Of a stretch of DNA of 64,000 nt, positions 1 through 64,000 are shown in pieces. Numbering within the stretch: position 1 is the stretch's first letter; the number at the start of each line of letters is the position of its first letter. Position numbers and translations under genes: made by a program. The notes beneath the pieces were generated by a model. That model worked only from the letters and a program-made list of their open reading frames with translations. It did no database searches and had not been told where the DNA came from. Origin of the DNA: Actinomycetes bacterium (GTDB taxonomy: Bacteria; Actinomycetota; Acidimicrobiia; Acidimicrobiales; Ilumatobacteraceae); contig JAIOPC010000009.1 of assembly GCA_021414085.1 (NCBI GenBank), positions 1 through 64,000 of the forward strand, in the 5' to 3' direction.

Positions 1-485
1 GCCACCTTGCCGTCGTCCCAGTCCCACCACGTGCCTTTCTTGCCCACTCGCTCGTTGAGGTCGCCGCTGGCCAGCGGGCCGTCGAGCTCGATGCGGCGCA
101 GCACCTCGTCGAGGTACCCCGGCCGGCGCTTGGTCATCGTCCAGTAGCGCTCCCACTTGTGCGTGCCTTCCATCCGCCAGCGGTGCAGGTGATGGTGCGC
201 GGTGGGCACGTGACTGGCTTCGTGGACCCAGTACTCGAACAGCTCGCCCGCAGCCGTGGCATCGGCGATGAGACTGCGCGGGTGCGGACCCAGGCGCGCG
301 AACAGCGGCAGCTCCTGGCTGCGCACGAGCACGTTGACGGAGTCGATCTGGATGAGGCCCATCCGGTCGAGCGCACGCCGGAAGTGCCGCCGGTCGACCC
401 GCCCGGTGGGACGCGCGTCGGCGAACCCCTGCGCCGCGAGCGCGACGCGGCGCGCCTGCGACAGCGTCAACCGTTCGACGGCCAC
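1..485 (-). CDS. YcaQ/AlkX-like winged-helix protein, C-terminus off the left edge
   Basis: The reading frame runs from a GTG at 485 leftwards past base 1, so about 161 N-terminal residues are present. The start reads VAVERLTLSQARRVALAAQG, followed by LDRMGLIQIDSVNVL and a YWVHEASHVP segment. This is the usual opening of the HTH_42 / YcaQ family (winged helix-turn-helix proteins; E. coli YcaQ/AlkX is a DNA glycosylase that unhooks alkylated and crosslinked bases). The Q-I-D-S and E-A-S-H-V-P blocks are family landmarks. The GTG lies 24 bases after the cyclophilin stop on the same strand and no ATG is available in frame. A DNA repair role is inferred from the family; the catalytic part cannot be fully judged because the gene is truncated by the window. 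Confidence 0.8.
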   Translation of the reverse strand, partial: MAVERLTLSQARRVALAAQGFADARPTGRVDRRHFRRALDRMGLIQIDSVNVLVRSQELPLFARLGPHPRSLIADATAAGELFEYWVHEASHVPTAHHHLHRWRMEGTHKWERYWTMTKRRPGYLDEVLRRIELDGPLASGDLNERVGKKGTWWDWDDGKV

Positions 486-508
486 GGGGGGTCGATGCGC
501 CTGGCCGG

Positions 509-1078
509 TCAGTCGGCGACGGTGATGGTGACCGACTGGATGACCACGTCTTCACGCGGGCGATCGCTGCGATCGGTGTCGACGCGCTGCATGGCATCGA
601 TGACTTCGAGACCCTTCACGGTCTGACCGAAGTGGTTGTACTGCGGAGGCAGGCCCACGCCGCTGGCGCCACTGATGAGGAAGAACTGGCTGCCGTTGGT
701 GTTCGGGCCGGCGTTGGCCATGGCCAGCGAACCCAGCTGGTAGCGCTGCTTCACGGGCTCGTCGTTGAACTTGTAGCCCGGGCCGCCGCGGCCGGTGCCG
801 GTGGGGTCGCCGCCCTGGCACATGAAGCCGTTGATGATGCGGTGGAAGATGATGCCGTCGTAGTAGTGGTAGCCGGCGAGGAACACAAAGTTGTTCACCG
901 TGTTTGGCGCGTTCACTGCATCAAGAGCGATAACCAGCGTGCCCATCGGGGCATCACCTTCCAGCACCTCGACGGTGGCGGTGTAGCGCTTCGACGGATC
1001 GATTCCGAACTCGGGCGCCTGGTCGAACTTTTGAGTTGTAGGCGCGGAACCATCAAGGGCGGGAAACGGATGAGGCAT
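509..1078 (-). CDS. Cyclophilin-type peptidyl-prolyl cis-trans isomerase
   Basis: A 189-residue cytosolic cyclophilin that catalyses cis-trans isomerisation of X-Pro bonds during protein folding. The catalytic core is clear: FHR with the essential Arg near residue 80, MCQGGDPTGTG near 86-96, and the MANAGPNTNGSQFF block near 120-133, which holds the substrate-binding Asn, Gln and Phe. There is no signal peptide or membrane segment. A 30-residue N-terminal extension precedes the domain, so a slightly later start cannot be excluded. It is upstream of and codirectional with the YcaQ-like gene. It points away from the DksA-like gene, and 18 bases separate the two starts. Confidence 0.93.
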   Translation of the reverse strand: MPHPFPALDGSAPTTQKFDQAPEFGIDPSKRYTATVEVLEGDAPMGTLVIALDAVNAPNTVNNFVFLAGYHYYDGIIFHRIINGFMCQGGDPTGTGRGGPGYKFNDEPVKQRYQLGSLAMANAGPNTNGSQFFLISGASGVGLPPQYNHFGQTVKGLEVIDAMQRVDTDRSDRPREDVVIQSVTITVAD

Positions 1079-1096
1079 TCCGTCACGATACCTTTA

Positions 1097-1303
1097 ATGC
1101 CCATGGACACGCAGCCCGACACAGAGTCTGCAACGCTCGATCTCGACGCCATCGAGCGCGACCTTGCCGATGTCGAGGTCGCGCTCACTCGGCTTGATGC
1201 TGGTACCTACTGGACCGACGAGGTCACCGGCGACGAGTTGTCGGCCGACTTGCTCGACGAGCAGCCAACGGCACGTCGCGCCGAAGTTCGCACCGCCGGG
1301 TGA
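1097..1303 (+). CDS. Short DksA/TraR-like protein without zinc-binding cysteines
   Basis: A 68-residue acidic protein starting at ATG 1097 (or ATG 1103). The sequence DLDAIERDLADVEVALTRLD followed by AGTYWTDEVTGDELS and ending DEQPTARRAE follows the layout of DksA/TraR proteins, in which a coiled-coil is followed by a Cys4 zinc module of the form AGTYGxCxxCGxxIxxxRLxAxPxxxxC. All cysteine positions are replaced here, as are most residues of the tip. The stop codon overlaps the GTG start of the ABC1 kinase gene (GTGA), implying translational coupling. A role at the RNA polymerase secondary channel is only inferred from family resemblance. Without zinc it may be a structural relic or a protein with another partner. 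Confidence 0.6.
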   Translation: MPMDTQPDTESATLDLDAIERDLADVEVALTRLDAGTYWTDEVTGDELSADLLDEQPTARRAEVRTAG

Positions 1304-2658
1304 GTCGCCGCCTGCTACGCGTGCGCCGCACGGCTCGCGTGTGGCGACTGATGGCGCGCAACGGCGCGCGGTTTGTTCTCCATCGCGGTCGGCGATCGTT
1401 TTCGCCCCGCGACCAACGCTCGAAGCTCGACGATCGGTTCACGATTCGTACCGCGGAAGATGTTGCACGCGAGCTCGGCAACATGAAGGGCGCGTTAATG
1501 AAGTTCGGGCAACTGCTCGGCTTCATCATGGAAGCACTCCCGGTCGAGGCGCAGCAGGCGCTGGCCGTGCTGCAATCGGATGCGCCGCCGATGGCGCCGG
1601 AAGCTGCTGAGGCCGTCGTGGCTGGCGAACTCGGTTCGCCGGCGCACAAAGTCTTTCTCGATTGGAACCCGATACCCGTCGCGGCGGCAAGTGTTGGCCA
1701 AGTTCATCGGGCAGTCACACGCGATGGCCGCGACGTGGCGGTGAAGGTGCAGTACCCCGGGGTCGGCGACGCAATTGAGGCCGACCTCGACAACACAGAG
1801 GGGCTGTACCGGCTGATGGGCGCTTTCGCGCTGAAGGGGCTGGACACCAAAGGTCTGGTCAACGAACTGCGGGCGCGCATGATCGAGGAGCTCGACTATC
1901 GGTTGGAGGCCGCCAACCAGCGCGAGTTCGCCGACCACTTCGCTCGCCACCCTTTCGTGCGCATCCCCAGCGTCGACTCAGCCACCAGCACCGGACGAGT
2001 GCTCACGACCGAGTGGATCGACGGTTTGTCGTTCACCCAGTTCATGGCGACCGCAACGCCGAAGGCGATGCACCGCGCTGGCGAGTCGATCTGGCGTTTC
2101 ACGCAATACGCCGTCAACGATCTGCGCGCCTTCAACGGCGACCCACACCCCGGGAACTACAGGTTCAGCGCGGACGGCGACGTGACGTTTCTGGACTTCG
2201 GGTTGGTCAAGCGCTGGACATTGGACGAATGGCAGCACCTGCAGCCGAGCCTGGAAGCGATCGTGCTGCATCGCGATCCGGAGCGCCTGCTAGCTGCCAT
2301 GGAAAACGTGGGCTTCTTGAAACCCAATCACGGTCTCGACGCAGAGACGGTTTACGAGTACGTCAGCACGCCGTATACGCCGTACCTCACCGAACGCTTT
2401 CAGTTCACGCGCGACTTCGTAAAAGACGCGATGGCGACCATCATCGACGTCAAAGGTCCGCACGCGCATGTCATCGAACGCTTGAACATGCCATCCAGCT
2501 TCGTCATCCTCGATCGCGTCGGGTGGGGCGTCAGCGCGATACTCGGCAAGTTGCAGGTTGAAGCACCGTGGCGAGCGATGATGCTGGAGTACCTGATCGG
2601 TTCTCCTCCCGCGACGCCAATGGGCGAAGCGGCATTCGCGTGGAAGCAGCGGCGCTAG
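1300..2658 (+). CDS. ABC1/AarF/UbiB family atypical kinase
   Basis: A 452-residue member of the ABC1 (ADCK/UbiB) atypical kinase family, whose members support quinone or lipid metabolism through ATPase activity. Family features are present: the KFGQ motif (residues 68-71), the Ala-rich nucleotide loop AAASVGQVH near 128-136, the invariant Lys in VAVKVQYP near 149, the catalytic GDPHPGNY and the metal-binding LDFG. No transmembrane helices are evident at the C-terminus, unlike E. coli UbiB. It starts at a GTG that overlaps the stop of the DksA-like gene. Its substrate cannot be told from sequence. Confidence 0.9.
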   Translation: MSRRLLRVRRTARVWRLMARNGARFVLHRGRRSFSPRDQRSKLDDRFTIRTAEDVARELGNMKGALMKFGQLLGFIMEALPVEAQQALAVLQSDAPPMAPEAAEAVVAGELGSPAHKVFLDWNPIPVAAASVGQVHRAVTRDGRDVAVKVQYPGVGDAIEADLDNTEGLYRLMGAFALKGLDTKGLVNELRARMIEELDYRLEAANQREFADHFARHPFVRIPSVDSATSTGRVLTTEWIDGLSFTQFMATATPKAMHRAGESIWRFTQYAVNDLRAFNGDPHPGNYRFSADGDVTFLDFGLVKRWTLDEWQHLQPSLEAIVLHRDPERLLAAMENVGFLKPNHGLDAETVYEYVSTPYTPYLTERFQFTRDFVKDAMATIIDVKGPHAHVIERLNMPSSFVILDRVGWGVSAILGKLQVEAPWRAMMLEYLIGSPPATPMGEAAFAWKQRR

Positions 2659-2672
2659 TACCGTACGAGCCC

Positions 2673-3248
2673 ATGAAGTCCAGAGGATTGATCGCAACAG
2701 CCGCATTCATCGTCGTTTCGCTCTCCGGCTTGGGCCGAGCGTCGGCCGCAGATCTCGGGACGTTTACAGTCGGCGACTTGATCTCGATGCCCAAGAGTTG
2801 CGCCGCCACCGATCCGTTGGACCCTCCGAGTGATTTCGCGGACCTTCACATCGTAAGTGGGCACCACCCAGCATGGAGTTTGGGTATCGACCCACAGATC
2901 ACCAGTTTCAGCATCACCGCGAGTACTGCCAGCTACTCATACGACACGACAGCGCAGGGCGTCGGCGACTTCACCGTCATCATCCATTGTTGGAACGGCG
3001 ATCCCCACGACCCGATCAGCCAGGAGTACATCTACACGTTCACCGTTGCTGCCGCGGCGGCTACCACCACCACTTCTACGACCACACCCACGGTTGCCGG
3101 GCCTGGCGCTCCGACCGCAACTACGACCACAGTGCCAACAATTCCCAAGGCTGGCACCTCAAGCACCACAACGCTGGCTCTCCTAGGTGCCGCTCTCACG
3201 CTCACTGGGATGGCATTGCTGCTCGTGCGCCGTCGCGCTGTCGCTTAG
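2673..3248 (+). CDS. Secreted cell-wall-anchored protein with LPXTG-like signal
   Basis: A 191-residue exported protein. It has an N-terminal signal peptide (KSRG then a hydrophobic stretch ending RASAA), an extracellular region of about 110 residues with two Cys that could pair, a Thr/Ala/Pro-rich stalk (about residues 130-160), then IPKAG, a hydrophobic segment and the terminal RRRAVA. This is the architecture of sortase substrates, with IPKAG standing where LPXTG would be. The start ATG 2673 gives the signal peptide; a longer upstream reading frame overlaps the ABC1 gene and is unlikely. The function of the exposed domain is unknown. No sortase gene is in the window. Confidence 0.75.
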   Translation: MKSRGLIATAAFIVVSLSGLGRASAADLGTFTVGDLISMPKSCAATDPLDPPSDFADLHIVSGHHPAWSLGIDPQITSFSITASTASYSYDTTAQGVGDFTVIIHCWNGDPHDPISQEYIYTFTVAAAAATTTTSTTTPTVAGPGAPTATTTTVPTIPKAGTSSTTTLALLGAALTLTGMALLLVRRRAVA

Positions 3249-3298
3249 GTCGCGACTCGATAGCCAGCCCCTGCCGGCTCCATTGGTACTGTCGACCC

Positions 3299-3931
3299 GT
3301 GGCCGACCCTTACAAACCGAGAGCACCGTTCGCACCGTGGGATCGGCGACAGTTGCCGGGCCTCTTCGACGTCGAGGAAAGTGCTCGCCGCGTGGGCAAT
3401 TACAAGTGGGCCGAGATGAAGTTGTTCGAGACGCTTGGCGGCTGGGTCGCCACGGTGCCCGAGCTTGACGTGAAGATGCGCCTCGGCGCCCACTGCTATC
3501 ACCATGCGTGGCACGCCGAGTTGTGGCACAAGCGCCTGCCGGAACTACGCGAAATGAACCCCGAGCGCCTAACGCAACCGGCCAACGAGGCGATGGTGCG
3601 CTTCGTGCAAGTTCTCGCCGAACCGGAAGCCGCCGAGCACACAATCGAGAAGCTGGTCGGCGTGTATCGCGTCTTCATCCCGCACTTCATCGCGGCGTAC
3701 ACGTTCCACCGCAACAACACCAGCGAGATCACTGATGCCCCGACCATCCGCTCGCTGGACTTCGCGCTCCGCGACGAGTTCGAAGATTGGCGAGACGGCG
3801 AAATGATGTTGCAATCGCTGATCGAAACACCCGAAGAAGTCGATCGGGCTGCCGCGCACCAAGCGCGGCTGGAGAAGATAATGCTGGAAGCGGGCGGCAT
3901 TGCCGGCCCGGGAACGATCGGAGGCGTCTGA
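3299..3931 (+). CDS. Ferritin-like helical protein, first gene of a five-gene operon
   Basis: A 210-residue, mostly helical, His/Glu-rich protein that I cannot assign to a named family. Helix 1 carries E39 and E44 (KWAEMKLFE). A second carries H65, H68, H69 and H72 (LGAHCYHHAWHAELW). A later one reads TDAPTIRSLDFALRDEFEDW (146-164), which is the way ferritin-like di-iron proteins present their second helix pair. The final ExxH is altered (E-F-E-D-W), so metal binding is uncertain. It starts at GTG 3299 and its TGA overlaps the ATG of the next gene, itself a clear ferritin-like protein. A paired or heteromeric oxygenase is inferred, not shown. Confidence 0.55.
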   Translation: MADPYKPRAPFAPWDRRQLPGLFDVEESARRVGNYKWAEMKLFETLGGWVATVPELDVKMRLGAHCYHHAWHAELWHKRLPELREMNPERLTQPANEAMVRFVQVLAEPEAAEHTIEKLVGVYRVFIPHFIAAYTFHRNNTSEITDAPTIRSLDFALRDEFEDWRDGEMMLQSLIETPEEVDRAAAHQARLEKIMLEAGGIAGPGTIGGV

Positions 3932-4788
3932 TGCGCAAGTTCTTCCCCGTCGAAGAGTTGGCCCGCGATTCGCGGTTCACCCAGATCAACATGCGCCAGG
4001 CCGAGGCCGACCCGCGCACCGCGATGGTCGGGCCGAACGCGGCGAAGCGGGCGAAGGTCAATCGCCTCACACCGGCGCGACCCGACGCATCGGAGGCCGC
4101 ACGCAACCTGATGCACGGCATCTTCGTCGGCGAGATCCAGGCGCTCGAGGGCGCTGGCCGCACGTGCCACGACTTCGAACTGCCGGATCCGAAGAACGGG
4201 GGTGCGACCGACACCGTGCCGTTTGCGCTGAAGCTCGATATGGCCCGCCAGGCGTGGGACGAATCGCGCCACGTCGAGATCAGTGTCAAGCTCGGCGACT
4301 GGATGGGCTCCGAGATCGGTCAGTTCGCCGAGAACACCGTGCTGTTCGAGGCGGCGTGCAGTACCGACCCGGTGATGCGCCTGGCGGGCGTGAACCGCGC
4401 GCTCGAAGGTCTGGCCATCGACGTATTCACGACGATGAAAGAGTTCGGCGAAATTGCTGGCGACCCTTACCTCGAATTCTGCGAAGACTGGATGCTCGCC
4501 GACGAAGTCACGCACGTGAAGATGGGCAGCGATTGGCTGCGCAAGGTCACCGAGAACGATCCCGAACGTCGCGCCAAGGCGTTGGAGTTCCAGAGCATCG
4601 TCGATCGCCTGTTCTCGTTTGGTGGCGCGCGATCGGAATCCGAAGACTCGCCGATCGGGCTCGCCCGCCGCTTTCGCGAGTTGGCCGGGTTCACCACCGA
4701 CGAGGTCGACGACATCGCCGACGTATCGCTGGCTGCGCTCGAGGCGCGCAAAGCGTTCTCGGCCGCGGCGATGGCCGAAAAGCCATGA
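3931..4788 (+). CDS. Ferritin-like di-iron protein (DUF455-like)
   Basis: A 285-residue protein with the metal-ligand pattern of a four-helix di-iron carboxylate protein: Glu in GEIQALE (E68/E73), E111-S-R-H114, E159 in ALEGLAID and E192-V-T-H195. This resembles the DUF455/MiaE-like branch of the ferritin-like superfamily, whose members are oxygen-activating enzymes or of unknown function. There is no signal peptide. The start ATG overlaps the stop of the preceding gene (TGATG) and its stop overlaps the next start (ATGA), so the five genes from 3299 to 6399 are very likely one translationally coupled operon. The substrate is unknown. The downstream acetyltransferases suggest modification of a small molecule. 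Confidence 0.75.
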   Translation: MRKFFPVEELARDSRFTQINMRQAEADPRTAMVGPNAAKRAKVNRLTPARPDASEAARNLMHGIFVGEIQALEGAGRTCHDFELPDPKNGGATDTVPFALKLDMARQAWDESRHVEISVKLGDWMGSEIGQFAENTVLFEAACSTDPVMRLAGVNRALEGLAIDVFTTMKEFGEIAGDPYLEFCEDWMLADEVTHVKMGSDWLRKVTENDPERRAKALEFQSIVDRLFSFGGARSESEDSPIGLARRFRELAGFTTDEVDDIADVSLAALEARKAFSAAAMAEKP

Positions 4789-5339
4789 CGGTGACTGTCG
4801 AGCCGGAGGAGTTTCGGTTCGTGGCTTTCGATAACGCGCTCATACGCAAGGTCGGCGAATCGTTGGTCACAACGCTCGGCATCGACCGCCCAGTGCATGT
4901 GATCGTCGATGAGTCGACACCACTTGGGCGCATCCGCGCCGAGATTGCCGACACGGTCACGGTGACGGTGGAGAGCGGTTCGTTCGAAGACTCGAAGCGC
5001 CCGCGCCAGCAGAGCGAGATTGCCACCACCATCAACCTTGGGCGCATTCTGTTGCGGGTGAGTGACCGGTTGCATGGCGGTTTCGCCGATGCACCACCCG
5101 ACGACGACCTGAGCCTGGCGCAGATGGCCGCGTGGGAGACCTACTGCGCAGGGCGCCTGTCGCGCCTCGAGCTGCGCATCAATCGACAACGCTGGTTGTA
5201 TAACTTTCGCAATCGGCACGGTTTCAGCGATGCCGCCGACGCTGCATTCGACCAACTGTGGGCAGCGGACAGCCTGACGTGGCCGCAACTGCGTTCGATC
5301 AGTTCGTCTGCGTCTGCGGATTTGGCGGCGGCATCATGA
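4785..5339 (+). CDS. Unknown 184-residue protein of the ferritin-like/GNAT operon
   Basis: I do not recognise this family. The protein begins with a mixed alpha/beta region (about residues 1-80, with DRPVHVIVDESTPLGRIRAE and a short beta-rich TVTVTVESG segment). It continues with a helical half containing a conserved-looking WETYCAGRLSRLELR and QRWLYNFRNRHGF. It is soluble, without signal peptide or transmembrane helices. It overlaps both neighbours by 4 bases, so it is translated with them. Its position between a di-iron protein and two acetyltransferases is the only clue to its role. Confidence 0.6.
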   Translation: MTVTVEPEEFRFVAFDNALIRKVGESLVTTLGIDRPVHVIVDESTPLGRIRAEIADTVTVTVESGSFEDSKRPRQQSEIATTINLGRILLRVSDRLHGGFADAPPDDDLSLAQMAAWETYCAGRLSRLELRINRQRWLYNFRNRHGFSDAADAAFDQLWAADSLTWPQLRSISSSASADLAAAS

Positions 5340-5842
5340 ACGGTGGTTGGCGGCTGGCCGAGGCCAGCGACATACCGTTCGTTTACGAACTGGTCACCAA
5401 GGTCGATCCGCGGTGGTGGCGCTTTAGTCGTGGTGGCCTGGAGCCATCCGTGCTGTTATCGACGGCACAGGGAATCAGCGCCGGAGTCATCGTCGTTGAC
5501 TCTGTCAACAATCCGGTCGCGTGTGCCATTCTCGCTGACGCAGGCACGATGGGTACCGGCATGTTCGAGTACTACGCGCTCCCAAACCCGCAGGCCGAGG
5601 CCCTCGCCCGCCGGTTCGCACCGGAATTGCTGGCCGCCGCATTCGCCGGCGCACCGATCCGACGGCTCTACTACGAGCGCTTCGAGAACGACGCCGAAGT
5701 GTTCGGCGAACTCTCGGCGTACTTTGAGGTCGAGGTGACGTACCCCGAATTCGCCATGATCGACGGGCGCTACGAGAGCCGAACGACTTCGGTGCTGACC
5801 CTTGAGCGCTTCACCGAAAGCCAGCTGGGGGCAGCGCAATGA
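5336..5842 (+). CDS. GNAT-like acetyltransferase (first of two)
   Basis: A 168-residue protein with a GNAT-like outline: an opening WRLAEASDIPFVYELVTKVD typical of GNAT beta-1/alpha-1, a central pair of strands (AGVIVVDSVNNPVACAILAD), and a late RLYYERFENDAEVFGELSAY segment corresponding to the acceptor-side helices. The Q/RxxGxG/A acetyl-CoA loop is not obvious, so it is either a divergent GNAT or has lost cofactor binding. It overlaps the preceding and following genes by 4 bases each. Activity is uncertain; it may act as a non-catalytic partner of the next gene product. Confidence 0.6.
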   Translation: MNGGWRLAEASDIPFVYELVTKVDPRWWRFSRGGLEPSVLLSTAQGISAGVIVVDSVNNPVACAILADAGTMGTGMFEYYALPNPQAEALARRFAPELLAAAFAGAPIRRLYYERFENDAEVFGELSAYFEVEVTYPEFAMIDGRYESRTTSVLTLERFTESQLGAAQ

Positions 5843-6399
5843 TCACGACCTCACGCATCGTGTTCCGGCCGGTGTTGCCCGCCGATTACCCGCGGCTCTA
5901 CGAAATCGAATCCGACCCAACGACCGCAATGACGTGGCGCTACCACGGCAACCTGCCGCCGTTTGCAGAGTACGAGCCCGCGTTGTGGAAGCAGACGCAG
6001 CAGATCATGGTCGTCGAGGGCCGCACGTCCGGCCAGGTCGTCGGCTACCTGCAACTGCACGACGTCGACCCCCGCGCCGGCAGCGGCTGGTTTTCGCTGT
6101 ATTCCGGGCCCGAGCACCGCGGCACGGGGCTGGTCATGGAAGGGCTGATGGCCTACTGCGAGTGGGCGTTCGGCAACTGGCCGCTGCGCTGGCTCTACGC
6201 CCATTCATTCGCGCAGAATGTCACCGAATTCGAGCACGGCATGCGCCGCGGCGAGGCCGTGCGCCTGGGCGTATTGCGCGAGCGGGTGGTGGTGGAGGGC
6301 GAGCCCACCGACGTGCACGTGATCGGTATCTCGCGTGAGAACTGGATGGCCAGCCCACTACGCCGACGATTCAACCTGCTGCGGGCCCGTCAGACCTGA
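5839..6399 (+). CDS. GNAT family N-acetyltransferase (RimJ-like, second of two)
   Basis: A 186-residue GNAT protein. It opens ITTSRIVFRPVLPADYPRLY, has the strand GQVVGYLQLHDVDP, and then SGPEHRGTGLVMEGLMAY, where HRGTGL is the acetyl-CoA pyrophosphate loop (Q/RxxGxG). WLYAHSFAQNVTEFEHGMRRG follows the usual layout of small-molecule and RimJ/RimL-type transferases. It is the last gene of the operon starting at 3299. After it comes a short spacer with a probable promoter for the following secreted protein. The acceptor substrate is unknown. Confidence 0.75.
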   Translation: MITTSRIVFRPVLPADYPRLYEIESDPTTAMTWRYHGNLPPFAEYEPALWKQTQQIMVVEGRTSGQVVGYLQLHDVDPRAGSGWFSLYSGPEHRGTGLVMEGLMAYCEWAFGNWPLRWLYAHSFAQNVTEFEHGMRRGEAVRLGVLRERVVVEGEPTDVHVIGISRENWMASPLRRRFNLLRARQT

Positions 6400-6404
6400 G
6401 CGTC

Positions 6405-6433
6405 TTTCCGGGTGTGGGATTGTGGGCTAGGGT
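6405..6433 (+). promoter_or_regulatory. Probable sigma-70 promoter for the secreted protein gene
   Basis: TTTCCG (6405-6410), 17 bases, then TAGGGT (6428-6433), an actinobacterial TANNNT-type -10. A strong ribosome-binding site, AAAGGAG, follows just before the ATG at 6466. The -35 match is only partial. Confidence 0.45.
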
Positions 6434-6465
6434 TTTGAACGACCCAAATTCCTAAAGGAGCTGCA

Positions 6466-7443
6466 ATGCACGGTTCAGAGATTGAATCCTTGAAAGCCGA
6501 CTTGCGACGCATGCAAGCACGCGTCAACGAGTTGGAAACAGCCGGCGAAGAGCCAACCAACCGCCGCAACATGCTGCGTGGCCTCGGTGCCGCCGCCGCC
6601 GGTGCCGCCGTCGGTGGCCTCGCCTTCGCCCGCCCCGCCGCTGCCGACTTCGCGCTCTTGGCGGAAGGCGACAACACGGTGTTGCAGAACACGTCGATTG
6701 TTGCCGGCGCGGCATACTCGCCTGACAGAAACTTCGGACTGTTCCACCTCACCGACGACGTCACGTCAACGCAGTCCAACTCACGCACCACCGCCCTGAC
6801 AATCGCCGCCACAGGCAACGCTGCCTTGGGTGCCGAGGCGATGGTCGTCGGCGCGAAGATTTCAGGCAGCGAAACCGGTATGAAGCTCAATGGCCCAGTG
6901 CCGTTGAAGCTCAACTCCTCGGCTGCCCCGTCGCAATCAAGCGGTACCCAGGGCCAGTTCATCCACAACGGCGGTGATCTGTGGTTCTGTGTTTCGACCA
7001 GCGGTAGCCACCGGTGGCGCAAGCTCACCGGTCCGGCCGGTGCTGGCGGCTACTACGCCGTCACGCCCAAGCGCGTGTACGACTCGCGCGCTGCCTCGCC
7101 GCTGCAGGGCACTTTGGCCACCGGTGCCAACCGGTTGGTGTCTGTTGCCGACGGGCGCAACAACAGTGGTGTTGTCGACATCGCCAACCTGGTGCCGGCC
7201 GGCGCCACCGCCGTCACCGCCAACGTCACTGTCACCGGCACCATCGGCGGCTTTGGCTATCTCGCGATCAACCCTGGCGGCAACACCGTGGAAGGTGCCT
7301 CGACCATTAACTGGTTCGGCGAAGGCCAGTCGATCGCCAACGGCGTGACGCTGACCCTCAACGACAGCCGCCAAGTCACCGTCATCTGCAACGGTGGCGG
7401 CAGCACGCACTTCATCATCGACGTTTCCGGCTATTTCCTCTAA
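6466..7443 (+). CDS. Tat-exported surface protein with repeated beta domain
   Basis: A 325-residue protein. A short coiled-coil (residues 5-30) precedes a twin-arginine signal (NRRNMLRGLG followed by a long Ala-rich hydrophobic core and an ARPAAA cleavage region). The C-terminal ~130 residues begin YYAVTPKRVYDSRA and end HFIIDVSGYFL, with TAVTANVTVTG and GYLAINPGG in between. This domain is common in large secreted proteins of Actinomycetota and has no known activity. A good ribosome-binding site precedes the ATG. The cytoplasmic coiled coil before the Tat signal is unusual in position but seen in other actinobacterial Tat proteins. The role is likely envelope or surface structure (inference). 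Confidence 0.75.
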   Translation: MHGSEIESLKADLRRMQARVNELETAGEEPTNRRNMLRGLGAAAAGAAVGGLAFARPAAADFALLAEGDNTVLQNTSIVAGAAYSPDRNFGLFHLTDDVTSTQSNSRTTALTIAATGNAALGAEAMVVGAKISGSETGMKLNGPVPLKLNSSAAPSQSSGTQGQFIHNGGDLWFCVSTSGSHRWRKLTGPAGAGGYYAVTPKRVYDSRAASPLQGTLATGANRLVSVADGRNNSGVVDIANLVPAGATAVTANVTVTGTIGGFGYLAINPGGNTVEGASTINWFGEGQSIANGVTLTLNDSRQVTVICNGGGSTHFIIDVSGYFL

Positions 7444-7471
7444 GCAAGAAAGTTCCGCAAAGGAACTGGGT

Positions 7472-8455
7472 CTGCCCGTCACCACCAGTCTCGTCGCCGT
7501 CAATGGCGTCGAGCTGGTGGTGCACGAGGCCGGCGATCCGGCCAACCCGGCGATAGTTCTCGCTCACGGCTTTCCCGATCTCGCGTATTGCTGGCGCCAG
7601 CAGATGGTGCCGCTCGCTGAAACGGGCTTTCACGTCATCGCTCCCGATCAGCGCGGTTACGGGCATTCCTCGGCGCCCGCCGACATCGCGGCATACGGCA
7701 TCGACCAACTCAGCGGCGACCTGTTTGGGCTGCTCGATCACTACGGCCACGCCGACGCGGTCTTCGTCGGCCACGACTGGGGCGCGATGCTCACGTGGGA
7801 TGCCGCCCGCATCGCACCCGAACGCTTCCGTGCCGTCGTCGCGGTGAGCGTCCCCTACCTCGAATGGCCGGCACCTCCGACCGAGCTGTTCAAGATGATC
7901 TACGGCGACCGCTTCTTTTACATCTCGTACTTCCAACAGGTCGGCCCACCGGAAGCAGAACTCGGCGCGGATGCCTGCAACACGATGTCGCGCATGTTGT
8001 ACAACGCGTCGGGCGTCGGGATGGTCAACCGCGTTCGGCCAAGCGAGCAGCCACCGATGGAGGGCACCGGCTTTCTCTCACTGATGGGTGATCCGCCGGC
8101 GCCGCCATACACCGGTCCGGAAGGCCAGTGGCTCACGCAAGCCGACCTCGATGAGTACACGCGCGAGTACGAACACAGCGGGTTCTTCGGACCGATCAGC
8201 TGGTACCGCAACATGGACAACAACTTCGTTCGCATGCAGGGGCTCGGCGCCAACCTGATGACGATGCCGTGCTACTTCATCACGGGCGAGCACGACCTGG
8301 TGAAGCTGATGGACCCGAACGGCGCCGATCGCATGCAAGCACAGCTACCGAACTTCCGCGGCGTCACCGAAATCGCCGGCGCCGGGCATTGGGTGCAGCA
8401 AGAAACGCCGCAGGCGTTCAATGACGCGCTGCTCGGTTTCCTCGCAACGCTCTAG
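7472..8455 (+). CDS. Epoxide-hydrolase-like alpha/beta hydrolase
   Basis: About 327 residues of an alpha/beta hydrolase closest in layout to soluble epoxide hydrolases: HGFPDLAYCWRQQ (oxyanion HGxP), DQRGYGHSSAP, the nucleophile elbow GHDWGAM with Asp as nucleophile, a cap with FFYISYFQQ and WYRNMDNN, the acid in GEHDLV and the base His in GAGHWVQQE. The frame continues upstream into the previous gene with no ATG, GTG or TTG between 7397 and the conserved N-terminus. A ribosome-binding-like AAAGGA (7459-7464) sits 7 bases before a CTG at 7472, so a CTG start is proposed. The alternative is GTG 7394 inside the previous gene. Confidence 0.85.
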   Translation: MPVTTSLVAVNGVELVVHEAGDPANPAIVLAHGFPDLAYCWRQQMVPLAETGFHVIAPDQRGYGHSSAPADIAAYGIDQLSGDLFGLLDHYGHADAVFVGHDWGAMLTWDAARIAPERFRAVVAVSVPYLEWPAPPTELFKMIYGDRFFYISYFQQVGPPEAELGADACNTMSRMLYNASGVGMVNRVRPSEQPPMEGTGFLSLMGDPPAPPYTGPEGQWLTQADLDEYTREYEHSGFFGPISWYRNMDNNFVRMQGLGANLMTMPCYFITGEHDLVKLMDPNGADRMQAQLPNFRGVTEIAGAGHWVQQETPQAFNDALLGFLATL

Positions 8456-8468
8456 TGCTTCCTGATAG

Positions 8469-9281
8469 CTAGCGGCGGTTGAGCTTCGCCAGCAGGCGCA
8501 AGATCTCGAGGTACAGCCACACCAGCGTGGCCAGCAACCCGAACGCGCAGTACCACTCCATGCCCTTGGGCCAACCGGCAGCGACACCACGGTCGATCAT
8601 GTCGAAGTCGACGGCCAGCATCATCGCCGCCAAGCCTGCCGCGAGCACGCTGAACAAGATGCCCATCGGGCTGGCCGAGTTGAGGAACGGCACGCTGCCA
8701 CCAACCAAGTTGATGACGAACGACACCAGGTAGAACGCCATCAGACCCATCGTTGCCATGATCACGTTGCGGCGAAAGCGGTCGGTGACCTTGATGATCT
8801 TCGACTTGTAGAGGAACAACATGACGGCGAACACGGCCAACGTGGCGCCGACGGCCTGCACCACGATGCCGTCGTAGGCATCGTTGTAGACCTTCGAAAT
8901 CGCACCGAGGAAGAAGCCTTCGGCGATTGCGTACACCGGGCCGAGCACCTTGGCGAAGGTCGGCTTGAAGCGCAACACGATGGCGCACACGAAACCGAGC
9001 AGCACGCCACCAATCGCGAGGGCGGGGAACTTGGCTTCCTGGCCGGGCGTCGCCTCGGTCATGATCCAGCCAGCCACCGCGGACCCGAGCAACAGCACCA
9101 GCAAGACACCGGTTGCGGTTGCCGTGCCGCTGACGGTCATCGTGCGGCCAGAGTTCCAACCACTGATCGGGCCATCGGTGATGGGCGTGCTGCGAGCTGC
9201 CTGCGTTGCCGGGTCGGGTGCGGCCCAACCGGCGCGCGCTGCTTCCGTAACAACCTTGTCGGACATGAGGGGATTAGACAT
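8469..9281 (-). CDS. Bax inhibitor-1/YccA family membrane protein
   Basis: A 270-residue integral membrane protein with seven hydrophobic segments (from about residue 55 to 260) after a 50-residue hydrophilic N-terminus. The GFFLGAISKVYNDAY and AAMMLAVDFDMIDRG blocks are typical of the actinobacterial YccA/Bax-inhibitor branch; acidic residues in the last helices form the proposed pH-sensitive Ca2+ leak path in characterised homologues. It is convergent with the hydrolase gene, 13 bases apart. Ion transport or stress modulation is inferred from the family only. Confidence 0.88.
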   Translation of the reverse strand: MSNPLMSDKVVTEAARAGWAAPDPATQAARSTPITDGPISGWNSGRTMTVSGTATATGVLLVLLLGSAVAGWIMTEATPGQEAKFPALAIGGVLLGFVCAIVLRFKPTFAKVLGPVYAIAEGFFLGAISKVYNDAYDGIVVQAVGATLAVFAVMLFLYKSKIIKVTDRFRRNVIMATMGLMAFYLVSFVINLVGGSVPFLNSASPMGILFSVLAAGLAAMMLAVDFDMIDRGVAAGWPKGMEWYCAFGLLATLVWLYLEILRLLAKLNRR

Positions 9282-9302
9282 GGCAGAAACGCTAACACCG
9301 GG

Positions 9303-9680
9303 TTAGCGCAGATCGTGGGCGCTGGCGCCGTCCCAAAGGTCGATGTTGGGTGGCGCAGTCAGCAGCCCGGTGCAACTCTTCGCCATCGCGATCATGCCCG
9401 GACTGTCGAAGTGCGCCCGCTGCGCCTCACCCGAATCCCACTTCTGAATCAGCAGGTACCGACCCGGCAACGTCGCCGACGCGCACAGGTCCACGTTGCG
9501 GCATCCGGGTTCCATGCGAGTCAACACGACGTACTTGGAGAGCACTGCCAGCAACGCTTCGGCATCGGCGGCTTGGAACTGCATGGTGACGATTGTCAGT
9601 TCGATGAGCCAAACGCTAGCTAGTGAATTCGTGCACCAGGGTTGTGGGGCTTGACGCAGTCGGTATCGTGACCAAATCAC
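9303..9680 (-). CDS. Antibiotic-biosynthesis-monooxygenase (ABM) domain protein
   Basis: A small ABM-fold protein, with core [32 protein letters not shown] and [20 protein letters not shown] as in cofactor-free monooxygenases and heme-degrading relatives. Start choice is uncertain. The only ATG in frame (9585) would cut off the first beta strand; the next usable start is GTG 9680, used here, which adds about 20 atypical residues. Neither has a convincing ribosome-binding site. The gene faces away from the sigma factor gene. Substrate unknown. Confidence 0.6.
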
Positions 9681-9736
9681 CCGGGGGCGGCAAGTGCAGC
9701 CCTGGGTATCCGTTCACCTTAACTAGGGAGCAATTC

Positions 9737-10672
9737 GTGGCGAAAGATCGCGTGGAACGGGACGAAGAAGACCTGGTCCGCCTGTATCTGACCGATATTG
9801 GCCAATACACGCTGCTCACCAAGGACGACGAGGTTCGCCTCGCCAAGCAGATCGAAGCCGGCAAGCTCGCCAACGACGAGCTGTCCAGCGCGAAGGGCCT
9901 CACCCCTGCCCGCAAGCGCGAGCTGCGCCGTGCGGCTCGCGAAGGCGAAGACGCCGAGCGTGGCTTCGTGCAGAGCAACTTGCGGTTAGTGGTCTCGATC
10001 GCCAAGAAGTACCAGGCATCGGGTCTGCCGTTGCTCGACCTCATCCAAGAGGGCAACCTCGGCCTGATGCACGCCGTCGAAAAGTTCGACTGGCGCAAGG
10101 GTTTCAAGTTCTCCACCTATGCCACCTGGTGGATCCGCCAGGCCATCACCCGCGGTATCGCGAACACCGGTCGCACCATCCGCCTGCCAGTGCACGCCGG
10201 CGACACGCTCGCCCGTTTGCAGAAGGCGCGCAGCCGACTGGAACTGAAGATGGGTCGCCCAGCAACGCTCAGCGAGCTCGCCAAAGAAGTCGAGATGCCC
10301 GAAGACAAGGTCACTGAGGCTTTGCGCTTCGCGGCCGAGCCGCTGTCGCTCAGCGAGCCGCTGCGTGAGGATGGCGATGCCGAGCTTGGCGACGTCGTCG
10401 AAGATCGTTCGGCCGAGAGCCCGTTCGAGGTTGCCGCGACCGCGTTGCTGCCCGAGGAAATCTCGCGCCTGCTGGCGCCGCTCGATGAACGCGAACGCGA
10501 GATTCTGAAGCTGCGCTTCGGCCTCGATCGCGGCGAGCCGCGCACACTGGAAGAAGTCGGCGAGCACTTCAACCTCACGCGCGAGCGCATCCGCCAGATC
10601 GAGGCACGGGCGATGAGCAAGCTGCGTCATCCGTCCTCCGACACTGGCGCGCGCGACCTTCTTGCCGTGTGA
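9737..10672 (+). CDS. RNA polymerase sigma factor, group 1/2 (RpoD/SigB-like)
   Basis: A 311-residue sigma-70 protein. It has region 1.2 ([17 protein letters not shown]), region 2 with [12 protein letters not shown], the core-binding [21 protein letters not shown] and the -10 recognising [13 protein letters not shown], then region 3, and region 4.2 with the helix-turn-helix [20 protein letters not shown]. The lack of an acidic region 1.1 and the length point to a group 2 (SigB/HrdD-like) factor, although a short primary sigma cannot be excluded. GTG 9737 is chosen because AGGGAG lies 6 bases upstream; a longer frame extends to 9623 but its extra residues do not resemble a sigma factor. The stop overlaps the next gene. 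Confidence 0.9.
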
Positions 10673-11229
10673 TGCCAGTTCAGGTGCGTGTTGCGCAACC
10701 TGACGACGCGGATGCCATCGCGGCGGCGCATATCGAGGGTTGGCGCGTCGGCTATCGCCACGTGTTCCCCACCGAGTTTCTCGATGCTCCCGAGTTCGCT
10801 TCTTCACGGCTCGAGCGTTGGCGGGCCTGGACGTGGAACGAGTTCGCCGACTCGCAGCTCTTTGTCGTCCTGCTGGCCGAGCGCGTCGTGGGTTTCGGTC
10901 ACATTGGCCCCGAGCGGGTGGAGCCCGTGTGCGACCAAAGCGGCACCGAGATCAACCCGGAGGTCACCCGGGCCCGCGGCGAGATCTACGGGTTCTATCT
11001 ACACCCCGAAGCCTGGGGATCCGGTGCCGCCTCGGCGCTGATCGCGCGCTGTCACGAGTACCTGCGCGACGAGGGTTTTGCCGACGCCGTGTTGTGGGTC
11101 TTGCGCGACAACCCGCGAGCGAGGGTCTTCTACGAGAAGTCGGGCTGGAAAGCCACCGGCAACGAGATGATGTTCGAGCCCCAGAACGCGGCGCCTGTCG
11201 CCGAAGTGCAGTACGCCGTTCACCTCTAA
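10672..11229 (+). CDS. GNAT family N-acetyltransferase
   Basis: A 185-residue GNAT protein: VRVAQPDDADAIAAAHIEGW opening, a strand pair around LLAERVVGFGHIGPER, ARGEIYGFYLHPEAWGSGAASALI with the acetyl-CoA loop (A-W-G-S-G-A), and DAVLWVLRDNPRARVFYEKSGW ending with the conserved Tyr. TGATG overlap with the sigma factor gene implies coupled translation. Substrate unknown. Confidence 0.85.
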   Translation: MPVQVRVAQPDDADAIAAAHIEGWRVGYRHVFPTEFLDAPEFASSRLERWRAWTWNEFADSQLFVVLLAERVVGFGHIGPERVEPVCDQSGTEINPEVTRARGEIYGFYLHPEAWGSGAASALIARCHEYLRDEGFADAVLWVLRDNPRARVFYEKSGWKATGNEMMFEPQNAAPVAEVQYAVHL

Positions 11230-11262
11230 AGATCGCTCGCTGATGTGGCGATATCACATCGC

Positions 11263-11727
11263 ATGGAGCTCGTCGATCTCGTTCCTAACTCGCTGACTTT
11301 TCGCGTCATCAACACGACCGATGTCAACGACGAGGCCGACATCCCGGACGGGTACACCGGTCGCGTGCGCCGCTACCTGGAGGGTTCGCTCGTCTACGTG
11401 GCGTGGTACCGCGATGGGCTGTTGCAGAATCCTGGCCGATCCAACCCCGCCTATCGTCGGCTGCGCAGCGACGGCAAGGTGAAGTACGAGTTGTTTTACT
11501 CGCATGGCGTGCTGGACGATCCGGCGAGCGGCGCACCAGCGGTCCGCGGCTTCTACGCGAACGGGGCGGTGCACTACGAAGAGCACTACCGCGACGGCAA
11601 GCGCAACGATGCCGATGACGGGTCGCCTGCCGTGCGTAAATGGCGCAACGACGGAAGCGTCCGCCACGAGCTGCGCTACGTCGAGGGACGTCGCAGCGCG
11701 CGTCCGCGTGCAATGCTCACTGCATGA
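11263..11727 (+). CDS. MORN/YwqK-like repeat protein
   Basis: A 154-residue hydrophilic protein built of about three degenerate repeats of roughly 38 residues. Each contains DG or NG, an aromatic, then GxVxYExxY and a short linker: SDGKVKYELFYSHG, ANGAVHYEEHYRDG and NDGSVRHELRYVEG. The pattern resembles MORN-like repeats of the YwqK family, some of which are labelled antitoxins or anti-toxin-like. The start could be ATG 11263 or GTG 11245; no clear ribosome-binding site decides. Its stop overlaps the ATG of the ion-channel gene (ATGA), so the two products may work together. Confidence 0.55.
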   Translation: MELVDLVPNSLTFRVINTTDVNDEADIPDGYTGRVRRYLEGSLVYVAWYRDGLLQNPGRSNPAYRRLRSDGKVKYELFYSHGVLDDPASGAPAVRGFYANGAVHYEEHYRDGKRNDADDGSPAVRKWRNDGSVRHELRYVEGRRSARPRAMLTA

Positions 11728-13577
11728 CAGATCGCACTGCACCTCCATCACTGCGCCGCCGGTTCTCGTTTTGGTTCGAACGGATGATGGCCCGCGGTGC
11801 TGGCCCCCTCATCGCACTGCTCGCCTTGGTCACGCTGCTGCTGATCATCTTCTGCGCAGTCGTGGTGATCATTGGAGGGATCCAAAACCCGGATGGTTCG
11901 CGCGGCTTCATCGAGGCCGGCTGGTCGTCGCTGATGCGCACGTTCGACCCGGGCACGATGGGCGGCGACAGCGGATGGTCGTTGCGCGGTGTGAGCCTGA
12001 TTGCGACGCTTGGCGGACTGTTCATCGTCAGCGCCCTCATCGGTGTGATCACTACCGGCCTCGACGGCCGGTTGCAGGATCTGCGCCGCGGTCGTGGCGC
12101 GGTGGCGCTGAGCGGCCACACACTGATTCTTGGTTGGTCATCCGCAGTCGAGGCGATCATCACGGAACTGGCCGAGGCGAACAGCAACCAACGCAAGTCG
12201 GCAGTCGTCGTGCTCGCCGACTTTCCCAAGGAAGCAATGGACGACGCGCTAGCGACTGCGTCCAAGATCAACAAGGGCATGATTACGGTCACTCGCACGG
12301 GCGAGACGGCAAACATCGAGAACTTGCGCGCGGTCGGCGTGGAGACCGCCAAGTCGGTGATTGTCGTGTCCAGTGAGCAGTCCGAAGACGCCGACCCTGA
12401 TGCGGTGCGCACATCCCTCGCCGTATTGAACGCGACCAACTTCAAGGGTCATGTCGTTGTCGAGTTGAAGCGCCACACCCTGGCCGAAACCTTGCGCGCC
12501 GTGTCCAACGGTCGCGCACTCGCTGTCACTGGGCCGCACGTGATTGCCCAAGTCACGGCCGAGGTGTGTCGTTACCACGGCATGAGCGAGGTCTATCAAG
12601 ACCTGTTCGACTTCGATGGCGACGAGATCTACTTCCATCGCGAACCGGGGCTGGTTGGCCGCTCGTTCGGCGATGCAGTGCAGTCGTTCGAAACCTCGTC
12701 GATTCTTGGGATACGCGCCGCCGACGGTGCCATCCGCCTTGCCCCCGCTGTCGACACGGTTATCGCTGACGGCGACCTGTTGATCGCGATCAGTGAAGAC
12801 GACGACACGATTGTGCTCGCGCCCGGCACGAAGCCCGCCGCTATCAAGAGTGAGAAGTGGCGCGAGACCACCACCGCCACGCCGATCCTGTTGCTCGGAT
12901 GGAACCATTTAGCGCTGCCGTTGCTGGCGCAGCTCGACCGCCGCCTGCCGGAGGGTTCGCAGATCATGGTGTGCGATACCGAGCCGCCCGACGCCTCGTT
13001 GCAGCTCAAGCGGTGCAAGCTGCAGGTGCTGCAGGGCGATCCGCAAGACCACCACACGTTGCAGAAGTTGGTTCACGAGCGCGCCTATCACACCATTGCA
13101 GTCCTCAGCGGACGTGCACGCTCCGTCGCCGACGACGACAGTCGCAACCTGTTGACGTTGCTCAGTTTGCGCCAGATTCTCGACGAGCCGAACTGCCCGA
13201 GCGCCGACGCCTTCATCCTCACCGAACTGCGTAACGCGGCCAACGTACAGATCGCGGGCGGCTCCGACAGCGACAACTTCATCGTCAGCGATCGATTGGT
13301 TGCGCAGCTGATGTCGCAACTGTCCGAGAACTCCGAATTGATGTCGGTGTTCAACAGCTTGTTCGACGCTACCCAGGTCGAGTTGTCGGTTGTGCCGCTC
13401 GATCGCTTGGGCATTGGCGCGGCGTGCACCGTGCGCGATGTCGTCGTGGCCGGACTGGCGCGGGGCATGCTCGTGCTCGGCATGGTCGTCGACTCGAAGG
13501 TCATCGTCAACGCAGCGAAGTCGCTGCCGGTTAGCGATCCGACGGCCGCGGCCGCCATCGTTCTGCGCCAGCCCTAG
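11724..13577 (+). CDS. CASTOR/POLLUX-like ion channel with RCK domains
   Basis: A 617-residue membrane protein. Two N-terminal transmembrane helices (about residues 25-55 and 90-115) flank a pore-like segment. A long cytosolic part then holds two Rossmann/RCK (TrkA-N-like) units: HTLILGWSSAVEAIITEL (about 135-155) and TPILLLGWNHLALPLLAQL (about 388-406), each with an LGW(S/N) dinucleotide-binding turn. This is the arrangement of the plant CASTOR/POLLUX and bacterial relatives (Ca2+-gated or K+-conducting channels). The presence of both TrkA-N-like halves and the RNLLTLLSLRQI segment supports a complete protein. It is translationally coupled to the repeat protein before it. Ion selectivity cannot be read from sequence. 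Confidence 0.85.
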   Translation: MTDRTAPPSLRRRFSFWFERMMARGAGPLIALLALVTLLLIIFCAVVVIIGGIQNPDGSRGFIEAGWSSLMRTFDPGTMGGDSGWSLRGVSLIATLGGLFIVSALIGVITTGLDGRLQDLRRGRGAVALSGHTLILGWSSAVEAIITELAEANSNQRKSAVVVLADFPKEAMDDALATASKINKGMITVTRTGETANIENLRAVGVETAKSVIVVSSEQSEDADPDAVRTSLAVLNATNFKGHVVVELKRHTLAETLRAVSNGRALAVTGPHVIAQVTAEVCRYHGMSEVYQDLFDFDGDEIYFHREPGLVGRSFGDAVQSFETSSILGIRAADGAIRLAPAVDTVIADGDLLIAISEDDDTIVLAPGTKPAAIKSEKWRETTTATPILLLGWNHLALPLLAQLDRRLPEGSQIMVCDTEPPDASLQLKRCKLQVLQGDPQDHHTLQKLVHERAYHTIAVLSGRARSVADDDSRNLLTLLSLRQILDEPNCPSADAFILTELRNAANVQIAGGSDSDNFIVSDRLVAQLMSQLSENSELMSVFNSLFDATQVELSVVPLDRLGIGAACTVRDVVVAGLARGMLVLGMVVDSKVIVNAAKSLPVSDPTAAAAIVLRQP

Positions 13578-13644
13578 AACGCTCGGGTCGGCAGCGGGGA
13601 CTTTCGCCACTATCGCCGGTGCAGCAAGCGACGAAAGTGGGGTC

Positions 13645-14265
13645 GTGAAGGCACGACCGTGGCGTCTCAGTGCAATCGGGTCGGTTTGTTTGATGTTGGC
13701 TGCCTGCTCGTCGGACGGGGGAAGTGCCTCCACGACGGCGACCGAACCGGCGACGTCGATCGCGGTTGCTTCCACCACGACGTCGGCTGCTGCGACTACA
13801 ACGCCCTCGACGTCGGCTCCGACGACCACCACTCTCGCCACTTCGACAACCACTCGACCGCCGAGCACAACCACGACGGTCGCCCCAGCGGTTCCTGGAC
13901 GAGTCTCGGGGGTTCATGCCTTCCCTGGCGGCGGCTCGGGCGAAGTTGCCGTCAATTGGAACGCCGAGCCGGACGCCAACGGGTATCGCATCTACCGGTC
14001 CGCCACGCCCGACGGTGATTTCGTTCTCGTCGCCGACATCAACGTCACCAATGGCGATACGAGCGCGACTTCCGAGGTCGTCAACATTTGGACCGCGCAA
14101 CACTCGTACGTTCCCGCGGGCGGCGCACTTGCGAGCCGAGATACGTCGTCGGAGTTTCAATACGTCGAGCTCAGCGGTGCCGGCGAGCGTTGCTTCAAAG
14201 TGAGGGCGTACAACGACGCCGGGCGCGGGCATTCGTCGTCAGTCTCGTGTAGCGGCCCGGTCTAA
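13645..14265 (+). CDS. Lipoprotein with Thr-rich stalk and fibronectin type III domain
   Basis: A 206-residue predicted lipoprotein. Basic n-region KARPWR, hydrophobic segment and lipobox LAAC (Cys near residue 20), then a 60-residue Ser/Thr/Pro-rich stalk, then a fibronectin-III-like domain (VSGVHAFPGGGSGEVAVNW, NGYRIYRSATPDG, CFKVRAYNDAGRGHSS). GTG 13645 is preceded by AAGTGGGG. A 7-base inverted repeat (ACTTTCG at 13600-13606 and CGAAAGT at 13632-13638) surrounds the leader and may form a hairpin reaching the ribosome-binding region. Extracellular binding role inferred. Confidence 0.75.
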   Translation: MKARPWRLSAIGSVCLMLAACSSDGGSASTTATEPATSIAVASTTTSAAATTTPSTSAPTTTTLATSTTTRPPSTTTTVAPAVPGRVSGVHAFPGGGSGEVAVNWNAEPDANGYRIYRSATPDGDFVLVADINVTNGDTSATSEVVNIWTAQHSYVPAGGALASRDTSSEFQYVELSGAGERCFKVRAYNDAGRGHSSSVSCSGPV

Positions 14266-14311
14266 ACCGAGAACCAGTCAGTCCAAAATTTGTAGTGTCG
14301 CTTTCAGGACT

Positions 14312-14332
14312 TGTAGCTACAGTGTGGCTACA
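14312..14332 (+). promoter_or_regulatory. Probable autoregulatory operator of the toxin-antitoxin pair
   Basis: Perfect palindrome TGTAGCTACA (14312-14321) and near-copy TGTGGCTACA (14323-14332), starts 11 bases apart, one helical turn. The second copy ends on the first base of the antitoxin ATG. The layout suits cooperative binding by a ribbon-helix-helix antitoxin. Confidence 0.55.
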
Positions 14333-14631
14333 TGAACGTGGAACACGTTGTTAGAGCAGATGAAGAGATCCGGTTTCGAGTGTCTGGTGAGGACAAGGTT
14401 CTCATTGTGAAGGCCGCGGGCCTCGAGGGAGTCTCAGTTAGCGAGTTTCTCCGCAACCCCGCCGTCGATCGAGCCCGCCTCGTGGTTGCGGAGGCCGCGC
14501 TGCGGCACGCGACAGTGATTCCGGTCGATGAATTCGACAAGCTGATGGCTGCACTGGACGCACCTATTGATCCGGCGCGCTTTAACCGCGCGCGCCAAGT
14601 TCTGCGTGAACTGGATCTCGACCCGACTTGA
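14332..14631 (+). CDS. DUF1778-type (TacA-like) antitoxin
   Basis: A 99-residue protein. The N-terminal part (residues 1-50) has a ribbon-helix-helix pattern: a short strand with EIRFRVSGEDKVLIVKAAGL, then VSVSEFLRNPAVDRAR. The C-terminal tail VIPVDEFDKLMAALDAPID is the DUF1778 signature (F-x-x-L-x-x-x-L-D) that wraps and inhibits the partner GNAT toxin. The toxin start codon TTG overlaps its stop. Probable operator palindromes overlap its own start codon, and there is almost no leader, so the transcript may be leaderless. Confidence 0.85.
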   Translation: MNVEHVVRADEEIRFRVSGEDKVLIVKAAGLEGVSVSEFLRNPAVDRARLVVAEAALRHATVIPVDEFDKLMAALDAPIDPARFNRARQVLRELDLDPT

Positions 14632-15143
14632 AACCCCAGCCCACCAGTCGATCGATCGCCTACGAGCCGGATCAACACGATGCATCGCAGTTCGACTGCG
14701 GGCAGCAGGGACTGAACCACTGGCTGACGGCGTCAGCGGCTCACGCCCGAAGGATGGGCACCGCCGGCACCTTTGTCTGGGTGAGTAACGGCAACGTGGT
14801 CGGCTACTACGCGCTGGCGCCACACATCGTGGTCGCCGACGCGCTACCGAAGAGCATCGGCCGAGGCTCGCCTGTGTCGGTGCCGTCCTACTTAATCGGC
14901 AAGTTGGCACTCGACCGATCACTGCAAGGTAAAGGCGCGGGGCAGGCTCTCCTCCTCGACGCCCTCATACGTGTGGTGTCAGCGTCGACGCATATCCCTG
15001 GCCGCTTAGTCGTTCTCGACGCTGTCGACGAAATCACGGCAGCCTTCTACGAACGGTTCGGTTTCATACGTTGCCCCGGCAACGAGCTCAGCCTGTTGAT
15101 GAAGATGTCGACAGCGGCAGCGCTCGCCGTTGGAGCCACCTAG
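14628..15143 (+). CDS. GNAT toxin (TacT/AtaT-like) of a toxin-antitoxin pair
   Basis: A 171-residue GNAT protein whose relatives acetylate the amino group of charged tRNAs and block translation. Seen here: FDCGQQGLNHWL, TFVWVSNGNVVGYYALAP, YLIGKLALDRSLQGKGAGQALL with the acetyl-CoA loop QGKGAG, and ITAAFYERFGFIRCP with the catalytic-type Tyr. Start TTG 14628 overlaps the antitoxin stop by 4 bases. It lies next to selC, convergent with it. An ordinary metabolic acetyltransferase is less likely because of the DUF1778 partner. Confidence 0.85.
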   Translation: MKPQPTSRSIAYEPDQHDASQFDCGQQGLNHWLTASAAHARRMGTAGTFVWVSNGNVVGYYALAPHIVVADALPKSIGRGSPVSVPSYLIGKLALDRSLQGKGAGQALLLDALIRVVSASTHIPGRLVVLDAVDEITAAFYERFGFIRCPGNELSLLMKMSTAAALAVGAT

Positions 15144-15191
15144 CAGTCCTGACCTAATGACCTCAACCAATGTGCATCCTCTGATGCGCAA

Positions 15192-15287
15192 TGGCGGAGG
15201 TGGACGGGAATCGAACCCGCCGGACGAGGATCGCTCGTCCCAACCGCTTTGAAGGCGGCGGAGTCCACCAGGTACCCGGACACCTCC
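15192..15287 (-). tRNA. selC: tRNA-Sec, anticodon TCA
   Basis: A 96-nt tRNA on the minus strand. The acceptor GGAGGTG pairs with CACCTCC, with discriminator G and an encoded CCA (3' end at 15192). The anticodon loop is CTTCAAA with anticodon TCA (complement at 15250-15252) on a CCGC/GCGG stem. The T loop is GTTCGATTC. The variable arm is long (GGACGAG, CGAT-type loop, CTCGTCC). Length, extended arm and a UCA anticodon together identify selenocysteine tRNA rather than Ser or a suppressor. Together with selA and selB at 42-45 kb this establishes Sec decoding. Confidence 0.95.
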
Positions 15288-15324
15288 GCGGTACAAGGTA
15301 TCTGCACTCGCTACGCTCAACACC

Positions 15325-15399
15325 ATGAAGCGCCTGCTCCTCCTCATCATCGTGATTGCGCTCGCGGCTGTGGCTGTGAAGAAAGTGCAAGCCTCCTGA
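15325..15399 (+). CDS. 24-residue small membrane-like peptide (DLW-39-like)
   Basis: ATG 15325 opens a 24-residue frame: MKRLLLLIIV, then an Ala/Val-rich segment, then KKVQAS. One hydrophobic helix is flanked by Lys/Arg on both sides. The opening and the KKVQA end resemble the start of actinobacterial DLW-39 family small proteins, which typically follow tRNA genes, but the D-L-W tail is missing. The TGA at 15397-15399 is immediately followed by the dehydrogenase coding region. No strong ribosome-binding site is visible. Possibly a genuine small protein, possibly only a leader of the next gene. Confidence 0.35.
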   Translation: MKRLLLLIIVIALAAVAVKKVQAS

Positions 15400-16358
15400 G
15401 CCTCACGCTTCTCTGTTCGCAGACGGCGATCGAGCAGTACGGCAGCACGTGGCATCAGATCGACTCAACGTTGCGGTTGCTGCCGCTGCCGGGCGATCGA
15501 AAGTTGAGCAGCCAAGAAATTGCCAGCATTGACCTCGCGGTGTTTTCGAGTGACCTGTATCTCGACGGACGTGGCCCATCGTTCTTCAAGGTCTTATTGC
15601 AGGCGCAACCGAAGTGGTTGCACGTGTTCGCCGCAGGTGTCGACAACCCAGTGTTCGCGGAGATTCGGCGCCGCGGTATCCGGTTGACCAACTCGGCCGG
15701 CTCGTCGGCAACGCCGATTGCACACACGGTCATCATGCAGACGGTCGCGTTGTGTCGCGCGGCTCGCACGTTTGCGGTCGCGCAAACGGCGCACGAATGG
15801 CCGGAACAGGATGTCATTGACGTAGAGGGCCGCACGATGGGCATCATCGGGCTGGGAAGCATCGGCGCTGAAGTCGCTCGGTTAGCGCAGCACTTCGGAA
15901 TGCGGGTGATCGGCATGCGGCGCAAGCCGCGCGGTGACGAACCGTGCGAGACGTGGTCAACCGACCGACTGCACGAGCTACTGCCGATGGTCGACACGCT
16001 CGTGTTGACCGCACCGAACACACCGGAAACGAGCGGCATGATCGGAGCAACGGAGTTGGCGCTGTTGCCCGCCGGCGCGCACGTCGTCAACGTCGGCCGC
16101 GGTCAAGTCATCGATGAAACAGCGCTTGTTGCCGCGTTGAGTTCCGGTCGTATCGGCGGCGCGGCGCTCGACGTCTTCGTCGTCGAACCGCTACCCGCCG
16201 AGAGTCCGCTGTGGGATCTCCCCAACGTCATCATCACGCCGCACTCAGCAGGCACCACCAAACTCTCTAACGCACGAGCCGCTGCGATCTTCGCCGACAA
16301 CCTCGGCCGTTTCGCGCGTGGCGAGGCACTACGCAATGAAGTAGATCCGTGGGACTGA
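15396..16358 (+). CDS. D-2-hydroxyacid dehydrogenase (NAD-dependent)
   Basis: About 320 residues of a D-isomer-specific 2-hydroxyacid dehydrogenase. The Rossmann motif is GIIGLGSIGAEVARLAQ. The catalytic Arg lies in VNVGRGQ, the Glu in FVVEPLP and the His in TPHSAG, all expected. It reduces 2-keto acids to D-hydroxy acids or the reverse; substrate unknown. The frame has no ATG, GTG or TTG between the tRNA region and the conserved first strand (LTLLCSQTAIEQYG). A CTG at 15396 overlapping the stop of the small peptide is the best candidate; a TTG near 15469 would remove the first strand. The start therefore remains open. Confidence 0.85.
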   Translation: MSLTLLCSQTAIEQYGSTWHQIDSTLRLLPLPGDRKLSSQEIASIDLAVFSSDLYLDGRGPSFFKVLLQAQPKWLHVFAAGVDNPVFAEIRRRGIRLTNSAGSSATPIAHTVIMQTVALCRAARTFAVAQTAHEWPEQDVIDVEGRTMGIIGLGSIGAEVARLAQHFGMRVIGMRRKPRGDEPCETWSTDRLHELLPMVDTLVLTAPNTPETSGMIGATELALLPAGAHVVNVGRGQVIDETALVAALSSGRIGGAALDVFVVEPLPAESPLWDLPNVIITPHSAGTTKLSNARAAAIFADNLGRFARGEALRNEVDPWD

Positions 16359-16636
16359 GAACTTGGTTCAACCGGACTTTGGGCGGCGCGCACGACGAGC
16401 GCGTCGTCGCGGGCGAGTACGAGCTTCGAGTGCACGTCCTGCACGCCGGGACCCGCAGCGAAGGGCGAATCGGTCGGCTCTATCGTCGGGGCGTGGAGGT
16501 CGAGGGTGCGAATGTCGGGCACGTAGTTGATGCCGGGTCGCAACAGTTCGTGTTCCGTGGCGACAATCGGCCACATATCTGGTCGGTGAGCGGGTGGGCG
16601 CCTGTCAACAAATCGGCGGCGGGGTCGATCGACTGA
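16349..16636 (+). CDS. Hypothetical 95-residue protein
   Basis: A GTG-initiated frame overlapping the end of the dehydrogenase gene by 10 bases. The product contains alternating strands such as GEYELRVHVLHAG, RIGRLYRRGVEVEGANV and SQQFVFRGDNRPHIW, which look like a small beta-rich domain. No family recognised. A long minus-strand frame runs across the same bases but has a less protein-like composition. Low confidence that it is expressed. Confidence 0.35.
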   Translation: MGLRTWFNRTLGGAHDERVVAGEYELRVHVLHAGTRSEGRIGRLYRRGVEVEGANVGHVVDAGSQQFVFRGDNRPHIWSVSGWAPVNKSAAGSID

Positions 16637-16673
16637 CTCAGAACTCGCGCCGGCGGCTCGATCGGAATGATTC

Positions 16674-16982
16674 CTACATGTCGACGCGCACGGTCACACG
16701 CACCTCGCCATCGGCTGGCGGTGTTTCAGGTTCGACGGATGTCACCTCCAAGTCGACGAACGTCATGGGCGCAGCGCTCACTTCCTCGTCGGACATCTCC
16801 CACACGAACTTTCCTGCAAACGCGTCCAAGATGTTGAAACAGAAACCGGGAGTGGGATAGGTGCCATCATCCCGCTCCAGAATGCCGAGTCGGCGACTAG
16901 CACATTGCGCGAACCGCTGTCGTAGTTCGTCGCCTGGGCCATCCTCCTGCTCCTCAACGCTGACTTCGAATGTGTGTGCCAC
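16674..16982 (-). CDS. Hypothetical acidic 102-residue protein
   Basis: Product begins MAHTFEVSVEEQEDGPGDEL and continues with RQRFAQCASRRLGILER, GFCFNILDAFAGKFVWEM and a C-terminal strand-rich EVRVTVRVDM. No signal peptide or membrane segment. Composition and frame are consistent with a real gene, but no family or function is recognised. It lies between the hypothetical gene ending at 16636 (convergent) and the tad locus (divergent). Confidence 0.5.
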   Translation of the reverse strand: MAHTFEVSVEEQEDGPGDELRQRFAQCASRRLGILERDDGTYPTPGFCFNILDAFAGKFVWEMSDEEVSAAPMTFVDLEVTSVEPETPPADGEVRVTVRVDM

Positions 16983-17072
16983 GCGGCATCCTCCTCAACC
17001 GGGCGTCGTTTACTCGGACGCGGGGCATAGCCCCCCGGGTGCAGTCTTGCACTGTCGATGTAGGAGACAGGG

Positions 17073-17143
17073 TTGGTGCGACCGCCGACGGTCGATATGG
17101 TCGGCCTCGACTCCCCCAGTCGTCACTCCAGTTGTTCTGGGGG
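17073..17143 (+). promoter_or_regulatory. Tad-locus promoter with 5' leader hairpin
   Basis: TTGGTG (17073-17078), exactly 17 bases, then TATGGT (17096-17101) makes a plausible sigma-70 promoter. Just after the expected start lies a perfect 7-bp inverted repeat, CCCCCAG (17113-17119) and CTGGGGG (17137-17143), with a 17-base loop. The 3' arm supplies the only G-rich ribosome-binding sequence before the ATG at 17150, so the hairpin could hide it. The rest of the 167-base gap from 16983 shows only a small GTGCA/TGCAC repeat near 17040. Confidence 0.45.
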
Positions 17144-17149
17144 TAGGTC

Positions 17150-17785
17150 ATGTTTCTCTGCTGGTCCGCGAAGGGCGGCAGTGGCACCACTGTGATTGCC
17201 GCTGCGCTCGCGCTTGTGCTGTCGCAACGCAGTGCCACCACCGTTGTCGATCTTGCCGGCGATCTGCCAGCCGCGCTCGGCATCGCCGAACCTGCCGGGC
17301 CGGGCGTTCGCGATTGGATGGCCTCACCCACTGGCGATGCCGCGGCGCTCGAGCGATTGCGCGTTCCGGTGAGCGACACGTTGCAGCTGTTGCCTCTGGG
17401 AAGCGCACCAGCAACTAACGAACGATGGGCCGATCTCGCCAACGCGTTGGCACATCACACCGTCGTGGTCGACGGGGGTACAGGCACTCCGCCGGCGGAA
17501 CTGCTCGCTGTCGCGGACCACAATCTGCTGGTCACGCGGCCGTGCTACCTCGCGCTGCGCCTCGCCGCTGCTTCCGGCGTGCAACCGAGCGGCATCGTGC
17601 TAGTCGGCGAGCCGGGGCGCGCGCTCAGCGCACGCGACATCGAGCGCGCCGTCGGAGCGCCAGTCATTGCCGAGCTGCACTACGACCCAGCGGTTGCCCG
17701 CGCCGTTGACGCCGGGTTGCTGGCGGCACGCTTGCCGGCGTCGCTGGCGCACGCACTGACCCGCGCCCTGAAGAGGGCAGCATGA
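17150..17785 (+). CDS. CpaE/TadZ-like pilus assembly protein (MinD superfamily)
   Basis: A 211-residue P-loop protein with the deviant Walker A SAKGGSGTTV, close to CpaE/TadZ and actinobacterial Ssd proteins. These localise the Tad secretion machine at the cell pole or septum. The Thr replacing the second Lys/Thr pair and the short length (no N-terminal receiver domain) suggest a localisation role rather than full ATPase function. It is first in a six-gene tad locus, and its stop overlaps the start of the tadA gene. Confidence 0.8.
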   Translation: MFLCWSAKGGSGTTVIAAALALVLSQRSATTVVDLAGDLPAALGIAEPAGPGVRDWMASPTGDAAALERLRVPVSDTLQLLPLGSAPATNERWADLANALAHHTVVVDGGTGTPPAELLAVADHNLLVTRPCYLALRLAAASGVQPSGIVLVGEPGRALSARDIERAVGAPVIAELHYDPAVARAVDAGLLAARLPASLAHALTRALKRAA

Positions 17786-18756
17786 TCGACCTCGTCGCCG
17801 AGCAAGCACCGTTGGGTGGGCTCGAGCGTTGGCTGCGCGACCCGTCGGTGAATGAGTTGATGGTCAACGCCGGCAGTGAGATCTGGGCTGAGCGAGCGGG
17901 AGTCGTCGCGCACGTTGGTCGCATGCGCCCCGCAACCTTGCTGGCCACGATCGAGCACATTCTCACGCCGATCGGCCGACGACTTGATCGCGCGCACCCA
18001 ATGGTCGATGCCCGCCTTCCCGACGGGTCACGTGTGTGCGCCGTGATCGCACCGATTGCGGTCGATGGTCCGTGCCTGGCGATACGTCGCTTTCACCAAC
18101 GCACTCTTGGGCTCGATCGCTTCGCGCCGTCAGCCATCGTGCCGCTACTGCGCGAGCTGGTGCAGCGGCGCTGCAACGTGATCGTGAGCGGCGCCACTTC
18201 GTCGGGCAAGACAACACTGCTCAACACGTTGGCGCTCGAGATCGAGCCCGGCGCACGCGTGATTACGTTGGAGGACACCGCCGAGCTGCATCTTCCGCAT
18301 CCTCACGTCGTGCGGCTGGAGACCAGGGAAGCAACGCCCGATGGCGTCGGCGAAGTCACGCTCGCCCACTTGTTGCGCACCGCATTGCGGTTGCGGCCCG
18401 ACCGGCTGGTGGTCGGCGAGATTCGCGGCGACGAGGCCGTGCACCTGCTGCAAGCACTCAACACTGGTCACGACGGTTCGATGGCGACTGTGCACGCCAA
18501 CAGCGCTGCCGATGCGCTGGCTCGCTTGAGCTCGCTCGTGCTGCAAGAAGTCGGCAACTGGCCGCTAGTCGCGGTACAGCAACACGTGGCGCGGGCGGTC
18601 GACGCTGTAGTGCACGTTGCCCGCGCCGGCGATGGTGCACGCACCGTTGTTGAGGTGGTTGAAGTGCTCGCAGATGTCAACGGTCCTACTCTCGCAACGC
18701 GCCAGTTGGCCACTCAGTCGTCAATCACTGGCATGCTGCAACGCGGGCGACAGTGA
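17782..18756 (+). CDS. tadA: TadA/CpaF secretion ATPase
   Basis: A 324-residue type II/IV secretion ATPase of the CpaF branch that powers Flp pilus assembly. N-terminal part: WLRDPSVNELMVNAG and RLDRAHPMVDARLPDGSR. Core: Walker A SGATSSGKTTLL (about residues 135-146), VITLEDTAELHLPHPHVV (Asp box), LRPDRLVVGEIRGDEA (Walker B) and the His box GHDGSMATVHANS. All catalytic boxes are intact. ATGA overlap with the CpaE-like gene and GTGA overlap with the next gene show a single transcript. Confidence 0.93.
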   Translation: MIDLVAEQAPLGGLERWLRDPSVNELMVNAGSEIWAERAGVVAHVGRMRPATLLATIEHILTPIGRRLDRAHPMVDARLPDGSRVCAVIAPIAVDGPCLAIRRFHQRTLGLDRFAPSAIVPLLRELVQRRCNVIVSGATSSGKTTLLNTLALEIEPGARVITLEDTAELHLPHPHVVRLETREATPDGVGEVTLAHLLRTALRLRPDRLVVGEIRGDEAVHLLQALNTGHDGSMATVHANSAADALARLSSLVLQEVGNWPLVAVQQHVARAVDAVVHVARAGDGARTVVEVVEVLADVNGPTLATRQLATQSSITGMLQRGRQ

Positions 18757-19361
18757 CCGCGGCGACCACCGGCGCTGCATTGGTCGGGGGTTTCTTGTTG
18801 ATAGCTCGCGCACTCCGCCCCACTGGCTGCCGGGGAAAGAGCGTTCGTTCTGTGCGGTTCCCGCAACGTCGGGTCGCGACTTCGGCCAGCGAGTGGGCAG
18901 CCTTCCTCGACACCACCTCAACCGAGGTGCGCAGCGGCAGTTCCCTGATAGCAGCCTTGGCTCACGCGCGAGCCCGGCATCCGTCGGTCGCTGCACGCCT
19001 CGCCTCAGCCGAGGAATACACCAACGCCGACCCCGACCGCGCAGTTGTCGTCCAATCGATGGCCGCGACGCTGGAACTTGGTGGGCCCATTGCCGCCACA
19101 CTCCATCACGGTGCAGCGTTGTTGCGCGAACGTGCAGCCCAACGCGCTGAAGCGACGGCGCACAGCGCGCAGGCACGACTCAGCGCGAAGGTACTCACCG
19201 CCGTACCGCTGCTCTTCGCCGCGTGGAGCGCGACGACCAGTGACACATTTCGTCACGCGATGACGAGCCCGACCGGAATAGCCGCCGCCCTTGCCGGACT
19301 GGTGAGCAATGCCGTTGGTTGGTGGTGGATGCGCCGCATCGTCGCCAAGGCGACACCATGA
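18753..19361 (+). CDS. tadB: TadB-like inner membrane protein (T2SS GspF family)
   Basis: A 202-residue membrane protein. It has a hydrophobic N-terminal segment, a cytosolic helical domain with FLDTTSTEVRSGSSLIAALAHA and AATLELGGPIAATLHHGAALLRERAAQR, and two C-terminal transmembrane segments (TAVPLLFAAWS and GIAAALAGLVSNAVGWWW). This is the layout of TadB/GspF platform proteins. The start is GTG 18753, overlapping the tadA stop. Confidence 0.82.
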   Translation: MTAATTGAALVGGFLLIARALRPTGCRGKSVRSVRFPQRRVATSASEWAAFLDTTSTEVRSGSSLIAALAHARARHPSVAARLASAEEYTNADPDRAVVVQSMAATLELGGPIAATLHHGAALLRERAAQRAEATAHSAQARLSAKVLTAVPLLFAAWSATTSDTFRHAMTSPTGIAAALAGLVSNAVGWWWMRRIVAKATP

Positions 19362-19933
19362 CTGCGGCCACCGTTGCAGTTGTGGTGACGCTGGTGATAG
19401 CGGCGCGGCTGCGACCGCAAGCGACGGCCCGCGAGAACGCCAGCATGTCGCGGCGACACGGGCCGACACGACGACGCGCGCTCGTTCGGCGCGCCGAACG
19501 GGCACTGCCCGACGCGATCGATCTCTTTGTGCTTGCTGTACGGGCTGGACACTTACCCAGTGCGGCGATCGACATCGTGTTGCCGCACCTCGACACTGCT
19601 CTACGGCCCGCGTTCAATGAGGTTTCCGATGCCGTGCATGACGGAGTGCGGTTCGCCGATGCCCTCACTCGACTGCCACAGCGACTCGGCCCGCTCGCCG
19701 CGCCGCTCGCCGACTCGTTGATTGCTGCCGATCGCTATGGCCTGCCCTTGGCGCCGGTGTTGGATCGTCTTGCCGACGAGGCGCGCCAGCATCGCCGCCG
19801 GCTGGTCGATGCAAGCGCCCGCCAACTGCCGGTCCGGTTGTCGCTACCACTCGTGTTGTGCACGTTGCCGTCGTTTGTTCTGCTCGCCGTCGTTCCATTG
19901 CTGCTCGCAGCCTTCGCGTCGCTCAATCGCTAG
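19358..19933 (+). CDS. tadC: TadC-like inner membrane protein (T2SS GspF family)
   Basis: A 191-residue partner of TadB, with an N-terminal transmembrane segment, a cytosolic ALPDAIDLFVLAVRAGHLPSAAI domain with the family Gly-rich turn and RLGPLAAPLADSLIAADRYG, and a C-terminal hydrophobic hairpin RLSLPLVLCTLPSFVLLAVV. It overlaps the tadB stop (ATGA). It ends 9 bases before the pilin start. Confidence 0.82.
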   Translation: MTAATVAVVVTLVIAARLRPQATARENASMSRRHGPTRRRALVRRAERALPDAIDLFVLAVRAGHLPSAAIDIVLPHLDTALRPAFNEVSDAVHDGVRFADALTRLPQRLGPLAAPLADSLIAADRYGLPLAPVLDRLADEARQHRRRLVDASARQLPVRLSLPLVLCTLPSFVLLAVVPLLLAAFASLNR

Positions 19934-19942
19934 GAGAACTCC

Positions 19943-20140
19943 ATGAACTCACTCATTGCACGATTCCAAGCCTGGTTACTCAACGAGGAGGGCCAAGCGA
20001 CGACCGAGTACGCCCTTGTGTTGCTCGGCGCCGCGCTGATCGCGTTGTTGGTGATCGGCTGGGCGACCACCGGCGGCGGATCCGAGAAGGTGGGGCAATT
20101 GTTCGACACGGTGATCGACAGCGTGATCGGCAAGCTGTGA
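19943..20140 (+). CDS. flp: Flp-type type IVb pilin
   Basis: A 65-residue prepilin. Hydrophilic leader, then the class III cleavage context EEGQATTEYALVLLGAALIA, with cleavage expected after Gly and a Glu at position 5 of the mature protein, followed by one long hydrophobic helix. The ribosome-binding site AGGAG precedes the ATG. It is the major structural subunit assembled by the TadABC machine; a prepilin peptidase must be encoded elsewhere. Confidence 0.92.
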   Translation: MNSLIARFQAWLLNEEGQATTEYALVLLGAALIALLVIGWATTGGGSEKVGQLFDTVIDSVIGKL

Positions 20141-20493
20141 AGGACAGGGGCCAAGCAACGGTCGAGCTCGCACTCGCCTTGCCGCTGCTTTGTCTCATGC
20201 TGCTGGGAGTGGTGCAGGTCGCGGTAATCGGTCGCGGGCAGCTGGCCGTGCAACTCGCCGCCCACGAGGCGGCGCGAGCGGCAGCCGTGTCGGCCGACCC
20301 TGAGACCGCGGCCACGACAGCGGCGAATCATGCGGTGTCGCTACGCCCGCTCGACGTGCAGGTCGCAAGCGACGACACCACGATCACCGTCACCGTGTCG
20401 TACGTCGATCACACCGACGTGTCGATCGTCGGCGCGCTGCTATCCGATGTCACGTTGCAGGCCAGCGCCACGATGGCCTTCGAGCCGCCGTGA
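20137..20493 (+). CDS. tadE: TadE-like minor pseudopilin
   Basis: A 118-residue protein. Short leader, RGQATVELALALPLLCLMLL (TadE-like processing and hydrophobic segment), then a small extracytoplasmic domain with VDHTDVSIVG and ASATMAFEPP. Start GTG 20137 overlaps the pilin stop. The locus ends here. TadG, RcpC/CpaB and the peptidase are not in the window, and no secretin is expected in a single-membrane organism. Confidence 0.85.
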   Translation: MKDRGQATVELALALPLLCLMLLGVVQVAVIGRGQLAVQLAAHEAARAAAVSADPETAATTAANHAVSLRPLDVQVASDDTTITVTVSYVDHTDVSIVGALLSDVTLQASATMAFEPP

Positions 20494-20513
20494 ACCCTTG
20501 ACGCACAACGAGA

Positions 20514-21557
20514 TCACGTGGCCTTCTTGGGCCGGCGCACGCCTCGCTTGTCGAGCGCCTTCTCGGCTGCGCGCTGTTCTTCCTCGAGCGCTAACTCCTC
20601 GGCAACGAGCCGTTGCATGCTGTCGAGGCGGCGAACGTCGAGCGTGCCGTCTGCGATGGCGCTGCGTACAGCGCAATCGGGTTCGTCGTCGTGCTTGCAG
20701 TCTCGAAAGCGACACTGATCCATCAGGTCGAACACATCGGCGAAGGCGCGCTCGATGCCACGCCCGCTACTCCACAAACTGACTGCGCGTACTCCCGGCG
20801 TGTCGACCAACCAGCCGCCGGCGGGCAGCCGCACCAATTCGGAGGCTGTCGTCGTGTGGCGGCCACGTTGGTCGCCATCGCGCACCTCAGCGGTGGCCTG
20901 TCTGCCGTGCCCCACCAGTGCGTTGACCAGGGTGCTCTTGCCGACGCCGCTGGCGCCGAGCAACGCAATTGTCGCGTTGTCCGCTGCGTAGCCACGCAAG
21001 CGCTCGACACCGGTGCCGGTGATGCCGCTGGCGACGCACACATCCACCGCGGGCGCCACTTCGTGAAGCGAGGCCACCATGCTGGCCGGATCGTCGACAA
21101 GGTCGTCTTTCGTCAGCACGACGACCGGCACCGCGCCGCTATCCCATGCCAGCACTAGCTCGCGTTCCAGACGGCGCTGCTTCGGCGGCGATGTCAGCGC
21201 GTGGATCAGCATGACGACGTCGATGTTGGCCGCAATCGTGTGCGCCTCGGCACGGCTCCCCTCGAACGACGCGCGGCGCACGAAGGCACTGCGGCGAGCA
21301 AACACGTGCTGCACACGCTCTGCGTCAGCGTCGGCGACGACGAAGTCGCCAACTGCGACGTCGGCGCCGATGTTGCGCACGCGGATTGGTTCTTCACCGA
21401 CCGCGAGGAGTACAGAACTCCAGCCACGGTCCAGGCGGCTGACGCGACCCGCCAGCACCGACGTGCCAAGCGCACGCCACTCGGTCTCCAGCGCGTCGGA
21501 CCAACCAAGATTGGCGTCGGCAGACCAGTCGATGTGCTTCACGGTAGCGGCCGACAA
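20514..21557 (-). CDS. rsgA: Ribosome small-subunit GTPase RsgA
   Basis: A 347-residue circularly permuted GTPase that matures the 30S subunit. An OB-fold (residues 1-110) is followed by the permuted G motifs in the order G4 LTKDDL, G5, G1 GASGVGKSTLVN and G3 DTPGVR, then the zinc module CRFRDCKHDDEPDC near the C-terminus. All hallmark residues are present. The start is shared with a gap of only 21 bases to the divergent DivIVA-like gene. Confidence 0.95.
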   Translation of the reverse strand: MSAATVKHIDWSADANLGWSDALETEWRALGTSVLAGRVSRLDRGWSSVLLAVGEEPIRVRNIGADVAVGDFVVADADAERVQHVFARRSAFVRRASFEGSRAEAHTIAANIDVVMLIHALTSPPKQRRLERELVLAWDSGAVPVVVLTKDDLVDDPASMVASLHEVAPAVDVCVASGITGTGVERLRGYAADNATIALLGASGVGKSTLVNALVGHGRQATAEVRDGDQRGRHTTTASELVRLPAGGWLVDTPGVRAVSLWSSGRGIERAFADVFDLMDQCRFRDCKHDDEPDCAVRSAIADGTLDVRRLDSMQRLVAEELALEEEQRAAEKALDKRGVRRPKKAT

Positions 21558-21578
21558 CCTTTAGCATTGCAACTACTT

Positions 21579-21938
21579 ATGGTGCGCAAGATCCAAGCAG
21601 ACAATCTGTCGGGCGACAGATTGGAAATCGTGCGGCACGGCTACGACCCGTATCAGGTACAGCGCCTCGTCTCGACGCTGGCCAACGAGCTGAAGGCGCT
21701 TGCCGCCGAGAACGATGCGCTGCGCGGGCGGCTGAACGATGCCCCGGTGCGTGCCAGAGACGCGAACGGCGGGTTCATCGAACGCCGGGCGAAGGGCCAG
21801 GCGCCAGCCGCAGTGTTGGAGAACGCCGAACTGCGCGAAAACCTGCGCTGGGCACGTGCAGCGCTCGACGGCCTGTTGGGTCAACTGGCAGGTAAGCCGG
21901 ATCCCGTCACCAACCAGCACGAACAGAGCACGCGTTGA
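21579..21938 (+). CDS. DivIVA-like coiled-coil protein
   Basis: A 119-residue protein. GYDPYQVQRLVSTLANELKA matches the N-terminal DivIVA pattern (G-Y-x-x-x-x-V, followed by coiled coil), then ENDALRGRL and, near the end, NAELRENLRWARAALDGLLG. It is much shorter than septal Wag31/DivIVA, so it resembles the small DivIVA-domain proteins of Actinomycetota. The start ATG is directly upstream of the conserved region. The following TTG-started gene overlaps its stop. Confidence 0.6.
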   Translation: MVRKIQADNLSGDRLEIVRHGYDPYQVQRLVSTLANELKALAAENDALRGRLNDAPVRARDANGGFIERRAKGQAPAAVLENAELRENLRWARAALDGLLGQLAGKPDPVTNQHEQSTR

Positions 21939-22180
21939 GCGAACTGCCCGTCCCTGGGGCGCGCACCAAACAAATCATTGCGCTCGCCGAAGAGGTCGCC
22001 CGGCAACCGCTGCCACTGCGCACCCGCATCTTGCTGCCGGCGATCCTGCTAGTCCTCGGAATCGGCGCATTTTGGTTTGGACTGCGCGACGACAACGAGA
22101 ATCCCACCCCGCAGTCACCGAGTTCGACCACCACGGTTGGCGAGATTCCGACCAGCGTTGTGTTCACTGCACCACCCTGA
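21935..22180 (+). CDS. Small single-pass membrane protein
   Basis: An 81-residue product from TTG 21935 overlapping the previous stop. Residues 1-30 are hydrophilic (KQIIALAEEVARQPLPLRTR), residues about 31-49 form one hydrophobic helix (ILLPAILLVLGIGAFWFGL), and the tail is Pro/Ser/Thr-rich and probably outside. Function unknown. The overlap suggests it works with the DivIVA-like protein. Confidence 0.55.
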   Translation: MSELPVPGARTKQIIALAEEVARQPLPLRTRILLPAILLVLGIGAFWFGLRDDNENPTPQSPSSTTTVGEIPTSVVFTAPP

Positions 22181-22191
22181 GTGGGGGATGC

Positions 22192-22221
22192 TTGACACGG
22201 AGGGGTCAAATCACGTAGCGA
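22192..22221 (+). promoter_or_regulatory. Probable topA promoter, near-leaderless
   Basis: TTGACA (22192-22197), 18 bases, then TAGCGA (22216-22221), 7 bases before the topA ATG at 22229. The -35 is consensus; the -10 ends in A rather than T. A TTGAC/GTCAA inverted repeat lies across the -35. Confidence 0.45.
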
Positions 22222-22228
22222 TGGACTG

Positions 22229-24940
22229 ATGGCAAAACCCCTCGTCATCGTGGAATCCCCCGCGAAGGCAAAAACGATCTCCAAATTTCTCGGTGATGCC
22301 TTCGACGTTCGCGCCTCCGTTGGCCATGTCGCGGACCTTCCGAGCAAGGGTTTGTCGATCGATGTCGACAACGGGTTCAAGCCGACGTACGAATTGACGG
22401 TCCGCGGCAAGGAAGTGGTGAAAGACCTGCGTGCGGCGATGAAGGGCGCGAGCGAGTTGTACCTCGCGACCGACGAAGACCGCGAGGGGGAGGCAATCAG
22501 TTGGCATCTTTTGGAACAACTGAAGCCAAAGATCCCCGTGAAGCGGATGGTGTTTCACGAAATCACGAAGGCCGCCATCGATCAAGCCGTCGCCAACCCC
22601 CGCGATATCGACCTTGGCCTGGTCGACGCCGCCGAAACCCGCCGCCTGCTCGACCGCCTGTACGGCTACGAGGTCTCGCCGGTGCTGTGGCGGCGTGTCA
22701 ACCGTGGACTTTCGGCTGGCCGGGTGCAATCCCCTTCGATTCGGCTGATCGTCGAGCGTGAACGCGAACGAATCGCGTTCGTGAGTGCCGGGTACTGGGA
22801 CATCGAACTGCTGACTTCCACATCGCCAGCTTTCACCGCCACGCTCATTGCGGTCGACGGCACGAAAGTTGCTACCGGCAAGGACTTCACTGCCGACGGA
22901 TTACCAAAAGCAAACGTCGAGGTTGTTACCGAAGAGCGCGCGCGGTCGTTGGCCGACGCCCTGGCTCGCAGCAACTTCAGCGTGCGGTCGGTGGAAGACA
23001 AGCCGTATCGCAGTTCTCCGAAGGCGCCGTTCATGACCAGCACGCTGCAGCAAGAGGGCGGCCGCAAGTTACGCCTCGGTGCCGCCCAGGTCATGCGCGT
23101 CGCGCAAGGGTTGTACGAGCGTGGCTACATCACCTACATGCGTACCGACAACGTGGTACTCAGCGACGAAGCGTTGGCTGCCGCCCGCGCCGAGGTGAAG
23201 GGGTTGTACGGCGAGAACTTCTTGTCGCCCTCACCGCGCCAGTTCACCACCAAGGTGAAGAACGCGCAGGAAGCCCACGAAGCCATCCGGCCCACCACTC
23301 CGTTGCGCAGCCCCGACGCGGTTGCAGCCGAACTCAACCCGCAGGAACTCGCGCTGTATCGCTTGGTCTGGCAGCGCACGCTGGCATCGCAGATGGCCGA
23401 TGCCACTGGCGTCACTGTCTCAGTTCGCCTCAGCGCAACCGCGCAGGGCACCGACTGCGAATTCGCGGCAAGCGGCACCACGATCACCTTCGCCGGCTAC
23501 CGCCAGGTGTATGTGGAAAGCAGCGACGAGTCCGACGCAACGGAAGACGACAAGGAAGCGCTGCTGCCGGTGCTGACGGTGGGCGAAGCGGTGCAAGTTG
23601 CCGAACTCACGCCCAACGGCCACAACACGCTGCCGCCGGCGCGTTACACGGAGGCTTCGCTGATCAAGAAGCTGGAAGAGTTGGGCATCGGCCGACCCAG
23701 CACCTGGGCCTCGATCATTCAAACCGTGCAAGACCGCGGCTATGTGTGGAAGAAGGGCCAAGCCCTTGTGCCCACGTGGACAGCGTTTGCCGTTGTTGGT
23801 CTGCTCGAGAAACACTTCGACGAGTTGGTCGACTACGCATTCACGGCGCGCATCGAGGAAGACCTCGATGCCATCGCACGCAAAGAGCGCCACAAGCAAG
23901 ATTGGCTGCAGCACTTCTACTTCGGCGACGAGACCGACCAGATGCCAGGCCTCAAGCGCTTGGTGGAAGAGAACCTGGATCAGATTGACGCCGTCGAGAT
24001 CAACACGTTCCCGATTGGCGACGACGCCGATGGCAACCTGGTAGTGGTGAAGCCGGGCAAGTACGGCCCGTACGTGAAGCGCGGCGACGACACCGCCAGC
24101 GTTCCCGACACGATGACACCCGACGAACTGACGCTCGAGGTCGCGCTGCTACTGCTGGCCGCACCAAAGAACGACGAACCGATCGGCGAGCTCGACGGTT
24201 ACCCGGTCTACGCGAAGAACGGTCGCTACGGCCCGTACGTGCAGTGGGGCGCGCCCGACAACCTGCCGCCCGGTCTGGTGAAGCCGAAGATGGCAAGCCT
24301 GTTCAAGACGATGGTGTTCGAGCGAGTCACCGAGGCGGAAGCCAAGGAACTGTTGCAATTGCCCCGAACACTGGGCACCGACCCCTCCGACGGCCAAGAC
24401 ATTCTCGCCAACAACGGTCGCTACGGCCCGTACATCATGAAGGGCAAGGACTACCGCAACATCGACAACGAAGAGCGGCTGTTCACCATCACCCTCGCAG
24501 AGGCGCTTGTCATCTTCAGTCAGCCAAAGGTGTTCCGCCGCGGCGGGGGCAACATGGCCGCCCGCGGTCCGTTACGCGAGTTTGGTAACGACCCAGTGAG
24601 CCAGAAGCCTGTGGTCGCACGCGACGGCAAGTTCGGGGTCTACGTGACCGACGGCGAGACGAATGCCTCGATCTCACGCGGCGATCGGCTGGAAGAAATG
24701 ATTCCCGAGCGGGCGTACGAGCTGTTGGCCGCGCGACGCGAAGCGATCATCGAAAAGGGCGGCGCATCCGGCAAGCGGGCTGCTGCGACAAAGCGCGCAG
24801 CTGTCAAGCGGGCGGCGCCGAAGAAGGCCGCGGCAAAGAAGAAGCCAGCAAAGAAGGCGGCCACAAAGAAGCCGGCGGTCAAGAAGGCGGTCGCAAAGAA
24901 GGTCGCCGCCAAGAAGTCGGCCCCGAGCACAACCGCTTAA
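22229..24940 (+). CDS. topA: DNA topoisomerase I
   Basis: A 903-residue type IA topoisomerase that relaxes negative supercoils. Toprim domain: IVESPAKAKTISKFLG near the N-terminus and the acidic triad ATDEDREGEAISWHL (about residue 80). The active-site Tyr lies in GYITYMRTDN (about residue 300). The C-terminal half has repeated GxYGPYV units (GKYGPYVKRG, GRYGPYVQWG, GRYGPYIMKG and the variant GKFGVYVTDG), the actinobacterial repeat type, without Cys4 zinc fingers. It ends in a 50-residue Lys/Ala-rich tail (AAAKKKPAKKA) like a histone H1 tail, probably for DNA retention. Upstream of tmk and holB. Confidence 0.97.
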   Translation: MAKPLVIVESPAKAKTISKFLGDAFDVRASVGHVADLPSKGLSIDVDNGFKPTYELTVRGKEVVKDLRAAMKGASELYLATDEDREGEAISWHLLEQLKPKIPVKRMVFHEITKAAIDQAVANPRDIDLGLVDAAETRRLLDRLYGYEVSPVLWRRVNRGLSAGRVQSPSIRLIVERERERIAFVSAGYWDIELLTSTSPAFTATLIAVDGTKVATGKDFTADGLPKANVEVVTEERARSLADALARSNFSVRSVEDKPYRSSPKAPFMTSTLQQEGGRKLRLGAAQVMRVAQGLYERGYITYMRTDNVVLSDEALAAARAEVKGLYGENFLSPSPRQFTTKVKNAQEAHEAIRPTTPLRSPDAVAAELNPQELALYRLVWQRTLASQMADATGVTVSVRLSATAQGTDCEFAASGTTITFAGYRQVYVESSDESDATEDDKEALLPVLTVGEAVQVAELTPNGHNTLPPARYTEASLIKKLEELGIGRPSTWASIIQTVQDRGYVWKKGQALVPTWTAFAVVGLLEKHFDELVDYAFTARIEEDLDAIARKERHKQDWLQHFYFGDETDQMPGLKRLVEENLDQIDAVEINTFPIGDDADGNLVVVKPGKYGPYVKRGDDTASVPDTMTPDELTLEVALLLLAAPKNDEPIGELDGYPVYAKNGRYGPYVQWGAPDNLPPGLVKPKMASLFKTMVFERVTEAEAKELLQLPRTLGTDPSDGQDILANNGRYGPYIMKGKDYRNIDNEERLFTITLAEALVIFSQPKVFRRGGGNMAARGPLREFGNDPVSQKPVVARDGKFGVYVTDGETNASISRGDRLEEMIPERAYELLAARREAIIEKGGASGKRAAATKRAAVKRAAPKKAAAKKKPAKKAATKKPAVKKAVAKKVAAKKSAPSTTA

Positions 24941-24970
24941 CCGCCCCGCAGTCGGTATGGTGCGACGGGT

Positions 24971-25579
24971 ATGTCGGGTGGTCGTTACATTGCGCTTGAG
25001 GGAGCCGAGGGCTGCGGCAAGAGCACGCATTCCAGTCGACTCGCTGCCGCGCTCGGGGCGGTACTGACTCGCGAAACCGGCGGAACCGTGATCGGAAAGC
25101 AGATCCGCACGATTCTGCACGACACCTCGATCAGCAACCTGTCGCATCGCGCGGAAGCGTTGCTGGCCGCCGCCGACCGGGCGCAACACATTGAGGAAGT
25201 CGTGGCGCCCGCGCTGGCCGCTGGCAAGCACGTGGTCAGCGACCGCAGCGTGTACTCGACGCTCGCATATCAGGGCTATGGCCGCGGGCTCTCGATTCCC
25301 GAGGTACGCGAGATCAACGAGTGGGCCGTGAACGGTCATTGGCCCGAACTGGTGTTACTGATCGATGCCGCTCCCGAAGTCCTGGAACGACGCATGCGCG
25401 GTCGCCAACTCGATCGCTTCGAACGCGAGGGCGAGAAGTTTCACACACTCGTACGCGAAGGGTTCCGACAGATGACGATCGACGAACCCGAGCTGTGGGT
25501 CGTCATCGACGGTTCACAGTCGCTCGAAGCAGTCGCCACCGACATTCGTGCAGCGGTGCGCGATCGGCTGGGGCTGTGA
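24971..25579 (+). CDS. tmk: Thymidylate kinase
   Basis: A 202-residue dTMP kinase. P-loop GAEGCGKSTHSSR (residues 10-22), DR(S/Y) motif SDRSVYSTLAYQGYG, and the LID segment RMRGRQLDRFEREG. It phosphorylates dTMP to dTDP. The stop overlaps the ATG of holB (TGATG), a conserved tmk-holB order in many bacteria. Confidence 0.95.
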   Translation: MSGGRYIALEGAEGCGKSTHSSRLAAALGAVLTRETGGTVIGKQIRTILHDTSISNLSHRAEALLAAADRAQHIEEVVAPALAAGKHVVSDRSVYSTLAYQGYGRGLSIPEVREINEWAVNGHWPELVLLIDAAPEVLERRMRGRQLDRFEREGEKFHTLVREGFRQMTIDEPELWVVIDGSQSLEAVATDIRAAVRDRLGL

Positions 25580-26658
25580 TGTTCGCCGAATACTCGCGGT
25601 CAGTTTGGAGCGACGTTGTCGGCCAGGAACGGGCGGTCGAACAACTCACTCACGCGGCTGTCGCGCCGGTGCACGCTTACCTGTTCGTCGGGCCGGCGGG
25701 CTGCACCAAGGACGAAGCCGCGCGATCGTTCGCGGCGCTCTTGCTCACCGGCAGCGACGACGCCGAGTCGCGCGACGCACGACTGATCCTGGAGGGCGAG
25801 CATCCCGACGTTCGCGAGGTCGAGCGCAGCGGTGCACGAATCTCGGCCGACCAGGTCGCCGACATCATTCGCAATGCATCGCTGGCACCAATCGAGGGCA
25901 CGCGCAAGGTGATGGTGCTGCACGAGTTTCATCTGCTGGAAGCAACAGGCGCAGCGCGGTTGCTGAAGACGCTCGAGGAACCCCCGGCCAGCACCGTGTT
26001 CATCGTGCTCGCCGATCAGGTGCCGCCCGAGCTGGTCACGATCGCCTCGCGGTGCGTTCGAATCGACTTCGCGACGATCAGCGAGGCAGCAATTCAGCAA
26101 GTGCTAGTCGACGAGGGTTCCACCGCCGAGGCGGCCACACACGCGGCAGCAGCGGCCGCCGGCAACCTCACCCGCGCGCGCGTGCTCGCCGCCGACCCCA
26201 CGCTGATGCATCGTCGGTCGCTCTTTGCAGCCGTTCCGTCACGGCTTGACGGCACCGGGGCCACAGTCGTAGCCACAGTTCAGGAACTGAACGCAACGAT
26301 CGAGGCCGCCGCCGCGCCGCTGGAGGCGCGCCACGCCAAAGAAGTCGCCGACCTCGATGCCCGCGCCGCCGCCGTTGGAGAAAAGGGCGGCGGTCGCAAA
26401 CAACTGGAAGAACGACACAAGCGCGAACTCCGCCGCCATCGCACCGACGAACTGCGCAGCGGCCTTGGAGTTATCGCCGGCGCGTACCGCGATGCGGTCG
26501 TACAGCAACGTGCCACCCGGCCTGATTCGGTGGCACAAGCGGTCCACCGAATTCATCAAACGCTGGAAGCGCTGGAACGCAACCCCAACGAAGTGTTGCT
26601 ATTGCAGTCGCTGCTCCTCGACCTGCCCTCGCTAGCATTGCTGCCTGCGCCCAGGTAG
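25579..26658 (+). CDS. holB: DNA polymerase III delta-prime subunit
   Basis: A 359-residue AAA+ clamp-loader subunit. WSDVVGQERAVEQL opening, a degenerate P-loop GPAGCTKDEA (delta-prime subunits do not hydrolyse ATP), the interface DARLILEGEHPDV, sensor 1 region KTLEEPPASTVFIVLAD and the RxR-like RCVRIDF. The zinc-binding cysteines seen in E. coli delta-prime are absent. The C-terminal domain contains a long Ala/Glu coiled region. The TAG stop lies inside the 5' end of tRNA-Thr, a 10-base overlap. Confidence 0.9.
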   Translation: MFAEYSRSVWSDVVGQERAVEQLTHAAVAPVHAYLFVGPAGCTKDEAARSFAALLLTGSDDAESRDARLILEGEHPDVREVERSGARISADQVADIIRNASLAPIEGTRKVMVLHEFHLLEATGAARLLKTLEEPPASTVFIVLADQVPPELVTIASRCVRIDFATISEAAIQQVLVDEGSTAEAATHAAAAAAGNLTRARVLAADPTLMHRRSLFAAVPSRLDGTGATVVATVQELNATIEAAAAPLEARHAKEVADLDARAAAVGEKGGGRKQLEERHKRELRRHRTDELRSGLGVIAGAYRDAVVQQRATRPDSVAQAVHRIHQTLEALERNPNEVLLLQSLLLDLPSLALLPAPR

Positions 26659-26724
26659 CTCAGTCGGTAGAGCAACGCACTCGTAATGCGTAGGTCAGGA
26701 GTTCGATTCTCCTCTTGGGCTCCA
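26649..26724 (+). tRNA. tRNA-Thr, anticodon CGT
   Basis: A 76-nt tRNA. The acceptor GCCCAGG pairs with CTTGGGC, discriminator T, encoded CCA at 26722-26724. D-arm GCTCAGTCGGTAGAGC, anticodon stem ACGCA/TGCGT with loop CTCGTAA (anticodon CGT), T-arm CAGGAGTTCGATTCTCCT. Its first 10 bases are also the last codons and stop of holB. Confidence 0.96.
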
Positions 26725-26727
26725 GCT

Positions 26728-27375
26728 TCAAATCCCGGCGACGTAGCGCAGCACGGCCAGCACTCGGCGATGCTCGTGCTCCGACGGCACCAAATCGAGC
26801 TTGCTGAAGATTGAGGAGATGTGTTTCTCCACCGCGCCGGCGCTCACCACCAGTGATTCCGCGATTGCAGAGTTGGAGAGGCCCTGTGCCATCAGTGCCA
26901 ATACTTCACGTTCGCGCGGCGTCAGCGAGTCGACGGGGTCGCGGCGACGGTTACGTGCCAGCAGTTGCGCCACCACCTCCGGGTCGAGTGCCGTGCCACC
27001 CTCGGCGACGCGACACGCAGCGTCGACGAATTCGCGAACATCCGCGACGCGTTCCTTCAACAGATAGCCCAGGCCCTCCGTGCCGAGCGCCAACAAGTCA
27101 GTGGCGTAACTCTCCTCGACGTACTGCGAGAGCACCAGGACCGGTGTTGTCGGTCGCAGACCACGGAGCTCGACGGCCGCACGTAAGCCCTCGTCGGTAT
27201 GCGTGGGTGGCATACGCACGTCGACGATCACCAGATCCGGTTCGTGCTCGGACACCATCGCGAGTAGTCGACTTGCGTCGCCTTCAGCCGCCACGACTTC
27301 GTGCCCGTACTCGCCCAACAACCGCGTCAAACCCTCGCGCAGTAGGACAGAGTCTTCCGCGATCAAGATCCGCAT
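26728..27375 (-). CDS. NarL/FixJ-type response regulator
   Basis: A 215-residue LuxR-type regulator. The receiver domain has ILIAEDSVLLREG, the phospho-acceptor Asp in DLVIVDVRMPP and the Lys in GYLLKERVAD. The C-terminal helix-turn-helix has LTPREREVLALMAQGLSN and VEKHISSIFSKL. It is encoded downstream of, and overlaps by 13 bases, the histidine kinase gene. It stops 3 bases after tRNA-Thr on the opposite strand. Target genes probably include the MMPL gene of the same operon (inference). Confidence 0.92.
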   Translation of the reverse strand: MRILIAEDSVLLREGLTRLLGEYGHEVVAAEGDASRLLAMVSEHEPDLVIVDVRMPPTHTDEGLRAAVELRGLRPTTPVLVLSQYVEESYATDLLALGTEGLGYLLKERVADVREFVDAACRVAEGGTALDPEVVAQLLARNRRRDPVDSLTPREREVLALMAQGLSNSAIAESLVVSAGAVEKHISSIFSKLDLVPSEHEHRRVLAVLRYVAGI

Positions 27376-28646
27376 GGCAGCTCCACACTAAGGACCGTTG
27401 GGCCACCTACCGGACTGGCAATCCGCAGCCGACCCTCGATGCCTGCCACACGATCGCGAAGTCCGCGCAAGCCAGTTCCTGCCGATTCGCTGGCGCCGCC
27501 GATGCCATCGTCGTGCACTTCCACAATCAGCAACCCGTCGCGCTCCGCCAATCGAATTGTCGCCGAGTGCGCCTGACTGTGCTTGGCCACGTTGGTGAGT
27601 GCTTCGGCCACCACGAAGTAGGCGGTCGCCTCGACTGTCGAGGGAAGACGCCGTTGCAGATCGCTGTGCAGTGTCACCGGCACCGGACACCGGGCCATCA
27701 GCGCGGAAACCGCAGCGTCGAGACCGCGATCAGTGAGCACCGCCGGATGAATGCCGCGTACGAGATCGCGCAGCTCCGCGATCGCCTGCTTTGCTTCATC
27801 GTGCGCAGCGTCGACCAACTCACGGGAGTACTCGTCGTCGCTTTCACGCAGTCGCTCCTTGGCTCTGCCTAAGTTCATGGCCAAGCTCACCAGCCGCTGC
27901 TGCGCACCATCATGTAGATCGCGCTCGATGCGCCGCAGCTCGCCCGCAGAAGACTCGACCGACGCGTCGCGACTCACCTGCAGCTCGCTGACTCGTGCAG
28001 CCAGCTGTGCCGCCTCATTCGGAGCCAACAATGTGTTGGCCAACGCAACATCAACCTTGGCCAGCGCATTGATGATCCGCGGCAACACCGCAACCAGAAG
28101 GATGCCGACCAGGCAGCCGATCGCGCAGGCGATTAACAACGACCATCCGTGGATGAAGTAGCGCGTGCCATTGAGCGTGAACTCGGGCGGCGAGTCACCA
28201 GCCCACCCCCACAGCGGCAGCGACGCCAGCGAGAACGCAGTCGACCACAACACCACAACCGAGATGAAGGCAACGAGGCCCCACGGCAGCATGACAACGC
28301 TGTAGACGAGCCCCTTCCAACCGGCGCGGTCCGTCATCATCTGTTTTGCCCGCAGCCACAACGACTGCTCCCACACGATCGGCGCAGCAGCTGGCAAATC
28401 GACGTCGAGTAGCGCGCGTACCCTGGCCCGCTCGACTTGCCCGACCAGTCGACCGCCCACGACCGTCGCGGCCAGTAGCGGGAACCCGACGAGTGTGACC
28501 ATCAGCCCAGCGCTCAGCGAGAGCATCGTGACGACGACGGTGAACAAGGCGATGCCGACGAAGAGGTCTATGAGTAGGTGAACGGACTGCAGCCACACCT
28601 TGGGCTTGGTGTACGCGCCGAACATTCGCTTCAGGAGTGCGCTCAT
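27363..28646 (-). CDS. Sensor histidine kinase (HisKA_3 type)
   Basis: A 427-residue membrane kinase. Four or more N-terminal hydrophobic segments (LLIDLFVGIALFTVVVTMLS, AGLMVTLVGFPLLAATVVGG, GLVAFISVVVLW, LLIACAIGCLVGILLVAVL) form a sensor of the actinobacterial type. Then comes the dimerisation/phospho-acceptor box RIERDLHDGAQQRLVSLAM with the His, and a HATPase domain with VVAEALTNVAKHSQA and DDGIGGA. Start ATG 28646 overlaps the MMPL stop. A much longer frame exists upstream but crosses the MMPL coding region. The signal sensed is unknown. Confidence 0.9.
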   Translation of the reverse strand: MSALLKRMFGAYTKPKVWLQSVHLLIDLFVGIALFTVVVTMLSLSAGLMVTLVGFPLLAATVVGGRLVGQVERARVRALLDVDLPAAAPIVWEQSLWLRAKQMMTDRAGWKGLVYSVVMLPWGLVAFISVVVLWSTAFSLASLPLWGWAGDSPPEFTLNGTRYFIHGWSLLIACAIGCLVGILLVAVLPRIINALAKVDVALANTLLAPNEAAQLAARVSELQVSRDASVESSAGELRRIERDLHDGAQQRLVSLAMNLGRAKERLRESDDEYSRELVDAAHDEAKQAIAELRDLVRGIHPAVLTDRGLDAAVSALMARCPVPVTLHSDLQRRLPSTVEATAYFVVAEALTNVAKHSQAHSATIRLAERDGLLIVEVHDDGIGGASESAGTGLRGLRDRVAGIEGRLRIASPVGGPTVLSVELPCGS

Positions 28647-30736
28647 GAGTGCGTCACCTCCATCACCTTCACCGATGGCAGGCTGCGCGCCAACCGGCGA
28701 GGCAACCACCAGTTGCGTTCGCCCAACAGCTCCATCGTCGCCGGCACCAACACCATGCGCACAATCGTCGCGTCGAGCAGCACGGCGACAGCGAGACCGA
28801 GACCGATCAGCTTGATTGCACGCAGGTCGCCGAGCACAAAGGTACCGAACACACAAACCATGATGGCAGCAGCAGCCGTGATCACTCGCGCCGTCGATGC
28901 CAATCCTTCGACAACCGCCTCGCTGTTCTTCGCTCCACGGTCCACCCGTTCCTTTACGGACGACAACAGAAACACCTCGTAGTCCATCGACAAGCCGAAC
29001 ACGATTGCGAAGAGCATCATCGGCGCCCAGGGCTCGATCGGCGCGCCAGCCTCCACACCGATCAGGTTGCCGAGCCAACCCCACTGAAACACCGCCACCA
29101 TCACGCCGTACGCGGCGCACAGCGACAGCAAGTTCATGATCACCGCTTTGAGCGGCACGAGGATCGAGCGGAACACAAACATCAACAGTAGGAAGCTGAG
29201 CACGAGAACAGCGCCGATGAAGATCGGTAGGCGCGACGACATCTGCGCGGAGAAGTCGACATCCCCAGCCGTCTGCCCGCCGACGTAGGCAGTCACTCCG
29301 CTGCTCGGGATCACGTCGTCGCGTAAGTGACGTACGAGCGTTGCCGTGCGCTCGTCCTGCGGACCCGTCGTAGGTATGACGGTGATGACTGCCACGTTGC
29401 CGGATGGAACGGTGTCAACGGCAGTGACTGCAAGTACGCCGGGGTCTTTTGCCAACACGTCGGAAAGGCGGTCTGCCGCGGTCGGGTCGTCGACCAACGG
29501 CGTCACCACCAAGAGTGGGCCGTTGAAACCCGCGCCGAACCCTTCAGCCAAGGTGTCGTATGCCGCGCGCGTCGTGGTGCCAGCTGGGTCGTTGCCCGCG
29601 TCGGCCGAAGCGAGGCGCATGGCGAATGAGGGCAGCACTAAAGCGCCGAGAATCGCGAAGCCGGCCGAGGCGCAGACGACCGGATGTCGTTGCACGAACC
29701 TGCTCCAACGGTGCCAGCCCGACTCGCCCACGCGTTGGCGGCGCCTGTGTAGCGACAGTTTGTCGATGCGGTGACCGACGAAACCTAAGGAAGCGGGCAG
29801 CAACGTGATCGCGGCTAGCACAGCGACTAACACAGCCGTCGAAGTGCCAAGGGCAAGGCCGTCAAGAAATGAAAGCCGCATCAAGAACATTCCGAGCAGC
29901 GAGATCATCACGGTTAAACCGGCGAACACCACTGCCCGACCGGCAGTGTCGATCGCCTCGACGGTGGCTTGCAGTGGATCGCCGCTTCGGCGAAGGGCTT
30001 CGCGATAGCGAGTCACGATGAACAACGAGTAGTCGATGCCCACGCCGATGCCCACCATCGAAGCGACTTGCACGGTGAAGTCAGGCGTATCGACGACTGC
30101 TGCCCAGAGCTGCACTCCCGCCAGTCCGACAACGATGCCGAAAACAGCGGTGAGCAGCGGAAGGCCCATCGCCACCAGCGAACCAAACGAGATCAGCAAG
30201 ATGACGGCGGCGGCCAGCAGACCAAAGACCTCGGTCGTGGGAACACCGCCATCTTGAAATCGATAGCCGCCGTACTCCACCCGGCTTCCACTTCGCATCA
30301 GGTCACTTCGTTCGGCGAGCAAGCGGTCGTTCACCGTTTCGTCTTCTGGATCCAGCGTCATCGAACCGGTCGCTACGCGGCCATCGTCCGATAGCTGCAG
30401 GTCACTCGTCGACGCCGGGCTGTACAACACACCTTGCGTCGCCGCCACACGTTGGAGGTATGCATCAATGCGTGCCGTCGCCGACGCGCTGGCGATGCCG
30501 ACGTCGTCGGCAATCACCAACTGCACGACGTCGCCGGCGATGTTGGCATCGGCGGGCGCCTCGCTGAGCAGGAGTTCATAGGCGCGGTCACTATCTGTTC
30601 CCGGGAGGCGACCATTTGCGGCGTAGTCTCCGCCGGCCGCACTGGCCGCAAAGCTGACGCCAATCACCACCGCCAACCACAGCACAAGGGTGACACGACG
30701 GTGTCGGAAGCAAAGTTTGGCAAGTTGTTTCAGCAT
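28643..30736 (-). CDS. MMPL/RND family transporter
   Basis: About 697 residues, with twelve predicted membrane helices in two halves, each followed by a large external loop. The two proton-relay motifs GVGIDYSLF (helix 4) and GLSMDYEVF (helix 10) carry the conserved Asp-Tyr pair. Family members export lipids, siderophores or drugs. The start is set at ATG 30736 (MLKQLAKLCFRHRR), the usual MMPL opening; ATG 30772 would add a basic KKRRR leader. It is first gene of the operon, with kinase and regulator downstream, which suggests self-regulation by envelope stress or substrate. Confidence 0.92.
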   Translation of the reverse strand: MLKQLAKLCFRHRRVTLVLWLAVVIGVSFAASAAGGDYAANGRLPGTDSDRAYELLLSEAPADANIAGDVVQLVIADDVGIASASATARIDAYLQRVAATQGVLYSPASTSDLQLSDDGRVATGSMTLDPEDETVNDRLLAERSDLMRSGSRVEYGGYRFQDGGVPTTEVFGLLAAAVILLISFGSLVAMGLPLLTAVFGIVVGLAGVQLWAAVVDTPDFTVQVASMVGIGVGIDYSLFIVTRYREALRRSGDPLQATVEAIDTAGRAVVFAGLTVMISLLGMFLMRLSFLDGLALGTSTAVLVAVLAAITLLPASLGFVGHRIDKLSLHRRRQRVGESGWHRWSRFVQRHPVVCASAGFAILGALVLPSFAMRLASADAGNDPAGTTTRAAYDTLAEGFGAGFNGPLLVVTPLVDDPTAADRLSDVLAKDPGVLAVTAVDTVPSGNVAVITVIPTTGPQDERTATLVRHLRDDVIPSSGVTAYVGGQTAGDVDFSAQMSSRLPIFIGAVLVLSFLLLMFVFRSILVPLKAVIMNLLSLCAAYGVMVAVFQWGWLGNLIGVEAGAPIEPWAPMMLFAIVFGLSMDYEVFLLSSVKERVDRGAKNSEAVVEGLASTARVITAAAAIMVCVFGTFVLGDLRAIKLIGLGLAVAVLLDATIVRMVLVPATMELLGERNWWLPRRLARSLPSVKVMEVTHS

Positions 30737-30789
30737 GCCTTCAGCATGAAGACGGCGACGTTTCTTGACCATCCGGCCCGCTGGTGTCT

Positions 30790-30814
30790 CGGCCGGGGGG
30801 TTAACCCCCGGCCG
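30790..30814. promoter_or_regulatory. 10-bp inverted repeat between divergent MMPL and peptidase genes
   Basis: CGGCCGGGGG (30790-30799), 5 bases GTTAA, then CCCCCGGCCG (30805-30814), perfect. It lies between two gene starts, so it is not a conventional terminator. It could be an operator, a leader hairpin or part of a regulator site. The symmetric GGTTAACC core is notable. Confidence 0.5.
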
Positions 30815-30877
30815 AACTTCTCAGTGCGCGCAGCCCGCGATCCCACCGAGGCCTGCCTTCAGTAGGGTGACGCCGAA

Positions 30878-32344
30878 ATGAGCCGGACGTCCCTTCTCGC
30901 CGCAGCCGGCCTAGTGCTGGTCGCCTGCAGTTCGCCCAGCGGTGTTCACACCCTGCGCGCCGACCAGGTGCCACCGTCGACGACGCACGGCACTGACGGC
31001 ACCGACAACACCACCCCCGACCCGCCGACGCAGCCGTCAGCGGGCGACGACACCGGTGACGGGCTCGGCGACGTTCTCTTCCCCGACCTCGGCAACCCTG
31101 GGCTTGATGTGCTGCACTACGACGTCACTTTGTCGTACGACCCGACGACAGATCGAGTCGAGGGGATGGTCGGGATCGACGCGCAACTCACCGACGATCG
31201 CGACGACATCACACTCGACGCAATCGGGTTGACGACAACGCAGGTCACTGTCGATGGTGAACCCGTTGCTGCCGTGACCGATGATCCCGAGCTGCGAATT
31301 CCGCTGCCGCAACCAGGCATCGCCGGCGACACCATGCGTATCGAGGTCGAGTACAGCTTCGTTTCCACACAAACCGCGTCGGACAACGGATGGTCCAACA
31401 CGTCAGGCGGCTCGTACGTGCTCAACGAGCCCGACGGAACGCGAGCGTGGTTGCCATCAAACGACCACCCGAGCGACAAAGCCACGTACACCTTCACCAT
31501 CTCGGTGCCGCTGGGTCTCACCGCGGTTGCCAACGGAAGCCTTGCCGACCATCACACCCTCGGCGATCAAGAGGTCTGGGTTTGGCAACAAGACCTGCCA
31601 ATGGCCACCTACCTGATCCAACTGCTCACCGGCGACTACGAAGTAGTGCTGGGTACCGGGCCAAATGATCTGCCGCTGATCAACGTTGTGTTGCGCCGCG
31701 ACCGGGCGGCGATGCAACCGTTCATCGACTTGACGCCGGAGTTGATCGACTTCTTCGACGACTTTTTCGGCCCCTACCCGCTCGACAGCTACGGCATTGC
31801 GATCACCGACAGCTTCGGGGGTTTGGCGATGGAGACACAAGGTCGCTCGCTGTTTAGCCGCGAGGACTTTCTCGGCGGTGACCTCGGCTTCAATCAACAG
31901 CTGTTCCTGTCGCACGAACTTGCTCACCAATGGTTCGGAGATGCCGTGACACCAGCGAGGTGGAGCGACATCTGGCTGAACGAGTCCTTCGCCTCGTACG
32001 CAACGTGGATGTGGTTGGAGCACATCGGTCTCAGCCAGTTGAGCACAGAGGCCAACTTTGCACTCAAGAACAGGCCGACCACTAGCACGGGCAATCCCAC
32101 CGTCGACGAGATGTTCGGATACAACAGCTACGACGGTGGCGCCGTCGTACTGCAGGCGTTGCGGCTCACAATCGGCGACGACAAGTTCTTCGAACTGTTG
32201 CAACGCTGGGTAGCCGAGAACAACGGCAACTCGCGCACGAGCGCTGATTTCATCAAACTGACCGAAGCCATAGCTGGCGTACCGATGGCCGACTTCTTCG
32301 ATACGTGGCTGTTCGCGACGGAACTGCCGAGCGAGTTTCCGTAG
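30878..32344 (+). CDS. Exported M1-family metallopeptidase (lipoprotein)
   Basis: A 488-residue gluzincin. Lipoprotein signal with lipobox LVACSS (Cys near residue 17), a Thr/Asp/Pro-rich linker, then an M1 N-terminal beta domain (LDVLHYDVTLSYDP) and the catalytic domain with GGLAMETQ (variant of the substrate-binding GAMEN), HELAHQWFG zinc ligands with catalytic Glu, and the third ligand Glu in WLNESFASYATWMW. It lacks the long helical C-terminal domain of PepN, so it resembles the short extracellular M1 enzymes of Actinomycetota. Its TAG directly abuts the stop of the convergent lipoprotein gene. Confidence 0.92.
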   Translation: MSRTSLLAAAGLVLVACSSPSGVHTLRADQVPPSTTHGTDGTDNTTPDPPTQPSAGDDTGDGLGDVLFPDLGNPGLDVLHYDVTLSYDPTTDRVEGMVGIDAQLTDDRDDITLDAIGLTTTQVTVDGEPVAAVTDDPELRIPLPQPGIAGDTMRIEVEYSFVSTQTASDNGWSNTSGGSYVLNEPDGTRAWLPSNDHPSDKATYTFTISVPLGLTAVANGSLADHHTLGDQEVWVWQQDLPMATYLIQLLTGDYEVVLGTGPNDLPLINVVLRRDRAAMQPFIDLTPELIDFFDDFFGPYPLDSYGIAITDSFGGLAMETQGRSLFSREDFLGGDLGFNQQLFLSHELAHQWFGDAVTPARWSDIWLNESFASYATWMWLEHIGLSQLSTEANFALKNRPTTSTGNPTVDEMFGYNSYDGGAVVLQALRLTIGDDKFFELLQRWVAENNGNSRTSADFIKLTEAIAGVPMADFFDTWLFATELPSEFP

Positions 32345-32755
32345 CTACGGCTCGACGGTGAACTCGACGTCGCTGTCGCCGTTGGTGACGTGGTAGACGC
32401 CCGCAGTCACCTCAAGATCGATACCGCAGGTTTCGCCAGCGGCGACACCAGACACGGTTGCCACCGGAGATCCGTCGCGCAAGATCGTGACACCCATCGG
32501 CGAGGCGTTGTTGATGTCGCCAGTGACCTCGACCCGCACAATGCCAGGCGTGAGGCCGCCGTCGGCTTGCAAGCCGAAGCTGCCAAAGCCGCCCACAACG
32601 TCGTCGATCGTGACGCTGACCACCCGGCCGTCGGGTGCTGGTGTAGTGACGCACACGCTCGCAGGCAACCATGTCGTCGTCGGCGCTTGCGTCGTTTCCG
32701 TCGATTGCGATGAACTTGAAGTGTCGTCGGAGCAAGCGGCCATCGACAGCATCAA
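32345..32755 (-). CDS. Small Cys-containing lipoprotein
   Basis: About 136 residues. Short hydrophobic start LSMAACSDD with a lipobox-like AAC, then a Ser/Thr linker (SSSSQSTETTQAPTTT) and a beta-rich domain with ASVCVTTPAPDG and AGETCGIDLEVTAGVYHV, whose two Cys may pair. The start (TTG 32755 or ATG 32752) gives almost no positively charged n-region, so the true N-terminus may lie further upstream without a standard start codon. Function unknown. Its stop and the M1 stop form one 12-bp palindrome, CCGTAGCTACGG (32339-32350). Confidence 0.55.
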   Translation of the reverse strand: MMLSMAACSDDTSSSSQSTETTQAPTTTWLPASVCVTTPAPDGRVVSVTIDDVVGGFGSFGLQADGGLTPGIVRVEVTGDINNASPMGVTILRDGSPVATVSGVAAGETCGIDLEVTAGVYHVTNGDSDVEFTVEP

Positions 32756-32859
32756 GAGAGCGGCGCGCCAATCGCTCGACGTGGACGTATCACGACCGAA
32801 TCGTAACCAGTAGCACGACTACGAGTGCAGTTGTACACCGTGACTACCCTGACGCGATC

Positions 32860-33378
32860 ATGCCGACACCACCTGAAGATCCGCGGCACCGTGAGATCTA
32901 CGACCTAGCTGTGCGCATAGGGCTCGCATGGCGCGAGTTGCGTCGTGGTGCCTCCACTTCCGGTCTACGCGAATTTCTGTACGGAAGCGACGAAGAGTCG
33001 ATCGAGCAGGGCCAAATGGACACTCTCGACATCCTCGCTCAACGCCCGTCATGGAGGATGAGCGAGCTCGCCGACGCGTTACACGTCGAGCCCTCGACGG
33101 CCACTCGCGCGGTCGAACGGCTGGTGAAGGCGGGCATGGCCGAGCGGCAGGCCAGCGCTGACGATGGGCGAGTGGTACGCGTGCTGATTACTCCTGTCGG
33201 GCGCTGCATGCATGAGACCGTCGTTGAGCGCCGTACCGAGCTGCTGACCTTCATCCTGAAGTCGTATCGCCGCAGCGAACTGCCGGTCTTCGCCGACATG
33301 CTCGAGCGCATGGTTACTGCCGTCGATGACTTCGTGTCGACGCATCCGGCCGCGCCGACAGCGCCCATCGCTCAGTAG
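32860..33378 (+). CDS. MarR family transcriptional regulator
   Basis: A 172-residue winged-helix regulator. Helical dimerisation parts surround [23 protein letters not shown] (H1-H2), [20 protein letters not shown] (recognition helix) and [17 protein letters not shown] (wing). It probably represses its own or neighbouring genes. Ligand unknown. It is followed after 11 bases by the sigma factor gene, so they may share a transcript. Confidence 0.88.
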
Positions 33379-33389
33379 GGTGCCAGCCA

Positions 33390-33947
33390 ATGGCTGATCG
33401 CACCGAGTTCGCCGAGCAGGCCATGCAATTCGCGCCCCAGCTATACAGCTCGGCATTGCGTATGACGCGCAACAAATCCGACGCCGAAGACCTGGTGCAA
33501 GAGACGTACCTGCGCGCCTACCGCGGCTACGGCAATTTCACGGAGGGCACGAACCTGCGTGCTTGGCTGTTCCGCATCCTCACCAACACCTATATCAATC
33601 GCTATCGCGCCAAGCAGCGCCGCCCGCAAGAGACCGAACTGGGCGAAGTGGAGGATCTCTACCTCTACAAACGGATCAGCGGCGTCGATGTCGCCAGCCG
33701 TAGCGCAGAAGACACGCTCTTCGATCTATTTACCGACGACGAAGTGAAGCAAGCGCTCGAGGATCTGCCCGAGTCGTTCCGTCTGCCGGTTCTGCTGGCC
33801 GACGTCGAGGGTTTTTCTTACAAGGAGATTGCCGACATGCTCGAAATCCCGATCGGAACCGTGATGTCGCGGCTTCATCGGGGAAGAAAGGCGATGCACA
33901 AGGCGTTGGTTGAGTTTGCGAGCGAGAGAGGACTGCTGAGTGGCTGA
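33390..33947 (+). CDS. ECF sigma factor, SigR/SigH-like
   Basis: A 185-residue ECF sigma factor. Region 2 has [20 protein letters not shown] and [25 protein letters not shown] long linker contains YLYKRISG and [29 protein letters not shown], the signature of the actinobacterial SigR/SigH (RpoE-like) group. Region 4 has [26 protein letters not shown]. The downstream gene is a zinc anti-sigma factor, so thiol-oxidative stress control is likely (established for SigR-RsrA in Streptomyces; inferred here). Confidence 0.92.
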
Positions 33948-34191
33948 CTGCGCCGAAACCATCCGTGAACTGGAAGCCTTCCTCGACAGCGAGCTCGCGC
34001 CCGAGGTTCGTGCCGGAATTCAGGCCCACCTCGGTGGCTGCAACGACTGTTTACAGGCTTTCGATTTCCACGCCGAGCTACGCACGGTGATCAGCGAAAA
34101 GTGCCGGAACGACGAGATGCCGGCCGGGCTGATGTCGCGCATCGAGCTCTGTTTCAACGAAGACTTCGACGGGGATGGCGATATCGGCTAA
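33940..34191 (+). CDS. RsrA-like zinc anti-sigma factor
   Basis: An 83-residue protein from GTG 33940, overlapping the sigma gene by 8 bases. HLGGCNDC (residues 30-37) is the HxxxCxxC zinc-binding ZAS motif; an early Cys4 and a later Cys near residue 53 could act as redox or zinc partners as in RsrA. It lacks membrane segments, so it is a soluble redox switch rather than a membrane anti-sigma. Confidence 0.9.
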
Positions 34192-34218
34192 CCGGGCCGG
34201 TCGGGCTACAGTGCAGGC

Positions 34219-34359
34219 ATGCTCGCGGAGATTTTCCACTGGTGGCTCGGAATCGGTTTCACGATTATCGGCGTACTGACAACGGTCGCCATGATCGCTG
34301 GCTACCTGAAGAAGGTCACCCTGCCGCAGTACCCGGGCAAGCGCAACCGCGAAGAATGA
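34219..34359 (+). CDS. 46-residue single-pass membrane protein
   Basis: ATG 34219 to TGA 34357-34359. The peptide MLAEIFHWWLGIGFTIIGVL continues with TTVAMIAGYLKKVTLPQYPG and ends KRNREE. One long hydrophobic helix is followed by a positively charged cytosolic tail (positive-inside). Codon use is like that of the neighbours and the frame fills the gap between the anti-sigma and tilS genes with no other candidate. Function unknown. Confidence 0.6.
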   Translation: MLAEIFHWWLGIGFTIIGVLTTVAMIAGYLKKVTLPQYPGKRNREE

Positions 34360-34369
34360 CACCGTTTAG

Positions 34370-35266
34370 GTGAACGGCAGGGCCGCGCTGCTTGCGCGGT
34401 GCACCTTTCCCCCGTCGGGAACTTCGGTCGCGTGCGCAGTGTCGGGTGGTGCGGACTCACTCGCGTTGCTAGCCCTCGCCGGCCAGGCCGGATGCCGTGC
34501 GATAGCGATCCACGTCGATCATGGTCTGCGCGCTGGCTCGGCCAGCGAAGCCGACATCGTGGCGGCGGCAGCCGCACAGCTGGGTGCCCAGTTCCGTTCC
34601 GTAAGTGTGCAGGTTCCACCCGGCCCCAACCTCGAAGCCCGCGCTCGGGCGGCGCGTTACGCAGCGCTGCCCGCCGACGTGCTCACGGGCCACACTGCCG
34701 ACGATCAAGCCGAGACCCTGCTGGTCAATCTGCTGCGCGGGGCGGCCAGCAGCGGACTCAGCGGTATGCGCCCGACTGCGCGCCGCCCGATCCTGGCGTT
34801 GCGCCGGCACGAGACCGAGGCCGTTTGCGCGGAACTGGGTTTGAGGGTGTTCCACGACCCAACCAACACAGACCCGCGCCACGTTCGCAATCGCGTGCGC
34901 CACGAACTGCTGCCGCTGATGGCCGAGATCTCCCAGCGCGACCCGGTGCCCGTGCTTGTGCGCCAGGCCGATATTGCGCGGGCAGATTCCGACTTCCTCG
35001 ACGAGCTCGCTACCGAGATCGACGCGCGCGACGCACGGTCGCTGGCCGCCGCGCCGATTGCACTCGCGCGCCGCGCGGTGCGCCGCTGGTTGAGTGGCGA
35101 CCATCCGCCCGATGCAGCAACCGTAGAACGGGTTCTGGCCGTTGCTCGCGGCGAGGCTGCCGCAACCGACGTCGGCGACGGCCAGTCGGTACGCCGATCG
35201 CAGCAACGATTGACGGTCGTTCGAACTAGCGCAGTTCCAACAACGAAGCCGGTAACCAGCGAGTAA
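34370..35266 (+). CDS. tilS: tRNA(Ile)-lysidine synthase
   Basis: A 298-residue PP-loop enzyme that converts C34 of tRNA-Ile2 to lysidine with ATP and lysine. The P-loop motif SGGADSLALLALA is near residue 25, followed by HVDHGLRAGS, LTGHTADDQAETLL and the substrate loop DPTNTDPRHVRNRVRHELLP. Short C-terminal region typical of actinobacterial TilS. Start GTG 34370. In many actinobacteria hpt follows; here it is replaced by a phosphatase-like gene. Confidence 0.95.
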   Translation: MNGRAALLARCTFPPSGTSVACAVSGGADSLALLALAGQAGCRAIAIHVDHGLRAGSASEADIVAAAAAQLGAQFRSVSVQVPPGPNLEARARAARYAALPADVLTGHTADDQAETLLVNLLRGAASSGLSGMRPTARRPILALRRHETEAVCAELGLRVFHDPTNTDPRHVRNRVRHELLPLMAEISQRDPVPVLVRQADIARADSDFLDELATEIDARDARSLAAAPIALARRAVRRWLSGDHPPDAATVERVLAVARGEAAATDVGDGQSVRRSQQRLTVVRTSAVPTTKPVTSE

Positions 35267-35275
35267 CCTTGCCCG

Positions 35276-35785
35276 ATGCCTCCCAGACTGCGGGGGAAGT
35301 GGGCGCTTGGCATCACGCCGCGCAACTTCACCTGGTTCATGAAAGACAAGCTCGCAGTGTGCGAACGCCCCGGCGGCAGTGGCGATAACCATCGCCGCGT
35401 GCGCCGGCAAGAGGAAATCATCTGGTTGCGCGAGAACGGCTTCGGCTGTGTGGTCAGCATCATTCCGGCACCGCACAACCTGCACAACTACGACGAGCTG
35501 AACATGCCGTACCTGCACCGGCCGTTCACAGGTACCGACGATCTCGGCGAGTGGCTGAAGGCGTTTTACACCGAGATTCAGGGCTTGCTGGAAGCGAGCA
35601 CCAAGGTGATTGCCCACAACGAATCGGTCGACGACCGCATCATCGGCATCATGGGTGGCTACATCCGCTGGAGCGGCATGGTCGACGATCCCTCAATGGT
35701 GATCAACCTCACCGAGCAGATCGCTAAGCGCCAACTGGATCCGTTCGCCCGGCAAGTCATCCTGATGGCGCACGAACTGCACTAG
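35276..35785 (+). CDS. Dual-specificity-phosphatase-like protein lacking the catalytic Cys
   Basis: A 169-residue protein whose layout fits a cysteine phosphatase fold: NFTWFMKDKLAVCERPGG (strand/turn), QEEIIWLRENGFGCVVSI, MPYLHRPFTGTDDLGEWLKAF and VIAHNESVDDRIIGIMGGYI. The last segment is where the HC(X5)R P-loop sits; here it reads H-N-E-S-V-D-D-R, so Asn replaces the nucleophile while the framing His and Arg remain. The enzyme is therefore expected to be inactive, perhaps a phospho-binding adaptor. Codirectional with tilS, 9 bases apart. The assignment rests on pattern, not on close family similarity. Confidence 0.55.
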   Translation: MPPRLRGKWALGITPRNFTWFMKDKLAVCERPGGSGDNHRRVRRQEEIIWLRENGFGCVVSIIPAPHNLHNYDELNMPYLHRPFTGTDDLGEWLKAFYTEIQGLLEASTKVIAHNESVDDRIIGIMGGYIRWSGMVDDPSMVINLTEQIAKRQLDPFARQVILMAHELH

Positions 35786-35811
35786 CCCGGGTCTCGGCGT
35801 ACGCTTGCGGC

Positions 35812-36672
35812 ATGAGCACAACTCCTGCCAACTGGTTCCCCGACCCGATGAAGCGCCACGAGTTGCGCTACTGGGATGGCACTGCATGGACCGACCACGT
35901 CAGCAACAACGGTGTGCAGTCCACCGATCCTGTCAAGGCCAAGCTGAGCGATCGCTTTGAGGGCGCACTCACCGTCGGCAACGAGGGCGACCCCAACAAG
36001 ATTCACGAGCAGCTACACAACACCGGCAAGTACCGCGGTGCGCAGATCGGCGAGGTCGCGTTCCAGGGCGGCGGCACCATCTTCACCGAACCCGTGCTGG
36101 TGGTGAACCAAAAGGCCAAGTTGATCGAGCTGAACAACCAGTACGGCGTGTTCAACAAGGATGGCCAGCAGCTGGCGGCGGTCAATCAGGTCGGACAGAA
36201 CGCGGCCAAGAAAGCGCTGAGGCTGCTCACCAGCCTCGACCAGTTCCTGACCCACAAGCTGGAAATCACCGACGCGCAGGGCCGCGTCGTCCTCAAGATC
36301 ACGCGCCCGGCCAAGGTGATGAAGAGCACCGTGATCGTCAGCGATGGCAACGACCAAGAGATCGGTCGCATTGTGCAAGACAACATGATCGGCAAGATCC
36401 ACTTCTCGTTGCAGGCCGGCGGCCACACCTACGGCTCCATCAGGGCCGAAAACTGGCGCGCCTGGAACTTTCGTATCGAGGATCACACCGGCCAGGAAGT
36501 GGCACGCATCACCAAGACGTTCGAAGGCATCGCGAAGACCCTGTTCACGACCGCCGACAACTATGTGGTGCAAATCCACACCGTGCTGCCGCAACCGTTG
36601 AACAGCCTGGTGGTCGCGTCCGCACTTTCCGTGGATACGGCTCTGAAGCAGGACAGCCGCGGCTTCGGCTGA
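35812..36672 (+). CDS. Phospholipid-scramblase/LURP-one-like protein with DUF2510 domain
   Basis: A 286-residue protein. Residues 1-30 form a DUF2510 module (NWFPDPMKRHELRYWDGTAW). The remainder (about residues 95-280) is a beta-barrel-like domain with VLVVNQKAKLIELNNQYGVF, FLTHKLEITDAQGRVVLKIT and IHFSLQAGGHTYGSIRAENW, resembling the scramblase/LURP-one-related (tubby-like) fold. No transmembrane helix is apparent. Membrane binding or lipid handling is inferred from fold only. Own transcription unit or second in an operon with the phosphatase-like gene (26 bases). Confidence 0.7.
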   Translation: MSTTPANWFPDPMKRHELRYWDGTAWTDHVSNNGVQSTDPVKAKLSDRFEGALTVGNEGDPNKIHEQLHNTGKYRGAQIGEVAFQGGGTIFTEPVLVVNQKAKLIELNNQYGVFNKDGQQLAAVNQVGQNAAKKALRLLTSLDQFLTHKLEITDAQGRVVLKITRPAKVMKSTVIVSDGNDQEIGRIVQDNMIGKIHFSLQAGGHTYGSIRAENWRAWNFRIEDHTGQEVARITKTFEGIAKTLFTTADNYVVQIHTVLPQPLNSLVVASALSVDTALKQDSRGFG

Positions 36673-36690
36673 GGGCTAACCTGCAAACCA

Positions 36691-37665
36691 GTGTCCGGTC
36701 AACGTGTGCTCGTCAGCGGTATGGGCAGCGAGCTTGGCTCGTTAGTTGCCGTCAAGCTGGAAGCACAACCGTGGGTTGGTTCGCTCGTTGGGCTCGATTC
36801 CGATCCGCCTCGGCGCCGACTGCGTAAGGCCGAGTTCCACCTACTGAAGCCGGCCGAGCGCGAGCGCATCGTCGAGGTTGTCACCGCCTTCAATCCGCAC
36901 GTGCTGATCAACATCAGCGTGTGGGAACCCGATGCGCGGGCCGGTCTACGCGATGCCCGTTCGTTTACTTCCGATGCGGCGGTGGCGATCATCGGTGCCG
37001 CTGCCGAATGCCCCGCGTTGGAATCGGTCGTGCTGCGCAGCGGTATCGAGGTGTACGGACGTGGTCGTGGCACGCCCACCCGTCCCGACGAGACGGCGCC
37101 ACTGCACCCCACCAGCGAGTTCGGAAAGATGCTGTTGGGGCTCGAGCAACAAACTGCTGTGCTGGCCGCTCGCGCTGGCCTGGCGATCGGCACATTGCGT
37201 CTGGCACCGGTGCTCGGCAAGCACGTGCCCAGCCCGCTCGGTCGACTCCTACGGCAACCGGTAGTGCCGTACAGCGCGCTCGCCGATTCGCCGTTCGCGG
37301 TGGTGCAAGACGGCGACGCGGCGGATGCCTTCGTTGCCGCCGCCGCAAGACGCCTGAACGAGCCGTTGAACCTTGTTGCGCCGGGCGCCATCACGACGCT
37401 GCAGGCGGCCCTGCGCGGCCACCGAATTCCACTGCCGCTGTTCGGCCCCGGTTGGGGACTTGCCGGACGGCTCAGCAACATGTTCGGCGCACCCATCCCT
37501 GATCACGTGATCGAAGTGATGCATCGCGGTCGCCTTGCGGATGGCTCACGAGCGATCGAGGTGCTGGGTTCGACTCCCGCAAACAGCACGGCGCAAGTCA
37601 TCGACCATCTGTATGCATGGGAAAGCGTTGTTCGAGTCGGCAGCGTCAGTCAGGCCGTTGCCTGA
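36691..37665 (+). CDS. NAD-dependent epimerase/SDR-like protein with altered active site
   Basis: A 324-residue extended short-chain dehydrogenase. VLVSGMGSELGSLVAVKLE is the dinucleotide-binding turn, followed by VLINISVWEPDA and VVLRSGIEVYGRG. The catalytic YxxxK would fall in HPTSEFGKMLLG, where the Lys is kept but no Tyr stands four residues before it. Its start is GTG 36691 and its stop overlaps the start of the acyltransferase-like gene, recalling the galE2-Rv0502 pair of mycobacteria (recalled, not checked). Likely a lipid- or wall-related binding protein or a non-classical enzyme. Confidence 0.75.
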   Translation: MSGQRVLVSGMGSELGSLVAVKLEAQPWVGSLVGLDSDPPRRRLRKAEFHLLKPAERERIVEVVTAFNPHVLINISVWEPDARAGLRDARSFTSDAAVAIIGAAAECPALESVVLRSGIEVYGRGRGTPTRPDETAPLHPTSEFGKMLLGLEQQTAVLAARAGLAIGTLRLAPVLGKHVPSPLGRLLRQPVVPYSALADSPFAVVQDGDAADAFVAAAARRLNEPLNLVAPGAITTLQAALRGHRIPLPLFGPGWGLAGRLSNMFGAPIPDHVIEVMHRGRLADGSRAIEVLGSTPANSTAQVIDHLYAWESVVRVGSVSQAVA

Positions 37666-38282
37666 TGACACCGCTGAGCGAGCACACCCGGTGGCCGGCA
37701 CACGCGGTCGATGACTACGGCCGCGACCCGCACCTTGTGGCTGCGCTCTCACCGCTCGCGCGCCTGCGTTGGAACGTGCACGTCACCGGAGCCGGGAACA
37801 TTCCGTCCAACACGGGGGCGTTGTTGGTGTGCAACTCGCGTCGGTTTTCGCTGAGTGCCGTGTACGCGGCGTTGGCGTTAACCGACACCACGGGTCGAAC
37901 AGTGCGCTTTGTGGGACGGCCCGACATCGCGCCGCTCGGCCCGCTCATGCGCCGAGTCGGCGCATTGCTGGCGCACCCGGCCGACGTTCTTGGCGCGCTA
38001 CGAGCCGGCGAATTGGTGCTCATTGCCGCGGCTGGCACGTCGCATGCGCGCCACGCTGGTGCGGTGCCCCACGAGCTCGTTGGTCAGGCAGTAATCGCAC
38101 AGGTGCCGGTGTTGCCCGTGACGACGCTCAGTAGCAGCTTTGGTCGCACAGCGCACGTCGCAGTCGGCATGCCAGTGACCACTCGCCGCGCACGCAAAGG
38201 CCCGCTGGCGCACGTCGAGCTCGCCGAACAGGTTCAGCATCAACTGCAGCGAATGCTCGACGCCATCGGCGACGAGGCGTGA
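37665..38282 (+). CDS. PlsC-like lysophospholipid acyltransferase homologue without HX4D
   Basis: A 205-residue protein aligned with PlsC-like acyltransferases by layout: RWNVHVTGAGNIPSNTGALLVCN, a segment where the HX4D catalytic motif is expected (here N-S-R-R-F-S-L-S), VRFVGRPDIAPLGPLMRRVG, LRAGELVLIAAAG and AQVPVLPVTTLSSSFGR. The catalytic His and Asp are both missing. ATG 37665 overlaps the stop of the SDR gene (TGATG), which points to joint action. It may bind acyl chains or act as a non-catalytic subunit. Confidence 0.65.
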   Translation: MTPLSEHTRWPAHAVDDYGRDPHLVAALSPLARLRWNVHVTGAGNIPSNTGALLVCNSRRFSLSAVYAALALTDTTGRTVRFVGRPDIAPLGPLMRRVGALLAHPADVLGALRAGELVLIAAAGTSHARHAGAVPHELVGQAVIAQVPVLPVTTLSSSFGRTAHVAVGMPVTTRRARKGPLAHVELAEQVQHQLQRMLDAIGDEA

Positions 38283-38297
38283 GAGACGAGGCTTAAG

Positions 38298-39176
38298 GTG
38301 CCCCACGCACAAGCGTCCGACGGCATTCGCCTGCACTACGAGGTGCTCGGGCGCGCGAGTTCGCCTGCGGTCTTGATGATTCAGGGTCTTGGCGCGGACA
38401 AGCACGGATGGGATATGCAACGCATCCCGTTGGCGCTTCAATACCGCGTCATTGCGTTCGACAATCGTGGTGCTGGCCGCAGCGACAAGCCGTTCAGTGA
38501 GTACTCGCTCGAGCAAATGGCCGACGATGCCATCGCTGTACTCGACGCTGCCGGTGCCGACCGTGCGCACGTCGTTGGCGCCTCAATGGGCGGAGCGCTC
38601 ACCCAGATCATCGGCCTCAAATACCCCGAACGGGTCATTTCGCTGACGCTCGCATGCACCGCATGCCGCAACCATGTGTGGCGACGCGAGCTACTCCAGG
38701 GATGGGCCACCACCGCAACCGAGCGCGGCATGTCCGCGATGACGCGCGAGGCTGCGCGCTGGGTCATCGGCCCGCGCTCGTTTCGCCGACTGTTGCCTGC
38801 CTTTGGCTGGTTGGGACCGTTCGGCAGCAATCGCCCCGCGCATGGCTTTGCCGCCCAGGTGCGCGCGATTCTCGACGTCGACGAAGCGATGGCCGAGCAG
38901 CTGGCGCAGGTGGCGGCGCCCACGCTCGTGGTCGTCGGCAATCAAGACATCCTCACGCCGCGTGGAGACAGCGAAGAGATCGCCGACCGCATGCCCAACG
39001 CCGAGCTAGTTGTGATCAGCGGTGCCGCGCATGGGCTGATGGTGGAACACGCGAGCACGTTCAATCGCGTACTGCTCGAATTCCTCGGTCGGGTTACCCG
39101 CGCCGATCAATCAGCCGCAGATGTCTCCACTGCCGAAGCGAGTGCTTCGGCGTCCAGTTCGTCGCGCCGGTCATAG
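38298..39176 (+). CDS. Alpha/beta hydrolase
   Basis: A 292-residue alpha/beta hydrolase: VLMIQGLGADKHGW, DNRGAGRSDKPFSEYS, nucleophile elbow GASMGGALTQ, acid NQDILTPRGD and catalytic His SGAAHGLMVEH. The start is GTG 38298 with AAGG just upstream. Its Ser-rich C-terminal tail (about 23 residues) overlaps the convergent sterol-desaturase-like gene by 70 bases. Substrate unknown. Confidence 0.88.
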   Translation: MPHAQASDGIRLHYEVLGRASSPAVLMIQGLGADKHGWDMQRIPLALQYRVIAFDNRGAGRSDKPFSEYSLEQMADDAIAVLDAAGADRAHVVGASMGGALTQIIGLKYPERVISLTLACTACRNHVWRRELLQGWATTATERGMSAMTREAARWVIGPRSFRRLLPAFGWLGPFGSNRPAHGFAAQVRAILDVDEAMAEQLAQVAAPTLVVVGNQDILTPRGDSEEIADRMPNAELVVISGAAHGLMVEHASTFNRVLLEFLGRVTRADQSAADVSTAEASASASSSSRRS

Positions 39177-40243
39177 GCCCACCCCGGCCCACGCAATACA
39201 AAGCTGAGACGATCGCGCCAGTTGGTGCTGCGGGCCACGTCGCGGAACATGTCGCGATACTCATGAAGGCTGACGGTTGCCAGGTTGTACGACTTGATGT
39301 TCCTCGTCAGTCCGTAGACGACGGGGTCTTCCTTGGGTAGTTCGCGCTGAAAGGTGCCGAACAACTTGTCCCAGATAATCAGGATGCCGCCGTGGTTGCG
39401 ATCGAGATAGCGCTTGTTGCGGCCGTGATGCACGCGGTGATGCGACGGCGTGTTGAGTGCCGCTTCCATCGGTCCGATCGAGCGCACGGTGTCGGTATGA
39501 ATCCAGTACTGGTAGATCAGGTTCAGGGCACGCGACGTTTCGATCAGGTTCGGACGCACACCGACGCGCGCAAGCGCGCCGTACGGAACGAAGACGCCGA
39601 AGGCGCCGGCGACCGGCTGGCGCAACGCCGTCGACAGGTTGTAGTGCTCGCTGCTGTGATGCGGTACGTGAATCGCCCACAAGGCACGCACTTCGTGCAT
39701 CAACCGATGGTTCCAGTAGTAGACGAGATCCCAGCCGACCATGGCGGCGGTCCACCCGACGACGCCCTTACCAAGATCGCGCTTCTCGCCCTTCACCCAC
39801 TGCCGCTTGCTTCCGGTGAGGAACGCCGACGTCGCGCTCATCACCAAGCCAGCGCTCGCGATCGCAGTAACTCCGCCAACCTCCGCGACCTTGCGCGCCT
39901 TCGCCTTCATGCGCCGACCGGCCGCAGTCGCCACATCGGCGCGTGCCGAGACGACATCCGCGATCGTGGTTGCCGCGGCACTCACGACCGCAACACCCAC
40001 GATGACCCGACCAATGCGACCCTTCGCCCCGCGCCGCGGCATCGCATAGCGCACGGCCGCAATCGTGAGGGGCGTCGAAAGACTGAGTACACCCATGCCA
40101 AGGCTCGCCACTGTGTCGGGCTTTGTGTAGTTCGCGGCCGGCGACTCGACGGAGTTGGCATCGAGCACACGGCGCTGCAGGGCTCGGTTCTCCCACGCCA
40201 TCGAACCGAAGTAGAGCGGCGTGACGGCCACCGTCAGATCCAT
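39107..40243 (-). CDS. Fatty acid hydroxylase/sterol desaturase family protein
   Basis: A 378-residue membrane-bound non-heme di-iron enzyme. The histidine clusters are intact: HRLMH, HVPHHSSEHYN and HHRVHHGRNKRYLD. Several hydrophobic segments lie in the N-terminal half (GVLSLSTPLTIAAV, IGRVIVGVAVVSAA, VGGVTAIASAGLVMSA). Such proteins hydroxylate or desaturate lipids. Its last 70 bases overlap the convergent hydrolase gene. Confidence 0.9.
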   Translation of the reverse strand: MDLTVAVTPLYFGSMAWENRALQRRVLDANSVESPAANYTKPDTVASLGMGVLSLSTPLTIAAVRYAMPRRGAKGRIGRVIVGVAVVSAAATTIADVVSARADVATAAGRRMKAKARKVAEVGGVTAIASAGLVMSATSAFLTGSKRQWVKGEKRDLGKGVVGWTAAMVGWDLVYYWNHRLMHEVRALWAIHVPHHSSEHYNLSTALRQPVAGAFGVFVPYGALARVGVRPNLIETSRALNLIYQYWIHTDTVRSIGPMEAALNTPSHHRVHHGRNKRYLDRNHGGILIIWDKLFGTFQRELPKEDPVVYGLTRNIKSYNLATVSLHEYRDMFRDVARSTNWRDRLSFVLRGPGWAYDRRDELDAEALASAVETSAAD

Positions 40244-40294
40244 TTGTGCAGTCTTGCCGACGCCTCAGTCCAGAACTCAATGGAGCTACTTGCT

Positions 40295-40316
40295 TATACC
40301 TAGTAGTGGGTATAGT
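40295..40316 (+). promoter_or_regulatory. PadR-type operator and promoter
   Basis: Perfect 6-bp inverted repeat TATACC (40295-40300), 8 bases, GGTATA (40309-40314). The right arm is part of a TATAGT -10 (40311-40316) with TTGCTT at 40290-40295 as possible -35 (15-base spacer). Start GTG 40325 follows 8 bases on. The spacing suits dimeric PadR autorepression. Confidence 0.6.
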
Positions 40317-40324
40317 CTGGCATT

Positions 40325-40672
40325 GTGCAAACGGCTCACGACCCACAACTGCTGAAAGGCGTGTTGTCCCTTCTGCTGCTGCGACTGCTTGCCGACCGCG
40401 AGTCCTACGGCTACGAGGTCGTGCAACGACTTCGCGACCTCGGCCTGTCGGACATTTCGGAAGGTTCGGTGTATCCCGCACTCGCGCGGTTGGAGCGCGA
40501 GGGCCGCGTGCGAGCACGTTTGGTCTCATCGAACTCTGGACCGGCGCGCAAGTACTACCGCCCCACGACGGCAGGAGAAGCGGCGCTCGCCGAAGGAATC
40601 GAGAGCTGGCTCGCGCTCAACACGGTCGTCAACTCGGTGTTAACGCGCACTACTGAAAGGAACCGCAAGTGA
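40325..40672 (+). CDS. PadR family transcriptional repressor
   Basis: A 115-residue winged-helix protein. LLKGVLSLLLLRLLADRESYGYEVVQRLRDLG, SEGSVYPALARLEREGRVRARLV and GPARKYYRPTTAGEAAL form the PadR DNA-binding core; a short C-terminal helix follows. The start is GTG 40325 and the stop overlaps the next gene. It probably represses its own operon through the palindrome upstream. Confidence 0.93.
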   Translation: MQTAHDPQLLKGVLSLLLLRLLADRESYGYEVVQRLRDLGLSDISEGSVYPALARLEREGRVRARLVSSNSGPARKYYRPTTAGEAALAEGIESWLALNTVVNSVLTRTTERNRK

Positions 40673-41211
40673 CTCACTCACTCACCATGCGCGACCGGTT
40701 ACGCATTGAACGCGTGGTCTGGTCCGTCGATAGTCGGTTACAAGATCTGCCCCGGAGGTCTCGGATAGAGAAGCGACGCGAACTGCGCGACAACCTGCGT
40801 TCAGCCGCAAGCGATGTCGGAGCCACCGAGGCGATCCACGGCCTCGGCGACACACGTCGGCTCGCCGCGGAGTACATGGCGGCCGAGTACGGCGATGGAG
40901 GACGTCCTCCGTCGTGGACCACTGCGGTCGCCGTCTTCTTCGGCGGGATCCTCATCCTGGAATGGTTGCTCGAAGCGGGAACCAGCGCATTTGTCGCGGG
41001 CGTCGTCGGCTCCGACCCGAACGCAACTGGCACGTTCAAGTGGGAAGGCATCGCTTACGTACTTGACGATGTCACCTTCAGATTCACCGACGGCCACAGC
41101 ACCTCGATCGGCGGCGCCTGGACCCCATTCACGTACGTGCTGCTGCTGCTCGTGGTGGTGCTCGCTGGCAAGCTGTGGCGCCTGATCCCTGCATGGAGGC
41201 GCCACAGATGA
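40669..41211 (+). CDS. PadR-partner membrane protein (HAAS/DUF1700-like)
   Basis: A 180-residue protein from GTG 40669 (GTGA overlap with padR). N-terminal helical segment [20 protein letters not shown] and [20 protein letters not shown] resembles the HAAS signalling domain often paired with PadR repressors. Then come two transmembrane segments ([16 protein letters not shown] and [18 protein letters not shown]). The loop between them is extracellular. It may sense envelope state or be the regulated target. Downstream NUDIX gene overlaps by 4 bases. Confidence 0.65.
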
Positions 41212-41939
41212 TCGCCCACGAGATGGCGTTGCGCCACCGATTGGCACGCAACCTGGCCGAACACGAATTGCTGACCATTCCCGATGGTGAGCAACGGCGT
41301 GCCGCCGTCGCCGTCGTGATTGTGGACAGCCAGCCCGAAAGAGCCGACGCTTCACCCATCGCCACGGCCGAGTCGACCGTTCGCGAGATGGCCAACGTGC
41401 CAGGGGACATCACCGGCTTCGACGGATCAATGAACGGCGTCTCCGGCGGGGCTGCGTTCCTACTGTGCTTGCGCGCGTCAACGCTGCGGCGACACGGCGG
41501 ACAATTCGCCCTTCCCGGCGGCCGCGTTGATCCCGGAGAGTCGGCCGAAGAAACGGCGCGACGCGAACTGCAGGAGGAGTTGGGCCTGACGCTCGGCGCC
41601 GACGCTGTGCTCGGTCGACTCGACGACTATGTCACCCGATCCGGGTTTGTGATTACGCCCGTGGTGTTATGGGTCGACAACGACGACACGTTGCATCCGG
41701 ATCCCGCGGAAGTGGCGTTTGTACATCGCGTTGGTTTGCATCAACTGCAGCGCGACGACTCGCCACGCTTTGTCACAATCCCAGAGAGCGTTCGACCAGT
41801 TGTTCAGTTACCGATCGGACGAAACCTGCTCCACGCTCCAACCGGCGCAGTGATGCTGCAGTTCCGATGGGTGGCGATGGAAGGTCAGGTTGGTCGCCGC
41901 GTGAACGAGCTGGAACAACCCGTCTTCGCCTGGAAGTAG
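41208..41939 (+). CDS. NUDIX hydrolase, CoA-pyrophosphatase-like
   Basis: A 243-residue NUDIX protein with a complete Nudix box [20 protein letters not shown] followed by ELG (residues about 104-126) and the preceding [11 protein letters not shown] 70-residue N-terminal extension contains helical [14 protein letters not shown]; this and LRRHGGQF resemble CoA/ADP-ribose-cleaving members. Cleavage of a nucleoside-diphosphate linkage is inferred. Third gene of the PadR operon (ATGA overlap). Confidence 0.88.
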
Positions 41940-41949
41940 CGAGCACGCG

Positions 41950-42384
41950 TTACCGACCGGAATGGCCGAAGCCGCCACCGCGATCGTCGCCGTCGAGTTG
42001 CTGCACGAGCTGCCAGTCGACCTGTTCCACTCGCTGCACGACGAGTTGCGCAATGCGATCGCCACGATTCACGTGGAACGGTTCGTTCGGATCGGTGTTG
42101 AGCAAGATGACCTTGACCTCGCCGCGATAGGCAGCGTCGATCAATCCGGGCGCGTTCGCAACTGTCAGACCGTGCCGCAGCGCGTTGCCGCTGCGGGGCA
42201 ATACAAACCCGGCGTAGCCAAGCGGAATTGCGATGCTGATCCCCGTAGGCATCAGCAAGCGGCCACCAGCAGCGGCGACTAACCCGGCCTCGCGAGCGTG
42301 CAAGTCGACGCCAGCGTCACCCACATGAGCGTAGGTGGGCAGCGGTAGATCGGGGTCGAGTTGCATGATCGGCACGGACAGCAT
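41950..42384 (-). CDS. dut: dUTP diphosphatase
   Basis: A 144-residue trimeric dUTPase. All five motifs are present: (1) GDAGVDLHAR, (2) PRSGNALRHG, (3) NAPGLIDAAYRGEV, (4) RGDRIAQLVVQ and (5) GGFGHSGR at the C-terminus. It hydrolyses dUTP to dUMP and pyrophosphate. The start is ATG 42384 (MLSVPIMQLDPDLPLPTYAH); the longer frame crosses the divergent selA start and is rejected. 28 bases separate its ATG from selA. Confidence 0.95.
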   Translation of the reverse strand: MLSVPIMQLDPDLPLPTYAHVGDAGVDLHAREAGLVAAAGGRLLMPTGISIAIPLGYAGFVLPRSGNALRHGLTVANAPGLIDAAYRGEVKVILLNTDPNEPFHVNRGDRIAQLVVQRVEQVDWQLVQQLDGDDRGGGFGHSGR

Positions 42385-42390
42385 GATTTC

Positions 42391-42408
42391 GCTGAGTGTA
42401 CGCTCAGC
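42391..42408. promoter_or_regulatory. Bidirectional promoter palindrome between dut and selA
   Basis: GCTGAGTGTACGCTCAGC is an 18-bp palindrome with one mismatched pair. On the plus strand it contains TACGCT (42399-42404), 8 bases before the selA ATG. On the minus strand it contains TACACT, 10 bases before the dut ATG. Both fit TANNNT -10 elements and would give near-leaderless transcripts in opposite directions from one symmetric site. It could instead be a repressor operator. Confidence 0.5.
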
Positions 42409-42412
42409 CGCG

Positions 42413-43705
42413 ATGACCCAGCCTGAACGACCGCCGAGCGTTGATCGGCTAGCGCGAGACATGGCTGCGGCCAGCGATCTTCCACACGCGGTGTGCGTCG
42501 AGTTGGCGCGCGAGGCGATCGCTGCCGGACCGAATGGCTACACAGCAGCGGCCGCCAACGCCCGTGCGCAGCACTTTCGCGACGCTCTGCTTGGCCCAGT
42601 GATCAACGCCACCGGCGTTCTGTTGCACACCAACCTTGGGCGCGCGCCATTCCCGCTCGCGACACCTGCGCAGGCAATGAACGTCGAGTTCGATCTCACC
42701 TCCGGTGAGCGCGGCTCACGTCAGACAGCTGTGGGCGGGTTGGTCGCCATGTTGTGCGGCGCGGAAGCCGCAATGGTGGTCAACAACAACGCCGCCGCGG
42801 TGCTGCTCGTCCTCGCCGCGCTCGCAAACGGGCGCGACGTGCTGGTGAGCCGAGGCGAGAGCGTTGAGATCGGTGGTGGCTTTCGCGTTCCGGAGGTGAT
42901 GGAACAGAGCGGCGCCCGGCTGGTCGATGTCGGCACCACCAACCGCACACGCCTCGCCGACTACTCGAAGGCGATGACGCGCAAGGCCGCCGATGTCGCT
43001 GCTGTGTTGAAGGTGCACCCGAGCAACTATCGCATCGAAGGCTTCACGGAACAGACGTCGGTCGCACAGTTGGCAACGCTCGGCGTGCCGGTCGTCGCCG
43101 ACATTGGCAGCGGTCTCATCGATGCCAACTGCCCATGGTTGCCCGGTCCGCCTCCGGCATGGTTGGCCAACGAACCGGCGGCCCGGCAAACACTCGCCGA
43201 CGGGGCGGCGCTCGTGACCTTCAGTGGCGACAAGTTGCTCGGCGGCCCACAGGCCGGCATCATCGCCGGTCGCGCCGATCTGGTGCAGGCGTGCAAGCAG
43301 CACCCGCTTGCACGAGCATTGCGGCCAGGCGCGCACGTGCTGTTGGCGCTGCAAGAACTGGCGCTTGCATATCTCGACCGCACCGTTGTCGAGGCCGTGC
43401 CGTTTTGGCAAATGGCGACGACAACGGTGAACGAGTTGAGCGTGCGGGCGCACGAATTGGTCGCAGCCGCTGGTTGTGGTGAGGTCGTTGCCACCGAGGC
43501 AACCCCGGGTGCTGGGTCCGCGCCGAACGCTGGCATCGCTTCGGTCGGCGTACGCGTCATCGGCGATCACCTGTCGGCGCTGCGACGCGCGCAACCACCG
43601 ATCGTTGCGCGCAATCGCGATAGCGCCACCGTGCTCGATTTGCGAACGGTCAACCCGACCGACGATCACCACCTGGTCGAAGCGTTGCGCAAATGCGCGT
43701 CGTAG
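42413..43705 (+). CDS. selA: L-seryl-tRNA(Sec) selenium transferase
   Basis: A 430-residue PLP enzyme that converts seryl-tRNA(Sec) to selenocysteinyl-tRNA(Sec) with selenophosphate. Seen: INATGVLLHTNLGRAPFPL, LTSGERGSRQTAVGGLVAML, VVNNNAAAVLLVLAALANGR, VGTTNRTRLADY and the PLP-Lys in TFSGDKLLGGPQAGII. ATG 42413 is used, since a longer upstream frame crosses the dut start. The stop lies inside selB, which overlaps by 13 bases. selC is at 15.2 kb. Confidence 0.96.
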   Translation: MTQPERPPSVDRLARDMAAASDLPHAVCVELAREAIAAGPNGYTAAAANARAQHFRDALLGPVINATGVLLHTNLGRAPFPLATPAQAMNVEFDLTSGERGSRQTAVGGLVAMLCGAEAAMVVNNNAAAVLLVLAALANGRDVLVSRGESVEIGGGFRVPEVMEQSGARLVDVGTTNRTRLADYSKAMTRKAADVAAVLKVHPSNYRIEGFTEQTSVAQLATLGVPVVADIGSGLIDANCPWLPGPPPAWLANEPAARQTLADGAALVTFSGDKLLGGPQAGIIAGRADLVQACKQHPLARALRPGAHVLLALQELALAYLDRTVVEAVPFWQMATTTVNELSVRAHELVAAAGCGEVVATEATPGAGSAPNAGIASVGVRVIGDHLSALRRAQPPIVARNRDSATVLDLRTVNPTDDHHLVEALRKCAS

Positions 43706-45423
43706 CAACCGCTGGCCACGTCGATCACGGCAAGTCCTCGTTGGTGCAGGCCCTGACCGGCGTTAACCCAGATCGTTTCGAAGAAGAGCGCCGCCGTGGG
43801 TTGACGATCGATCTTGGCTTTGCCCACTGTGCATTGGAGAACGGCGACGACGTCAGCTTCATCGACGTACCCGGCCACGTGCGCTTTCTGCGCAACATGT
43901 TGGCTGGGGTCGGTGGCATCGACGCCTGCATGTTCGTGATCGCCGCGACCGAGGGTTGGAAGCCGCAGAGCGAGGAACATTTGCGCATCCTGCAGCTGCT
44001 GGGGTTGCGCCACGGCATCGTGGCGCTCACCAAGGTCGACCTCGTCGCCGACGACTGGCGCGAGTTGCAGACGCTCGACGTCCGCGACCATCTCGCAGGC
44101 ACGTTTCTCGCCGACGCTCCCATCGTGGCTGTCAGCGCAACCACCGGAACTGGGTTGGATGAGGTGCGGCGCGCGTTGGCAGAGCTGGTGTCATCGACGC
44201 CACCCGCGAACGATCGCGGTCGACCGCGTCTGTGGATCGATCGCGTCTTCGCCGCCAAGGGCAGTGGCACCGTGGTCACCGGCACGCTGACCGACGGCGC
44301 CCTCAGCATCGACGACCAGTTGCAGGCTGCCGGCCAACCGGTGCGGGTGCGCGGAATTCAGACACACGGCGAACGTCGCGACGCAATCGGTCCCGGGAAT
44401 CGGGTTGCGCTGAACTTGGCCGGCGTTGATCACACGTTGTTGCAACGTGGGGATGCTGTCGTGCGTGCCGCGCAATGGCGACCGACTACTCGCTTCGATG
44501 CCAGCCTGACGGTGTTGCCATCGTTGACCCACGCGGTGTCTCGTCGCGGCGCCTACTTCGCATACATCGGTTCGGGCGAGTTTCCGGTGCGCTTGCGCGT
44601 ACTGGGCCACGAGTCGATACCGGCCGGTGGTTCCGGTCTTGTGCGGCTGCATGTGGCGGCGGCGACAGCGCTGCCATTGCTACCCGGCGATCGCTTCGTT
44701 CTACGCGAGTCGGGTCGCGACGAAACGGTCGGTGGCGGCGAGGTACTGGATGTGGCACCGAAGCTGCCCGCGTCGCGTGCAAAACCGGATCGCGACGTCG
44801 ATCGCGTGATCGAGGAACATGGCTGGCTGACAGCCGACGACTTCGAGGCCCTCACCGGCGAACGTCGCGACGCGACCATCGGCAGCTGGATTGTGGCGAC
44901 GCGACAGTTGCAGCAGACCGAGCAAACCGTGAAGGAACGCGTGGCGGCAAGCGGCGAGTTGGGCCTGGATATCGCGGTGCTCGACGAGCGCGAACGGGTT
45001 GTGCTCGCTGCCATCGGTGAACGTGAGGGAATCGCCATCGCGAACGGGCGCGCTCGCTTAGCCGGGGTGCGCGATCCGCTGAGCGACCATCCGTATGTGG
45101 CGGCGCTTCTTGCTGGCGGGTTCGCACCGCCGGATGCCGCAGGTGTCGACAAGGCGCAGCTACGCGAGTTGATTAGGCGCGGATTGGTGATCGAACGCGA
45201 TGGACTGCACTTCCATCCCAATGCAGTCGCGGCGGCGGCTCAGGTGGCCGCCGCGCTACTTCACGCGTATCCGACCGGCTTCACCGTCAGCCAATTCCGT
45301 GAGGCGCTGGGCAACACCCGCAAACACGCGGTGCCGTTAGCGGCAGAGCTCGACGCAACAGGGGTGACAAGGCGACGCGACGACGTGCGTATCGCCGGCC
45401 CAAAGCTGCCGGCTATTCCGTAG
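43693..45423 (+). CDS. selB: Selenocysteine-specific elongation factor SelB
   Basis: A 576-residue translation factor that brings Sec-tRNA to UGA codons with SECIS hairpins. GTPase motifs G1 GHVDHGKSSL, G2 region RRGLTIDLGFAH, G3 DVPGHVRF and G4 LTKVDLV, then the EF-Tu-like beta barrels (IDRVFAAKGSGTVVTGTLTDG) and a shorter C-terminal winged-helix region (VDRVIEEHGWLTADDF and GFTVSQFREALGNTRKHAVP), which binds the mRNA hairpin. It overlaps selA by 13 bases and ends convergent with the hydrolase gene (11-base overlap). Confidence 0.96.
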   Translation: MRVVATAGHVDHGKSSLVQALTGVNPDRFEEERRRGLTIDLGFAHCALENGDDVSFIDVPGHVRFLRNMLAGVGGIDACMFVIAATEGWKPQSEEHLRILQLLGLRHGIVALTKVDLVADDWRELQTLDVRDHLAGTFLADAPIVAVSATTGTGLDEVRRALAELVSSTPPANDRGRPRLWIDRVFAAKGSGTVVTGTLTDGALSIDDQLQAAGQPVRVRGIQTHGERRDAIGPGNRVALNLAGVDHTLLQRGDAVVRAAQWRPTTRFDASLTVLPSLTHAVSRRGAYFAYIGSGEFPVRLRVLGHESIPAGGSGLVRLHVAAATALPLLPGDRFVLRESGRDETVGGGEVLDVAPKLPASRAKPDRDVDRVIEEHGWLTADDFEALTGERRDATIGSWIVATRQLQQTEQTVKERVAASGELGLDIAVLDERERVVLAAIGEREGIAIANGRARLAGVRDPLSDHPYVAALLAGGFAPPDAAGVDKAQLRELIRRGLVIERDGLHFHPNAVAAAAQVAAALLHAYPTGFTVSQFREALGNTRKHAVPLAAELDATGVTRRRDDVRIAGPKLPAIP

Positions 45424-46315
45424 GCGGCCGGCGGCGGGCGAGGCTCTGGATTCGGCGCAGCCCCTTGCGCTTCGCGGCCGGGGCCTTCTGCTCTAGCTCG
45501 CGTGCCGCTTGCGCGACGCGGACATCGTTGGTGATGACTTCACCGAATTGTTGGGGATCGGCGAGCAGCCAACTATGCGAGCCCTCGACCACCGTGCCCT
45601 GCACACCCGAAGCAACGCACAGCGCCTCAAAGGACTCGCGGGTGACGATGCCATCGCGCGTGCCCCAGATGATGCTGATCGGCATTCCGCCATCGCGCAG
45701 CGCCTCCAACTCAACGCGCATGTCGGCTCGACGGGCGAGGTTGGCCACACGCGCGATCGCGCGCGGATTGCGCATCAAGTTTGGCAAGAAGTCTTCCAGC
45801 ACCACCGGCAACACGCGGGTGGCTTGGCGGATCGGCCAGACGTCGCTCGGAAAGTGCAGCCCCCAGTCCCACAGCGGGCGATCGGCAACGCTGCGCAAGG
45901 TCTTGCCGCTCTTCCACGACGAGCCGCCGACGGAGTTGACCAGCACCAAGCTGCGCACACGATCTCGATGATCGAACGCAAGACGAATGGCCACGCCACC
46001 GCCAAACGAGTGGCCGAGCACGACCGCGGACTCTTCGATGTCGAGTGCATCCAGTAGGTCGGCCACCCATTGCGCATAACCACGCATCGAGAAGTTGTCG
46101 CCCGGAAGATCGCGGGTGCCGCCGAAGCCAGGCAACGCTGGGGCGATCACCTGGCAACCCTGCGCGGCGATGGTGGCAATCACGCCCTTATAGGTGTGAT
46201 GGGCAAGCGCCCAACCGTGCAGCAAGATCACCGGCATGCCGGTGCCCGCGATGCTGTATGCCGCCGGTCGGCCCTGCACAAATGTGCGTCGCTCCACCAC
46301 CGAGACAGCAACCAT
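45413..46315 (-). CDS. Alpha/beta hydrolase
   Basis: A 300-residue alpha/beta hydrolase: VILLHGWALAHHTYKG, ALPGFGGTRDLP, nucleophile elbow GHSFGGGVAIRLA, acid region WGTRDGIVTRES and the final His in VVEGSHSWLLADP. A basic C-terminal tail (KRKGLRRIQSLARRR) follows. Downstream (3 bases after) the NfeD-like gene on the same strand. Substrate unknown. Confidence 0.87.
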   Translation of the reverse strand: MVAVSVVERRTFVQGRPAAYSIAGTGMPVILLHGWALAHHTYKGVIATIAAQGCQVIAPALPGFGGTRDLPGDNFSMRGYAQWVADLLDALDIEESAVVLGHSFGGGVAIRLAFDHRDRVRSLVLVNSVGGSSWKSGKTLRSVADRPLWDWGLHFPSDVWPIRQATRVLPVVLEDFLPNLMRNPRAIARVANLARRADMRVELEALRDGGMPISIIWGTRDGIVTRESFEALCVASGVQGTVVEGSHSWLLADPQQFGEVITNDVRVAQAARELEQKAPAAKRKGLRRIQSLARRRPPTE

Positions 46316-46318
46316 TGG

Positions 46319-47674
46319 TTACTTCGCGCGACGCTCGCGATAGTCGCGGGCCGCGCCCTCCAGCGGTTCAACTTCCAACGTGACGCCGTCGATTGCGACC
46401 ACCCGCAACTCGGCACCTGCGGCCAACGGCGTCGCGCGATTGGTGCGTGCTCGCCACTTGGATTCGCCGACCTGCGCGACACCCTCCGGATCGATGGCAC
46501 CGACGGCAAGACCGCTGCTACCGATCATCCAGTCACGACCAATCGTCGGCGTCGCGAAGCGCGTGCGCACCATGGATGGCATTCCCACAACGAACGTCAG
46601 CAGCACACCGATGATCCCAACAGCCAGCGTCAGCCAACTCAGGCGCAGATCGTTGCCCGGCAACGGTTCGAACAGGAACCACGCGCCAAGAACGAACAGC
46701 GTGGTGCCGACCCCTGTCCATAGCCGAGGTATACCCACCTGTACGTCGATCGCAAACGCAACCATTGCGCCTACCAAGAGGGCGATCGCGCCCGGACGAG
46801 TGGGAAGCTCGGCAAACCCGTAGCAACCGAAGATGGTCAGCACAAGGCCGATGAAACCAGCGAGACCAACGCCAGCGGTGAACAGTTCGAAGATCAGCAG
46901 GCAGCAGCCGATGACGAAGAACAAGAACGCGATCGGGGGGCTGGCGACTGCGTGAAACAGCTCGTCGATCAGGCCGAGCGACGAGAAGCGGACAAGGGTC
47001 GACACATTCTGCGATTGGCCCTCGTCGTTGAGCTCTTGCACGACCGTGTCGAGCACGGTGCCGTCGGCGAGCTCGACACCGTCGAGTGCAAGCACCATGC
47101 TGCGCACCGTTGGCACGCCCTCGTCGGTGATATCCAGGCGCAAGACGCCAAGACGGCGTGCTTCCGCGAACGACATCGTTCCGTTGCGCAGTTTTTCGGC
47201 ACCGGCACCGAGGTCGACCTCGGCACCGTCCAGCTGCAGTAGTTCCCCGGTGTGACCGATGCGCGTGCCAGCGACCATCGCTGTCACATCGGCGACGCCG
47301 AACAGTTGCGCTGGCCGGCCGTATGTGTGGGCGTCGCGCGATGGACCGACCCACAGCCCGATCGCAACCTTTGCATCGGCGACACGTTGCAGCAGTTGCG
47401 TCATACGTTCGTCGCTCACCACCGCGCCACCAGTGTTGAGCTGCAGGATCAGCGCCTGCGAGCCGTTGCTTTCGCTGGTGGCGATGGCGTCTTCGATGGC
47501 GTCGACCATCACCGAATCGAGCAAACCGGAGACCTCGAACACGTCGACGGGGGCCAATTCCGTCGCAGCCGAGTCGTCGCCCTGAACGGCAGCGGAGGCG
47601 CTGGAGCTGAGCAGCGAAAGCCCAGCCAGCCCCGCAAGCGGGGCAACGAGAAAGGTAATCGCTAGCCTGCGCAC
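46319..47674 (-). CDS. NfeD-like membrane protein with ClpP-class domain
   Basis: A 451-residue protein. Signal peptide (RRLAITFLVAPLAGLAGLSL), a periplasmic/extracellular ClpP-like (SDH-type) domain (VDVFEVSGLLDSVMVDAIED, LQLNTGGAVVSDERM, VGPSRDAHTYGRPAQLF), about five transmembrane helices (FLFFVIGCCLLIFELF, LAGFIGLVLTIFGCYGF and others) and a C-terminal OB-fold (VGAIDPEGVAQVGESKWRAR). The catalytic Ser-Lys pair of active NfeD proteases (Ser in PGG-S context) is not evident: the site reads NTGGAVVSDERM and VGPSRDAHTYG. The start is GTG 47674 preceded by GGAGG at 5 bases. Usually partnered with a stomatin, not seen here. Confidence 0.85.
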   Translation of the reverse strand: MRRLAITFLVAPLAGLAGLSLLSSSASAAVQGDDSAATELAPVDVFEVSGLLDSVMVDAIEDAIATSESNGSQALILQLNTGGAVVSDERMTQLLQRVADAKVAIGLWVGPSRDAHTYGRPAQLFGVADVTAMVAGTRIGHTGELLQLDGAEVDLGAGAEKLRNGTMSFAEARRLGVLRLDITDEGVPTVRSMVLALDGVELADGTVLDTVVQELNDEGQSQNVSTLVRFSSLGLIDELFHAVASPPIAFLFFVIGCCLLIFELFTAGVGLAGFIGLVLTIFGCYGFAELPTRPGAIALLVGAMVAFAIDVQVGIPRLWTGVGTTLFVLGAWFLFEPLPGNDLRLSWLTLAVGIIGVLLTFVVGMPSMVRTRFATPTIGRDWMIGSSGLAVGAIDPEGVAQVGESKWRARTNRATPLAAGAELRVVAIDGVTLEVEPLEGAARDYRERRAK

Positions 47675-47691
47675 AAGTGCCTCCGAAGACA

Positions 47692-48543
47692 ATGGGTCCG
47701 CTGCAGTTCCTGACCAGCGCCACAGTGACGATCGTGGCGGGCAAGGGTGGTGTCGGAAAGACCACGGTAACCGCGGTATTGGCGCGGGCGGCAATCCGCC
47801 AGGGTTTACGGGTGCTGGTGGTCGAACTCGACGGCAAACCCACCATCGAGCGGTTGCTGCCCGGAATCGAGGTGCTGCAGCTTTCGGCGACCGCTGCGCT
47901 GGCGGAATACCTCGACACGCACGGCTTTTCCAGGGTCGCCAAGCGCTTGGCCAAAACGGGCGTCATCGAGGTCGTGGCCGCGGCTGCACCAGGTATCGAC
48001 GACATCGTCGTGCTGGGCAAGATCAAGCAGCTTGAGATGAGCGGCGACTACGACCTGGTGGTGGTCGATGGACCCGCCGCCGGCCACGCCATCTCGTTTC
48101 TGCGCTCGGCACGCAGCCTGATGGACACCATCCGCGGCGGACCTGTGCACACTCAAGCCGGGGAAGTGGCGGCGATGATGACCGACCCCGCCCGATGCCA
48201 GGTCGTGTTGGTGACATTGCCCGAAACGACACCTGTGAACGAGGCGGTCGAGACCGCGTATGCGCTCGAGGATCGGGTCGGGATTCATCTTGGGCCGCTG
48301 GTCGTCAACGGCGTCGACCAAGGTGGCGTCCTGCCAGCCGAGTCAGCCGAGTCCGGCAGTGCGCTGCGCCTAGCGGCCGAGTTCCGCAACGCGCGGCGCA
48401 CCATGCACGCGACCGAGTGCGCTCGCATGGCCGACGAGCTGGCACTGCCGCAGATCCACCTGCCGCTCATCGCCGGCTCGCAGTTGTCGGCCGACGACAT
48501 CGAGAAGCTCGCCGACGCCTTCTTGCAGGTGAGCGCGCAATGA
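47692..48543 (+). CDS. ArsA/GET3-like ATPase, first of a pair
   Basis: A 283-residue MinD/ArsA-type ATPase. Walker A is AGKGGVGKTTVTAVLARAA with the deviant Lys, switch region DLVVVDGPAAGHAISFLRS, and LVTLPETTPVNEAVETAYAL. Homologous in arrangement to Rv3679 of mycobacteria (recalled; the Rv3679-Rv3680 complex is a pair of such ATPases). ATG 47692 is used; GTG 47677 overlaps the divergent gene start region. The second ATPase gene overlaps by 4 bases. Confidence 0.88.
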   Translation: MGPLQFLTSATVTIVAGKGGVGKTTVTAVLARAAIRQGLRVLVVELDGKPTIERLLPGIEVLQLSATAALAEYLDTHGFSRVAKRLAKTGVIEVVAAAAPGIDDIVVLGKIKQLEMSGDYDLVVVDGPAAGHAISFLRSARSLMDTIRGGPVHTQAGEVAAMMTDPARCQVVLVTLPETTPVNEAVETAYALEDRVGIHLGPLVVNGVDQGGVLPAESAESGSALRLAAEFRNARRTMHATECARMADELALPQIHLPLIAGSQLSADDIEKLADAFLQVSAQ

Positions 48544-49622
48544 CAACGCTTGCAGCAACCACCCTTGCCGAACACATTGGCAGTGCGCAGATTGTGGTGT
48601 GCTGCGGCTCCGGTGGCGTGGGCAAGACCACGGTGGCGGCAGCGCTGGGTTTGCAAGCGGCACGCATGGGTCGCCGCGCAGTTGTGGCAACGATCGACCC
48701 CGCAAAGCGACTTGCCGACGCGCTGGGTGTTCCGGGTGGATTGAGCAACGAGCCCGTACGCCTGACCATCGACGGCCCCGGCGAGTTGTGGGCGCTGATG
48801 CTCGACACGGCCAGCACGTTCGACGGTCTCGTGCGGGCGAACGCGGCGACGCCCGACCAAGCGGAGCGCATTCTGGCCAACGGCTTCTACCGGAATGTCG
48901 CCGGATCGTTGAGCGGCACGCAGGAGTACATGGCCGCCGAGCGACTGCACGCACTGCACGACGACAAGCGTTTCGATCTGGTGATCATCGATACCCCGCC
49001 AACGCGCAACGCTCTCGACTTCCTTGATGCACCGAACACGCTCACCAAGTTCATCGATCACCCGCTCTTCAAGATTCTGATGCTGCCAACGCGCCGAGGA
49101 TTGAAGGTGCTGAACGTCGCCGCGCAACCAATCCTGCGGACAATCGGCAAGGTGGTCGGCGGCGCAGCCCTGACCGACGCCATCGCGTTCTTCCAGGCGT
49201 TCTCCGGAATGGAGACCGGTTTTCGGCAGCGGGCTGAAGAAGTGATGAATCTGCTGCACGAGGACGTCAGCCGCTTCGTACTCGTCGCCTCGCCACGCGC
49301 CGACACCATCGAAGAAGCGCGCTACTTCGCCGACCGGCTGCAGCACAGCGACCTGTCCGTCGCCGCGACGGTCGTCAACCGCTGCACGCCCACGTTTGGC
49401 GAACTGCCAGCGAGTCGGCCCGGCGACAGCGAGGGTGCGGCGCTCTACGACAACCTTGCCGAGCTGAAGGCGGCAGCGGTCGCCGAGCGAACGCAGGCCA
49501 GCGAGTTGCTCGCTGACGAAGCAGTACACACCACATGGGTGCCGACGTTGCCTGAAGACGTGCACTCGCTCGACTCGCTGGACACGATTCGCGGCCTGCT
49601 ATTCGATTCGGCCTCTGAGTAG
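48540..49622 (+). CDS. ArsA/GET3-like ATPase, second of a pair
   Basis: A 360-residue ATPase with Walker A CCGSGGVGKTTVAAALGLQA and switch regions ATIDPAKRLADALG and FDLVIIDTPPTRNALDFLDA, typical of the longer member of the actinobacterial ArsA-like pair (Rv3680-like). It lacks the arsenite-binding Cys triad and the C-terminal TRC40 hydrophobic groove signature is not clear. The two probably form a heterodimeric complex; the cargo is unknown. Overlap ATGA with the first gene. Confidence 0.88.
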   Translation: MTTLAATTLAEHIGSAQIVVCCGSGGVGKTTVAAALGLQAARMGRRAVVATIDPAKRLADALGVPGGLSNEPVRLTIDGPGELWALMLDTASTFDGLVRANAATPDQAERILANGFYRNVAGSLSGTQEYMAAERLHALHDDKRFDLVIIDTPPTRNALDFLDAPNTLTKFIDHPLFKILMLPTRRGLKVLNVAAQPILRTIGKVVGGAALTDAIAFFQAFSGMETGFRQRAEEVMNLLHEDVSRFVLVASPRADTIEEARYFADRLQHSDLSVAATVVNRCTPTFGELPASRPGDSEGAALYDNLAELKAAAVAERTQASELLADEAVHTTWVPTLPEDVHSLDSLDTIRGLLFDSASE

Positions 49623-49639
49623 CCGGTAGCGTTCGCGAC

Positions 49640-50020
49640 GTGCACATCCTCATTGCTGCCGACGCCGATTACGTGGTCAACGACATCGTGTCGGCGCTTT
49701 CCGGACCCGATACCTCGTTCACCGTCTGCCACGAAGGTCGCGATGTCTCGCCGATTGTTGCCGAGCGCACGCCCGATCTGGTGATTCTCGACCTGCAGAT
49801 CGGGTCGATGGGTGGCATGGCCGCAACCATGGCGTTGCGCCTCGACGCCAGCGCTGGCAAAGCCCCCGACGTCAAGATTCTGATGCTGCTCGACCGCGCC
49901 GCCGACATTCACCTGGCCAAGCGTTCGGCGGCAAATGCCTGGATCGTGAAGCCGTTTGATGCGCTTACGCTGCAGGTTGCCGTCGATGCCGCAATGGGAA
50001 CGGCACCAGTCGCCGGATAG
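49640..50020 (+). CDS. Stand-alone receiver domain protein
   Basis: A 126-residue single-domain response regulator from GTG 49640. ILIAADADYVVNDIV opening, phospho-acceptor Asp in LVILDLQIGSMGGMA, conserved Thr/Ser position in ILMLLDRAAD, and IVKPFDALTLQ with the conserved Lys. It lacks an output domain and follows the ArsA-like pair by 17 bases, so it may be co-transcribed and could signal to them. Confidence 0.85.
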   Translation: MHILIAADADYVVNDIVSALSGPDTSFTVCHEGRDVSPIVAERTPDLVILDLQIGSMGGMAATMALRLDASAGKAPDVKILMLLDRAADIHLAKRSAANAWIVKPFDALTLQVAVDAAMGTAPVAG

Positions 50021-50035
50021 CATGGCGACTCGCTA

Positions 50036-50110
50036 CGGGGTGTAGCGCAGCTTGGTTAGCGCGCCACGTTCGGGACGTGGAGGCCGGAAGTTCAAATCTT
50101 CTCACCCCGA
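50036..50110 (+). tRNA. tRNA-Pro, anticodon CGG
   Basis: A 75-nt tRNA. Acceptor CGGGGTG/CACCCCG with discriminator A and no encoded CCA (next bases CGG). D-arm GCGCAGCTTGGTTAGCGC, anticodon stem CCACG/CGTGG with loop TTCGGGA (anticodon CGG), T-arm GGAAGTTCAAATCTTCT. The last 9 bases overlap the end of the VOC-domain gene on the other strand. Confidence 0.95.
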
Positions 50111-50470
50111 CGGTTGAAAGAGTTCGACGACGTTGCCCGAAGGGTCGGATAGCAGAATCTGCTGTCCACCGGGGCCGCTGACGATTTCGTTGCGGAACGT
50201 CGCACCGCCTGCCCGCAATCGCTGAACCGCTGCCTCGATGTCGTCGACCGGTAGCACGAACCTGTTCCAGCCGCCGGGCACTGGCTGCGCACCGTCGGGC
50301 ATCGGACGCGAGGCCGAGGCCGGCGGACCCGCCAACCACAGGGATATGTCGTCGCGCTGCAGAATCGCCATCGCTGGTCCGTATTGCTCGATGACCTCAA
50401 AACCGAGTTGGTTGGAGTAGAAGTCGACGGAGATCGGCACGTCCGTCACGATCATGCGAAAAGTCGCCAC
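50102..50470 (-). CDS. VOC superfamily (glyoxalase-like) protein
   Basis: A 122-residue single-domain vicinal-oxygen-chelate protein: FRMIVTDVPISVDFYSNQLG, AILQRDDISLWLAG, WNRFVLPVDDIEAAVQRLRAGG and ILLSDPSGNVVELFQP, the last holding the metal-ligand Glu. A second metal ligand is expected near LQRDD. The start is GTG 50470 (VATFRMIVTDV). The stop lies within the 3' end of tRNA-Pro on the opposite strand. Function in lactone, dioxygen or metalloenzyme chemistry is unspecified. Confidence 0.85.
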   Translation of the reverse strand: MATFRMIVTDVPISVDFYSNQLGFEVIEQYGPAMAILQRDDISLWLAGPPASASRPMPDGAQPVPGGWNRFVLPVDDIEAAVQRLRAGGATFRNEIVSGPGGQQILLSDPSGNVVELFQPSG

Positions 50471-50483
50471 GCACGCAATCCTG

Positions 50484-50765
50484 TCACGCGCAGGCACACG
50501 GCAGTTGCGAACAACGCGGGCAGCCGTGCTGGTAACGGCCAACGGCTTCGACGAGGTCGACTCCGACCTGATTCGCCAGCGTCGCTACCCAGGCCAACAC
50601 GTCGCCGAACTCATGCACCTGTTCTGCGTGGTTGCCCTTCCGTACGGCTTGGGCGAGCTCGCCCACTTCTTCGGCCAACCAGGCGACGCTCGCCGGGACT
50701 CCCCGCTCACGATCCCGATCGCCGAACGTGCGCTCAATGACATCCTGCAGCTGCGCTAGATCCAT
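50484..50765 (-). CDS. MazG-like nucleotide pyrophosphohydrolase
   Basis: A 93-residue all-alpha NTP pyrophosphatase. LQDVIERTFGDRDRERG, VAWLAEEVGELAQAVRKG and EFGDVLAWVATLANQVGV give the metal-binding ExxE and ExxD motifs. The C-terminus YQHGCPRCSQLPCACA is a Cys-rich tail, common among actinobacterial family members and possibly zinc-binding. Start at ATG 50765 or GTG 50771. It lies 13 bases before the VOC gene on the same strand. House-cleaning of non-canonical nucleotides is inferred. Confidence 0.85.
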   Translation of the reverse strand: MDLAQLQDVIERTFGDRDRERGVPASVAWLAEEVGELAQAVRKGNHAEQVHEFGDVLAWVATLANQVGVDLVEAVGRYQHGCPRCSQLPCACA

Positions 50766-50785
50766 CCGCACGTTCTAGTCGTGAC

Positions 50786-50854
50786 CCGGGGGTTTCGTGC
50801 CGGTAATCGTGTATGAAACCCCCCGCTGACCGAGAACGTGTACGAAACCCCCGG
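50786..50854. repeat. Three-copy inverted/direct repeat GAAACCCCC element
   Basis: Copy A (50786-50798) is CCGGGGGTTTCGT. Copy C (50842-50854) is its exact inverted complement, ACGAAACCCCCGG. Copy B (50808-50824) CGTGTATGAAACCCCC is a direct copy of C (CGTGTACGAAACCCCC) with one difference. A can pair with either B (9 bp) or C (13 bp), giving two mutually exclusive hairpins immediately downstream of the asd stop and ahead of mazG. No coding sequence is in this gap (50772-50855). Confidence 0.7.
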
Positions 50855-50855
50855 C

Positions 50856-52752
<1,897 letters not shown>

Positions 52753-52757
52753 TCGCC

Positions 52758-54008
52758 CTACTTTCGCTCGGGTAACGGGGCTGAGTATGCCTGACCAGAG
52801 TCGAGGCCGAATGCTGTATGCAGTGCGCGGCTCGCCCGTTCCAGGTCGGCGGCAGCGGTTACCACGCTGATCCGGATTGTGCTGGTGCTGATCATTTCGA
52901 TGTTGACGCCCTCATCCGCGAGTGTGCGGAACATCTTTGCCGCAATTCCGGGGCTGGTCTTCATTCCGGCACCGACCAGGCTGATCTTGGCGATTTTGGC
53001 GTCGTGGTCGACCCCTTTCGCCCCGATCTCGGCGGCGACACGGGCAACGATGTCGCTCGCTGTGGCCATATCCGACTTCGGCATTGTGAAGCTGATGTCG
53101 GTGGTGCCGTCATGGCCGGTGTTCTGCACGATCATGTCGACGTTCACGTTCGCGGCTGCGAGCGGTTCGAACAGCGTTGCGGAAATGCCGGGGCGGTCGG
53201 GCACCGCAATCACGGTCACCTTCGCCTCGGTGATATCGGTGACGACACCAGAGATGATCGGGTCTTCCATGTTTGGCTCCTGAGAGGTGACCCACGTGCC
53301 TGGCTCCCAGGTGAAACTGGAACGAACGTGGAGGGGGACACTGTGGTTGCGGGCGAACTCGACACTGCGCAGCGCCAGCACCTTGCTGCCCGCGCCAGCC
53401 ATTTCGAGCATCTCGTCGAAGTTGACGTGCGCCAGCTTGCGGGCCTGCGGCACGATGCGCGGATCGGCGGTGAACACACCGGTGACGTCGGTGTAGATCT
53501 CGCAACTGTCCGCCTCGAGCGCCGCGGCCAGCGCCACTGCCGTGGTGTCGCTGCCCCCACGGCCGAGCGTGGTGATCTCTTTCTCGGTGCTGACGCCCTG
53601 GAAGCCAGCGACCACGCACACCTGACCGTCGGCGATGGCCGCGCGCACACGATCGCCCTTCACTTCCAGGATCTTCGCTTTCCCGTGCGACGTATCGGTG
53701 ATGATGCCGACCTGACTGCCAGTGAAGCTCATCGCCTCGATCCCCACATCGGCCAACGCCATGCACAACAGCGCCATCGAAATGCGCTCGCCAGTGGTGA
53801 GCAGCATGTCCATCTCGCGGCCCGGCTGTGTGCCCGACACGTCGTTCGCCAGCTTGATCAGCGTGTCGGTGGTCTTGCCCATGGCACTGACCACCACAAC
53901 CACGTCGTGCCCATGCGACTTGGTGAAGGCGATGTGCTCGGCGACGGCCCTCATTCGTTCCGGGTCGGCGACGGATGTACCGCCGTACTTCTGAACGATC
54001 AGGGCCAC
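52758..54008 (-). CDS. lysC: Aspartate kinase (lysC), with internal beta-subunit start
   Basis: A 416-residue aspartokinase. Kinase domain KYGGTSVADPERMRAVAEH, TTGERISMALLCMAL, TLGRGGSDTTAVALA and DVTGVFTADPRI; two ACT domains follow (EAKVTVIAVPDRPGISATLFE and ISLVGAGMKTSPGIAAKMFR). GTG 54008 is used; a long upstream extension crosses the divergent MFS gene start. The second start at 53270 can produce a regulatory beta chain, as in Corynebacterium. Catalyses the first committed step of lysine/threonine/methionine synthesis, probably feedback-inhibited. Confidence 0.96.
   Translation of the reverse strand: MALIVQKYGGTSVADPERMRAVAEHIAFTKSHGHDVVVVVSAMGKTTDTLIKLANDVSGTQPGREMDMLLTTGERISMALLCMALADVGIEAMSFTGSQVGIITDTSHGKAKILEVKGDRVRAAIADGQVCVVAGFQGVSTEKEITTLGRGGSDTTAVALAAALEADSCEIYTDVTGVFTADPRIVPQARKLAHVNFDEMLEMAGAGSKVLALRSVEFARNHSVPLHVRSSFTWEPGTWVTSQEPNMEDPIISGVVTDITEAKVTVIAVPDRPGISATLFEPLAAANVNVDMIVQNTGHDGTTDISFTMPKSDMATASDIVARVAAEIGAKGVDHDAKIAKISLVGAGMKTSPGIAAKMFRTLADEGVNIEMISTSTIRISVVTAAADLERASRALHTAFGLDSGQAYSAPLPERK
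53268..53281 (-). promoter_or_regulatory. Internal ribosome-binding site and start of LysC beta
   Basis: AGGAG (53277-53281 on the minus strand) 6 bases before an in-frame ATG at 53270, which begins MEDPIISGVVTDITEAKVTV. The product (52758-53270) would be 170 residues, the two ACT domains. The position equals the known beta-subunit start of actinobacterial aspartokinases. Confidence 0.75.
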
Positions 54009-54051
54009 AGCGGCTGAATTGTAATCCTCGAGGGTCGATATCGTCGGCACC

Positions 54052-55233
54052 ATGCTGCACCGCGCGCTCGATGACAGCTTTCCCATCGAAGTGCGCAATC
54101 GAATCACGTTGCTTACTGCGGCGCGTACTGCGGTCAACTCGTGCGTTCGCTTCGCTCCCCCGTTCCTGGCGACGATTGCTCGCGGGAACGGCACGACGCT
54201 CGCCGGCATCGGCGTCGCCGTTGCGATCAGCGAGCTCTCCGGCTTGCTGTCGCCGCTCAACGGCGAGATCGTCGAACGCTTGCATCGACGCACCGCCATG
54301 GTGCTGGGCCTCATTGGCGTCGCCAGTGGTGTCACTCTCGCCGCCAGCAGCGTGCATCCAGCGATGTTCGCGGTCGGATTGATCGTGCTGTCACAAAGCA
54401 AGGTGATGTTCGACCTTGGCCTTGGTGCGTGGACCACCGACCGCGTGCCCTACGCACAGCGCAGCCGCGTGATGGGGCTCGTCGAAATCTCCTGGGCACT
54501 CGGATTATTAGTCGGCGTTTCGCTGATGGGTCTTGCCACCGCTGCAACGAACTGGCGCGTCGGGTACGGCCTTGGCGCGGCGGCGATTGTCGCCATGGCA
54601 GGGTTGATCGCGCGCGGAATCGCCCCCGACTCGGGGCCGCACACGCAGGCATCGCGAACTGCGCGCGTGCCCGTGAAGGTGGCCGACGTCGCAGTCCTGA
54701 TCTTCGGGATGTTCTGCCTGATGGGGGCGAGCCAAGCGCTCTTCGTGACCTTCGGAAGTTGGCTAGAGGATGCGTTCGACTTCACACCCGCCACGCTCAG
54801 CATCGTTGCCGTCGGGCTTGGCTTCGCCGAGTTGATTGCCTCACTCACATCCTCACGGCGTACTGACGCCTGGGGCAAGGAACGCAGTACTGCAGTCGGC
54901 GCGGCGCTGATGGTGCTGGCGAGCGTCGGTCTCGCGGTGTGGCACGGCCACCTGCTGATCGGGCTGCCGCTGTGCATCATCGCCATCGCTGTCTTCGAAT
55001 TCGCGATCGTCAGCGCCATCCCACTGTCCACCGCCGCCATTGCCGGATCCCCAGCGCGCGGCATGGCGCTGATGATGGGTGCGGGCACCATCGGTCGCGC
55101 GACGGCGAGCATTCCTGCGACTCGTCTTTACGAGCGTTACGGGATGGCCTGGCCAGCGCTTCTGTGTGCCGGCTTAGGCACCGGCACCGTCGTGGCGATG
55201 ATCTCTCTGCATCGCGGTGATCAGCCGCGGTAA
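54052..55233 (+). CDS. Major facilitator superfamily transporter
   Basis: A 393-residue MFS protein with about twelve transmembrane helices, the second group beginning near VADVAVLIFGMFCLMG. Loop 2-3 carries LNGEIVERLHRRTAMVLG and the mid-loop holds QASRTARVPVKV. Divergent from lysC by 43 bases; ends convergent with nadE (13-base overlap). Substrate cannot be predicted; resembles putative drug or metabolite exporters. Confidence 0.85.
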   Translation: MLHRALDDSFPIEVRNRITLLTAARTAVNSCVRFAPPFLATIARGNGTTLAGIGVAVAISELSGLLSPLNGEIVERLHRRTAMVLGLIGVASGVTLAASSVHPAMFAVGLIVLSQSKVMFDLGLGAWTTDRVPYAQRSRVMGLVEISWALGLLVGVSLMGLATAATNWRVGYGLGAAAIVAMAGLIARGIAPDSGPHTQASRTARVPVKVADVAVLIFGMFCLMGASQALFVTFGSWLEDAFDFTPATLSIVAVGLGFAELIASLTSSRRTDAWGKERSTAVGAALMVLASVGLAVWHGHLLIGLPLCIIAIAVFEFAIVSAIPLSTAAIAGSPARGMALMMGAGTIGRATASIPATRLYERYGMAWPALLCAGLGTGTVVAMISLHRGDQPR

Positions 55234-56939
55234 CCGTTGGTGATTGGTAGGCGACGGTCTTTGCCGAATGCCTTGGGGCTGACACGCACACCGGGCGGGC
55301 ATTGGCGGCGCTTGTATTCGTTGAGGTCGACCAGGCGCGCAACGCGCCGCACGATCGCTTCGTCGTGGCCGAGCTCGATGATCTCGGCCGCGGTGCGATC
55401 CTCCTCGACGTACAAACGCAGAATTGGATCGAGCACGTCGTACGGCGGCAGGCTTTGGTCGTCGCGCTGATCGGGCCGCAGTTCGGCTGAAGGCGGCTTG
55501 TTGATCACGCTGTCGCTGATGACTTCGCTACCCACGCGGCGGTTGTAGTAGCGGCACAAGTCGTAGACACGCGTTTTCAACACGTCCTTGATCACCGCGT
55601 AGCCACCAACCGAGTCGCCGTAGAGCGTGAAGTAACCGACGGCCATCTCGCTCTTGTTGCCGGTGGTCAGCACCATCCAGCCGAACTTGTTCGACAACGC
55701 CATCAGCGTCGTGCCGCGAATTCGACTCTGCAGGTTCTCTTCCGTGAGATCGGCTGGCTTGCCGACAAATGCTTCTGCCGTCATCTCGAGGTAGGCAGTG
55801 AACGCGGGCTCGATCGCGATCGTGCGAAAGTCGATGCCTAGCTTGCGCGCCAAGTCGGCTGCATCTGACTTCGAGTGATCACTGCTGTAGCGCGATGGCA
55901 TCGAGATGCCGTGCACATGGTCGGCGCCGAGTGCGTCGACCGCGATGCACGCGACCAACGTCGAGTCGATGCCACCCGACAGACCGATCACGACGTCGGT
56001 GAACCCGTTCTTGCGCACATAGTCGCCGGTGCCCAAAACGATCGCGTTGTACAACTCGGCATCGAGATCTGGCATTGCGGCGATCGGCCCGGCAAGCACG
56101 TCGTCGTGCGGAATTGGGGCATCGCTGATCTTGACCAGCCGCATCGGTTCGTCGGTACGGTGGCCACGCGGGTCGAGCAGCCGCTTGCGGTAGACGGGAT
56201 CGATCTCGACGTCGGTGATCAGCAGTTCTTCCTTCAGCAACGCAGCACGCGCTGTCAGCGTGCCCCCGGCATCGAACACCATGCTGCCGCCATCGAAGAC
56301 GAGCTCGTCCTGCCCGCAGATCTGGTTGACGTACACAAGCGCACAGCTGGCGTCGGCCGCTCGCGTCGCAAGCATTCGCTCGCGCTCGCTCACCTTTGCC
56401 GCGTGGTACGGCGAGCCGTTGATGTTGATGTTCAGTTCGGCCCCGCCAGCGGCTTGTTCGGCGAGTGGACCTGTCGGGTTCCACACGTCCTCGCAGATAC
56501 TGATGCCCACCTTCACGCCACCGATGACGTACAGCTCGTACGGGTCGCTCGCGTCGCCGGGCGTGAAGTAACGGGCCTCGTCGAACACTGCGTAGTTGGG
56601 CAGCACACGCTTGCGGTAGGTGCCGACCACCTCGCCGCCCACGCACACCGCCGCGGCGTTGTAGAGATCGCGATCACTGGCGACGTAGCCGACGACGGCT
56701 ACGCAGCGACCCGTGCGCGCCGCCACCCGTCCGAGCGCTGCCAGGTTGTCGGCCACGAAGCCTGACTTGAGCACCAAGTCTTCAGGCGGATAGCCAGTGA
56801 TCGCCAACTCGCCAAACGCGACGATGTCGCAGCCCGCAGCTTCCGCCTGGTCGTAGGCCACCAAGATCTTGGCAACGTTGCCTTCAAGATCGCCGACCGT
56901 TGGGTTGAGCTGTGCCAGTGCGATGCGCAGCCGTGTCAC
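55221..56939 (-). CDS. nadE: Glutamine-dependent NAD+ synthetase
   Basis: A 572-residue two-domain enzyme. The N-terminal nitrilase-like glutaminase has FGELAITGYPPEDL (Glu), YRKRVLPNYAVFDE (Lys) and GISICEDVW (Cys). The C-terminal ammonia-using NAD synthetase has the P-loop VIGLSGGIDSTLVACI and SNKFGWMVLTTGNKSEMAVG. It makes NAD+ from nicotinate adenine dinucleotide, ATP and glutamine. GTG 56939 is chosen because the sequence after it (RLRIALAQLNPTVGDLEGN) is the family start. Confidence 0.96.
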   Translation of the reverse strand: MTRLRIALAQLNPTVGDLEGNVAKILVAYDQAEAAGCDIVAFGELAITGYPPEDLVLKSGFVADNLAALGRVAARTGRCVAVVGYVASDRDLYNAAAVCVGGEVVGTYRKRVLPNYAVFDEARYFTPGDASDPYELYVIGGVKVGISICEDVWNPTGPLAEQAAGGAELNININGSPYHAAKVSERERMLATRAADASCALVYVNQICGQDELVFDGGSMVFDAGGTLTARAALLKEELLITDVEIDPVYRKRLLDPRGHRTDEPMRLVKISDAPIPHDDVLAGPIAAMPDLDAELYNAIVLGTGDYVRKNGFTDVVIGLSGGIDSTLVACIAVDALGADHVHGISMPSRYSSDHSKSDAADLARKLGIDFRTIAIEPAFTAYLEMTAEAFVGKPADLTEENLQSRIRGTTLMALSNKFGWMVLTTGNKSEMAVGYFTLYGDSVGGYAVIKDVLKTRVYDLCRYYNRRVGSEVISDSVINKPPSAELRPDQRDDQSLPPYDVLDPILRLYVEEDRTAAEIIELGHDEAIVRRVARLVDLNEYKRRQCPPGVRVSPKAFGKDRRLPITNGYRG

Positions 56940-56970
56940 GCCATCAACGCTACCGAAAACGCAAGGGCGC

Positions 56971-57801
56971 TCAGCAGGTCGCGTCGCCGGGTAGCACGCC
57001 GATCGCAAAGAGTTGATAGACGACGTCGCCTTCCTCAAAGAAGGTGAGTTGTGTGGCTCCGGCGAACAACTCATCTACGACGGCGGCATCGACCGTCGCA
57101 CATTGCAGCGCATCGGCGAGCACGACGCCAGTGCCATCGGGCCACGCGACGATCGTTGGCTCCGGGTCGGTGTATTGCGTTGGGTCGACGCCCAATGCTT
57201 GGAATCGATACTGCTCGGGCACGAAGGCTTGCTCGTCGCCAAGGTTGCCAGCGCCGGCCACCTTGGCAATGTCGCTAATGAGCGTCACGAAGGTGTTCAG
57301 GTTGTCGCGGGCAGCGGTACTCGGCGAACCATCCGGCGTCTCGAAGCCGAGCGCGTTGGCCCGATGCTCGTACACCTTGCCGTTGACGTTGATCACGACC
57401 ACGGTGTCGGGCGCATCCGCAATCAGAAAGCCATCAGGCAATGAGTAGTCGGGCGGCGCGCCCAACAGGCCGGCGTCGTCGGCGAGCTGCAGCACCTTGC
57501 GGATTCCCTCGTCGGTGATCGAGCGTTCCGAAATAGCGGAAACAAGCGGCCCCGGATAGATGTCGATCATCGCCCCTTGCGTGAACACTCGCCCATCACC
57601 GCTGATCAGCAGCGATGGCAGGTTGACGAACGCAAAGCCCGCCGGAACAAAGCCGCCTTCATTGGTGATCTTGATAACCGCGTCTTGCGGACCGGTTGGG
57701 ATGGAGCTGAAGGTGCGCTTGTTGTCGTCGCCGCAGGCTGCGACGAGTGCGGCGAGGGCAGGGGTGCCGGCGAGTGCGGCCAGGAAGGTACGTCGGTTCA
57801 T
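56971..57801 (-). CDS. Tat-exported lipoprotein of unknown function
   Basis: A 276-residue protein. Tat motif NRRTFLAALAG and lipobox LVAACGDD (Cys near residue 23), so it is a Tat lipoprotein. The mature part has VIKITNEGGFVPAGFAF, ISGDGRVFTQGAM, SITDEGIRKVLQLADDAGLL and TVVVINVNGKVYEHRANALG, and ends GDATC. No known enzyme motif. It stops 31 bases before nadE on the same strand and faces away from the glutamine synthetase gene. Confidence 0.75.
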   Translation of the reverse strand: MNRRTFLAALAGTPALAALVAACGDDNKRTFSSIPTGPQDAVIKITNEGGFVPAGFAFVNLPSLLISGDGRVFTQGAMIDIYPGPLVSAISERSITDEGIRKVLQLADDAGLLGAPPDYSLPDGFLIADAPDTVVVINVNGKVYEHRANALGFETPDGSPSTAARDNLNTFVTLISDIAKVAGAGNLGDEQAFVPEQYRFQALGVDPTQYTDPEPTIVAWPDGTGVVLADALQCATVDAAVVDELFAGATQLTFFEEGDVVYQLFAIGVLPGDATC

Positions 57802-57840
57802 GGTCCTTTCGACGTGCCCCGCAAGCGCTCGGTTCCCAAC

Positions 57841-57878
57841 TTCACAGAGCGTTCACATTCGGGCAACGAAGCCGAAAC
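57841..57878 (+). promoter_or_regulatory. GlnR-like binding array upstream of type II glutamine synthetase
   Basis: Four 5-mers start exactly 11 bases apart: TTCAC (57841), TTCAC (57852), GCAAC (57863), GAAAC (57874). The middle pair TTCAC-n6-GCAAC fits the GlnR a-n6-b box (gTnAC-n6-GaAAC). The order here is a-a-b-b rather than the usual a-b-a-b. The array lies 59 bases before the GTG at 57937. Confidence 0.55.
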
Positions 57879-57936
57879 GGCTCGTCGCCAAACTGATCGC
57901 CTACCTCGACCGAACGACTAACAAAGGACGATCACC

Positions 57937-58944
57937 GTGGCCCGCCAAGCTGAATACATCTGGATCGACGGAACCGAGCCGACGCCGCTGCTGCGCTCGA
58001 AGACCAAGATCATCCGCGATGGCGGCGAAGCCCCCGTTTGGGGTTTCGACGGCTCGTCGACCAACCAGGCAACCGGTGAATCGAGCGACTGTGAGCTGAA
58101 GCCCGTGTTCACGTGTCCCGACCCCATTCGCGGCGGCGACAACATCCTGGTGATGTGCGAAGTGAACCTGGCCGTCAACGACAGCCCGCACCCCACCAAC
58201 ACGCGCGACGCGTGCGCTGCGGTCGCAAAGAAGTACGCCAGTCACGAAATGATCTTCGGCATCGAGCAGGAATACACGTTCCTGCGCACCGACGGCGAGC
58301 CGCTCGGGTTCCCCGTCCGGGGCTACCCGGCCCCGCAGGGCCCTTACTACTGCGGTGTTGGCGCTGGCCGCGTATACGCCCGCGAGATCATCGAGGAGCA
58401 CACGCAAGCATGTCTCGACGCGGACCTCTTGATTGAGGGCACTAACGCGGAAGTGATGCCCGGTCAGTGGGAGTTCCAAATCGGCGCCGCCGACGCACTC
58501 ACCGTCAGCGATCACCTCTACGTGGCCCGTTGGCTGCTGCATCGGGTCGCGGAGGATTACGACGTGGTCGTCAGCCTCGACGCCAAGCCGGCAAAGGGCG
58601 ATTGGAACGGCGCGGGGGCGCACACCAACTTCTCCACCAAGGCCATGCGCGAAGACACCGACATGAAAGCCATCGAGGCTGCCTGCCAGGCGATCGGCAA
58701 GAAGATCGACCTGCACATTGCGGGCTATGGCCACGACATCGAGAGCCGCTTGACCGGTGCCCACGAAACGGCGCCGTATTACGAGTTCAGCTATGGCGTC
58801 TCGAACCGCGCCGCCAGCATCCGCATCCCGTGGCAAGTGCAGCGTGTTGGCAAGGGCTACGCCGAGGATCGTCGGCCGAACGCCAACTGCGACCCCTACA
58901 CCGTGACCCGCTTGATTACCGAAACGGTGTGTAGCGCCGTCTGA
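57937..58944 (+). CDS. glnII: Glutamine synthetase, type II (eukaryote-like)
   Basis: A 335-residue GSII. WIDGTEPTPLLRSKTKII, WGFDGSSTNQATGESSDCEL, EQEYTFLRTDG, GTNAEVMPGQWEFQIG, GDWNGAGAHTNFSTKAM and RPNANCDPYTVTRLI are hallmark blocks for ammonium, ATP and glutamate binding. Start GTG with AAAGGA upstream. A strong hairpin follows the stop. Assimilates ammonium with ATP; usually induced in nitrogen limitation and likely controlled by GlnR. Confidence 0.95.
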   Translation: MARQAEYIWIDGTEPTPLLRSKTKIIRDGGEAPVWGFDGSSTNQATGESSDCELKPVFTCPDPIRGGDNILVMCEVNLAVNDSPHPTNTRDACAAVAKKYASHEMIFGIEQEYTFLRTDGEPLGFPVRGYPAPQGPYYCGVGAGRVYAREIIEEHTQACLDADLLIEGTNAEVMPGQWEFQIGAADALTVSDHLYVARWLLHRVAEDYDVVVSLDAKPAKGDWNGAGAHTNFSTKAMREDTDMKAIEAACQAIGKKIDLHIAGYGHDIESRLTGAHETAPYYEFSYGVSNRAASIRIPWQVQRVGKGYAEDRRPNANCDPYTVTRLITETVCSAV

Positions 58945-58946
58945 CG

Positions 58947-58993
58947 CTGCCAGGAGAGGGTCCTCTCCTGGGTCGTGGCAGACTGACTAGTCA
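58947..58993. terminator. Hairpin and palindrome between the two glutamine synthetase genes
   Basis: CCAGGAGAGG (58950-58959), two bases GT, then CCTCTCCTGG (58962-58971), a 10-bp stem with a 2-base loop, inside an outer CTGCC (58947-58951)/GGCAG (58977-58981) pairing. No U-tract, so termination may be incomplete or the structure may regulate. A perfect 10-bp palindrome TGACTAGTCA (58984-58993) follows directly. Confidence 0.55.
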
Positions 58994-59017
58994 CGAGAAT
59001 GGGCTCGGAGGCTCGTC

Positions 59018-60355
59018 ATGCTTGACCAACAACGCGATTACGTACTGCGCACTGTTGAAGAGCGCGGCGTACGCCTGGTTCGCCTGTGGTTCACCGACGT
59101 TCTCGGCAATTTGAAGAGTTTCGCGATCAGTCCCGCGGAGCTCGAGAACGCGCTCGAAGACGGCATGACGTTCGATGGTTCGGCCATCGACGGCTTCAGC
59201 CGCGTGCAAGAAGCCGACGTGCTGGCGATGCCCGACGCGAACACCTTCGAGGTGCTGCCGTGGGGCGACAGTAAGTCGGTTGAGGCGCGGGTCTTTTGCG
59301 ACATCCATAACCTCGACGGCACACCGTTCGAAGGCGATCCCAGGCAGGTGTTGCGCCGCAACCTGGGCGCGGCACGCGATCAGGGCTACGCGTTCTACGT
59401 CGCCCCCGACATCGAGTTCTTCTACTTCGCGCCACCGGAAAAGGGGCAGGCACCGGTGCCGCTCGACGAGGGTGGTTTCTTCGATCTCACAACCACCGAT
59501 GTCTCGGGCACGTTACGCAAGGAGACGATCCGAACGCTCGAGACGATGAGCATTCCCGTCGAGTACAGCTTTCACGAAGACGCTCCTAGCCAACACGAGA
59601 TCGATCTGCGCCACACCGACGCGCTCACGATGGCCGACAGCGTGATGACCTTTCGCTTGGTCGTTAAGGAAGTGGCTGCCAAACACGGCGTGCACGCCAC
59701 GTTCATGCCCAAGCCGCTCGAGGGGGTCCAGGGCAGTGGCATGCACATGCACTTCAGTCTGTTCAAGGGCGACGACAACGCGTTCTACAGCGAAGACGAC
59801 CCGTACAACCTGTCGCCAATCGCGAAACAGTTCATGGCCGGCTTGTTGCACCATGCGGCCGAGCTCACTGCGATCACAAATCAAACCGTCAACAGCTACA
59901 AGCGTCTGGTGCCGGGCTTCGAGGCACCGGTGCACATCAGTTGGGCGCGCAACAACCGCAGCGGACTGATCCGCGTGCCCGTTGCCAAGCGCGGCAACCC
60001 CAGCGCGACCCGTATCGAGTACCGCTCCACCGACCCGGCATGCAATCCGTACCTCGCGATGAGCGTGATCCTCGCCGCCGGTCTGCGCGGCATCGCCGAG
60101 GGTTACGAGCTGCCCCCGGAAGCCGACGCCAACTTGTTCGAGATGGACGACTCGTCGCTGACCAAACTGGGCATCGACACGTTGCCTCAGTCGCTGAGCG
60201 ACTCGCTCAAAGTGATGGAGCGTTCGACACTCGTGCAAGAGGCACTCGGCGAGCACATCTTCGAGTGGTTCCTGCGCAACAAGCGCAACGAATGGCGGTC
60301 CTACAAGACCCATGTCTCGCAGTTCGAATTCGATCGCTACCTACGGGCTCTGTGA
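59018..60355 (+). CDS. Glutamine synthetase, type I (GlnA2-like)
   Basis: A 445-residue GSI closely matching the layout of mycobacterial GlnA2 (short GSI-alpha): LDQQRDYVLRTVEERGVRLV, VRLWFTDVLGNLKSFAIS, MTFDGSAIDGFSRVQEADVL, APDIEFFYF, QHEIDLRHTDALTMADSVMT, SGMHMHFSLFKGDDNAFY, NQTVNSYKRLVPGFEAPVHI and RIEYRSTDPACNPYLAMSVI. Ends LRNKRNEWRSYKTHVSQFEF. In GSI-alpha enzymes the adenylylation loop is generally absent or different; that is not decisive here. The GlnR-like gene overlaps its stop. Confidence 0.93.
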   Translation: MLDQQRDYVLRTVEERGVRLVRLWFTDVLGNLKSFAISPAELENALEDGMTFDGSAIDGFSRVQEADVLAMPDANTFEVLPWGDSKSVEARVFCDIHNLDGTPFEGDPRQVLRRNLGAARDQGYAFYVAPDIEFFYFAPPEKGQAPVPLDEGGFFDLTTTDVSGTLRKETIRTLETMSIPVEYSFHEDAPSQHEIDLRHTDALTMADSVMTFRLVVKEVAAKHGVHATFMPKPLEGVQGSGMHMHFSLFKGDDNAFYSEDDPYNLSPIAKQFMAGLLHHAAELTAITNQTVNSYKRLVPGFEAPVHISWARNNRSGLIRVPVAKRGNPSATRIEYRSTDPACNPYLAMSVILAAGLRGIAEGYELPPEADANLFEMDDSSLTKLGIDTLPQSLSDSLKVMERSTLVQEALGEHIFEWFLRNKRNEWRSYKTHVSQFEFDRYLRAL

Positions 60356-61062
60356 GCGGTGCCCGCATGAGCACCCCCGTCGCCGATCTGCTTGCGGTGT
60401 ATCCCGAGTCGCCACCAGTCGACTTAGCGCGCACGCTCGACCTTGCCGGATACCGCTGGAAGGCCGTCTCGTCTGCCAGTGAGGCGAGCAGCCACGAGCC
60501 AGCGTCGGGCTGGGCTGGTGCAGTGGTCGCCTGCGACGTGGATGCTGAGGGCGCTTGGGCGTTCTGCAGTGCGCTGCGCCGACGCGAACTTGCGGTGGAA
60601 CCGTTGTTGGTGCTGATTTCTGGTGCACAACTCGCCGACCTGGAATTGCGTCACGATTTGTTCGACGATTTCTGCATCACGCCCTGTCACCCGGTCGAGA
60701 TCGAGACTCGCCTGCGGCATCTGTTCGCCCGCGGTGGCGGCGCCGTGCGGCCCGATCTCGTGCAGTACAACGGACTAGTTCTGAATCTCGAGACCTATCA
60801 GGCCACGATTGCAGGTACCCCGCTCGACCTCACGTACATGGAGTACGAGCTGTTGAAGTTCCTTGCGCAAAACCCGGGCAAGGTCTTCACCAGGGAAATC
60901 CTGCTGAGTCGCGTGTGGGGTTACGAGTACTACGGCGGTGCCCGCACCGTGGATGTGCACGTGCGGCGCTTGCGGGCGAAGTTGGGCGAAGAACACGCCA
61001 ACGTCATCGAGACGGTGCGCTCCGTCGGGTATCGATTCGGTCAGAGCCGCTGGAGCGCTTGA
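60352..61062 (+). CDS. glnR: GlnR-like orphan response regulator of nitrogen metabolism
   Basis: A 236-residue OmpR-type protein. The N-terminal receiver-like domain (residues 10-125) is degenerate: an Asp sits in GAVVACDVDAEG, but the Lys of the KP motif is lost (FCITPCHPVEIE), as in GlnR, which is not phosphorylated. The winged helix has GTPLDLTYMEYELLKFLAQ, FTREILLSRVWGYEYYGG and ARTVDVHVRRLRAKLG, very close to GlnR. Coupled to the GlnA2-like gene by a GTGA overlap (GTG 60352; ATG 60367 is the alternative). Probably binds the array before glnII. Its last 22 bases overlap the convergent SGNH gene. Confidence 0.88.
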   Translation: MSGARMSTPVADLLAVYPESPPVDLARTLDLAGYRWKAVSSASEASSHEPASGWAGAVVACDVDAEGAWAFCSALRRRELAVEPLLVLISGAQLADLELRHDLFDDFCITPCHPVEIETRLRHLFARGGGAVRPDLVQYNGLVLNLETYQATIAGTPLDLTYMEYELLKFLAQNPGKVFTREILLSRVWGYEYYGGARTVDVHVRRLRAKLGEEHANVIETVRSVGYRFGQSRWSA

Positions 61063-61736
61063 GCAACTAGCTCAGCGAACGCGAGCTTGCCTGTTTCGTT
61101 CGGGTGGATGTTGTCGCTGCGCAGAACGTCGGTGTCAGGATCGGATGCGATCGAGTACCAGTCGGCTACGACTGCGTCACCGCGAGCCTCGATCCGACCT
61201 TCAAGCACTTCATTGAAGATGCGTGTCTGGCGCAGCTGGCCCGATCGATAAACGTTGACCCACACCAACGGAATTGGTGGCGGCAGCAAGTCAGTGATCT
61301 GTTCGATCAATTCAGCGCATTCTTGTGGAGTGCCAAAGAGACCCACGTCGTTGGTGCCAAGGGCAATCACCCACACAGAAGGGTCGGTGCCAGCTTCGAG
61401 TAGCGCCGTGACGGCACGTGCCCCACTCAAGGTGTTTCCGTTCTTACCATTTCCATTGGCGATGCGCCGGCTCGTCTCACCGTCGATGATGATGTCGTCG
61501 TTGTCGATACCGAGTTGCGTGAGATCATCGCGCAACGCACTCTCACTGGCGCGGGTGATCGAGTCGCCCACCATCGCGATCGAAACAATCGGACCTCGCG
61601 TTGGTATTGACCCACCGGATGGGGCTGTGGTGCTCGGGTGCGTGTCGCCCGCGGACATGTAGGTGGTGGTCGTCTTACAGCCCGCCAGGATCACCACACC
61701 GGCTGCGAGCAGCGAGCGTCGCGACAGATGGTCCAC
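61041..61736 (-). CDS. SGNH-family hydrolase, lipoprotein
   Basis: A 231-residue GDSL esterase. The Tat/lipoprotein signal SRRSLLAAGVVILAGC ends in a lipobox Cys, then a Ser/Thr stalk, block I VGDSITRASE (catalytic Ser), block III WVIALGTNDVG (Asn) and block V SDNIHPNETG (Asp-x-x-His). It is a secreted membrane-anchored esterase or lipase. Start GTG 61736 (VDHLSRR); ATG 61757 is also possible. Confidence 0.85.
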   Translation of the reverse strand: MDHLSRRSLLAAGVVILAGCKTTTTYMSAGDTHPSTTAPSGGSIPTRGPIVSIAMVGDSITRASESALRDDLTQLGIDNDDIIIDGETSRRIANGNGKNGNTLSGARAVTALLEAGTDPSVWVIALGTNDVGLFGTPQECAELIEQITDLLPPPIPLVWVNVYRSGQLRQTRIFNEVLEGRIEARGDAVVADWYSIASDPDTDVLRSDNIHPNETGKLAFAELVAQALQRL

Positions 61737-61772
61737 TGGCCCAATGTACGCGAGCAACGGGTCAGCAGGGTT

Positions 61773-62354
61773 TCAGGCGAGCGCCGCAACCGCGGTGAAC
61801 ACTGCGAACACGATGAAGGCGACACCAGCGACGCGTTGCACGATCCGCAAGGGCACGTGTTGCACGACCCAACGACCAACCGTGACCGCGAGGCAGGCGA
61901 CCAACGCGAGCGCGAGGAGTGCGCCGAGGGCCACGGCGATCGGAGCGGAGTAACGCGCCGCGATGCCCGCCGTGGCGAGCTGCGTGAGATCGCCGAACTC
62001 GGCGAGCCCGACGACCGATGCGGAGGTGAGCGCAACCCTCAGGAAAGTCGTGGGCACCGTCCCTTCGGTCTCCTCCTCCTCGTCGGAGTCGGCACGCAAC
62101 AGCACGACGCCACCGATCAGAAACAGCAGGGCGACAGCTAGATGCACAGGAGTCGCGGGCAGTCGTCGCAGCGCCGAGCCAACCGCAACTGCAAGGACCA
62201 CATGCATGGTGAATGCGCCGACGACACCTGTCCAGACAGCGAGCGGACGACGAAACCGGGTTGTCAGCACGAGCGTGGCGAACATCGTCTTGTCGGGTAA
62301 CTCCGCGAGAAAGACGGTGCCAAACGCAACCCAGAACGCCACCCAGAAGGTCAC
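61773..62354 (-). CDS. GDT1/TMEM165-like (UPF0016) cation exporter
   Basis: A 193-residue membrane protein of two homologous halves, each with three helices. The signature ELPDKTMFATL in the first half and EFGDLTQLATA in the second are the paired E-x-G/P-D-K/L-T motifs of GDT1 proteins, exporters of Mn2+ or Ca2+ in exchange for protons. A charged acidic loop DSDEEEETEG lies between the halves. Start GTG 62354. A manganese role is inferred from bacterial MneA-like relatives. Confidence 0.93.
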   Translation of the reverse strand: MTFWVAFWVAFGTVFLAELPDKTMFATLVLTTRFRRPLAVWTGVVGAFTMHVVLAVAVGSALRRLPATPVHLAVALLFLIGGVVLLRADSDEEEETEGTVPTTFLRVALTSASVVGLAEFGDLTQLATAGIAARYSAPIAVALGALLALALVACLAVTVGRWVVQHVPLRIVQRVAGVAFIVFAVFTAVAALA

Positions 62355-62360
62355 GAGCGG

Positions 62361-63725
62361 TCAGCCGAGCCGCTGAATGCGGGCCGCGTGTTGTGCGTGG
62401 CTGTGCAGCACGTGGGGCAGGTCGGCGTGCACGATTTCTCCGTCGCGCACAACGAAACGGCCGTTCACAATCGTGTGCCACGCGCCGGTGGGGCCGCAGC
62501 GCAACCACGCTTCAATCGGATCAGCCAAGGCGCCGGCGTACATCGGCCCGGTCAGCCGCCAAATCGCCAGGTCGGCGACAGCACCGGGCGCGATCACGCC
62601 GATTTCACCAACGCGTCCGAGACATCCTGCACCGCCGAGGGTCGCCATCTCCAGCGCCATGCGTGCAGTGCCAGCGTGTGCGCCGTCGCGAAGCTTGGCA
62701 AGCAGCATCGCCGTGCGAGCCTCCAGCCATACCGACGCGCTGTCGGCCGACGATGACCCGTCGACGCCAAGACCAACCTTTACGCCGGCAGCGCGCATCG
62801 GCACCACCGGCGAGATGCCCGAGGAGAGGATCAGGTTGCTGCTCGGGCAATGCGCGACACCGATGCCGGCCGCGCCCAGACGGAGAATCTCGTCTGCGTT
62901 CGGCATCACGCAATGAGCGACCCAGGTCCGATCGCTGCACCAGCCGGTGCGCTCCAGGTACTCCATCGGCCGACAACCGAACGTGGCCAGTGAGAACGCG
63001 TCGTCTTCTGCGTTCTCCGCGAAGTGGGTGTGCAGCCGCACGTCGAGCCGCTCGGCGAGCTCCGCGCTGCGCACCATCAGTTGCTCGGTCACGCTGAACG
63101 GACTGCACGGAGCCAGCGCGATACGAACCATCGCACCGTGACCGCGATCGTGATGAGCGGCGACTGCTGCTTCGCTCGTCGCGAGGATTTCGTCGTCGTC
63201 GGCCACGACGTCGTCCGGTGGCAGTCCACCGTCTTTCTCACTCAGGCTCATCGATCCGCGAGTTGGATGAAAGCGAACGCCGATCTCGCGCGCCGCCGCA
63301 ACTTCTGCACTCAGTAAGTCGCCAGCACCTTTGGGGTGCACGTAGAGGTGATCCGCGCTGGTGGTGCAACCGCTCAACGCAAGTTCCGCGAGGCCAACGA
63401 ACGTGCTCGCGAAGACGGACTCTTCGTCGATGGCGCGCCACAGCGGGTACAGCGACTGCAGCCAACCGAACAGTGGCTTGTCGGTCATCGGCGGAAAGGC
63501 ACGGGTCAGGTTCTGAAAGATGTGATGGTGCGCATTGATCAGGCCGGGTGTCACCAGGCAATCGCTGGCGTCGAGAACGCTGCTTGCCGTTGGTGCCGGA
63601 TCGACGCTGGCGCCGACCGCTTCAATCAGGTTGTCGGTAACCGCGATCCAACCACCGGGCAGCTCACGACGCTGCGCATCGACCGTGGCTACCAACCTTG
63701 CATTGCGGATCAGTAGATCGGTCAT
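62361..63725 (-). CDS. Amidohydrolase, 8-oxoguanine-deaminase-like
   Basis: A 454-residue metal-dependent amidohydrolase. Metal ligands: INAHHHIFQNLT (HxH), HFAENAEDD region, WVAHCVMPN and GVDGSSSAD (Asp). The HHHIFQNLTRAFPP block and VAHCPSSNL are typical of 8-oxoguanine/hydroxypyrimidine deaminases of the guanine deaminase-like group. Removal of an amino group from a purine or triazine-type ring is inferred. It is codirectional with the GDT1-like gene, 6 bases before it. Confidence 0.85.
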   Translation of the reverse strand: MTDLLIRNARLVATVDAQRRELPGGWIAVTDNLIEAVGASVDPAPTASSVLDASDCLVTPGLINAHHHIFQNLTRAFPPMTDKPLFGWLQSLYPLWRAIDEESVFASTFVGLAELALSGCTTSADHLYVHPKGAGDLLSAEVAAAREIGVRFHPTRGSMSLSEKDGGLPPDDVVADDDEILATSEAAVAAHHDRGHGAMVRIALAPCSPFSVTEQLMVRSAELAERLDVRLHTHFAENAEDDAFSLATFGCRPMEYLERTGWCSDRTWVAHCVMPNADEILRLGAAGIGVAHCPSSNLILSSGISPVVPMRAAGVKVGLGVDGSSSADSASVWLEARTAMLLAKLRDGAHAGTARMALEMATLGGAGCLGRVGEIGVIAPGAVADLAIWRLTGPMYAGALADPIEAWLRCGPTGAWHTIVNGRFVVRDGEIVHADLPHVLHSHAQHAARIQRLG

Positions 63726-63743
63726 AGCGCGTTTGCTGAACCT

Positions 63744-64000
63744 TCAGAGCAGCGAGTCGATGATGAGGTGAATGTCGTCGATTGTGGTGAGTGGATTGAC
63801 GACACAAATGCGCAGCACCATCTCGCCCGCCCATGCGGTCGGCACGATGAAGCCGATGCCGTCAGCGAGCAGTTTGTCGCTCCATGCGCGGTACTCCGCC
63901 GGTCCCCAGCCGGTACGACGGAAGAGCAGAACACTGAGTTCCGGCTCCATGATCAACTCGAGGTGCTCGGCTGTGTCGATCAGCTGTGCGGCCGCGCGGG
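63744..64000 (-). CDS. PLP-dependent group II decarboxylase, N-terminus off the right edge
   Basis: The last 84 residues of a protein continuing beyond base 64000. The visible part, AEHLELIMEPELSVLLFRR, then TGWGPAEYRAWSDKLLADGI, MVLRICVVNPLTTIDDIHLI, matches the C-terminal end of group II PLP decarboxylases (DABA or aromatic-L-amino-acid decarboxylase type). The PLP-Lys is not within the window. Substrate cannot be decided. Confidence 0.75.
   Translation of the reverse strand, partial: RAAAQLIDTAEHLELIMEPELSVLLFRRTGWGPAEYRAWSDKLLADGIGFIVPTAWAGEMVLRICVVNPLTTIDDIHLIIDSLL

Follow-up and report, generated by a model that had tools for sequence, protein, structure and literature searches.

Five overlapping genes in an Ilumatobacteraceae genome fall into two modules, a conserved three-gene unit with a DUF455 gene and a local two-gene add-on

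The window, by which we mean the whole 64,000-nucleotide stretch of DNA that was analyzed, carries five open reading frames on one strand (genes A to E, Table 1) that overlap by 1 (A/B), 4 (B/C), 4 (C/D), and 4 (D/E) bases, with TGATG at the first junction and ATGA at the remaining three. These 1- to 4-base overlaps had been described in a first-pass annotation of this DNA and are present as it described them; they suggest coupling. Its further statement, that the five products are of necessity made jointly, goes too far, because D and E come and go without B and C. The five overlapping genes are two modules, i.e., an A-B-C unit and a local D-E add-on. In one comparison, with related locus L059, all five genes are under purifying selection (pN/pS of 0.08 [A], 0.16 [B], 0.26 [C], 0.35 [D], and 0.16 [E]).

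Table 1. Genes A to E and two neighboring genes in the window
Feature	Position	Strand	Remarks
Gene A, putative ferritin-like partner (210 aa; starts with GTG)	3299..3931	+	No Pfam family
Gene B, DUF455 (PF04305) ferritin-like protein, proposed catalytic subunit (285 aa)	3931..4788	+	Di-iron-type ligand set
Gene C, conserved protein, proposed accessory (184 aa)	4785..5339	+	Weakly zincin-like model, without HExxH
Gene D, add-on at the genus level, possibly a degenerate GNAT-like protein (168 aa)	5336..5842	+	Without acetyl-CoA loop motif
Gene E, GNAT acetyltransferase (186 aa)	5839..6399	+	Acetyltransf_3, RGxG at residue 94
ABC1/UbiB-family atypical kinase, neighbor; part in the unit unproven	1300..2658	+	Upstream of A
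Sigma-70 family sigma factor, neighbor; part in the unit unproven	9623..10672	+	In relatives often downstream of the A locus

We compared the A loci of the best 80 of 141 relatives and found that 60 carry A-B-C and 13 carry A-C, while 4 have B near a contig end and 3 have neither partner, one of these three sitting at a contig end. Among the same best 80 of 141 relatives, a 1- or 4-base overlap joins the two genes in 38 of 60 A-B pairs and in 22 of 59 B-C pairs. Across 149 genomes of the class, A and B occurred together in 24, A only in 1 and B only in none (Fisher p = 8e-27), and the corresponding counts for A and C were 23, 2, and 0; the tests, like all Fisher tests here, ignore shared ancestry and omit weak matches (22 genomes with A below 50% identity, B-like matches of about 30% identity, and a C in G226 with stops). 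A-B-C is a conserved three-gene unit of Acidimicrobiia. The idea of a gene set conserved across this class therefore stands for A-B-C; it does not stand for the five genes, since D and E lie apart in relatives.

The unit is not invariably intact. For the 13 A-C loci without an adjacent B (best 80 of 141 relatives), B was found elsewhere in 12 of the 13 genomes and not at all in G410, and in G407 the B outside the A-C locus belongs to another A-B-C cluster. Of two A-only loci with room for further genes, one genome (G417) has B elsewhere and the other (G418) has none; G173 holds A and a partial C with no B. Other Acidimicrobiia have diverged A-like genes (A') but no strong B or C, so that an A-type protein can exist by itself. 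No A adjoins the detached copies of B, except at L222, which carries the label "detached" in our B tree but lies in an A-B-C cluster. The detached copies form two or more well-supported groups within the adjacent Bs; they are therefore not one separate subfamily, and a single origin for them was rejected.

Genes D and E behave differently. E scored 43.2 bits against its Pfam acetyltransferase family (cut-off 25.4), and its acetyl-CoA loop was present in 4/4 rows. For D of the window, the Pfam search returned no match; one of six D homologues touches Acetyltransf_1 (E 0.19), the loop motif was absent from all 6 rows (5 inspected by script, the sixth by eye), and a profile comparison of D with E gave a weak match (hhalign E = 0.004 at 8.4% probability, with 114 collinear columns). 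D is thus a possible degenerate GNAT-like protein, so that of the two GNATs previously annotated here E is upheld and D is not. With D as the search query, E followed D in all six genomes that have D. When B, C, and D were searched for in a genus set of 15 genomes, D was present in 6 and B plus C in 9, with all three in 3 genomes, i.e., no association (Fisher p = 0.62). D-E was found at only 2 of the 80 A loci (best 80 of 141 relatives), some of the remaining 78 being cut off too early for a verdict. In G003 and G014, where B and C are missing, D-E lies behind a short and diverged A-like gene, and in G007 it directly follows the ABC1 kinase, neither A nor B nor C lying in between. We propose that D-E is a separate GNAT cassette that sits behind A-B-C in some members of the genus.

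The first-pass annotation had taken the locus for a modification pathway of a small molecule or peptide, a view under which the five genes together would make and acetylate a single such product. The gap-free overlaps that link the five genes and the constant D-E order agree with such a pathway, yet the rarity of D-E at A loci, its independence of B and C within the genus, and its presence without them in three genomes have already largely refuted it, and we regard it as very improbable. A five-gene functional unit was rejected because of this distribution, and, because D-E is distributed independently of B-C, a joint pathway of the ferritin-like pair and acetyltransferases is unsupported.

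Protein B is a member of DUF455 by score (71.5 bits over residues 3 to 259; cut-off 34.3), and it was also recovered by a family search of the genome. Seven of its residues (E68, E73, E111, H114, E159, E192, and H195) are invariant in 53/53 rows. The E, ExxH, E, ExxH pattern of ferritin-like di-iron enzymes is present in full as E73, E111xxH114, E159, and E192xxH195; the E111xxH114 and E192xxH195 motifs are those pointed out earlier for the second protein, at the positions then given. Going by the family pattern, E73, E111, H114, E159, E192, and H195 would be di-iron ligands, and the carboxylate-bridged di-iron site they form would activate O2.

Protein A has nine residues that are invariant in 81/81 rows (E39, E44, H65, H69, H72, E117, R124, H137, and D159), four of them His, in keeping with its description as a His-rich protein, together with a conserved Gly-rich C-terminal tail. 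A Pfam search with A returned no family, and 8/81 members show a weak match to DUF892 (best E 0.0037). The supposed ferritin fold of this first protein was checked by AlphaFold2 modeling, which predicts a ferritin-like bundle with four long helices (pLDDT 89.5, pTM 0.85), the four-helix arrangement of the ferritin-like superfamily. In the VIA structural alignment, the best fold match of the model was the aldehyde-deformylating oxygenase 5ux2_B (Z 18.8, rmsd 2.7 over 179 residues, 16% identity), and Z was at least 16.7 among the 50 matches listed, against a background for helical bundles that the aligner states as about 13. Foldseek gave a best E of 4.3e-3, with nothing at 0.001 or below, and its listed matches included YciF and a Dps-like protein as well as enzymes; chains of PaaC, PaaA, and toluene 4-monooxygenase are among the structural matches from Foldseek and VIA. 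Searches of solved structures with single sequences and profiles of A, B, and C yielded no credible relative.

In contrast to aldehyde-deformylating oxygenase, A lacks the canonical E/ExxH/E/ExxH set, no ExxH pair being found at the expected helices in the 81 rows. Instead, a candidate altered site comprises E39, H69xxH72 on helix 2, D159/D163 on helix 4, and R124 near the place expected for the helix-3 Glu, positions that we take from spacing and numbering rather than from coordinates. Because the site is altered in this way, a second canonical O2-activating site in A is unlikely; the His/Asp-rich site may bind a metal that serves structure or redox chemistry. Comparing the A and B profiles gave no significant sequence link (hhalign 0.4%), and the idea that A and B are recent paralogues was dropped for want of profile support.

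Searches across the phylum revealed five full-length proteins of 390 to 445 aa in which A and B are fused (G081, G249, G259, G269, and G439). Their N halves (5 rows) matched A (hhalign 98.1%, E 1.2e-13) and their C halves (7 rows, which take in the truncated frame of G551 and a Geobacillus DUF455) matched B (99.2%, E 5.8e-20), whereas the crossed comparisons gave 2.6% and 0.5%; an hmmsearch control produced one crossed match, of the A profile to the Geobacillus C half (E 0.003). Within the aligned parts, the identity of the fused proteins to A and B is about 21-36%. A search of the class around G249 (24 genomes) returned just the three fused genes already found, and a search of plasmids with a fused protein had no match. 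The Geobacillus plasmid DUF455 was not counted as fused, because the match of its N half, which aligns by eye, was not significant (hmmsearch 0.19; hhalign 1.6%). DUF455 exceeded its cut-off in 12 genomes of the 396 in the phylum sample, and 11 of the 12 have an A-like partner, adjacent in 6 and fused in 5; in G283, the remaining genome, the gene is cut off by the contig end. Since single-chain proteins in other Actinomycetota correspond in their two halves to A and B, A plus B is most likely one two-domain enzyme split into two chains. Together with the fold model of A and with the family membership and ligand set of B, these fused homologues bear out, as an inference, the earlier suggestion of two ferritin-like partners.

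Alternatively, A and B could each be a ferritin-like protein of its own that serves in metal handling or under stress (storage, detoxification, or peroxide sensing), the two being merely co-transcribed, with C unrelated to them and A' and A acting alone. The A' genes without a strong B or C, the YciF and Dps-like matches of the A model, and the weak contacts with DUF892 fit such proteins. Against them, the five fusions and the near-perfect co-occurrence argue for a joint function, and the four Glu and two His of an enzyme-type site are retained in every B row. We consider separate proteins unlikely.

Protein C was modeled as well, and its structural matches were close to the aligner's background: Z ranged from 5.9 to 8.4 among the 50 matches listed, which include ERAP1 (Z 8.4) and AQ_1354 (Z 7.6), and Foldseek probability was at most 0.60 among the matches listed, with no E at 0.001 or below. 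The proteins listed are of the zincin kind (M1 aminopeptidases, YbeY, and minimal zincins), and the C model can be called weakly zincin-like. Unlike zincins, C has no HExxH zinc motif (0/71 rows); D94, R95, F100, W117, and R124 are conserved instead.

The surroundings of the unit vary. Upstream of A and in the same orientation lies an ABC1 kinase at 20/80 loci and NadE at 30/80, 59 to 4816 bases away, and a sigma factor lies within 3 kb downstream of A at 36 of the 56 loci with room (all among the best 80 of 141 relatives). Solitary A-like proteins often sit between NAD synthase and sigma factor genes. An ABC1-type kinase as neighbor of a di-iron-type protein parallels COQ8-COQ7 and brings ubiquinone-type biosynthesis to mind; that link was dropped because ABC1 is upstream in only those 20 loci.

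In view of the NadE neighbors, the substrate of A-B-C and of the fused form could be a small molecule derived from a nucleoside or from NAD. Besides its presence at 30 of the 80 loci, a NadE-type gene occurs in 14/27 compared loci, and in L186 the NadE and A' reading frames overlap by 4 bases. A nucleoside hydrolase gene lies near the fused gene in 4/5 full-length cases (three by Pfam, L156 by clustering) and a PfkB kinase gene in 3/5 (two by Pfam, L188 by clustering), while G551 has an ADP_ribosyl_GH gene near its truncated DUF455 frame, which scores below the cut-off. The NadE link may nevertheless be frozen synteny, given the recurrent downstream sigma factor; the window genes upstream of A encode a small secreted-looking protein and the ABC1 kinase, not NadE; the fused proteins are distant from A and B; and nucleoside genes are absent among the frames read in L212. 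Such a substrate strikes us as rather improbable. Slightly less probable still is the more specific proposal of a so far undescribed three-component di-metal oxygenase for a nicotinamide- or nucleoside-derived metabolite, in which DUF455 would be catalytic, A would have its own His/Asp metal site, C would be an ex-zincin that presents the substrate, and the single-chain form would perform the same chemistry near nucleoside hydrolase and ribokinase.

Our preferred reading, which we hold with modest confidence, is that A-B-C encodes one multi-subunit non-haem iron enzyme with B as catalytic subunit, A as partner, and C as accessory, D-E standing apart. A and B would form a physical complex with oxidase or oxygenase chemistry at a bound metal, as the two-chain form of a protein that is one chain in some other Actinomycetota, and C may act as substrate presenter, gate, or scaffold. 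The A-C loci without adjacent B, A' alone, and the detached Bs without A count against such an enzyme, as do the lack of a significant sequence link between A and B, the background-level fold match of C, and the absence of a reductase gene from the cluster. In PaaA-PaaC and in the alpha-beta subunits of multicomponent monooxygenases, a catalytic ferritin-like chain is joined by a ferritin-like partner; A would be to B what PaaC is to PaaA, or beta to alpha, the likeness lying in a catalytic subunit combined with a partner whose site is altered or lost. For the present pair, fused homologues and co-occurrence support a possible heteromer of two ferritin-like chains. A-B differs in having no sequence match to those families, Pfam identified no reductase or coupling protein of the PaaA-PaaC type among genes A to E, and no counterpart of C is known in those systems.

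The first-pass annotation could match the presumed pathway to no described system, and our literature search, conducted mostly at listing level, agrees in that it turned up no functional study of DUF455. DUF455 appears in a table (PMC6214176) and could reportedly be tied to a known fold class solely via designed sequences (PMC4520260), COG2833 occurs once (PMC12090721), and for the marker proteins described for the class no correspondence to A or C could be established (PMC5962788); PMC4554924 was set aside, as it concerns the unrelated DUF4559.

DUF455 in Acidimicrobiia, i.e., B, usually occurs with separate A and C, and elsewhere in the phylum there are five one-chain cases with an A-like N half. 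Pfam has no model for the family of A or for that of C, and both families are conserved in this little-cultivated bacterial class. We propose A as the missing partner of DUF455, and, since an A-like half accompanies DUF455 in 11 of the 12 genomes that have it in the sample of 396, biochemistry should be done on the A-B pair plus C rather than on DUF455 alone.

The first-pass annotation had described A to E, the five genes at 3299-6399, as one overlapping run, and our analysis bears this out: successive genes overlap by 1, 4, 4, and 4 bases, and comparison with the related locus L059 revealed purifying selection on each of the five. As read from the sequence, the gene following E starts at 6466 and is preceded by its own Shine-Dalgarno-like sequence. 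This gene (6466-7443) encodes a Tat-signal-like protein slightly below the Pfam cut-off; similar genes lie behind D-E in loci L154 and L155 and are present in several more related loci. Upstream of A, the interval from the ABC1 kinase gene holds a small secreted-looking protein (2568-3248; LPXTG-anchor match of 19.6 versus a cut-off of 20 bits), and in L059 the gap between kinase and A is just 47 bases.

Genes of the five-gene locus and short diverged A-like genes before D-E
Feature	Coordinates	Strand	Location
ORF A	3299-3931	+	window
ORF B	3931-4788	+	window
ORF C	4785-5339	+	window
ORF D	5336-5842	+	window
ORF E	5839-6399	+	window
Short diverged A-like gene	4775-5221		L154 (one of G003 and G014)
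Short diverged A-like gene	4437-4883		L155 (one of G003 and G014)

We scanned genome contigs with A and kept the best 80 loci of 141 relatives, labelled as Actinomycetota and Acidimicrobiia MAGs, including Ilumatobacter, Candidatus Microthrix, and Ferrithrix. The gene content at these 80 loci was A-B-C at 60 and A-C at 13, with A-B near a contig end at four and neither B nor C at three (one at a contig end). Overlaps of 1 or 4 bases joined A to B in 38 of 60 pairs and B to C in 22 of 59. B lay elsewhere in the genome for 12 of the 13 A-C genomes (in G407, from another A-B-C cluster). Among 149 genomes of the class, 25 carried A (≥50% identity), and strong B (≥46%; 24 genomes) and strong C (23 genomes) occurred exclusively with A; these counts omit weak matches, namely, 22 more genomes with A-like matches, B-like matches of ~30% identity, and a stop-containing C match (G226), and Fisher tests of co-occurrence across the 149 genomes ignore shared ancestry. 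Two genomes (G284 and G353) showed the order B then A without C, and one (G173) had A and a partial C without B. The latter C (L148 4518-5182), behind A, is apparently broken or partial, possibly reflecting a decaying unit. Detached B copies at L223, L225, L226, and L229 form one clade, and nearby genes resemble lexA and nrdR, as judged from sequence; in another group (L139, L140, L143, L144, L219, L220, L224, L227, and L228), a conserved small membrane-like protein of ~100-130 aa is encoded directly behind B. Genome G411 carries B twice in tandem (L224 2293-3962).

D-E would be a separate add-on. By sequence, E is a GNAT and D may be a degenerate one. The pair was seen at 2 of the best 80 of 141 A loci; some of the remaining loci are cut off too early to judge. 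Among 15 genomes of the genus, B and C were found in 9 (two in pieces), D in 6 (leaving out a 33% fragment in G012), and both in 3. D-E also follows a short diverged A-like gene without B or C in G003 and G014, and directly follows an ABC1 kinase gene in G007 (L056).

B belongs to DUF455 (PF04305; 71.5 versus a cut-off of 34.3 bits); its sequence, searched against solved structures, recognized none. Residues E68, E73, E111, H114, E159, E192, and H195 were invariant in 53/53 aligned rows, and the ligand pattern proposed for B in the first-pass annotation matched exactly; E73, E111xxH114, E159, and E192xxH195 are what we take to be the standard ferritin-like di-iron set. For A, a Pfam search returned no family over the cut-off. 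Its AlphaFold2 model, built from an 81-row alignment, is a four-helix bundle (pLDDT 89.5, pTM 0.85); the top Foldseek matches (probability 1.00, none reaching 0.001) include CADD, TenA, ADO, and PaaC, and VIA-align gave Z 18.8 versus an ADO-type protein. E39, E44, H65, H69, H72, E117, R124, H137, D146, R151, and D159 were invariant in 81/81 rows, and position 163 was D in 75 rows with E in the other 6; across these rows, the invariant residues of A do not make up the canonical di-iron ligand set. A Gly-rich tail, AGG[IV]xGxGxxG, was present in 76 of the 81. No family was found for C, whose model (pLDDT 95.0, pTM 0.89) matched zincins at Z 8.4 (ERAP1) and 7.6 (AQ_1354), values close to the aligner's background; HExxH was missing in 71/71 rows.

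In five genomes (G081, G249, G259, G269, and G439), a single chain joins an A-like N half to a DUF455 C half. Using hhalign, the fused halves scored 98.1% and 99.2% against A and B versus 2.6% and 0.5% when crossed. Likewise, in hmmsearch the A profile found five fused N halves (9.5e-13 to 2.9e-7) and the B profile seven C halves (4.9e-17 to 3.1e-7); shuffled sequences gave 1 or worse, and the single crossed match was the A profile versus a Geobacillus C half (0.003). DUF455 exceeded the cut-off in 12/396 genomes of the phylum, with an A-like half adjacent or in the same chain in 11, the twelfth gene being cut by a contig end. Because H69/H72 of A are gone from the fused N halves (the four aligned cases carry N, D or S at the first position and T at the second), the A-like half of this form may be structural.

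Additional genomes of the class that have no strong B or C carry diverged A' genes (~26-40% identity); of 21 A' rows, 16 kept E39, 15 H69, 13 H72, 16 D159, and 15 D163. In a set of 27 compared loci that contains A', fused, and B-A loci, NadE-type genes occurred at 14 and a sigma factor at 16. The same gene frame surrounds many A loci: among the best 80 of 141, NadE lay upstream in 30 and an ABC1 kinase in 20 (14 within 1.5 kb), and a sigma factor lay ≤3 kb downstream at 36 of 56 loci with room. Given A' without strong B or C and this common frame, the A/A' site appears to be a place where B and C come and go.

Genes near the fused form include a nucleoside hydrolase (4/5) and a PfkB kinase (3/5). 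At L187 1336-4464 and L156 3169-6395, the PfkB kinase gene overlaps or abuts the fused gene, with the nucleoside hydrolase gene nearby. Together with NadE near A, these two neighbors are the sole, faint hints of what the substrate might be. Our analysis shows the gene unit, the conservation of the ligands, the fold models, and the fused homologues, and we infer the biochemistry of the A-B-C unit throughout: A-B would be a split two-subunit enzyme in which a di-iron centre in B activates O2, with A either gating the active site or completing it; C would present the substrate or hold the complex together.
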